Positions 1 through 33,056 of a DNA stretch of 33,056 bases are shown in pieces (position 1 is the stretch's first letter; each line of letters starts with the position of its first letter). The notes beneath the pieces are model-generated. The model was not told the origin of the DNA. It saw only the letters and a program-made list of their open reading frames with translations, and searched no databases. The position numbers were made by a program, and so were the translations under genes. The DNA is from Candidatus Rokuibacteriota bacterium (GTDB lineage Bacteria; Methylomirabilota; Methylomirabilia; Rokubacteriales; CSP1-6). The stretch covers positions 1 to 33,056 of the forward strand of contig QHSB01000089.1 in NCBI GenBank assembly GCA_003220335.1, read 5' to 3'.

Positions 1-1
1 C

Positions 2-2401
2 AAGAGCTTCGTCGTCAACTACACGAACGCGGCCACCATCGTCTCGGCCGACTACAAGGACACCGAGGACCTCGACGGTGTGTTCTCCGGGCTGAAGGAG
101 TTCCAGGAAAAGATCAAGGAGTGGCCGCTCAACGCCTTCCTCGGCCAGTACGACAACAAGACGTGGCAGTACGCGGCTCCCGGCGGCGAGGCCGGCGCCG
201 GCTGGAAGGCGCCCGCGCAGCAATCGGGCGAGCACAAGGCCGCCGACGAGAACGTGGGCGCGCCCGCCACGTCGCAGAAGCCGACGCTGCCGCCCGGCCC
301 GCCGTTCGAGCCGCTGGTGAAGTCGCTGCTCAAGCCGCCGCCGCCCCGGGACGACACGCTCCAGGACCCGCGCTGCGTCTTCCAGATCGTCAAGCGCCAC
401 TTCGCGCGCTACACCTCCGAGCTCGTCGAGCGCGTCACCGGCTGTCCGAAGGAGACCTTCGAGAAGGTCGCCGAGACGCTGCTGAACGCCTCCGGCGCCG
501 ACAAGACGAGCTCGTTCGCCTACGCGGTGGCCTGGACCCAGCACACGAACGGCCCGCAGATCATCGGCTGCGCCGCGCTGCTCCAGCTGCTGCTCGGCAA
601 CGTCGGACGTCCGGGCGCCGGGATCATGGCGCTGCGCGGCCACGCGTCCATCCAGGGCTCGACCGACATCCCGACGCTCTACCATTCGATTCACGGCTAC
701 ATGTCGCATCCGTCCGCGCTGAAGACGCACGGGACCCTGGCGGCGTGGCTGGCGGCGGAGACGAGCGCGCGCGGTTACTGGGCCAACACGCCCAAGTTCA
801 TGGTCTCCTACCTCAAGTCGATGTACGGCGGCGCGGCCACCAAGGACAACGACTTCGGCTACGACTGGCACCCCAAGATCCTCGGCGACCACTCGCATCT
901 GCCGATGTTCGTGGCCATGAACGAGGGGCGCGTGAAGGGCATGCTCTGCATCGGGCAGAACCCCGCCACGTCGCTCAACGCGCTGCTGGAGCGGCGGGGC
1001 ATGGCCAAGCTCGAGTGGCTGGTGGTCAAGGACAACTGGGTCACGGAGAGCGCGACCTTCTGGCAGACGGCGCCCGAGGTGAAGAGCGGCAAGGTCAAGC
1101 CCGCCGACATCAAGACCGAGGTCTTCTTCTTTCCGTCGGCGCAGGTCGCCGAGTACGACGGCTCGTTCACCAACACGCAGCGCATGCTGCAGTGGCACTA
1201 CAAGGCGGCGGAGCCACCCGGCGACTGTCGCTCGGACCTCTGGTTCACTCACCAGCTGGCCAAACGCCTGAAGAAGCTCTACGCCGATTCCACGGCGCCG
1301 CGCGACGCCGGCTTCAAGGCCCTCACGTGGGACTTCGATCCCGATGGCTCCGAGCCCCACGATCCCGGCGAGGTGCCGCCGACGGCCGGCGATCCCGACG
1401 GGCTCAAGATCCTGAAGGAGATCAACGGCTACTACACCGACGAGCCGGCGAAGCACCTCGCGGGCTTCGCCGACCTCAAGGACGACGGTTCGACGACCGG
1501 CGCGTCGTGGATCTACTGCGGCGTGTTCCCGGCGCCGGGCCAGAACCGCGCGGCCAGCCGCAAGGCCGACCCGCCCGGCACGCCCGGCGCGCACCTCGGC
1601 TGGGCCTGGGCGTGGCCCGCCAACCGCCGGATCATGTACAACCGCGCCTCGGCCGACCCGAACGGCCGGCCGTGGAGCGAGCGCAAGAAGTGGGTGTGGT
1701 GGGACGAGGCGCAGAAGAAGTGGGTCGGCCTCGACGTGCCCGACTTCGCGGCCACCAAGCCGCCGTCGGCGAAGGCCAGGCCCGACGCGATCGGCCTCGA
1801 CGCGCTCGCGGGCACCGATCCGTTCATCATGAAAACCGACGGGCGCGGCTGGCTCTTCGTGCCCACCGGCCTCGTGGACGGTCCGCTGCCGGCGCACTAC
1901 GAGCCGGCGGAGTCGCCCGTGAAGAACCCGCTCTACAAGCAGCAGTCGAGCCCCGTCTACAAGTACTGGAAGCGCGACGACAACGCGCTGGCCGCGCCCG
2001 GCGACAGCCGCTTCCCGATCGTCATCACGACGTACCGCCTCACCGAGCACTACCTCGCGGGCGCGATGAGCCGCTGGAACCCGTGGCTCACCGAGCTGCA
2101 GCCGGAGCTGTTCATCGAGATGAGCCCCGAGCTGGCCGCCGAGAAGGGCATCGCCAACCTCGGCTGGGTGCGGGTCACCACGCCGCGCGGCAACGTCCGC
2201 GCGAAGGCGCTGGTGACGCGCCGGCTGCGCCCGTTCACCATCGACGGGCGCGTCGTGCACCACGTCGGCATGCCGTGGCACTGGGGCTACGAGGGCGTGG
2301 TGACGGGCGACATCGTCAACGAGCTGACCTCGCTCGTCGGCGACCCGAACGTGTCGATCCACGAGGGCAAGGCCTTCGTCTGCAACGTGGAGAAAGCCTG
2401 A
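2..2401 (+). CDS. Formate dehydrogenase alpha (molybdopterin) subunit, 5'-truncated by window start
   Basis: Frame 2 is open from base 2 (KSFVVNYTNAATIVSADYKDTEDLDGVFSG...) to TGA 2399-2401. Protein resembles the FdnG/FdoG C-terminal half; followed by an FdnH-like FeS subunit, NrfD and FdhE. Confidence 0.9.
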   Translation, partial: KSFVVNYTNAATIVSADYKDTEDLDGVFSGLKEFQEKIKEWPLNAFLGQYDNKTWQYAAPGGEAGAGWKAPAQQSGEHKAADENVGAPATSQKPTLPPGPPFEPLVKSLLKPPPPRDDTLQDPRCVFQIVKRHFARYTSELVERVTGCPKETFEKVAETLLNASGADKTSSFAYAVAWTQHTNGPQIIGCAALLQLLLGNVGRPGAGIMALRGHASIQGSTDIPTLYHSIHGYMSHPSALKTHGTLAAWLAAETSARGYWANTPKFMVSYLKSMYGGAATKDNDFGYDWHPKILGDHSHLPMFVAMNEGRVKGMLCIGQNPATSLNALLERRGMAKLEWLVVKDNWVTESATFWQTAPEVKSGKVKPADIKTEVFFFPSAQVAEYDGSFTNTQRMLQWHYKAAEPPGDCRSDLWFTHQLAKRLKKLYADSTAPRDAGFKALTWDFDPDGSEPHDPGEVPPTAGDPDGLKILKEINGYYTDEPAKHLAGFADLKDDGSTTGASWIYCGVFPAPGQNRAASRKADPPGTPGAHLGWAWAWPANRRIMYNRASADPNGRPWSERKKWVWWDEAQKKWVGLDVPDFAATKPPSAKARPDAIGLDALAGTDPFIMKTDGRGWLFVPTGLVDGPLPAHYEPAESPVKNPLYKQQSSPVYKYWKRDDNALAAPGDSRFPIVITTYRLTEHYLAGAMSRWNPWLTELQPELFIEMSPELAAEKGIANLGWVRVTTPRGNVRAKALVTRRLRPFTIDGRVVHHVGMPWHWGYEGVVTGDIVNELTSLVGDPNVSIHEGKAFVCNVEKA

Positions 2402-3183
2402 TGCCCGAACCCATGGGCTTTTACACGGACACGACGGTGTGCATCGGGTGCAAGGCGTGCGAGGTCGCGTGCAAGGAATGGAATCAGCTGCCGGCCACCA
2501 ACGGCGGGCGCGCCACGCTGTCGGGCGACTCCTACGACAACACGCGCCGGCTCGACGGCATTCACTGGCGCCACGTGAAGTTCATCGAGCAGTTCGCGCC
2601 GGACCGTCGCGACGGGCGCTGGTTGATGATGTCCGACGTCTGCAAGCACTGCGTGCGCGCGGGCTGCCTGGAGGTCTGCCCGACCGGCGCCATCATCCGC
2701 ACGGAGTTCGACACCGTCGTCATCCAGTCCGACGTCTGCAACGGCTGCCGCGACTGCATCGGCGCCTGCCCGTTCGGCGTGATCGACATCAACCCGGTCT
2801 CGGGCACCGCGCAGAAGTGCACGCTCTGCTACGACCGCATGCGCGCGGGCATGACGCCGGCGTGCGCGCAGGCGTGCCCGACGACCTCGATCAACTTCGG
2901 GACGATCCGCGAGCTCAAGCAGAAGGCGCAGGCACGGGTCGAGCAGCTGCACGGGCGCGGCGAGCGCGGCGCCTATCTGTATGGCGCCGACGAGCAGATG
3001 CTCGGCGGGCTGAACTCCTTTTACTTGCTGGTGGACAAGCCGGAGGTCTACGGGCTGCCGCCCGATCCCAAGCTGCCCTCACGCAACCTCAAGCCGGGCT
3101 CGCTGTGGTCGGCGCTCGGCGCCGTGGTCATCGGCGTGGTGGGGCTGATCTCGCTCCGCACGCGGAGGACCGACGATGCCTAG
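2401..3183 (+). CDS. Formate dehydrogenase beta subunit, 4Fe-4S ferredoxin-type with C-terminal TM helix
   Basis: Multiple ferredoxin Cys motifs (CIGCKACEVACKEWN, CKHCVRAGCLEVCPTGAI, CNGCRDCIGACPFGV, CTLCYDRM...CAQACP). C-terminal hydrophobic helix LWSALGAVVIGVVGLISL. ATG overlaps the upstream TGA. Confidence 0.93.
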   Translation: MPEPMGFYTDTTVCIGCKACEVACKEWNQLPATNGGRATLSGDSYDNTRRLDGIHWRHVKFIEQFAPDRRDGRWLMMSDVCKHCVRAGCLEVCPTGAIIRTEFDTVVIQSDVCNGCRDCIGACPFGVIDINPVSGTAQKCTLCYDRMRAGMTPACAQACPTTSINFGTIRELKQKAQARVEQLHGRGERGAYLYGADEQMLGGLNSFYLLVDKPEVYGLPPDPKLPSRNLKPGSLWSALGAVVIGVVGLISLRTRRTDDA

Positions 3184-4063
3184 CACGTTCTTCACCGAGC
3201 CTCCGCACTGGCGCTGGCTGATCATCCTCTACTTCTTCTTCGGCGGCCTCGCCGGCGGCTGCTACGTCCTCGCGTCGATGCTCGACCTCATGGGACGGCC
3301 GTCGGACCGTCCTCTCGCCCGGCTCGGGTACCTGCTCGCGTTCCCGACCGTCGTCGTGTGTGGCATCCTCCTCATCGCCGACCTCGGCCGGCCCGAGCGC
3401 TTCTGGCACATGATGCTGCAGTCCGCCACGTGGCGGCCGATGCTCAAGACGTATTCGCCGATGTCGCTCGGCGCGTGGGGCCTCCTCGTCTTCGGCGGCT
3501 TCGCGTTCCTGTCGTTCCTGGGCGCGCTCGCGGACAGCGGTCGCCGCCGCGGCTTCGCGTTCCTGAGCCCGCCGGCGCCGATCGGCGTCATCGTGAGCGT
3601 GCTCGGGGGGCTCGCGGGGTTCTTCCTGGTCTCCTACACCGGCGTGCTGCTCGCCGTCACGAACCGTCCGATCTGGTCGGACACCACGCTGCTCGGCGCC
3701 GTCTTCCTCGTCTCCAGCGCCTCGACGTCGATCGCGCTGCTCCTGCTGCTCGGCTCGAGCCGCGTATTCCTCGTCGGCGGCCTCAAGGCGCTCCAGCGCT
3801 TCGACATGATCGTCCTCGGGCTCGAGCTGCTCACCCTGGCCGCGCTCGTCGTGTCCCTCGGCTCGCTCGCACGCGTCTGGCTCAATGCGTGGGGCGCGCT
3901 CCTCGTGCTCGGCGTCGTCGGCATCGGCATCGTCGTGCCGCTGCTGCTGCATGCGGGCGCCCACACGCCGGTGTCGCCCACGGCGCGCCTCGCGGCCGTG
4001 CTCGTGCTGGTGGGCGGCTTCCTGCTGCGCGTCGTGATCGTGCTCTCGTCGGAGGCGATCTGA
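3176..4063 (+). CDS. NrfD/PsrC-family polytopic membrane subunit
   Basis: 295 aa, about 8 hydrophobic segments. Begins FFTEPPHWRWLIILYFFFGGLAGGCYVLASMLDL, typical of NrfD/PsrC. Overlaps the beta subunit gene by 8 nt. Confidence 0.88.
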   Translation: MPSTFFTEPPHWRWLIILYFFFGGLAGGCYVLASMLDLMGRPSDRPLARLGYLLAFPTVVVCGILLIADLGRPERFWHMMLQSATWRPMLKTYSPMSLGAWGLLVFGGFAFLSFLGALADSGRRRGFAFLSPPAPIGVIVSVLGGLAGFFLVSYTGVLLAVTNRPIWSDTTLLGAVFLVSSASTSIALLLLLGSSRVFLVGGLKALQRFDMIVLGLELLTLAALVVSLGSLARVWLNAWGALLVLGVVGIGIVVPLLLHAGAHTPVSPTARLAAVLVLVGGFLLRVVIVLSSEAI

Positions 4064-4065
4064 CG

Positions 4066-4281
4066 ATGGTGCGCCTGCTCGCCCTGCTCGCGCTGGCGTC
4101 GCTCGCCGCCTGCACCAGCCCGGAGGCCACGCGCCAGCGGGCCGGCGGCCCGGGCGCCGACGTCGGCAATCACGGTCGCGTCGAGCTGCACGAGGGGGCG
4201 AAGCCCTACGCCGGCACGCCGGTGGTGATGCCGCAGCCGCGCGGCGGCGAAGTCGTCGCCGCGTCGCCCCGCGAACGGTGA
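4066..4281 (+). CDS. Small putative lipoprotein
   Basis: 71 aa with lipobox-like N-terminus MVRLLALLALASLAAC; directly between nrfD-like and fdhE genes; GTGA overlap with the next gene. Confidence 0.65.
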   Translation: MVRLLALLALASLAACTSPEATRQRAGGPGADVGNHGRVELHEGAKPYAGTPVVMPQPRGGEVVAASPRER

Positions 4282-5144
4282 GCACGGCGACGCTCGCGGC
4301 GCCGACGGCGGACGCGCTCGCGCGGGAGCATCCCGAATTTCGCGGCTGGCTCGATCTGCTCGCCGCTGTCCGCGAGGAGGCCGGCAGCGCGACGTGGGCC
4401 GACGCCGCCCGTGACGTCGCCGCCACCGCCCCGCTGCTGGCCGGGACGACCCTCACGATCGATCCAGGCCTCGCCGCTGCCTGGCTGCGCCGCCTGTTCG
4501 ACGTGGCCGCCGCGTCCGCGCCCGCCGTGGCCGGCGCCGCCGATCGGCTCGACCCGCTGGCGGCGCTCGAGGTGGCGATCGCGCTCGATACGCCGCGCAT
4601 CGACACCCTCGCCGACGCCGCCGGGCTTCCGCGCGAGCCGCTGCGCGCCGTCCTGCCGCTCGCGGCATACCCCTGGCTCGAGCGCTGCGGCGCGCAGGTC
4701 GCCGCCGGCGGCCTCGATCACGCTCAGGCCTGGTGTCCGATCTGCGGCGCGTGGGCGGCGCTGGCGGAGGCGCGGGGCCTCGAGGGCGCGCGGCGCTTGC
4801 GCTGCGGGCGCTGCGGCGGCGACTGGCGCGCCGAATGGCTGCGGTGCGCGTTCTGTGGCACGGACGAGCACGCGCGGCTGCGCAGCCTCGTGAGCGAGAC
4901 GACCGGTCAGGCCAGACGCGCCGAGGGCTGCGCGGCGTGCGGCGCGTGGATGAAGACGATCACGACGCTCGGCGCCGCCAGCACCGGCGAGCTGCGGTTG
5001 CTGGACCTCGCGACCGTGGATCTCGACGTCGCCGCGCTCGGGCGCGGGTGGAAACGCCCCGCCGGCCTGGGCGCGCGGCTCGACGTGCGCGTCATCGCGC
5101 GAGCGGGCGCTGCCCATCCGCGCCGGCGCTGGTGGCCGCGATGA
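4278..5144 (+). CDS. fdhE: Formate dehydrogenase accessory protein FdhE
   Basis: Paired CxxC motifs CPICGAW, CGRCGGDW, CAFCGT and CAACGAW with FdhE-like context LRCGRCGGDWRAEWLRCAFCG; located in the FDH operon. Confidence 0.88.
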   Translation: MSTATLAAPTADALAREHPEFRGWLDLLAAVREEAGSATWADAARDVAATAPLLAGTTLTIDPGLAAAWLRRLFDVAAASAPAVAGAADRLDPLAALEVAIALDTPRIDTLADAAGLPREPLRAVLPLAAYPWLERCGAQVAAGGLDHAQAWCPICGAWAALAEARGLEGARRLRCGRCGGDWRAEWLRCAFCGTDEHARLRSLVSETTGQARRAEGCAACGAWMKTITTLGAASTGELRLLDLATVDLDVAALGRGWKRPAGLGARLDVRVIARAGAAHPRRRWWPR

Positions 5145-5503
5145 CCGCGCGTCCCGCTGCCGTCTGCCGCGAGCTGCTCGCCGCGCTCGAGGCGTCGGAG
5201 GGGCGGCGCCGCCGGCGCAAGCGCGACACGACGCCCGACGCGATCGGGCTCGGCATCAAGCGCGCGCTGCTCGAGGACGCCGTCGCCTCCGATCCGGAGC
5301 CCGCCGCGTTCGAGGGCTGGCTCCTCGAGCGCTGTCTCGCCGCCGGCGGCGAGACCGGCGCGACGCGCGCGATGGCGCTGGAGGTGCTGGCCGAATGGCG
5401 GCTGGCGGCGAGCCTGCCCGAGTTCGGCGACTGGCTCGAGCGCGGCGCCCCGTCCGATGACGTTCACGGCGCCGTGACCGATCAGCCGGACGCCCGCGGA
5501 TAG
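5141..5503 (+). CDS. Hypothetical protein, last gene of the FDH operon
   Basis: 120 aa in-frame ORF starting at an ATGA overlap with fdhE stop (MTARPAAVCRELLAALEASEGRRRRRK...). Confidence 0.55.
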   Translation: MTARPAAVCRELLAALEASEGRRRRRKRDTTPDAIGLGIKRALLEDAVASDPEPAAFEGWLLERCLAAGGETGATRAMALEVLAEWRLAASLPEFGDWLERGAPSDDVHGAVTDQPDARG

Positions 5504-5520
5504 TCGAGAACGATGAACGT

Positions 5521-5587
5521 GGGGGGCCCCGAAATGGCCCCCCACACCCCCCAACGCTCGGAACCGCCCCGGGAAACCCGGGGCGGT
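5521..5587. terminator. Paired-hairpin repeat, copy 1, in a convergent intergenic region
   Basis: GGGGGGCC-CCGAAAT-GGCCCCCC (8-bp stem) then ACCGCCCCGGG-AAA-CCCGGGGCGGT (11-bp perfect stem). Lies between + gene ending 5503 and - gene ending 5597. Confidence 0.7.
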
Positions 5588-5596
5588 CCTCGATTA

Positions 5597-6076
5597 TCAA
5601 CGCTCCGCGGTGGGCATCGTCGGGCGGTGGCGGAGCAGCACGAGGGAGACGACCAGCACGAGGCTGAGCACGGTCAGCAGGCCCAGCTCCACCATCGTCG
5701 CGCGAAACTGGGCGCTGCCGGCGTCCTTGACGTCCGAGAACTCCGCCGTGATCACGAGCACGCGCCGGATCGCGGCGATGAGTCCGACGACGAGGAAGGG
5801 CTCGGGCACGAGCGCGTGCTCGCGGAACGAGACCTGCACCGTGTACAGGATCTCCGCGAACATCAGGACAAGCAGCACGCGATCCAGGAGGCTGACCATC
5901 CGCCCCGGCAGCGTGCCGGCAATGAGGTTGGCGACGAACGTCAGCGTCGCGTCGGCGAGGAGGACGAGCGCCCCGGCCGCGAGGAGCACGCCGAGCGCCA
6001 CGTAGAGGACATCCTCGACGTGAGTGAAGCTCCGCGCGATCCAGTCACGAGCCGAGGCGCCCGTGGCGCGCGGCAC
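5597..6076 (-). CDS. Phosphate-starvation-inducible PsiE-like membrane protein
   Basis: 159 aa, four TM segments, PsiE-like pattern (VEDVLYVALGVLL..., REHALVPEPFLVVGLIAAIRRVLVITAE). GTG start. Confidence 0.75.
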   Translation of the reverse strand: MPRATGASARDWIARSFTHVEDVLYVALGVLLAAGALVLLADATLTFVANLIAGTLPGRMVSLLDRVLLVLMFAEILYTVQVSFREHALVPEPFLVVGLIAAIRRVLVITAEFSDVKDAGSAQFRATMVELGLLTVLSLVLVVSLVLLRHRPTMPTAER

Positions 6077-6077
6077 G

Positions 6078-6284
6078 TCAGCTGGCGCGCCGCGCCGCCC
6101 CGCTCAATCCGTCTTCGACGGTGTCCGCGACGGTCTGCAGGCGCTCGGCCGCGCCCTCGAGGCCGGCCGCCGCACGCTCGCGCACGTTCATCGTCATATC
6201 GTCGATGTAGTCCCGGATCCGGTCTCCGTAGATCCACATGACGGCGCCGCCCGCGATGGCTCCGACCAGTAGGCTCTTGATCAC
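6078..6284 (-). CDS. Small YtxH-like membrane protein
   Basis: 68 aa: VIKSLLVGAIAGGAVMWIYGDRIRDYIDDMTMNVRERAAAGLEGAAERLQ; N-terminal TM plus helix; GTG start with GGAGG upstream. Confidence 0.55.
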   Translation of the reverse strand: MIKSLLVGAIAGGAVMWIYGDRIRDYIDDMTMNVRERAAAGLEGAAERLQTVADTVEDGLSGAARRAS

Positions 6285-6343
6285 GGTTCCCTCCGTTCGA
6301 CAGTCTTCCAGAGGATCTGAGAGCAAGGCGGGTGCCGGGGACT

Positions 6344-7150
6344 TCAGGCGGGCCAGGCGGCGAAGGGCGCCGTCCAGGCCCCGAGCGACAGCAGGCGCAC
6401 GTGACGGCGCCACCCCACGGACGCGCGCTGTTCCAGCGTGTTGTAGCCCCAGCCCGCGAGGAACAGGCGCGCGGCGGCCAGGCTCGGGGTCGCGTGGACG
6501 GCGTCGAGCGTCTCCAGCAGGTCCTCGACGAACCAGAGCCCCTCGGCACCCGCTTGCAGGCGGTGCGCAGCGGCGAGACGAGCAAGTGACTCCGGTTTGG
6601 GAATCACGCGACCGGGCTCGCGGCCGACGATGGGCAGCGCGCCGAGCCGGGCGTCCTGCGAAGCGAGCAGCGCCCGGGCGAAGCGCTCGGCCTTGGTAGT
6701 GATGACGGCCACGGGCGTGCCCGACGCCAGGACGTCGAGGAGGCGCGCGACCACGCCGGGATAAAAGACGTTGTGACGGATCCAGTCGTCGGGGTCGCGG
6801 GCGAACCACGCATCGCGCACGCCATTGAGCGCTTGGCCGAGCGTCTCGGGGGCGAGGCCGCCGGCGCCGAGCAGACGACGGGCCGTCGCCAGCCACGCCG
6901 TGCGGTCGACGAGCCCGGCGACCGTCTCGCCTGCGACGACGGCGTGCAGCAGCACCGGCATCTCCCAGCCGCTCTCGACCAGGGGGCGGTGGGCGCCGAA
7001 CACCGCCGCCACCGCGTCCGGGACCTCACGGGCGGCGGGCCACGTCTCGCGATAGGCGCGACGCGCGGCCTCGAAGTATTCCGGGCGGCCGTCGCAGAGG
7101 ACGCCATCGAAGTCGAGCGCGAGCACGACGGGAGAGAAGCCGGGGACCAT
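6344..7150 (-). CDS. HAD-superfamily hydrolase
   Basis: MVPGFSPVVLALDFDGVLCDGRPEYF (motif I DFDGV), VAVITTKAERFARALL (motif II), VIPKPESLARLAA and LWFVEDLLETLDA (motifs III/IV). Start chosen at 7150, not the 7291 ORF start that runs into the divergent gene. Confidence 0.8.
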   Translation of the reverse strand: MVPGFSPVVLALDFDGVLCDGRPEYFEAARRAYRETWPAAREVPDAVAAVFGAHRPLVESGWEMPVLLHAVVAGETVAGLVDRTAWLATARRLLGAGGLAPETLGQALNGVRDAWFARDPDDWIRHNVFYPGVVARLLDVLASGTPVAVITTKAERFARALLASQDARLGALPIVGREPGRVIPKPESLARLAAAHRLQAGAEGLWFVEDLLETLDAVHATPSLAAARLFLAGWGYNTLEQRASVGWRRHVRLLSLGAWTAPFAAWPA

Positions 7151-7211
7151 CAAGTCCGTTGCCAGCGACTCTGCCGGCGGCCTGGCGTCGGCGTTGCAAG
7201 AATGGGAGGCA

Positions 7212-8228
7212 ATGGTGATCCTCCAGGCGCTCCTGACGCTGCTCACCCGGTCGGCCGGCAAGCTGCTGAACACGGCCTTCGGCTGGGCCACCGTGATGCT
7301 CTTCGGCCGCGTGTCGAAGGATCGGCAGATCTACCTGTCGGTCATCGCCTTCGGCTCGGTGCTCTGGATCGTCGCGCTCATATCACTGGCGGCGCCGGGC
7401 TTCGGCACGTTCCTCCTGACGTTCGTCACGCTGCCGAAATGGGTCGACAAGCGCCTGATCCGCCTCGCGATGATGGCCGCCGTCCTGGTCATCCCCGCCC
7501 TCGTGGGCCTCGTCTCGCTTCGCATGCTCGAGCCCGGCGCGCGCCCGCGCGGCGCCGCGGCCAAGGTCGTGACGGTCTTGCGCGGCTACCCCTACACCGT
7601 CGGGCTCGCGATCACACTCGTGCTGATGACGGTGTTCGCGCCCGTGCTGAGGGTGCGCAACCTCGCGCGCCGCTGGGAGACGCAGCACGTGCCCATGCTG
7701 GTGAAGCCCGACGATTATCTGACCGTCGTCGAGGAGGTCCAGGCGGCGCTGCGCACGGGCGGAATCCCGACGACGCGCGCGACGGTGACCTGGATGCTGC
7801 GTCTGCCCACGAAGTTCCTGTCGCTCTTTGCGCGGTACGCGATGGCCACCGTGGCCGCCGACCACCTCACCCGACTCGTCGCGCCAGAGGTCGAGATCCT
7901 CTTGCATCCCTCCGACCTGGTGATCAGCGGGCGCGAGCGCGCCGCCACCCGGGCGCGCGCGATCCTGGCCGAGCGGCTCACGGTCACGCGCGCATACCTG
8001 ACGTGGGACAAGGAGTCGAACGAGGTCGAGGACCGCATCCGTGAGATCTGGCAGGCCATGCGCGATGGCCGGATGGACGAGGCGGCCGCGACGCTGGCCG
8101 CCGTGCAGTACCGCCTGCGCGAGCTCGACGTGCCCTACGACGAGTGGGAGGTGCTCTTCCGCGAGGCGCTGCTCGCGGAGACCGCGCTCCTGCGTGGGCG
8201 CATGCCGAGCGCCGCGCGCGCGGCCTAG
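7212..8228 (+). CDS. Membrane protein of unknown function
   Basis: 338 aa, several N-terminal TM segments then a soluble charged C-terminal region; ATG 7212 preceded by GGGAGG. Confidence 0.7.
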   Translation: MVILQALLTLLTRSAGKLLNTAFGWATVMLFGRVSKDRQIYLSVIAFGSVLWIVALISLAAPGFGTFLLTFVTLPKWVDKRLIRLAMMAAVLVIPALVGLVSLRMLEPGARPRGAAAKVVTVLRGYPYTVGLAITLVLMTVFAPVLRVRNLARRWETQHVPMLVKPDDYLTVVEEVQAALRTGGIPTTRATVTWMLRLPTKFLSLFARYAMATVAADHLTRLVAPEVEILLHPSDLVISGRERAATRARAILAERLTVTRAYLTWDKESNEVEDRIREIWQAMRDGRMDEAAATLAAVQYRLRELDVPYDEWEVLFREALLAETALLRGRMPSAARAA

Positions 8229-8341
8229 TCCGGGTGCCATTTCTGGCGGCGCCGTGTGCCCATCTGCCGCAGCGGACCGCGTGGATTGGCCACGCGCACG
8301 CGATCTTGGGTGCGGCTTGCTTCTTGCTGCCACGCGGATTC

Positions 8342-9436
8342 GTGATCGATCGGCTCCGTCGCGTCGGACTGCACCCGAGCGTCATCCTGGCGCTCGTCCT
8401 CATGAGCCTGTGGATGGTCGCGTATCGGCGCCTCGACGGCGTCGCGATCGAGCTCTACCAGCCCTCCGTCGCCGGCGTGCGCGCCTTCGCGCTCTATCTG
8501 AATGGACGGTACGGCGACGCGGCGCGTGCCTATCGAGAAGCGCACCGCGGCCCGGTGCGGGCGTCCGATACTGGCGATCCGACGGGCGCGTGGGCCGCGG
8601 CCGTCGGCGACACCGCGCTCGCCGAGCGCCGCGCGCGTACCGCGCTGGAGGCCTTCCCGACCGCGCTCGAGCCACGCGTGACGCTGGCCGAGGTCGCCCT
8701 CGACCGCGGCGGCCTCGCGGAGGCATCGCGCGAGCTGAGCGCGGTGCTCGCCGCGCATTCGGATCACATCGAGGCACTCTATCTGAGCGCCGTCGTCCAC
8801 GGCCGCGCCGGACGCGCCGGCGAGGCCATCGACGCGCTCAACCGGGCGTTGCGCTCGGGCTACGCGGGGGCACGCCGCGCCACGCCCTTCCGGCTGCTGG
8901 AGCTCGCCGGTGATCTGCACGCGCGCCCCGCGGCCGAGCGTCCGCTGTGCCTGCTGGCGCACCTGTTCCGCTACCTGCGCATCTTCGACGGCGCCCACGC
9001 CGCACGCGCGCTGGCCTACGCCGAGCTCGCCGTGGCTGCGAATGATCGGCCGGCCGACGCCTGGCTCACCATCGCCGTCGTGCAGGACAAGCTCGGGCGG
9101 CACGAGGCGGCGATGCAGGCGGTTCGTCACGCGCTGGCCGCCGATCCGCGCCACGCGGAGGCCTACCGCTGGGCCGCCGTCGAGGCGCGGCAACGCGGCG
9201 ATCTGCTGCTTCAGTACCGCATGATCCGCAAGGCGTTCGAGTCCGCGCTCACCGACCCGTACTACGTGGAAGACCTCAGTCGAGTCGTCCTGGGCGGGCT
9301 GGGCGACGCCCACACGATGGCGGCGCTCATGGAGCAGGCGCTGGCCGCGGACCCGAACAACGCGATGGCGCGCAAGCACCTGGCCGCGGCGCGGCTGGCT
9401 CTCGGCGCGCCGGGCTCCGGACCGCCGGCGCGATGA
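8342..9436 (+). CDS. TPR-repeat protein with N-terminal hydrophobic segment; start uncertain
   Basis: TPR-like periodic helices (HPSVILALVLMSLWMVAYRR; LTIAVVQDKLGRHEAAMQAVRHALAADPRHAEAYRWAA; MEQALAADPNNAMARKHLAAARL). Frame open upstream; GTG 8342 or 8234 are possible starts. Confidence 0.7.
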   Translation: MIDRLRRVGLHPSVILALVLMSLWMVAYRRLDGVAIELYQPSVAGVRAFALYLNGRYGDAARAYREAHRGPVRASDTGDPTGAWAAAVGDTALAERRARTALEAFPTALEPRVTLAEVALDRGGLAEASRELSAVLAAHSDHIEALYLSAVVHGRAGRAGEAIDALNRALRSGYAGARRATPFRLLELAGDLHARPAAERPLCLLAHLFRYLRIFDGAHAARALAYAELAVAANDRPADAWLTIAVVQDKLGRHEAAMQAVRHALAADPRHAEAYRWAAVEARQRGDLLLQYRMIRKAFESALTDPYYVEDLSRVVLGGLGDAHTMAALMEQALAADPNNAMARKHLAAARLALGAPGSGPPAR

Positions 9437-10491
9437 TCGAGGCCGCGCGGCGGCGACCCGCCGGAGCCCGGATTCTCGGCGCGCTCGCGGGCTTCGCGCT
9501 GGCCGGCTGGTTCGGCACGATGGTCTACAACTTTCGCGTCGTGGGCAGCGCGCACGCCATCGGCGTCGTCGTCGGCACGGTGCTCATGGCGCTGTGGGCC
9601 GTCATCTGTGTGCAACGCGTGATGACGGCAACGCCGCCGGCGTGGATGCGGCGCCTCCTGGAGGATGGCGAGCTCGTGGTCGGCTTCGTCGTCTTGAATC
9701 TCATCCTCATGAACGTCTTCTCACCCTTCCTGATGCTCCTGTCCCAGATCTGGCTCGGCGCAAGCCTCTTCCCGCTCGTGCTCGGCATGGCCGCGCGGCT
9801 CTCCGGGCGTGTGCTGTTCGTCACCTTCGTCGTGGCGACGATCGCCCTGCTGTGGCTGAGCCTCACCCGCCTGGCCCGGCACGTGGCGCCGGCGAGCGCG
9901 GCGCTGAGACGGGTGCAGCGCGCATTCCGTGTGGTCGCCACCTCAGCCGTTGCGCTCTACGGCATCTACGCCACCGCGCTGTCGTTCAACGGCAGCCTCG
10001 ACGGTCCGCTCGCCGTCGAGCACCGGCGTGAGCTCGTCGCCGTGACCACGGTGAACACGCCTCTCGACTTCCCGGTCTCATGGATCGACCTGCGCGCGGC
10101 GGACGGAACGCTGGAGCGGATCACGCTGATCGCCGGCAAGGACGGCGTGTGGGCGGGCTACGTCGATCCGGGCCAGGCGGTCGTCGTCCGGGTACGCGCG
10201 GGCTTCTTCGGCATCCCCTGGATCGAGAGTGTGGCGCTCGACGAGGAGCGTCGGACCGAGCTTCTCGTCGAGGCCGCGCCGTCGGCGGCCGAGCCCCGCC
10301 GCGCGCTCGTCGCCCTGCGCCTGCGGCAGGGACGCGCGGCGGACGCCGTCACGCACACGCGCGTGTACCTCGGCTATTATCCGCGCGACATCGCGTTCGC
10401 ACGGACGGTCGCCGAGACCCTGCGCGGCGCGGGCGACGCGCAGTCGGCGCTGGAACTGGACCGTCTCGCGCTCGCGGCGGCCGCGCGATAG
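9433..10491 (+). CDS. Membrane protein of unknown function with C-terminal soluble domain
   Basis: 352 aa, about 5 TM segments then a soluble domain; ATGA overlap with the TPR gene. Confidence 0.7.
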   Translation: MIEAARRRPAGARILGALAGFALAGWFGTMVYNFRVVGSAHAIGVVVGTVLMALWAVICVQRVMTATPPAWMRRLLEDGELVVGFVVLNLILMNVFSPFLMLLSQIWLGASLFPLVLGMAARLSGRVLFVTFVVATIALLWLSLTRLARHVAPASAALRRVQRAFRVVATSAVALYGIYATALSFNGSLDGPLAVEHRRELVAVTTVNTPLDFPVSWIDLRAADGTLERITLIAGKDGVWAGYVDPGQAVVVRVRAGFFGIPWIESVALDEERRTELLVEAAPSAAEPRRALVALRLRQGRAADAVTHTRVYLGYYPRDIAFARTVAETLRGAGDAQSALELDRLALAAAAR

Positions 10492-10502
10492 TCTCAGGCC
10501 AA

Positions 10503-10874
10503 GTGAAGGCTCCCATGAGGGGATGGCTGATCCTCGTCGGCACGTTGCTCGTCGGTATGGTCGTCGGCTTCGGCGCGGCGACCCGAGGACCCGCGTTGAT
10601 TGCGCCGTACCTTCCGAAGGCCGGCAGCGGGGCGGGTGAACGTATCGAAGGTCAGGTGGTACGCAAGCAGCGAGAAGGAAACCGGCTCCTCGTGAAGGTC
10701 ACCACCGCTCAGGGACCGATGCTCGTGACGTTTACGCAGAAGGTCGCTGACCTGGAGGTGTTGCTGGACCCGGGCGATACGGTGACTCTGGTCATCCCGG
10801 GCTACGCGACCTTCGTCGAGAATCCGGTCCTCGAGCGGGTCAAGGAGCCAGGTCGAGCGAAGTCTCCCGCGTGA
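10503..10874 (+). CDS. Hypothetical membrane-anchored protein
   Basis: N-terminal TM (WLILVGTLLVGMVVGFGAATRG) plus beta-rich domain RIEGQVVRKQREGNRLLVKVTTAQGPMLVTFTQK. GTG 10503 or ATG 10515 start. Confidence 0.6.
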   Translation: MKAPMRGWLILVGTLLVGMVVGFGAATRGPALIAPYLPKAGSGAGERIEGQVVRKQREGNRLLVKVTTAQGPMLVTFTQKVADLEVLLDPGDTVTLVIPGYATFVENPVLERVKEPGRAKSPA

Positions 10875-11011
10875 CAGAGGACGAGCAACTCCCCGACCCG
10901 CTCGCGGCGTTTGACCTTCTTTGCGACCGCGCTATCCAGTATCTCGATTGCCTACGCTACGAGCGTGCGCGCAAGGCAGACAGCGAAGGCGATCCCGATC
11001 AGACAACGTGA
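10871..11011 (+). CDS. Small ORF, 46 aa
   Basis: GTGA overlap with the preceding stop; VTEDEQLPDPLAAFDLLCDRAIQYLDCLRYERARKADSEGDPDQTT*. Not in the supplied track because of its length. Confidence 0.4.
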   Translation: MTEDEQLPDPLAAFDLLCDRAIQYLDCLRYERARKADSEGDPDQTT

Positions 11012-11030
11012 TGGAGCGTCGCGCGTTGAA

Positions 11031-11108
11031 TGGCGGGCCCGACGGGATTTGAACCCGCGACCTCTGGATTGACAGTCCAGTGTGCTAACCAGGCTGCACC
11101 ACGAGCCC
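11031..11108 (-). tRNA. tRNA-Asp(GTC), CCA encoded
   Basis: Reverse complement GGGCTCGTGGTGCAGCCTGGTTAGCACACTGGACTGTCAATCCAGAGGTCGCGGGTTCAAATCCCGTCGGGCCCGCCA; 7-bp acceptor, anticodon loop CTGTCAA, canonical T arm. Confidence 0.95.
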
Positions 11109-11244
11109 GCACCCGAAATCAACGACTTGGACCTCGGGAGTGTACCACGGCCGCTGAAGTGTGCCCCGGATTGTGCCCCTGACCAGGCGACCGCGTCTTG
11201 CCCCGCTAGGTGGTGGCATCGCCGTTGCGGGCCGTAAGGCACCG

Positions 11245-11586
11245 ATGAAACCTCGAACGAACTCTGAGAAGCCCGAAGACACGGGGCTCATTACCCGGGT
11301 CGGGTCGCTGGAGGTCGACTGGCCGAAATCGATCGGCTACTTCGGCGGCATCGGCATCGCGGTGGCGTGCGACCTCATCGCACCTCCCATCGCGATCTTC
11401 ATTGCCGCGATTCCCCTGCTCAAGCTGTTCAAGCATCCCGGACGACCCTGGCCGCTGCGAGTCGTCGCCGACGCCCTGGAGGGCGCTGCCAAACCGGTCG
11501 GGGCGGACGCCGAGGCGGTCGTCCGTCTGGTTCCCGATGTTCCAGCAAAGCGGCGGCTGGGGACGAAGGCCCGGCGGGCGGGCTAG
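11245..11586 (+). CDS. Small putative membrane protein
   Basis: 113 aa, hydrophobic centre SIGYFGGIGIAVACDLIAPPIAIFIAAIPLLKLF; ATG 11245. Confidence 0.55.
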   Translation: MKPRTNSEKPEDTGLITRVGSLEVDWPKSIGYFGGIGIAVACDLIAPPIAIFIAAIPLLKLFKHPGRPWPLRVVADALEGAAKPVGADAEAVVRLVPDVPAKRRLGTKARRAG

Positions 11587-11795
11587 AGCGAGAGTTGCCG
11601 GCTGTCGTCGTCCGGCGGCGGCAACTCCACGCGCGCGATGCGGAGCTTGCCTTCCTGCGCCAGCATCGACAGCACGGAGGACACCGCTCCCTCGGACAGC
11701 CGAAGTTGGCGGGCAATATCGCGCGGGCTCATCGGGCCGAACCGCTCCAGGCACGAGCGAACGTCGCCGTCGATCTCGCTCCACCAGCCGTCCAT
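11583..11795 (-). CDS. Small winged-helix/HTH protein
   Basis: 70 aa: CLERFGPMSPRDIARQLRLSEGAVSSVLSMLAQEGKLRIARVEL, a winged-HTH pattern. Confidence 0.6.
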   Translation of the reverse strand: MDGWWSEIDGDVRSCLERFGPMSPRDIARQLRLSEGAVSSVLSMLAQEGKLRIARVELPPPDDDSRQLSL

Positions 11796-11910
11796 GTTTC
11801 CCCCTTCTCCGATGTTCCGGATTGTTCACCATAGTCGCCTCGGTGGTGACCAACAACCCATGAAAATCTTTTCCTAGCGCGGTGTAGAACGCGCAGAAAG
11901 ATGCGGGAGA

Positions 11911-12039
11911 GTGACGGCTTGCTTCTTGCTCTGGTTCACCGGCATGACAAGCGTCCCGCGCGACTCGGACATCATCGGAGCGGCCGCGCTCCTGGCGATC
12001 GTCCTCGTGACCGGACTCATCCGCGCGCTCGGCCTGTAG
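11911..12039 (+). CDS. Possible 42-aa membrane microprotein
   Basis: GTG 11911 (or ATG 11944): VTACFLLWFTGMTSVPRDSDIIGAAALLAIVLVTGLIRALGL*. One clear TM segment; below the ORF-track length. Confidence 0.3.
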   Translation: MTACFLLWFTGMTSVPRDSDIIGAAALLAIVLVTGLIRALGL

Positions 12040-12266
12040 TCTCCGACCACGGGCGGCACTCGCGAAGAACTCGGACGCCGTCGAAGCGTCGCATGGCTAG
12101 ATGCGTCGGCATCGCTGTACGTACAGCTACTTACGTAGCCGCCGTCCTCGCTGACGCCGATCGGTCTGACCTATGATTCGCTCGTAAGATCAACACATGG
12201 CCCGAGGTAGACGCGGCGCGCCGCCCGACGTAGCCCCCCAACTCGCTCGTCGTAGGCGCCCGTAAG

Positions 12267-12286
12267 TTGGTGGGCGAAGCAGGGCT
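12267..12286. repeat. tRNA-Val 3'-end direct repeat (possible att scar), distal copy
   Basis: TTGGTGGGCGAAGCAGGGCT matches 12685-12704 TTGGTGGGCGGAGCAGGGCT at 19/20 positions, same orientation. Confidence 0.6.
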
Positions 12287-12368
12287 GCAGGCCTGTTCTT
12301 CAACGCGAAGCATCAACCATTTTGAAATATGCTGGAGTGGTTTGAACGTCCCGATCCAGGAGGAAAGC

Positions 12369-12644
12369 ATGCCCGACGGGAGTGCGCTCAGTCCGAGCGA
12401 TGTCTCCGGCAAACTCGACATGCTGGTGGAGCTGCTTCGTGATGCCGAGCGCCTCGCGAAAGAACTGGACGGCGCTCGCATCGGAGATTGGTACCGCCGT
12501 CCGGATCTGACCGCGGACGCCGCGGCGAGCATGGAGTCACGCGCGCAGGACGTGTCGCTGGTGGCCCACGAGATCGGCAGAAGACTCGATGTGGTGTCGC
12601 ATCAGCTACTGACGATCCGGCCGCCTCGCCGTCTCCCGTCGTGA
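12369..12644 (+). CDS. Hypothetical helical protein
   Basis: 91 aa; AGGAGGAAAGC directly before ATG 12369; MPDGSALSPSDVSGKLDMLVELLRDAERLAKELDGARIGDWYRR... Confidence 0.6.
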   Translation: MPDGSALSPSDVSGKLDMLVELLRDAERLAKELDGARIGDWYRRPDLTADAAASMESRAQDVSLVAHEIGRRLDVVSHQLLTIRPPRRLPS

Positions 12645-12685
12645 CCTTGACCCCAAGGGTACGCCGCGCAAGCATCTGAAAAACT

Positions 12686-12761
12686 TGGTGGGCGGAGCAG
12701 GGCTCGAACCTGCGACCCCAGCCTTGTAAGGGCTGTGCTCTCCCAACTGAGCTATCCGCCC
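12686..12761 (-). tRNA. tRNA-Val(TAC), CCA encoded
   Basis: Reverse complement GGGCGGATAGCTCAGTTGGGAGAGCACAGCCCTTACAAGGCTGGGGTCGCAGGTTCGAGCCCTGCTCCGCCCACCA; anticodon loop CTTACAA. Confidence 0.95.
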
Positions 12762-12803
12762 GTCGCATCGAGTGTACGTCCGCTCTTCCGGTAAAGTGAA
12801 GCC

Positions 12804-13592
12804 ATGACCGCCGGCGCGCGCGCGCTCGAACGGCTCTACGCCGTCGCCCCCAGGGATTTCACACGCGCCCGCAACACGCTGGCCGCCGAGCTACGCCAGG
12901 CGCGCGAGCTCGACGCCGCGCGCGAGGTCGCCCGGCTGCGCCGGCCCAGCGCCCCGCTGTGGGCGGTCAATCAGCTCGCACGGCACGCGCGGCCGGCGCT
13001 GGAGCGCTTCCTCGACGCGGTGGACCGGCTGCGCCGCACGCAGCTCTCCGATCCGCGCGGGGCGATGGAGGCGATGCGCGCCGAGCGCGTGCAGCTCGAG
13101 GCGCTCGTGCAGCGCGCCGAGCAGGCGCTCGCCGAGGTGGGCTACGCGCCGTCGGCGGAGGCGCGACGGCGGATCAGCGACACGCTGCTGGGGGCGGCAG
13201 CCGACCGACGTCACGCGGAGGCGCTGATGCACGGCCGCCTGACCGAGGAGTTGCACGCGCCGGGTTTCGACGCGCTCACCGGCGCCACCCGCCTGCGGGT
13301 CGTTCAGGGAGGCACCCCGCGGCGAGACGCGGGCGCGGCGAAGGCGCACGACGAGCGGCGGCGAGCGGCCGCCGAGGCGCGCCAGGGCGAGCGCGACGCG
13401 AAGACGCGCCAGCGCGAGGCCAAGGCGCGCGAGCGCCAGCGCGAGGCGGAGGAGCGGCGCCGAGAGGCCAGCGAGCGGGCGGCGGAAGTCGCGGCGCTGG
13501 AGCGCGACGCGGCCGTCGCGCGCGAGCGGCTCGCGGAGGTCGAGCGGCGGCTGAAGCAGGTCCGGCGCGGAAAGAGCCGCCGGACGCGCTAG
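12804..13592 (+). CDS. Hypothetical coiled-coil protein
   Basis: 262 aa; MTAGARALERLYAVAPRDFTRARNTLAAELRQARELDAAREVARLRRPSAPLWAVNQLAR then a long Arg/Glu-rich C-terminal coiled coil. Confidence 0.75.
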   Translation: MTAGARALERLYAVAPRDFTRARNTLAAELRQARELDAAREVARLRRPSAPLWAVNQLARHARPALERFLDAVDRLRRTQLSDPRGAMEAMRAERVQLEALVQRAEQALAEVGYAPSAEARRRISDTLLGAAADRRHAEALMHGRLTEELHAPGFDALTGATRLRVVQGGTPRRDAGAAKAHDERRRAAAEARQGERDAKTRQREAKARERQREAEERRREASERAAEVAALERDAAVARERLAEVERRLKQVRRGKSRRTR

Positions 13593-13622
13593 TCAGGAGC
13601 CTGTCGGGTTATCGAGGCGTTT

Positions 13623-13693
13623 AGAGGAGCGACCCGGCTGTGCCGGGGCGCTCTGAACGTTGGGGGGTTGGGGGGACCATTTCGGGGCCCCCC
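13623..13693. terminator. Paired-hairpin repeat, copy 2 (opposite orientation), in a convergent intergenic region
   Basis: Reverse complement GGGGGGCCCCGAAATGGTCCCCCCAACCCCCCAACGTTCAGAGCGCCCCGGCACAGCCGGGTCGC aligns with copy 1 at 5521-5587. Confidence 0.65.
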
Positions 13694-13697
13694 ATCT

Positions 13698-14510
13698 TCA
13701 CTGACGGCCGAAGCCGCGGATCGCCGACATGAGCTCGTCGCCGGCGGTTGAGAACCCGCGCCGGATCTTGTCCCAATCGGTGCGGACCTTGTCGCCCAGG
13801 TTGGGCGCCTGCAGCGACCGCGGCTCGGCCGGCGCGGGGGCGGGCGGCCGCTTCGGCGCCGCGGCGGCGGCCATGCGTCCGGCCGGTGTGGCGTGGGTCA
13901 TCGGTCCGGGCGCGACGGGCTCGGCGGCAGGTGACGCGCTCTCCGACGGGCGCTCGGGCTCGGGCGCGGCCAGGCTCCTCTGCGGCGCACGCGTCGGAGG
14001 CCGCACGACGGGCTCGCGCACCGGTGCCGGCACCGGCCGCGAGGCGGCCGCGCGCTCCAGCTGTCTGGCGCGCGCGCTGGCTTGCACGACATCGTCGCCG
14101 AGCCGCTTGAGCGCGGTCTCGACGCCCGCCACACGGCTCTCGGCCTGGTCGAGGCGCGCGCGCATGCCCTGGACGTTGCCGCCGGCGGCGCCCACCTGCT
14201 CGCGCAGCGCGGCCACCTCGTCGCCCAGCGCCTGTCGCTCGCGCTCCAGCGCGGCGAGCCGCGCGATCACACGCGGGTCGGGCGTGGCGGCCGCGGGCTG
14301 CACGGGCGCGCGTGCGATGTAGACGACGGCCAGGATCGCGCTCGTCGCGAAGCACACGCCGGCGGCCGCGTGGCCGAGCCGGGTGACGAGCAGGTCACGG
14401 TCGGCGCGTGCGGGATTGGTCTCGAGGATGGGCATGAATCCGTAGCGCAGCACGAGCAGGCACATGACCAGGGCACCCAGGGCGCTGGCGAGAATGCAGA
14501 CCACGAGCAT
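13698..14510 (-). CDS. Membrane-anchored coiled-coil hypothetical protein
   Basis: 270 aa; two N-terminal TM segments (MLVVCILASALGALVMCLLVL; AAAGVCFATSAILAVVYIA) then coiled coil and Pro/Ala-rich tail. GGAGGAAACC before ATG. Confidence 0.75.
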   Translation of the reverse strand: MLVVCILASALGALVMCLLVLRYGFMPILETNPARADRDLLVTRLGHAAAGVCFATSAILAVVYIARAPVQPAAATPDPRVIARLAALERERQALGDEVAALREQVGAAGGNVQGMRARLDQAESRVAGVETALKRLGDDVVQASARARQLERAAASRPVPAPVREPVVRPPTRAPQRSLAAPEPERPSESASPAAEPVAPGPMTHATPAGRMAAAAAPKRPPAPAPAEPRSLQAPNLGDKVRTDWDKIRRGFSTAGDELMSAIRGFGRQ

Positions 14511-14554
14511 GGTTTCCTCCAGGCCCCTGTACTTTCACTCTACCAGCGCTGTCG

Positions 14555-17500
14555 ATGGCCCGCGGGCTTATCGGGTATCTTCGACCTATGGGTGTTGCCC
14601 GTAGGGCCGGCGCCGCCGCGCCGGATCTTCGGACGCTCGCCCGGCTCGGCCGGCTCGTCACGGCGAGTCTCGGGACCGACGCCGTGCTCGAAGCCGTCGG
14701 CAGCGAGGCCGCCGATCTGGTCGGCGCCACGCACGTCGGCTTCTGGATCGCCGACGAGGCCTCGCGCACGCTGACGCTTCACGAGGTCGGCCGGCAGCCG
14801 ACGCGCACGAGCTACCCCGTCGGGGTCATGCCCTACGGCGAGAGCGTCGTCGGCTGGGTGGCCGAGCGCCGCGAGGCCGCCTGGGTGGCCGATGCGCTGA
14901 AGGACCCGCGCATCACGCGGCGCGGGTGGTGGAAGACCACCGGCTTCAAGAGCCTCATCGCCCTGCCGATCCTCCATGGCGATACGCTCATCGCCGTCCT
15001 CGCCCTCGTCGGCAAGGCACGCTTCCCGGTGCGGCACCGCGAGATGCTCGAGCTCTTCGCGGCGCAGGCCGCGGTGGCCATCGTGAACGCACGGCTCTAC
15101 GCCGACAGCAACGCGCGTCGTGAGGCGGCCGAGGCGCTGGCCGAGGTGGGCCGGCTGCTGTCGCAGACGCTCGATCCGGTGATCGTCGCCCGCCGCATCA
15201 CCGAGCACGTGTGCCGGCTCCTCGACGCGCGCTCGGCGGCCGTCTATCTGCCGGAGCACGACACCGGCATGCTGGTCGTCGACACGGTCTTCGAGACCGA
15301 TCGTCCGTTCGTCTGGCAGCCGCGGCTCGATCGCGGTACCGGCGTCGCCGGGTTGGCGCTGGCGACCCGCGCGGCCTGCGCGACGCCGGATGTGGTCGGC
15401 GACCCGCGGCTCACCTACACGCCCGAGACTCGCGCCGAGCTGGCGGCGCGCACGCACCGCGCGATGCTGGCGGTTCCGCTGCTCGTCACGGGCCGGGCCC
15501 TCGGCGCGCTGATCGTCGGTGATCAGACCGGGCGCCGGTTCACCGCGGACGAGATTGCGCGCGCCGAGGCCTTCGCCGACCAGGCCGCCCTCGCGCTGGA
15601 GAACGCGCGGCTCTACGCGGACGCCGAGGGACGCCGGCGCGAGGCCGAGGTGCTGGCGGAGGTGGCACGCACCGTCGGCGCCGCGCTGGAGCCCGACATC
15701 GTGCTGGCGGGCATCGCCGAGGCGGCGCGCGAGCTGTGCGCCGCCGACATGGCGCGCATCGCCCTCTGGGACGCCGACACCGACACGATGCAGTTCCGCC
15801 ACGGCGTCGGCACGCGGTTCACCGACTACGCCGCGGTGCGGATCGCGCGCGGCGTGGGCCACGGCGGGCTGGTGTGGGCCACGGGGCGCGCCGTGCGCAC
15901 CGACGACCGCCGCACCGATTCGCGCTTCGGCGCCGCGCACGCGGACCTCGTCGCCGCCGAGGGCACGGTGGCGGCGCTCGCCGTTCCCATCCGCGCGGGC
16001 GAGCGCGTCGAGGGCCTGATCTTCGTCGACAATCGCTCCGCCCGGCCCTTCACCGACCGCGACGAGCGGGTGCTGAGCGGGCTGGCCGACCACGCGGCGG
16101 TCGCGCTGCGCAACGCGCGCCTGTTCCAGGCCCTGCGCAACAGCGAGGAGTTCCTGGCCCGCGCCCAGGCGGTGGCCCAGATCGGCTCGTGGGTCTCGGC
16201 GCCGGGACCGACGGGCGCCCTGTCGTGGTCGCGCGAGGTCTTCCGGATCTTCGGCGTGCGCGAGGACGAGTTCGACGGCACCGCGCAGGAGTTCTTCGCG
16301 CGCGTGCACCCCGACGACGTCGAGGCGGTGCGCCGCGCCTCCGAGGAGGCGGTGGCCGACGGCCGCCCCTACACCGTCGAGCACCGCATCATCCGGCCCG
16401 ACGGCACCGTGCGCTGGGTCCACGAGCGCGCCGACATCCTGCGCGACGAGCAGGGCCGGGTCACGCGGATGATCGGCATCGTGCAGGACATCACCGATCG
16501 CCGCGCGGCGGAGGACGCGCTCCGCCAGAGCGAGGCGCAGCTACGGCAGTCGCAGAAGATGGAGGCGGTGGGCCGGCTCGCCGGCGGCGTCGCCCACGAC
16601 TTCAACAATCTCCTCACCGTCATCACCGGACGCACCCAGCTGCTGCTCGCGCAGATCGGCGCCGATACCGCACGCCGCCGCGAGCTCGAGCTGATCGAGC
16701 AGACCGCCGAGCGCGCCGCCTCGCTGACCTCGCAGCTGCTCGCCTTCAGCCGCAAGCAGGTGCGGCAGCCGACGCTGCTCGACCTCAACGCGGCGGTCGG
16801 CGCGCTCGCCGGCTTCCTGCGGCGGCTCATCGGTGAGGACATCGAGCTCACGCTGCGGCCGACGCTCGACCTGCCGCCCGTGCACGCCGATCGTGCGCAG
16901 CTCGAGCAGGTGCTCGTCAACCTCGCCGTCAACGCGCGCGACGCGATGCCGCACGGCGGCCGGCTCACGATCGCCACCGGCACGCTGAGGACGACGGGCG
17001 TTGCGAGCGAGCCGGTGCCGGCGGGTGACTGGGTGACGCTCGCCGTGGCCGACACCGGCCACGGCATCGATCCCGCGAGCCAGCCGCTGGTCTTCGAGCC
17101 GTTCTTCACGACGAAGGAGCCGGGCAAGGGCACGGGCCTCGGCCTGTCAATCGTCTACGGCATCGTCGAGCAGAGCGGCGGGCGCATCGCGCTCGAGAGC
17201 GAGCCGGAGCAGGGCACGACGTTCACGGTCTACCTGCCGTGGGCGCCGGAGCGGGTCGCGGGGGCGGCCGCGCGCGTCGCCACCGCGCCGCCGCGCGGGC
17301 ACGAGACGGTGCTGCTCGTGGAGGACGAGCCCGAGGTGCGCCGGCTCACGCGCGAGATCCTCGAGATGCACGGCTACGCGGTGCTGGAGGCCGGCGACGG
17401 CGCCACCGCGCTGCAGACCGCGCGCGAGCACGCCGGCGCGATCGACCTGCTGCTGACCGACGTCGTGATGCCGGGGCTGCGCGGCCACGAGGTCGCGCAG

Positions 17501-17671
17501 GCGCTCGCCGCCAGCGGCCGGCGCCCGCGCGTGCTCTACATCTCGGGCTATCCGGAGCTGGGCGGCTCCGAGGGCGCGATCGGCGACCACCCGCTGCTGC
17601 CAAAGCCGTTCACGCCCGGCGAGCTGGTGCGCAAGGTGCGCGCCGTGCTGGACGAGCTACAGCCCCAGTGA
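14555..17671 (+). CDS. Hybrid sensor histidine kinase: three GAF-like domains, PAS/PAC, HisKA, HATPase, receiver
   Basis: GAF-like segments; [42 protein letters not shown]-box [17 protein letters not shown]-box [44 protein letters not shown]...[13 protein letters not shown]...[10 protein letters not shown]. Start could be ATG 14588. Confidence 0.92.
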
Positions 17672-19474
17672 GTTGAGGCGCGCGGGGCGCGGCACGCCGT
17701 CGGTGTCCCAGCCGCGAAGATCGTAGTAGGTGTCGAGCATCTCGCTCAGCTCGGCGGGTGGACAGTGCATGCCGGCCGACGGCCCCTCGGGAATCGGCTC
17801 GTGCATCACACGCCACGGCAGCGTGTCGTCCGCGCGGCGCACGCCCTCGCGCACGTTGAAGAGCCGCTCGAGGTTGACGATGCGCTCGCCCACTCGCTCC
17901 AGCTCCTCGGCGGTCACGTCCCAGCCCGTCACCGCGCGGACCATCCGCGCGTACGGCTCGCCGACGAAGAGGCCGAAGCCGCGCTCGGAGGTGAAGCGGC
18001 ACAGGACGAGCGAGTCGCCGAGCGCGGTGAAGTGCTGGCTGCGCATGGCGAACGCGGGCTGGTCCTTCGTCCCACGCCGGTCGAAGCTCGGCGCGTACTG
18101 CGGCGTGGGCCGCGTGTCGTGGTGGCTGCCGCCGCGGGTGGCGGTCGCGTACCCGATCGACAGCCCCTTGAGCGCGCGTGCGGAGTGCGCCGGCAGCTCG
18201 AGCCGCTTCACGGCATAGACGAGATTCGTGGCGTCCGGCCGGATCGAGGCGGCCAGCCGCCACGCGCCCTCGGCCAGCCGATCGCCGAAGCCCTCGCGCG
18301 TCGCCGTCATCTCGAGCAGGCGCAGCATCCCGCGCCAGTCACCCCAGCCGAATGGCACGCCGAGGTCCGACGACTTGAGCCAGCCACGCTCGAGCGCCTC
18401 GCAGACGAAGGCCAGCGTGACGCCCATCGAGATCGTGTCCATCCCCAGGAGGTCGCAGAGGTCGTTGGCGAGGATCAGCGCCTCGGGGTTGTCGATGCCG
18501 AGCATCGGGCCGAGCGCGAAGATCGTCTCGTACTCCGGCATCTTCGCGCGCCGGCCGGCGAACTCGCCCTGCCCGATGGCGTACTGCTTGCCGCACGCGA
18601 CCGGGCACTTGAGACACGTCGTGTCGCGGTCGTGGTAGTGCGCCTTCATGTCCTCGCCGCCGATCACGCGCGCGGCCGCGAAGACCTCGGTCTTGAGATT
18701 GAACGCGCCCAGCGCGCCGAGCGCGTTGATGGGCCCGACGAGGAAGGGTGTGCCGTAGGTCGACAGCGCCTTGGTGCCGGTGGCCAGCGGCTCGCGCGTC
18801 TCCTCGAGCAGCGCCTTGAGCGCCGGCGCGTCGGCCACCGCCGTCTTGCGCGCTCCTCGCACCACGACCGCCTTGAGGTTCTTGCTGCCCAGCACGGCGC
18901 CGATGCCGCCGCGGCCCGAGACGCCCTCGCGGTTCTTCCAGTAGTGCGCCATGGCCGCGAAGCGCACACGGCGCTCGCCGGCGGGGCCGATCGCGATGGC
19001 GTCGGCGTCGGCGCCCTCGGCGGCGACGAGCGCCGTGACGGTGTCGCGTGTCGACCGGCCCCAGAGCGCGTCGGCGGGCTTCACCACGCCGCCGTCCTCG
19101 GTCAATAGCAGATATGACGGCGCGGGGGCGCGGCCCGTCACGCAGACGGCGTCGAAGCCGGTGCGCTTGAGGGTGGCGGGGAATCGGCCACCGAAGGTCG
19201 AGTCGAAGAACAGGCCCGTGAGCGGCGACTTGCTGGCCACGAGCGCGCGGCTGTTGCCGGGCACCGTCGTGTCGGTGACCGGGCCGACGGCGAACACGAC
19301 CGCGTTGGCGGCATCGAAGGCGTCCACGCCGGCCGGCACGCGATCGTAGAGAATGCGCGCGGCGAGCCCGTTGCCGCCGAGCAGCGCGCGCGCCGTCGTC
19401 TCGCCGAGCGGTTCGACGCGGGCGGCGCCCGTCGTGAGGTCGACGAAGAGCAGGCGGCCGCCGTAGCCGTTCAC
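17657..19474 (-). CDS. Aldehyde:ferredoxin oxidoreductase-family (tungsten/molybdopterin) enzyme
   Basis: GTG start 19474: VNGYGGRLLFVDLTTGAARVEPL...; GNSRALVASKSPLTGLFFDSTFGGRF; CLKCPVACGKQY; NDLCDLLGMDTISMGVTLAFVCEALERG. Typical AOR-family motifs. Confidence 0.92.
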   Translation of the reverse strand: MNGYGGRLLFVDLTTGAARVEPLGETTARALLGGNGLAARILYDRVPAGVDAFDAANAVVFAVGPVTDTTVPGNSRALVASKSPLTGLFFDSTFGGRFPATLKRTGFDAVCVTGRAPAPSYLLLTEDGGVVKPADALWGRSTRDTVTALVAAEGADADAIAIGPAGERRVRFAAMAHYWKNREGVSGRGGIGAVLGSKNLKAVVVRGARKTAVADAPALKALLEETREPLATGTKALSTYGTPFLVGPINALGALGAFNLKTEVFAAARVIGGEDMKAHYHDRDTTCLKCPVACGKQYAIGQGEFAGRRAKMPEYETIFALGPMLGIDNPEALILANDLCDLLGMDTISMGVTLAFVCEALERGWLKSSDLGVPFGWGDWRGMLRLLEMTATREGFGDRLAEGAWRLAASIRPDATNLVYAVKRLELPAHSARALKGLSIGYATATRGGSHHDTRPTPQYAPSFDRRGTKDQPAFAMRSQHFTALGDSLVLCRFTSERGFGLFVGEPYARMVRAVTGWDVTAEELERVGERIVNLERLFNVREGVRRADDTLPWRVMHEPIPEGPSAGMHCPPAELSEMLDTYYDLRGWDTDGVPRPARLNSLGL

Positions 19475-22237
19475 GGAGCGGGGCGCGCGAGCGCCGCCAG
19501 CTCCTGGCGGGCCGCGTCGCGCAGCTCGGCGGGCAGATCGGCCAGCGCGAGCAGCTTCTTGTACACGGCCGCGGCCGGCTCGGGCTGCTTGCCGGCCGCG
19601 AACGCGCGTGCCGCGCTCAGCAGCCCACGGCGGCCCAGCGGCGTGTCGGGCGCGACGTAGGCCGCGGTCAGGTAGTACTCGACCGCCGCGAGCGGCCTCG
19701 AGCGCGCCGGCGCGGTCACCGGCGGCCTCCCGCGCGCGCGCCAGGGCCAGCCACGCGCGCCCGGTGTCGGCGTCGCTCGGCGCCGAGGCGACGTACTGCT
19801 CGAGCGCCGGGCGTGCCTCGGCCGCGCGGCCCGTCTCGATCTGCGCCTCGGCCAGCCGCAGCCACGCCTGCTGCGCGAGCGGATGCTGAGGATAGCGCTC
19901 GCGCAGCAGCTTCGTGCTCTCGAGCGCGATCGGCCACGCCGAGGCCGCGGCGGCGCCGGCGCCGACCCGCTCGAGGGCGTCCGGTGCGACGTCGGACGCC
20001 GGGTAGTCCGCCACCAGCCGGCGGGCCAGGGCGGAGGCGCCGACCCAGTCCTTGTCGTCGACCGCGAGCCCGGTGAGGACGTAGAGCAGCGGCGCCGCCC
20101 GGGCGGCGCCGGCCGGGCCGCGCGGCGCCGCGGCGAGCGCCGCCTGCGCGGGCGCCCTGAACTCGCGGGCCGCGCCCTTGCGGAAGGCCACGACGGCGAG
20201 CCCGTACGTCGCGGCGGCGGCCTCGTCCGGCGTGCCGGCGTCGCGCACCGCGGTGAACAGGCGCTGGGCGTCGTCGCCGCGGTCGCTTGCCAGCGCGACG
20301 CTCGCCACGCCGAGCTGACCGAGCCCGGGCGAGCCGTCCTTCTGGGCCAGCGTGAACTCGCGCAGCGCCTCGCCCGTCTTGCCCTGGGTCAGCAGCGAGG
20401 TGCCGAGCGCCGCGTGAGCGCGACCGAAGAGCGCGGGGAACGGCGCACGCCCGAGCCAGTCGCGCAGCGCCACCTCGGCGCCCGCGGCGTCGCCCTCGCG
20501 CAGCAGCGCGAGGCCGCGATTGAGGCGCGCGAAGTCGGCACGCGCGTGGGTGGGATACGAGCCCACGATGCGCTCGACCATCTCGCGCCCGGCGGCGAGG
20601 TCGCCGCCCTCGAGGGCCAGCTCGGAGGCGAGCAGCAGCGCATCCGGCGCGCCGGGATCGCTGGGCGCCGCGCGCACGACCTCGAGCAGCTCGCGGCGCG
20701 CGTCGGCCTTGCGACCCTGCTTGAGATAGGTCCACGCGAGCGCGGTGCGCGCGAGCGGCGCCTGCGCGTCGGTCGGGAACTCGACGAGCATGCGGCGGAA
20801 CGCGGCGCCCGCGGCCACGAAGTCGCCCGCCTGGTACGCGGCCTCGCCCTGCAGCAGCAGCGCCGGCAGCATCGCGTCGGGCGTCCCGCGCGCGTTGAGC
20901 ACGGGGGCGAGATCGGCCACGGCCTGGCTGTACTCGCGCAGCTCGAAGTCGACGCGCGCCTGTCTCACCGCCGCCTGCCGCGCCGCCGGCGACCCGCCGC
21001 CGACCTTCTGCGCCAGCTCGAACTGCGTGCGCGCGTCGTCACGATCGCCCTGGGCGCGGGCGGCCTCGCCCTTGACCATGAGCACCCACGCGCGCGCGCC
21101 GGGATCGAGCTGGCCGCCGAGCAGCTCCTGGTACACGGGCTCGGCGTCGACGGGCTTGCCGGCGTCGACGGTGGCGCGGGCGAGGCGGAACAGCATCGGA
21201 AACGCCAGCGGCGAGCGGCGGGCGCTGAGCGCCGCCACGCTCTTGCGCGCGCCGGCCCAGTCGCCGGTGACGAGCAGCGCCTGGGCGAGGCCGGCCGACG
21301 CCCACTCGGTCTCCGCGCTCCCGGAGTACGCGCGGAAGGCCGCCACGGCCTCCGGCGCGTGGCCGGCGGCCAGCGCCCACCAGCCCAGCCGGAGAACGCC
21401 CGCGGGGAACAATGGGTGGGCCCCGCCCTGGGTGAACTGCCGCAGCATCGTCTCCGCGCGCGCGGCCTGGTCGAGCCGCCCGAGCGTGTCGCCGTGCCAG
21501 AACAGGACGTCGCGCGCGATCGGCGGCGGCACGCCGGCCGACTCGAGCTGGGTCCATGCCTTGTCGGCCTCCTCCCACCGGCCGAGCGCGTACCGCGACA
21601 GCGCGAGGCCGTGACGGCCCCACGCGTCGAGCGGCGACGGCGTCGGTCCCGCGAGCAGCATGCTGAACGCGTCGCGCGCACGCGCGCCCTCGCGCAGCCG
21701 CAGCGCCGTCCAGCCGCTGGCGTGCAGCGCCCACACGCCCCAGTCCTGACGGGGCGCGTCCTGCGCGACCTGGCGGAAGAGCCAGTCGGCCTGCTCGGTG
21801 CGGTCGAGCCGCCAGAGCGTCTCGCCGAGCCAGTAGCGCGCCTCGCGCAGCATCTCGCGGTCGGTCCCCTTGCGCACGGCGTTCTCGAGCGCCTTGTAGG
21901 CGTCCTCGAAATCGCCGCGCTGGAAGCGCGCGCGCCCGCACTCGAGCGACTCCGTCGCGATGCCGAGCCACGAGCCCACGCACGGCAGCGCGCGCGGCGA
22001 CTGGATGAAGGCGGTCGGCTTGTCGGCGGCGGGGGGCGTGGGCACCGCCGACGGGAACGCCGGCAGGTCCACGGGCGGCCGCGGGAGCGGCAGGTCGATC
22101 ACCACCGCCGGCTTCTCCGACGGCGCCTGGGCGAACGGGATCACCCGCGCGAGATCCGGCAGCGGCGGCTCGAGCGGCCGCGGCGCGGCGCCGATCAGCA
22201 GCCCCCAGGCGACGGCGAGCGCGAGCGCGCGCCTCAC
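19471..22237 (-). CDS. Large TPR-repeat protein with signal-like N-terminus; apparent frameshift at about 19681-19705
   Basis: GTG 22237 (VRRALALAVAWGLLIGAAPRP...) and long TPR array. Frame ends in low-complexity Arg/Gly sequence after AGDRAGALEA, while frame 19471-19719 continues AVEYYLTAAYVAPDTPLGRRGLLSAARAFAAGKQPEPAAAVYKKLLAL... Confidence 0.75.
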
Positions 22238-23526
22238 GACTTGCCGTCCTTCTTCGGGGCGGGCTTGGTGGCGGGCGCCGCGGGCGCCGCCGGCTTGTTG
22301 GCCAGCCGCGTCTTCACCGCGCCCGCACGCTCGCGCGCCCAGTCGCGCAGCGTCGCGTCCGGGCTGCGATTGGCCACGGCCTCGTACGCCGTCAGCGCCG
22401 CCTTCCATTCCTGCTGCTCCTCGCGCGCCAGGCCGAGTCCGGCGAGCGCGCGGAACTTGACGCTGCCCTCCACCTCGGACACCGTGCCGACCGTCTCGAA
22501 GGCCTTCGCGGCGGGACCGAAGCGCTTCTGCTTGAGCTCGGACTCGCCGACGAGGAGCCAGGCCTCGGACTTCACCGCGTCGTCGGACAGCCGCTTCCAC
22601 GCCGCCTCCTGGTCGCGCGGGCGGGCCAGGCGCATGGCGATCTGGGCCGCGTTGTAGAGCGCGTCCGCCGTGGGCGGAGTCTGCTCCATCAGCGTCTTGT
22701 AGGCGTCGAGCAGCTCGTCGCGGTCGCCGTAGCGCGCGAGGGATTGCGCGATGAGCCGCCGCGCGTTGGCCGCCTGCGCATGGTTCGGGGACGCGGCGAG
22801 GAAGGCGCGCAGGTCGGCGACGCCGCCACGCGGATCGCTGCCGGTGCTCTTGATCCAGCCGCTCCAGAACCGCGCGTCGGCCACGAGCGGCGAGGCCGGA
22901 TACTTCGTCGGGAAGTCGGCGAGCAGCGCGAGCGCCTCGCCGGCCTTCTTCGTGTCGGCGAGCGTTCGCGCGGCCTGCAGCGTCGCCGACGGCGCCAGCG
23001 GGTGCTGGGGGAACGCCGACACCATCTCGCGGAAGCCCGCCACCGCCGCCTCCGGACGCTTGAGCTCGAGATCGCTCCACGAGCGGCCGTAGAGGGCGTC
23101 CGGCGCCAGCGGTCCCGCCGCGTCGGCGCGCATCACCGCGTCGTAGGCGGCCCGCGCGTCGGCGAAGCGCTTGAGGCGGAACAGCGCCTCCGCCTCCCAG
23201 AACTGCGATTCCTGTGGCCGCCCCGGCGGCGGCGTCAGCGCCTCGGCGCGCTTGAAGGCCTCCACCGCGGCCGCCGCGTCTCCCGTCTGCAGCCGCGCCT
23301 TGCCGAGCAGCAGCACGGCCTCCGGCAGCCGCGCGTCCTTGGGATACTGCGCGACGAACCGTTCGAGCGCGCGGCGCGCGGCGGGATAGAGGCCGTCCGC
23401 AAACGCGCGCTCGCCGACGAGCCACAAGCGATCCGCCTCCTCGATGGCAGCGGCGGGAGACACGAGGGACACGGCGAGCAGCACGAGCGCGAAGCCGGCG
23501 GAGACACACGGCGCGCGGCGCTTCAT
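22234..23526 (-). CDS. TPR-repeat periplasmic protein
   Basis: 430 aa, signal peptide MKRRAPCVSAGFALVLLAVSLVSPAAA; TPR/YbgF-like repeats; GTGA overlap with the next TPR gene. Confidence 0.82.
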   Translation of the reverse strand: MKRRAPCVSAGFALVLLAVSLVSPAAAIEEADRLWLVGERAFADGLYPAARRALERFVAQYPKDARLPEAVLLLGKARLQTGDAAAAVEAFKRAEALTPPPGRPQESQFWEAEALFRLKRFADARAAYDAVMRADAAGPLAPDALYGRSWSDLELKRPEAAVAGFREMVSAFPQHPLAPSATLQAARTLADTKKAGEALALLADFPTKYPASPLVADARFWSGWIKSTGSDPRGGVADLRAFLAASPNHAQAANARRLIAQSLARYGDRDELLDAYKTLMEQTPPTADALYNAAQIAMRLARPRDQEAAWKRLSDDAVKSEAWLLVGESELKQKRFGPAAKAFETVGTVSEVEGSVKFRALAGLGLAREEQQEWKAALTAYEAVANRSPDATLRDWARERAGAVKTRLANKPAAPAAPATKPAPKKDGKS

Positions 23527-23562
23527 GCTCCGAGCGTAGCACGGCTATGGTACGGTTCGAGC

Positions 23563-24201
23563 GTGCGTTTGTGCGTGTTCGACCTCGATCATACGCTGGT
23601 CTCGTCGCCGCTCGACCTGGCCGCGATGGCGCTCGAGATGCGCGCCTACATCGAGGGCTGCCAGGGGCCGCTGCCGGCGCGCGACGAGCGCTACCGCGTC
23701 GGCGAGCTCGTTCGCTGGTGCCGCGACCACGCCCCCGACATCAGCAGGCCGATCTGGGACATCGCGCTCGACCACGAGCGCCGCGCGGTGGCCTCGGCCT
23801 GGCTCGAGCCCGGCGCGCGCGAGGCGCTCGACGGCGCGCGGGCGGCCGGCTTCAGCACGGTGCTCTGGACCAACAACGCGCGCGAGGTGACGCAGGTCGC
23901 GCTCGACCGCTTCGCGCTCGCGGACGCGCTCGACCTCGTGGTCACGCGCGACGACATGGCCGAGATGAAGCCCTCCGCCGACGGCTGGCGCGTCATCGCC
24001 GCGCGCTTCGCCGGCGTGCGCGACGCCATAGTGGTTGGCGATTCATGGGTCGACGGCCTCGCGGCGGCCGCCGCCGGGGTCCCGTTCGTCGCCTACCGCC
24101 CGCGCGAGGCCGAGCTGACGCGCTGGAAGATCACGCCGATCGCGCGGATCGACGACCTCACGGCGCTGCCGACGTGGCTGCGCGCGTGGGCCGGTCAGTA
24201 G
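23563..24201 (+). CDS. HAD-superfamily hydrolase
   Basis: [18 protein letters not shown] (motif I), [15 protein letters not shown] (motif II), [11 protein letters not shown] and [18 protein letters not shown] (motifs III/IV). GTG start. Confidence 0.82.
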
Positions 24202-24202
24202 C

Positions 24203-25436
24203 GTGGAGCTGTTCGAGCAACCCGCCAGCGCGCCCGGGCCCGCGCCGCCCGGCCCCCTGGCGGATCGCATGCGGCCGCGCACGCTCGACGAGATCGTCGG
24301 TCAGGAGCACCTGCTCGGCCCCGGCCGCGTGCTGCGCACAGCACTCGAGCGTGGCGAGTTGCACTCGATGATCCTCTGGGGGCCGCCGGGCTCCGGCAAG
24401 ACCACGCTGGCCTCGCTGATGGCGCACGTCATGCCGCACGATCCTCTTCGTCGACGAGATCCACCGCTTCAACCGCGGGCAGCAGGACGCATTCCTGCCG
24501 CACGTCGAGAAGGGCACCATCGTGCTGATCGGCGCCACCACCGAGAACCCCTCGTTCGAGGTGAACGGCGCGCTGCTGTCGCGCTGCCGCGTGTATGTCC
24601 TGCGGCCGCTGGGCGAGCCCGAGGTCATCGAGATCCTTCGCCGCGCGCTGGCCGATGGCGAGCGCGGCCTGGGGGCTGCCGGCCTGAGCGTCGCCGCCGA
24701 CGCGCTCGCGCACATCGCCCGCCTGGCCAATGGCGACGCGCGGGCCGCGCTGAACGTGCTCGAGCTGGCCGCCCAGCTGGCCGCCGGCGGGACCATCACG
24801 GCGGCGACGATCCGCGAGGCGGGACAGCGGCGCACGCTGCTCTACGACAAGAGCGGCGAGGAGCACTACAACCTCATCTCCGCGCTCCACAAGTCGCTGC
24901 GTGACTCCGATCCGGACGCCTCGCTCTACTGGATGACGCGCATGCTCGACTCCGGCGAGGACCCGCTCTACGTCGCGCGGCGCCTGGTGCGCTTCGCCTC
25001 CGAAGACGTCGGCAACGCCGATCCCCAGGCGCTCATCCTCACGCTGGCCGCCAAAGACGCGTACGACTTCCTCGGCTCTCCGGAAGGTGAATTGGCCCTT
25101 GCCCAGGCGACGCTCTATCTCGCCTTGGCTCCGAAATCCAACGCGGCCTATGTCGCCTACAACGAGGCACGCGCCGATGTGGAGGCGGCGCCGGCCGAGC
25201 CGGTGCCGCTGCACATCCGCAACGCACCGACGGGTCTGATGAAGGAGCTCGGCTACGGCGAGGGCTATCAGTACGCCCACGACGCACCGGACGCGCGGGT
25301 GGACCAGGAGCACCTGCCGGAGTCGCTGCGTGGGCGCCGCTACTACCGGCCCGCGGACCGCGGGCTGGAGGCCGAGGTTGCCCGCCGCCTGGAAGCGTGG
25401 CGCCGCTGGCGCGTCGAGCAGCGCCGCCCGACCTAG
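24203..25436 (+). pseudogene. rarA: RarA/MgsA AAA+ ATPase, interrupted: internal deletion plus frame change at about 24425-24441
   Basis: Frame 1: [20 protein letters not shown]...[19 protein letters not shown]. Then frame +1: [44 protein letters not shown]...[14 protein letters not shown]. Segment between Walker A and Walker B absent. Confidence 0.85.
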
Positions 25437-25443
25437 AACCCGC

Positions 25444-25458
25444 TGGCACCGTCTTTGC
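25444..25458 (+). promoter_or_regulatory. Sigma-54-type (-24/-12) promoter
   Basis: TGGCAC-CGTCT-TTGC with GG-N10-GC spacing; 25 nt before ATG 25483. Confidence 0.6.
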
Positions 25459-25482
25459 GAGTCTGGCGTTCGGAGGTGTTCT

Positions 25483-26190
25483 ATGAAACTCGCCCTCACC
25501 GCTATCGCTGTCCTCTTGCTCGCCGGGCCCGCCCTGGCCGCCCCCGGTGACCCGCGCACGGTGCGCGGCAGTCTCGAGTGGCCGGCGTCGCTGTCCGCCG
25601 AGCCGTTCATCGTGGTTCGCGGTGACGACGGCCGGCTGTACTACGCCGACGTCAGCAGCGCCCAGCGGATGAACGCGGGCGCGATCTCCGGGCGCATCTC
25701 CGTCGTCGGCGTCGAGGGCACCCAGCCGCATGAGGTCCACGCCGTGGTCATCGGCGCGGGCGATTCCGCGCTGACGTTCGCGACCCCGACCGTCCCCACG
25801 CCGGCCGAGGCCGCCGCCGGCGCGCCGTCGTCGCTGCCGCGCCAGGCCATCACCCCGCCGCCGGGCGCGGTGCCGTCTGCTCAGCCGCCGGCTCAGCCGC
25901 CGGCCGCCCAACCCACGCCCATGGTCCCCCGACCTGCCGTCGGCGAGGATCTCTGGCAGGTGCAGGGCAAGGTGGCGTCCGTGACGCCTCGCGAGTTCGT
26001 GGTAGAGACGAAGCCCGGTCAGACGGTGCGGGTAGACGTCACCAAGCTGAGCCCCTGGACCCGTGACGCCGTGCGCCCCGGAGACCAGGTCAAGCTGTTC
26101 GGAGTACCGCAAAAAGATCGCCGACTCGTGGCAAACGGGTTCATTCAGGAAGTACCCACGACCCCTTCCGCGGCGACCGGAAGCCGCTAA
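25483..26190 (+). CDS. Secreted hypothetical protein with Pro/Ala-rich linker
   Basis: Signal peptide MKLALTAIAVLLLAGPALA; linker PPPGAVPSAQPPAQPPAAQP; C-terminal beta-rich domain WQVQGKVASVTPREFVVETKPGQTVRVDVTKLS. RBS CGGAGG. Confidence 0.75.
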   Translation: MKLALTAIAVLLLAGPALAAPGDPRTVRGSLEWPASLSAEPFIVVRGDDGRLYYADVSSAQRMNAGAISGRISVVGVEGTQPHEVHAVVIGAGDSALTFATPTVPTPAEAAAGAPSSLPRQAITPPPGAVPSAQPPAQPPAAQPTPMVPRPAVGEDLWQVQGKVASVTPREFVVETKPGQTVRVDVTKLSPWTRDAVRPGDQVKLFGVPQKDRRLVANGFIQEVPTTPSAATGSR

Positions 26191-26223
26191 GGGCCCCCGT
26201 CACCGCCTGCTAGAATGCGGGGC

Positions 26224-27357
26224 ATGACCCCGCTTCGCGTGGGGGTGATCTTTGGCGGGCGGTCGGGCGAGCACGAGGTCTCGCTCGCCTCGGCCGCATC
26301 GGTGATCGCCGCGCTGGAGCATCGCGGCCACACCGTCGTTCCCATCGGCATCGGCCGCGACGGCCGCTGGGTCGTCGGCGGCGATCCCCTGCGCGCCCTC
26401 GCCTCCCAGGCGCGCGTCGGGCTGCCGAGTGGCGACGCGACGGGCGCAGTGAAGAAGGCGCTCGCCGACCGCGCCGAGAGCGCCGACACCACGCTCGCCT
26501 CCACCGCCATGGTACGCACGGAGCCCGCCGGCGGCATGCCCGCGGAGCTGCGCGCGGGGCTCGACGTCGTGATCGTCATGCTCCACGGCCCCTACGGCGA
26601 GGACGGCACCATCCAGGGTCTCCTCGAGCTGGCCGACGTGCCCTACGTCGGCGCCGGCGTGCTCGCGTCCGCGGTCGGCATGGACAAGGCGACGATGAAG
26701 GCGGTCTTCTCCGCCCACGGCCTGCCGATCGTCGAATACACGGTGGTGCTGCGGCACGAGTGGCGCGAGCGGCCCGAGCGCGTCGCGCGCCGCGTGGCCG
26801 AGGTCACCGGTTTCCCCTGCTTCGTGAAGCCGTCGAATCTCGGCTCCAGCGTCGGCATCAGCCGCGTCACGGAGGCGGCCGCGCTGCCCGCCGCCCTGGA
26901 CGAGGCGGCGCGTCACGACCGTAAGATCGTCGTCGAGCGCGCCGTGCGCAAGCCGCGCGAGGTCGAGGTGAGCGTGCTCGGCAACGACGCGCCCGAGGCG
27001 TCGCTGCCCGGCGAGATCACGTACGACGCCGAGTGGTACGACTACGCGACGAAGTACGCCGAGGGCCAGGCGCGGATCACGGTGCCGGCGTCCATCGGGC
27101 CCGCGCTCACGGCGCGCGTGCGCGACATTGCGGTGGCCGCCTTCCGCGCCATCGACGCCTCGGGCATGGCGCGGGTGGACTTCTTCCTCGAGAGCGACCG
27201 CGTCATCCTGAACGAGATCAACACCATCCCCGGCTTCACCGCGACCAGCGCCTATGCCCGGCTCTGGGAGGCCACGGGTCTCGCCTACGGCGAGCTGATC
27301 GAGCGCCTCATCGCGCTCGCCCTCGAACGCCACCGGGATACGAGGCACACGGGTTGA
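26224..27357 (+). CDS. ddl: D-alanine--D-alanine ligase
   Basis: VGVIFGGRSGEHEVSLASAASV, LHGPYGEDGTIQGLLELADVPYVGAGVLASAVGMDK, FVKPSNLGSSVGISRV, FFLESDRVILNEINTIPGFTATS. ATG 26224 (26215 possible). Confidence 0.95.
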   Translation: MTPLRVGVIFGGRSGEHEVSLASAASVIAALEHRGHTVVPIGIGRDGRWVVGGDPLRALASQARVGLPSGDATGAVKKALADRAESADTTLASTAMVRTEPAGGMPAELRAGLDVVIVMLHGPYGEDGTIQGLLELADVPYVGAGVLASAVGMDKATMKAVFSAHGLPIVEYTVVLRHEWRERPERVARRVAEVTGFPCFVKPSNLGSSVGISRVTEAAALPAALDEAARHDRKIVVERAVRKPREVEVSVLGNDAPEASLPGEITYDAEWYDYATKYAEGQARITVPASIGPALTARVRDIAVAAFRAIDASGMARVDFFLESDRVILNEINTIPGFTATSAYARLWEATGLAYGELIERLIALALERHRDTRHTG

Positions 27358-27382
27358 CCGCGAGCGCGCGAGCGGGCCACGG

Positions 27383-27562
27383 GCGATGATCGCCCGACCG
27401 TCGAGCGCCGGAGCCCTGCGAGACCGTGCGCGATGATCGCCCGACCGTCGAGCGCCGGAGCCCTGCACGGCCCCCGCGCGATGATCGCCCGACCGTCGAG
27501 CGCCGGAGCCCTGCACGGCCCCCGCGCGATGATCGCCCGACCGTCGAGCGCCGGAGCCCTGC
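27383..27562. repeat. Tandem array: four identical 37-nt units separated by 10, 11 and 11 nt
   Basis: GCGATGATCGCCCGACCGTCGAGCGCCGGAGCCCTGC at 27383-27419, 27430-27466, 27478-27514 and 27526-27562; inter-units GAGACCGTGC, ACGGCCCCCGC, ACGGCCCCCGC. Confidence 0.95.
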
Positions 27563-27587
27563 GAAGGCGCTCCGACGCGAAATACCA

Positions 27588-28691
27588 ATGATCGTCATCG
27601 CAGGCGGCGGCACGGGCGGCCACACTTCGCCCGGGCTCGCCGTCGCCGCTGCGCTCCGCGCGCGCGGCATCGCCTGCGAGTGGATCGGCAGCCGCACCGG
27701 CCTCGAGGCGCGCCGCGCGCCGGAGGCCGGCATCCCGTATCACGCGATCCGCACGGGCAAGCTGCGCCGCGCGCTCGCGTGGCAGAACGTCCCCGACGTC
27801 TTCGTCAACGCGCCGGCCGGCGTGCTCCAGGCGTGGCGCCTGCTCCGGCGCCTGCGACCGCGCGTCGTGTTCGCCACCGGCGGCTTCGTCGCCCTGCCCG
27901 TCGCGCTGGCCGGCGCGCTCGCGCGCGTGCCCGTCGTGGTCCACGAGCAGACGGCGGTGCCCGGGCTCGCCAACCGCGTGGCCGCGCGCGTCGCGCGCCG
28001 CGTGGCGGTGACGTTCGCGGAGTCGGCGGACGTCTTCGGCGGGACGGCGACGGTCGTCACCGGTAATCCGCTGCGGCCCGAGCTGCGCACGGGCAGGCGC
28101 GCGGCGGCGCTCGAGCGCTTCGGCTTCGACCCGGCGCTGCCGGTCGTCTACGTCACGGGCGGCGCCCAGGGCTCGCACGCGATCAACCGCGCCATCGGCG
28201 AGGTGCTCGCCGAGCTGCTGACGCAGACGCAGGTGGTGCACCAGTCGGGCGACAACCACGCGACGGGCGACCGCGTCTGGCTGCAGGCCCGGCGCGCCGC
28301 GCTCGCCCCCGCGCTCGCCGCGCGCTACGCGCTCCGGCCGTGGGTCGGCGACGAGCTGGCCGACGTCTATGCGGCGGCCGCGCTCGTCGTCAGCCGCGCC
28401 GGCGCCGGAACGGTCAACGAGTGCTGCCAGCTCGGCGTGCCCGCGCTCTACATTCCGCTGCCGAGCGCCGCCGGCGACGAGCAGACGGCCAACGCGAAGC
28501 TGGTCGGCCGCGCCGGCGGCTGCGCGATCCTGCCCCAGGCGGCGATGACGCCCGCGCTGCTGCGCGAGCGCATCCAGCAGCTGCTGGCGGACCCCGCGCG
28601 GCTCAAAGAGATGGGCGAGCGCGCGCGCACGCTCGCCGTCCCCGACGCCGCCGACCGCATCGCCGACTTGCTGCTGGAGATCGCTGCGTGA
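27588..28691 (+). CDS. murG: UDP-N-acetylglucosamine--N-acetylmuramyl-(pentapeptide) pyrophosphoryl-undecaprenol GlcNAc transferase
   Basis: MIVIAGGGTGGHTSPGLAVA, ATGGFVALPVALAGAL, VVHEQTAVPGLANR, TGNPLRPEL, VTGGAQGSHAIN, VVSRAGAGTVNECCQLGVPALYIPLPSAAGDEQTANA. Frame also open upstream through the repeats to 27426. Confidence 0.95.
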   Translation: MIVIAGGGTGGHTSPGLAVAAALRARGIACEWIGSRTGLEARRAPEAGIPYHAIRTGKLRRALAWQNVPDVFVNAPAGVLQAWRLLRRLRPRVVFATGGFVALPVALAGALARVPVVVHEQTAVPGLANRVAARVARRVAVTFAESADVFGGTATVVTGNPLRPELRTGRRAAALERFGFDPALPVVYVTGGAQGSHAINRAIGEVLAELLTQTQVVHQSGDNHATGDRVWLQARRAALAPALAARYALRPWVGDELADVYAAAALVVSRAGAGTVNECCQLGVPALYIPLPSAAGDEQTANAKLVGRAGGCAILPQAAMTPALLRERIQQLLADPARLKEMGERARTLAVPDAADRIADLLLEIAA

Positions 28692-28693
28692 GC

Positions 28694-28720
28694 GGTGCGG
28701 GGGGCGGCGCGCCCCGCACC
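28694..28720. terminator. GC-rich hairpin between convergent murG and glycosylase genes
   Basis: GGTGCGGGG-N9-CCCCGCACC perfect 9-bp stem just after the murG stop; no clear U tract. Confidence 0.5.
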
Positions 28721-28735
28721 ACCTTCGCGCGAGCT

Positions 28736-29473
28736 TCACAGCCGCGGCGCGCGGCCGCGCAGGTCGCGACGGAGGGGGCACGCGGCGCAGCGCGGGACCG
28801 CGCGGCAGTAGGTTTTGCCGACGGCGACGAGCACCGCGTGAAACTCGTTGAAGAGCGCCGGATCGGACGGCAGGTGCGTCTGCACGAACTCGCGCGCGGC
28901 CTCGTAGTCCGCGCCCGGCGCCAGCAGCCGGTGGCGCGCCAGGACGCGACGGGCGTAAGTGTCGGCGACGAAGACGGGGCGGCCCGCGGCGTAGAGCAGG
29001 ATCGCATCAACCGTCTCGGGCCCGAGCCCCGGCACGGCGAGCAGCTCGCGGCGCAGCGGGCCGAGCGCGGCGCGGCGCATCCCCTCGAAGCGCCCGCCGA
29101 AGCGCGCGAGGAGCCACGCCGTGAAATCGCGCAGGCGGCGCGCCTTCAGCCGATACGTTCCCGCGGGTCGGATGGCCTCGGCGATCACGGCCTCCGGCGC
29201 GGCGGCGAGGGCGCGCGCGCTCAGCCGTCCACGCGCGCGCAGCGCGGCGACGGCGCGCGCGGCCTGGCTCCATGCGGTGTGCTGCGTGAGGATGGCGCCC
29301 ACCGCGATCTCGAATGGCGTCCGGCCGGGCCACCAGCCTTGCGGGCCGAAGCGGCGCAGCAGGTCGCGGTAGAGGCGCAGCAGGCGCGCGCGGACAAGGT
29401 CGCGCGGCGGCCCGGGGATGCGCCGCCACGCCGAGAGCGCCAGGCGGGCTGACCGCATGCTCGGCGCCATCAT
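28736..29473 (-). CDS. Endonuclease III-related HhH-GPD DNA glycosylase (COG2231-type)
   Basis: FEIAVGAILTQHTAWSQAARAVAAL, IRPAGTYRLKARRLRDFTAWL, LLAVPGLGPETVDAILLYAAGRPVFVADTYARRVL, CRAVPRCAACPL. Start uncertain (29473 or 29458). Confidence 0.82.
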   Translation of the reverse strand: MMAPSMRSARLALSAWRRIPGPPRDLVRARLLRLYRDLLRRFGPQGWWPGRTPFEIAVGAILTQHTAWSQAARAVAALRARGRLSARALAAAPEAVIAEAIRPAGTYRLKARRLRDFTAWLLARFGGRFEGMRRAALGPLRRELLAVPGLGPETVDAILLYAAGRPVFVADTYARRVLARHRLLAPGADYEAAREFVQTHLPSDPALFNEFHAVLVAVGKTYCRAVPRCAACPLRRDLRGRAPRL

Positions 29474-30428
29474 CCTGGCCCAGGCGTTGACGCTCGCGGT
29501 GAGCGGGCCGACGTCGTCACCCGAGTATCTTCCTCTGCGCGTGGCCGAGGCGGAAGGCTACTTCGCGAAGGAAGGCCTCGCGGTGACGCTCAAGACGACA
29601 CGCGCCGAGCCGGGCGCCGCGGAGGCGCTGGCCCAGGGCCAGGTCGATCTCGCGGCGACCTCGCTCGAGGCGATCCTGCGCTTCGGCCCGCGCACGGCGA
29701 AGCAGGGGCCCCGCCTCGTGCTGGGGCTCACGGCGGCGCCGCCGGTCGCGCTCGTGGTCGCCGAGAGTCAGAAGGAGCTCGTGCGCTCGCTCGAGCACCT
29801 GCCGGGCACGCGCGTGGGCATCACGTCGCCCGGGGCGCCCGAGCAGGCGTGGCTCGCGTGGCTGCTGGCGCGCGCCGGGCTCAGCCCGGGGCAGGTGTTG
29901 CTGGTGAGCCGCGGCGAGCGCGGCCTGTCGCACGCCGTCGAGACCGGGGACGTCCACGCCGCGCTCCTGCGCGAGCCGGCGGCCTCGCGGCTGCTTGCGG
30001 CCGGCCAGGCGCGCCTGCTCGTCGATCTCCGCACGCCGGTCGCGGTGCGCCAGGCGCTGGGCGCGGGCACCGTCAACGCCGCCGTCTTCATGCGTGCCGA
30101 CCGGCGCGTGCGCGACCGCGAGCTGGCCGCATTCCACCGGGCGGTCCTCGCCGCCGAGAGCCGCCTCGCGACCGCCACGGCGGCGGAGCTGGCCGAGCGG
30201 CTGTCGAGCTCGATCACGGTGCCGTCCGAGGAGTTCCAGGGGCGGCTCGAGGCCTGCCGCGCCCTCTATCTCGACGACGGCGCCGTCACCATCGCTCAGG
30301 TGCGGGAGACGCTCACGATGATTCGCGCTCACGTCGTGCTGCCCGCCACGGCCCTCGTCCCGCCGCCGGAAGAGCTCCTGTACGCCGTCTCGCGGCGGGC
30401 CATCAAGCCCGCGTCGACGGCGCGCTGA
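29457..30428 (+). CDS. NMT1/SsuA-like ABC transporter substrate-binding protein
   Basis: LPLRVAEAEGYFAKEGLAVTLKTTRAEPGAAEALAQGQVDLAATSLEAILRF...GTRVGITSPGAPEQAWLAWLLARAGLSP...HAALLREPAASRLL; classic NMT1/THI5-like periplasmic-binding pattern. Confidence 0.82.
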   Translation: MLGAIILAQALTLAVSGPTSSPEYLPLRVAEAEGYFAKEGLAVTLKTTRAEPGAAEALAQGQVDLAATSLEAILRFGPRTAKQGPRLVLGLTAAPPVALVVAESQKELVRSLEHLPGTRVGITSPGAPEQAWLAWLLARAGLSPGQVLLVSRGERGLSHAVETGDVHAALLREPAASRLLAAGQARLLVDLRTPVAVRQALGAGTVNAAVFMRADRRVRDRELAAFHRAVLAAESRLATATAAELAERLSSSITVPSEEFQGRLEACRALYLDDGAVTIAQVRETLTMIRAHVVLPATALVPPPEELLYAVSRRAIKPASTAR

Positions 30429-31014
30429 CGGCGACTCCGAAGCCTCGCAGCAGCGCCGCCGTGGTCTCGAGCGGCAGACCCACGACGTTGCTCCGCGAGC
30501 CCTTCAGCCCGGCCACGAGCGTGCCGCCGGCGCCCTGGATCGCGTAGGCGCCGGCCTTGTCGAGCGGCTCGCCACCCGCCACGTAGGCGTCGATGGCCGC
30601 GTCGGAGTACGCGGCCATCGTGACGCGGCTGATCACGGTCTCGGTGGCGTGACGTCCGCTCGCCGCGTCCAGCACGGCCACGCCGGTCATGACCTCGTGC
30701 GTCCGGCCGCGGAGGGTCTGGAGCATCGACCGCGCCTCGGCGCGGTCGGCCGGCTTGCCGAGCGCCCGGCCGTCGATCACCACGATCGTGTCGGCGGCGA
30801 CGATCAGCCCGGTGCGCCGCGCCGCGGCGACGGCGCGGGCCTTCCTGAGCGCGAGCGCGGCGACGGCCTCCGGCAGCGCGATGGGCTCGAGCGTCTCGTC
30901 CGCGTCGCTCGGCACAACCTCGAACGTCAGGCCGAGCGAGGCGAGCAGCTCGCGGCGGCGCGGGGAGGCGGAGGCAAGAATCAGGCGCGCGGCGCCGCTC
31001 ACCGGCGCTGTCAT
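30403..31014 (-). CDS. maf: Maf family nucleotide pyrophosphatase
   Basis: LILASASPRRRELLASLGLTFEVVPSDADET, IVAADTIVVIDGRALGKPADRAEARSMLQTLRGRTHEVMTGVAV, AYAIQGAGGTLVAGLKGSRSNVVGLPLE. Confidence 0.94.
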   Translation of the reverse strand: MTAPVSGAARLILASASPRRRELLASLGLTFEVVPSDADETLEPIALPEAVAALALRKARAVAAARRTGLIVAADTIVVIDGRALGKPADRAEARSMLQTLRGRTHEVMTGVAVLDAASGRHATETVISRVTMAAYSDAAIDAYVAGGEPLDKAGAYAIQGAGGTLVAGLKGSRSNVVGLPLETTAALLRGFGVAVSAPSTRA

Positions 31015-31028
31015 TAGATAGGGGGAAA

Positions 31029-31047
31029 GGGGGACTTCGAGTCCCCC
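31029..31047. terminator. Hairpin between speE and maf
   Basis: GGGGGACT-TCG-AGTCCCCC perfect 8-bp stem, just after the speE stop on the minus strand; no strong U tract. Confidence 0.45.
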
Positions 31048-31052
31048 ATGTT

Positions 31053-31976
31053 CTAGGTGACGATCAGCGGATGGGTGTCGGTGATGACGCGCGTCTGGGC
31101 GTCGATCGCCGCGCGAATGTGCTTGGGGATGCTGAAGGCGTGCTGGTGTGTCAATCCGTCCCAGTAACCGAGGGCCGAGCCGGGGAGCCGCTCGGAGACG
31201 AGCTTGTCGATCATCTGCGGGCTCTGGGTTCGGGGATCGACCTTCTTGGTGGCGGTGATGAACCCCCACGGCGTGCCGAAGCACGAGATGAACGTCTGGT
31301 ACGCCGCCACCACCGGGAAGACCTCACGCAGCGTGCGGTGGATGGAGGTGAAGAAGTCCAGCTCGTTGAGCTTTGTCATCCCGGCCTGGAGTGTGATGGC
31401 GCCGCCGGGCGTGAGCCGGTCGCGCACCAGCGTGTAGAACTCCTTGGTGAACAGGAGACAGGCCGGCCCTTCCTCCAGCGGCTCGACCAGGTCGATGGTG
31501 ATGAAGTCGAACCGCTCGGAGGACCGTTCGAGGTAGGCGCGCGCGTCCTCGTGACGAACGTCGGCACGCGGATCCTCGAAGATCCCCTGGTGCATCTCCG
31601 GTAGGTGCTTCTTGCAGAGCTCGACGACCTCGCCGTCGATATCGACCATGACCCCGCGCTTGACGCTGGGGTAGCGAAGGATCTCGCGAAGGGTGGCCCC
31701 CTCACCGCCGCCGATGACCAGGCCCGACTCGGGCGCGTGATCGCAGGCCAGCATACCCGGGTGAACGAGCGCCTCGTGGTAGATGAAGTCTTCCGCCTGG
31801 CTCGACTGGATCCGGCCATCGAGCACCAGCAGCTTGCCGTAGGCGGCGGTTTCCATGATCTCGGCGTGCTGGAACTTGGTCTGGAGCTCGACAATGGTCC
31901 GCTTGATGGCGTGCATATGGCCCTCGACCGCGGTCGTGGGCTCGAAGAACCACTTGTAGGCCTGGGGGCTGATCAA
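31053..31976 (-). CDS. speE: Spermidine synthase (polyamine aminopropyltransferase)
   Basis: GKLLVLDGRIQSSQAEDFIYHEALVHPGML, SGLVIGGGEGATLREILRYPSVKRGVMVDIDGEVVELCKKHLPE, FDFITIDLVEPLEEGPACLLFTKEFY. TTG start overlapping the speD TGA. Confidence 0.93.
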   Translation of the reverse strand: MISPQAYKWFFEPTTAVEGHMHAIKRTIVELQTKFQHAEIMETAAYGKLLVLDGRIQSSQAEDFIYHEALVHPGMLACDHAPESGLVIGGGEGATLREILRYPSVKRGVMVDIDGEVVELCKKHLPEMHQGIFEDPRADVRHEDARAYLERSSERFDFITIDLVEPLEEGPACLLFTKEFYTLVRDRLTPGGAITLQAGMTKLNELDFFTSIHRTLREVFPVVAAYQTFISCFGTPWGFITATKKVDPRTQSPQMIDKLVSERLPGSALGYWDGLTHQHAFSIPKHIRAAIDAQTRVITDTHPLIVT

Positions 31977-32365
31977 CTGACGGCGACCGGCTTGTTGACG
32001 ATCGGCACCGCCGAGTTCAGGAACATCCCCCGCTGGACATCGACCACGGAGGTCCGCTCGGCGCCGAACTGCTCGACCAGATAATTGGCGGCCACCTCGG
32101 GCTGGAGCACGTCACCGCAGGAGAAGATGTCGACCGCGGCGTACTTGTACTCGGGCCAGGTGTGGATGGAGAGATGGGACTCGGCAATGACGACGACGCC
32201 GGAGATCCCGAACGGGTTGAACTCGTGGAAGACGACGTCGACGATGGTGGCCTGTGCTCGCTTCGCGGCCTCCACCAGGGCTCCCTTCACGTTCTCGAGA
32301 TTGTTGATGGCGTCAGAGTCGCAATCGAACAACTCGAGCAGCAGGTGCCGTCCCAGGGCGTTCAA
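31973..32365 (-). CDS. speD: S-adenosylmethionine decarboxylase proenzyme (pyruvoyl)
   Basis: Start TTG 32365 after AAAGGAGGG: LNALGRHLLLELFDCDSDAINNLENVKGAL...GVVVIAESHLSIHTWPEYKYAAVDIFSCGD; ESHLSIHTWPE processing/catalytic motif. Confidence 0.93.
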   Translation of the reverse strand: MNALGRHLLLELFDCDSDAINNLENVKGALVEAAKRAQATIVDVVFHEFNPFGISGVVVIAESHLSIHTWPEYKYAAVDIFSCGDVLQPEVAANYLVEQFGAERTSVVDVQRGMFLNSAVPIVNKPVAVS

Positions 32366-32487
32366 TCCACTGACCCTCCTTTGTCCGATCCGTCCATCTA
32401 CCGCACCTCTCCTGCGACGAATCGCTTCGTCGCTGCTCACTGCACCTTCGCGTCGAAAAATTCTTCGCCGCGAGCAACACTGATGTG

Positions 32488-32516
32488 ACTGTATGGTCCG
32501 TTTTCTGCCATTGCAA
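32488..32516 (-). promoter_or_regulatory. Sigma-70-like promoter for speD-speE
   Basis: Minus strand TTGCAA-N17-TACAGT about 120 nt upstream of the speD start. Confidence 0.45.
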
Positions 32517-32811
32517 GAAAAAAGTGCGGCTCGGCGCCGGTTTCGCCGGCGCCGCGATCGCCGCGAACCTCCCGAACGCCCGTCTCCGAACCCGCTCGAT
32601 GCCTCTCTCCGAGCACCGAGCGCGTCGCGCGCGCCCGTTTCTCGCCGCTCGCCGACCGCCGTGGATGCGCCGCGCGTCGCTCGCCACGTGCGCCCTCCGC
32701 CGCCTGGCGCGCCGTCGTCGGCGCTCATCCGCGCGGCCGCCGACGCCGTCGAAGCGACGCCGACGAGGCTCTCCGCTGACGCCGGCGAGGCTCTCGACAC
32801 GCACTTTTCTC

Positions 32812-32839
32812 TTGCATTGGCGTGTCACCTCGGTAAATT
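32812..32839 (+). promoter_or_regulatory. Sigma-70-like promoter for the pyruvoyl arginine decarboxylase gene
   Basis: TTGCAT-N16-TAAATT, about 70 nt upstream of ATG 32910. Confidence 0.45.
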
Positions 32840-32909
32840 GACGACAGAATTTGTTTCCCGCGACGACGGGAGTCGATTGGAGGCGAGAACCTCAGTTGAG
32901 GAGGAGCGA

Positions 32910-33056
32910 ATGACGGGGAAGGTGACGATGGCTGCAGCGACTGCCGGTCACGCCGAGGGCGGCACCACCCTCAACGCCTTCGACAACGCGCTTCTCGCAG
33001 CCGGCATCGGCAACATCAACCTGGTGAAGGTCTCGAGCATCCTGCCTCCCGAAGTC
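32910..33056 (+). CDS. Pyruvoyl-dependent arginine decarboxylase, N-terminal part, truncated by window end
   Basis: GAGGAGGAGCGA before ATG 32910: [73 protein letters not shown] is characteristic of PvlArgDC. Not in the ORF track because it runs off the end. Confidence 0.85.

Follow-up and report, generated by a model that had tools for sequence, protein, structure and literature searches.

The four identical repeats between ddl and murG in the window (the whole stretch of 33,056 nt of Candidatus Rokuibacteriota DNA that was analysed) probably represent a single copy, expanded in place, of a hairpin element dispersed among gene junctions. Its NTGA mini-ORFs would relay ribosomes at sites without a Shine-Dalgarno (SD) motif (no-SD sites). 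The element is dispersed, restricted to one lineage, present or absent at orthologous sites, and biased in position and orientation at gene junctions; its hairpin covaries, its unit number varies, and at most no-SD sites a reading frame runs through it without interruption.

According to the mechanism proposed here, the element would settle mostly in sense at the junction of co-directional genes, directly before the start codon, and a mini-ORF starting from the upstream stop (NTGA) would cross the element and end on the downstream start at no-SD sites. Ribosomes would be handed on by termination-reinitiation, so that coupling would survive an insertion that would otherwise abolish it, and the insertions that survive would either maintain the relay or stand ahead of a gene that has an SD itself. 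In the window, three truncated units would have arisen ahead of the complete hairpin through tandem duplication of the 5' half. At overlaps of -4 and -1, termination-reinitiation works efficiently, while a gap of about 20 nt nearly abolished coupling for the six gene pairs examined in Haloferax volcanii and E. coli (PMC10666635). Because of this near abolition, an overlapping junction that receives 64 to 230 nt should leave an SD-less downstream gene silent unless the inserted stretch is itself translated; studies with a weaker distance dependence of coupling are cited in a review (PMC12548453). A bolder proposal, namely a mobile translation-relay cassette that spreads by installing a coupling mini-cistron, and whose hairpin or internal loop tunes ribosome flow at dozens of junctions, is considered unlikely.

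The array between ddl and murG

A preliminary description had reported four perfect 37-nt tandem repeats, with periods of 47, 48 and 48, in a 230-nt gap between two cell-wall genes. All of this holds: the copies are identical (27383-27419, 27430-27466, 27478-27514 and 27526-27562), the gap was measured between the ddl stop (27357) and the murG ATG (27588), and both genes were confirmed by Pfam matches (Table 1). The TRF score of the array is 318, and every other array in the window scores far lower. The genome-wide search for the unit that had also been suggested gave a divided answer: the 37-mer occurs at four places in the genome, all in this array, even with three mismatches allowed, yet the 3' end of the array (27533-27584) is part of a dispersed repeat, for which a blastn search with the ddl-murG gap as query gave many matches in the same genome and its relatives. 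The 3' arm (27566-27578) is found in unit 4 only; units 1-3 are 5' halves, and units 2 and 3 share an identical spacer. The dispersed family, the hairpin, the reading-frame relay and the 3' arm of unit 4 go beyond the preliminary description. A CRISPR array was rejected, as it requires unique spacers of repeat length, and here they have just 10-11 nt and two of the three are identical.

Table 1. Features of the ddl-murG region, with positions in the window.
Feature	Positions	Strand	Remarks
ddl (D-Ala-D-Ala ligase), upstream gene, stop TGA 27355-27357	26215..27357	+	Pfam PF07478, PF01820
Mini-ORF 1 (TTG ... TGA), ends in ATGA overlapping mini-ORF 2	27354..27389	+	putative, frames only
Unit 1, 5' half of element (5' arm + loop, without 3' arm)	27383..27419	+	
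Mini-ORF 2, ends in ATGA overlapping mini-ORF 3	27386..27436	+	putative, frames only
Unit 2, 5' half of element	27430..27466	+	
Mini-ORF 3, one frame through units 2-4, ends in ATGA at murG start	27433..27591	+	putative
Unit 3, 5' half of element	27478..27514	+	spacer same as that of unit 2
Unit 4, complete element: hairpin + A-rich tail	27526..27583	+	covariance model match 27535-27587
Hairpin 5' arm, CCGTCGAGCGCC	27541..27552	+	
Hairpin 3' arm, GGCGCTCCGACGC, unit 4 only	27566..27578	+	
murG, downstream gene, ATG 27588	27588..28691	+	Pfam PF03033, PF04101

Identical, evenly spaced units with short odd palindromes are what an operator array binding a dimeric regulator of murG would look like, and the two palindromes described for each unit, CGATgATCG and CGACcGTCG, are both present. 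They are, however, not what the copies of the element conserve: the first includes the opening 7 nt of murG, ATGATCG, and is absent as a conserved motif at other sites, where the second often reads CGAACGTCG. Moreover, the junction is co-directional and its genes overlap by 4 nt in several relatives, the same element stands before many unrelated genes, and the unit number in relatives ranges from 0 to 4, all of which makes a protein-binding operator highly improbable.

The element and its hairpin

As read from its recurring places, the complete element is GCCCGA CCGTCGAGCGCC GGAGCCCTGCGAA GGCGCTCCGACGG CAAAT, a hairpin followed by an A-rich tail. Half units followed by one complete unit are also found at L055, L057, L061, L063 and L064. 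Among 116 distinct copies, 98.9% of the hairpin pair cells hold standard pairs, and two-sided changes occur at 9 of the 13 pairs. The cells with two-sided changes number 90, where shuffles gave 16 ± 3 and slid controls no more than 10, in an alignment that was fitted to the covariance model and therefore leans towards structure. Compensations are also visible by eye (GAGCGCC/GGCGCTC, GGGCGGC/GCCGCCC, GAGCCCC/GGGGCTC, GGGCACC/GGTGCCC). Such covariation could come from a function in RNA or in single-stranded DNA, or from a DNA palindrome corrected by template switching. In alignment A2 of the apical hairpin, GGA almost always forms the 5' side of the internal loop, opposite a purine-rich strand of GNA type, and the inner two-pair helix covaries; loop and helix could together form a putative protein-binding motif.

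The strong covariation and the conserved purine-rich internal loop, along with the sense orientation beside start codons, are consistent with a cis-regulatory RNA, in which a protein or ligand bound by the hairpin would control the downstream genes jointly, the extra units tuning murG. Such a role is nevertheless improbable, given that the downstream genes come from unrelated pathways, that the same junction is filled or empty between congeners, and that in Rfam 15 no family scored above its gathering score for the element. As for an RNA structure affecting murG, which the preliminary description had raised, it is plausible for the complete unit 4 with its strongly covarying hairpin, whereas the extra units 1-3 lack the 3' arm.

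Distribution and possible mobility

By using the covariance model (E < 1e-6), at least about 30 full copies were found in the genome of the window, some of them tandem pairs, which leaves about two dozen sites. Among the matches listed, two congeners have at least 33 and at least 30 copies, G006 at least 14, and other genomes 1-8. The element is present in at least 31 of the 57 genomes of one Rokubacteria family and, among the matches listed for the covariance model, in 0 of 38 genomes from other families of the phylum. The carriers are Candidatus Rokuibacteriota according to the named contigs, and mostly MAGs from soil and groundwater. No plasmid match for the element was found, viral contigs gave no match to a restrictive element pattern, and no literature on such an element in Rokubacteria was found.

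The ddl-murG junction carries 4 units in G000, 3 in G001, 4 in G072, 2 in G067, 2 in G010 and 1 in G006. The site is empty in the congener G002 (TGAcATG), and in several genera the two genes overlap by 4 nt (TTGA, GTGA) and are free of the element. This comparison among relatives had been proposed at the outset, and the series 4, 3, 4, 2, 2, 1, 0 across species, together with the likeness of units within one locus, supports a recent local expansion, or VNTR. The suspicion of an assembly artefact is countered by similar arrays in separately assembled genomes (G001, G072, G067 and G010), the exact unit number being uncertain in a draft MAG.

In the same manner, the gcvT-gcvH junction holds the element in G000 and is empty in G001 and G002. 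It is from presence and absence alone that we infer the mobility of the element. The Y1/RAYT transposase (PF01797) is absent from the four richest genomes (G000, G001, G002 and G006), which are drafts, so that this absence is not absolute. The longest shared words had a mean length of 5.48, against 5.15 ± 0.13 for shuffled pairs, a target-duplication signal that is marginal overall. Duplication is clear at some sites (L176, L179, L159, L149 and L080) and, as ATGATCG, in the window, where the array units carry this start of murG as if it had been duplicated upon insertion. In other Rokubacteria, a different GC-rich palindromic repeat occupies the ddl-murG gap, in tandem at L221 and singly at L232, so that unrelated repeats may have a hot spot at this junction.

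Position and orientation at gene junctions

At 126 distinct sites, the element was in sense to the downstream coding strand in 106 cases and antisense in 7, and to the upstream coding strand in 100 and 11, respectively, the remainder being unclear. At 89% of scorable sites, the distance between the element tail and the start codon is -6 to +20 nt, and at 84% the upstream stop is found no more than 50 nt from the element, with gene frames called by a simple codon-score script that was trained on the window and applied to draft MAGs. Inspection of the sequences gave the downstream genes such names as murG, gcvH, nuoJ, rplL, pdxS, clpB, dihydrolipoamide dehydrogenase and transporter subunits. The upstream stop is NTGA at 73 of 107 sites; gcvT-gcvH, compared with the ddl-murG overlap of several relatives, is no overlap site.

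A minority of copies (L108, L161, L162, L172 and L196) appears opposed to the flanking genes. Others have tRNA genes as neighbours instead of protein genes (L064 near 1124 and 1393, L131 and L174), where the tRNA is either encoded on the opposite strand or lies downstream, and these copies do not fit the translation-relay reading. At hyuA-like loci of several genera (L037, L041 and L059), a hydantoinase-A-like protein carries the element as an in-frame N-terminal fusion, for example MKRVRRPTVERRSPTRPTRD...RIGIDVGGTNTDAV, with no other start codon adjoining the conserved domain. In murG of genus g9 (L039, L042, L017 and L117) there is no ATG, GTG or TTG right after the element, except for one TTG; translation may start within the element, upstream, and MurG would then be extended at its N-terminus. 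A nuoI-like gene upstream of nuoJ appears to enter the repeat array at L038, L056 and L138, and its predicted product would have a repetitive C-terminal extension.

The proposed mini-ORF relay

In the window, three mini-ORFs join ddl to murG via four NTGA overlaps (TTGA at 27354; ATGA at 27386-27389, 27433-27436 and, at the murG start, 27588-27591), a relay that by itself is not significant, as 23% of Markov gaps couple. The wider comparison took the sites with an NTGA upstream stop and counted as relay a gap of -4, -1, 0 or +1. A relay onto the downstream start was found at 28 of 37 no-SD sites versus 4 of 16 SD sites (Fisher p = 0.0008), where related sites are not independent and the SD patterns are our own choice. 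The Markov-gap null for the no-SD sites is 7.5 ± 2.3 of 37, and the in-silico deletion of 1 or 2 nt lowers the observed count to 3/37 and 2/37, respectively. Counted by downstream gene family at single-unit sites, the coupling frame is present in 10 of 13 families without even a weak SD (p = 0.0016) and in 5 of 13 with SD. Tandem periods of 3n+1, which would break both the relay and in-frame fusion, account for 5 of 14 in SD arrays and for 3 of 27 in no-SD arrays, and one of those three (L018) seems to be a false half-unit call.

This frame pattern is where a neutral selfish repeat has to be weighed, REP-like or MITE-like and tolerated in junctions, whose frames would follow from a shared element length and not from selection. 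The element is dispersed, palindromic and lineage-specific, it has tandem copies, and a distance of 67 nt is common to many coupled sites, all of which would suit such a repeat. However, the coupled single-unit distances are 55, 64, 67, 70, 73, 79 and 82 nt, and since they vary while every one is 3n+1, the frame is probably not just a by-product of fixed length. The frame preference is moreover seen at no-SD sites and not at SD sites, and no Y1 transposase was found in the four richest genomes, all drafts. A neutral selfish repeat is improbable, and part of the frame agreement may still come from a common element length and insertion point.

The reading frame across the 5' arm takes all three values among the coupled sites (17, 12 and 2 sites), and a conserved mini-ORF peptide was rejected on this ground; a 1-nt loop insertion is offset by a shifted start. 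Since the mini-ORFs read the hairpin in different frames, the object of selection is likely the delivery of ribosomes and not a peptide.

Comparison with known repeats

The best analogue is found in the mycobacterial interspersed repetitive units (MIRU) of Supply et al. (1997), as far as they are described in a review (PMC12548453). This review depicts MIRUs as seemingly mobile repeats that go in at start codons and have an ORF of their own, coupled to the gene at -4 nt; their insertion probably has little effect on expression (PMC12548453). Both are short dispersed repeats in co-directional junctions, placed at start codons and oriented with the genes, and both form tandem copies of variable number. 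An internal ORF coupled downstream is also shared, here, in terms of coding frames only, at the 28 of 37 no-SD sites and not at SD sites. In contrast, the host phylum differs, the element in Rokubacteria has a covarying hairpin as its core and stacks truncated 5'-half units ahead of a single complete one, and the mini-ORF frame through the element varies between sites. The element may thus be called MIRU-like by its shared logic, a name that carries no claim of homology.

Rickettsia palindromic elements (RPE) are palindromic repeats that can sit in frame inside protein genes. By description, they resemble the present element in this in-frame placement, seen here at the hyuA N-termini, and differ in host and sequence and in that the main site here is the gene junction and not the gene interior. 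BOX elements of Streptococcus pneumoniae are modular repeats with a variable number of one module, and we know of no coupled mini-ORF in them. The likeness, again by description, lies in this variable module, whereas sequence, host and placement are different. REP sequences, with GTAG and CGTC super-families (PMC3733652, where RPE are also mentioned), are likewise short dispersed intergenic palindromes, and a CGTC tag motif occurs in the 5' arm here. This motif, however, lies inside the paired arm and not in an unpaired end tag, and membership in the REP/RAYT system was rejected on account of the paired tag and the lack of a Y1 transposase in the richest genomes.

Implications

An array of this kind can be misread as an operator or as the N-terminus of a protein. 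If the proposed explanation is true, related sites with and without SD would form a natural experiment on which genes need the ribosomes of their neighbour, and the same sites would probe how far coupling stretches. Repeats that survive insertion by preserving stop-start coupling would then not be a mycobacterial peculiarity, but would also exist in a distant soil lineage.
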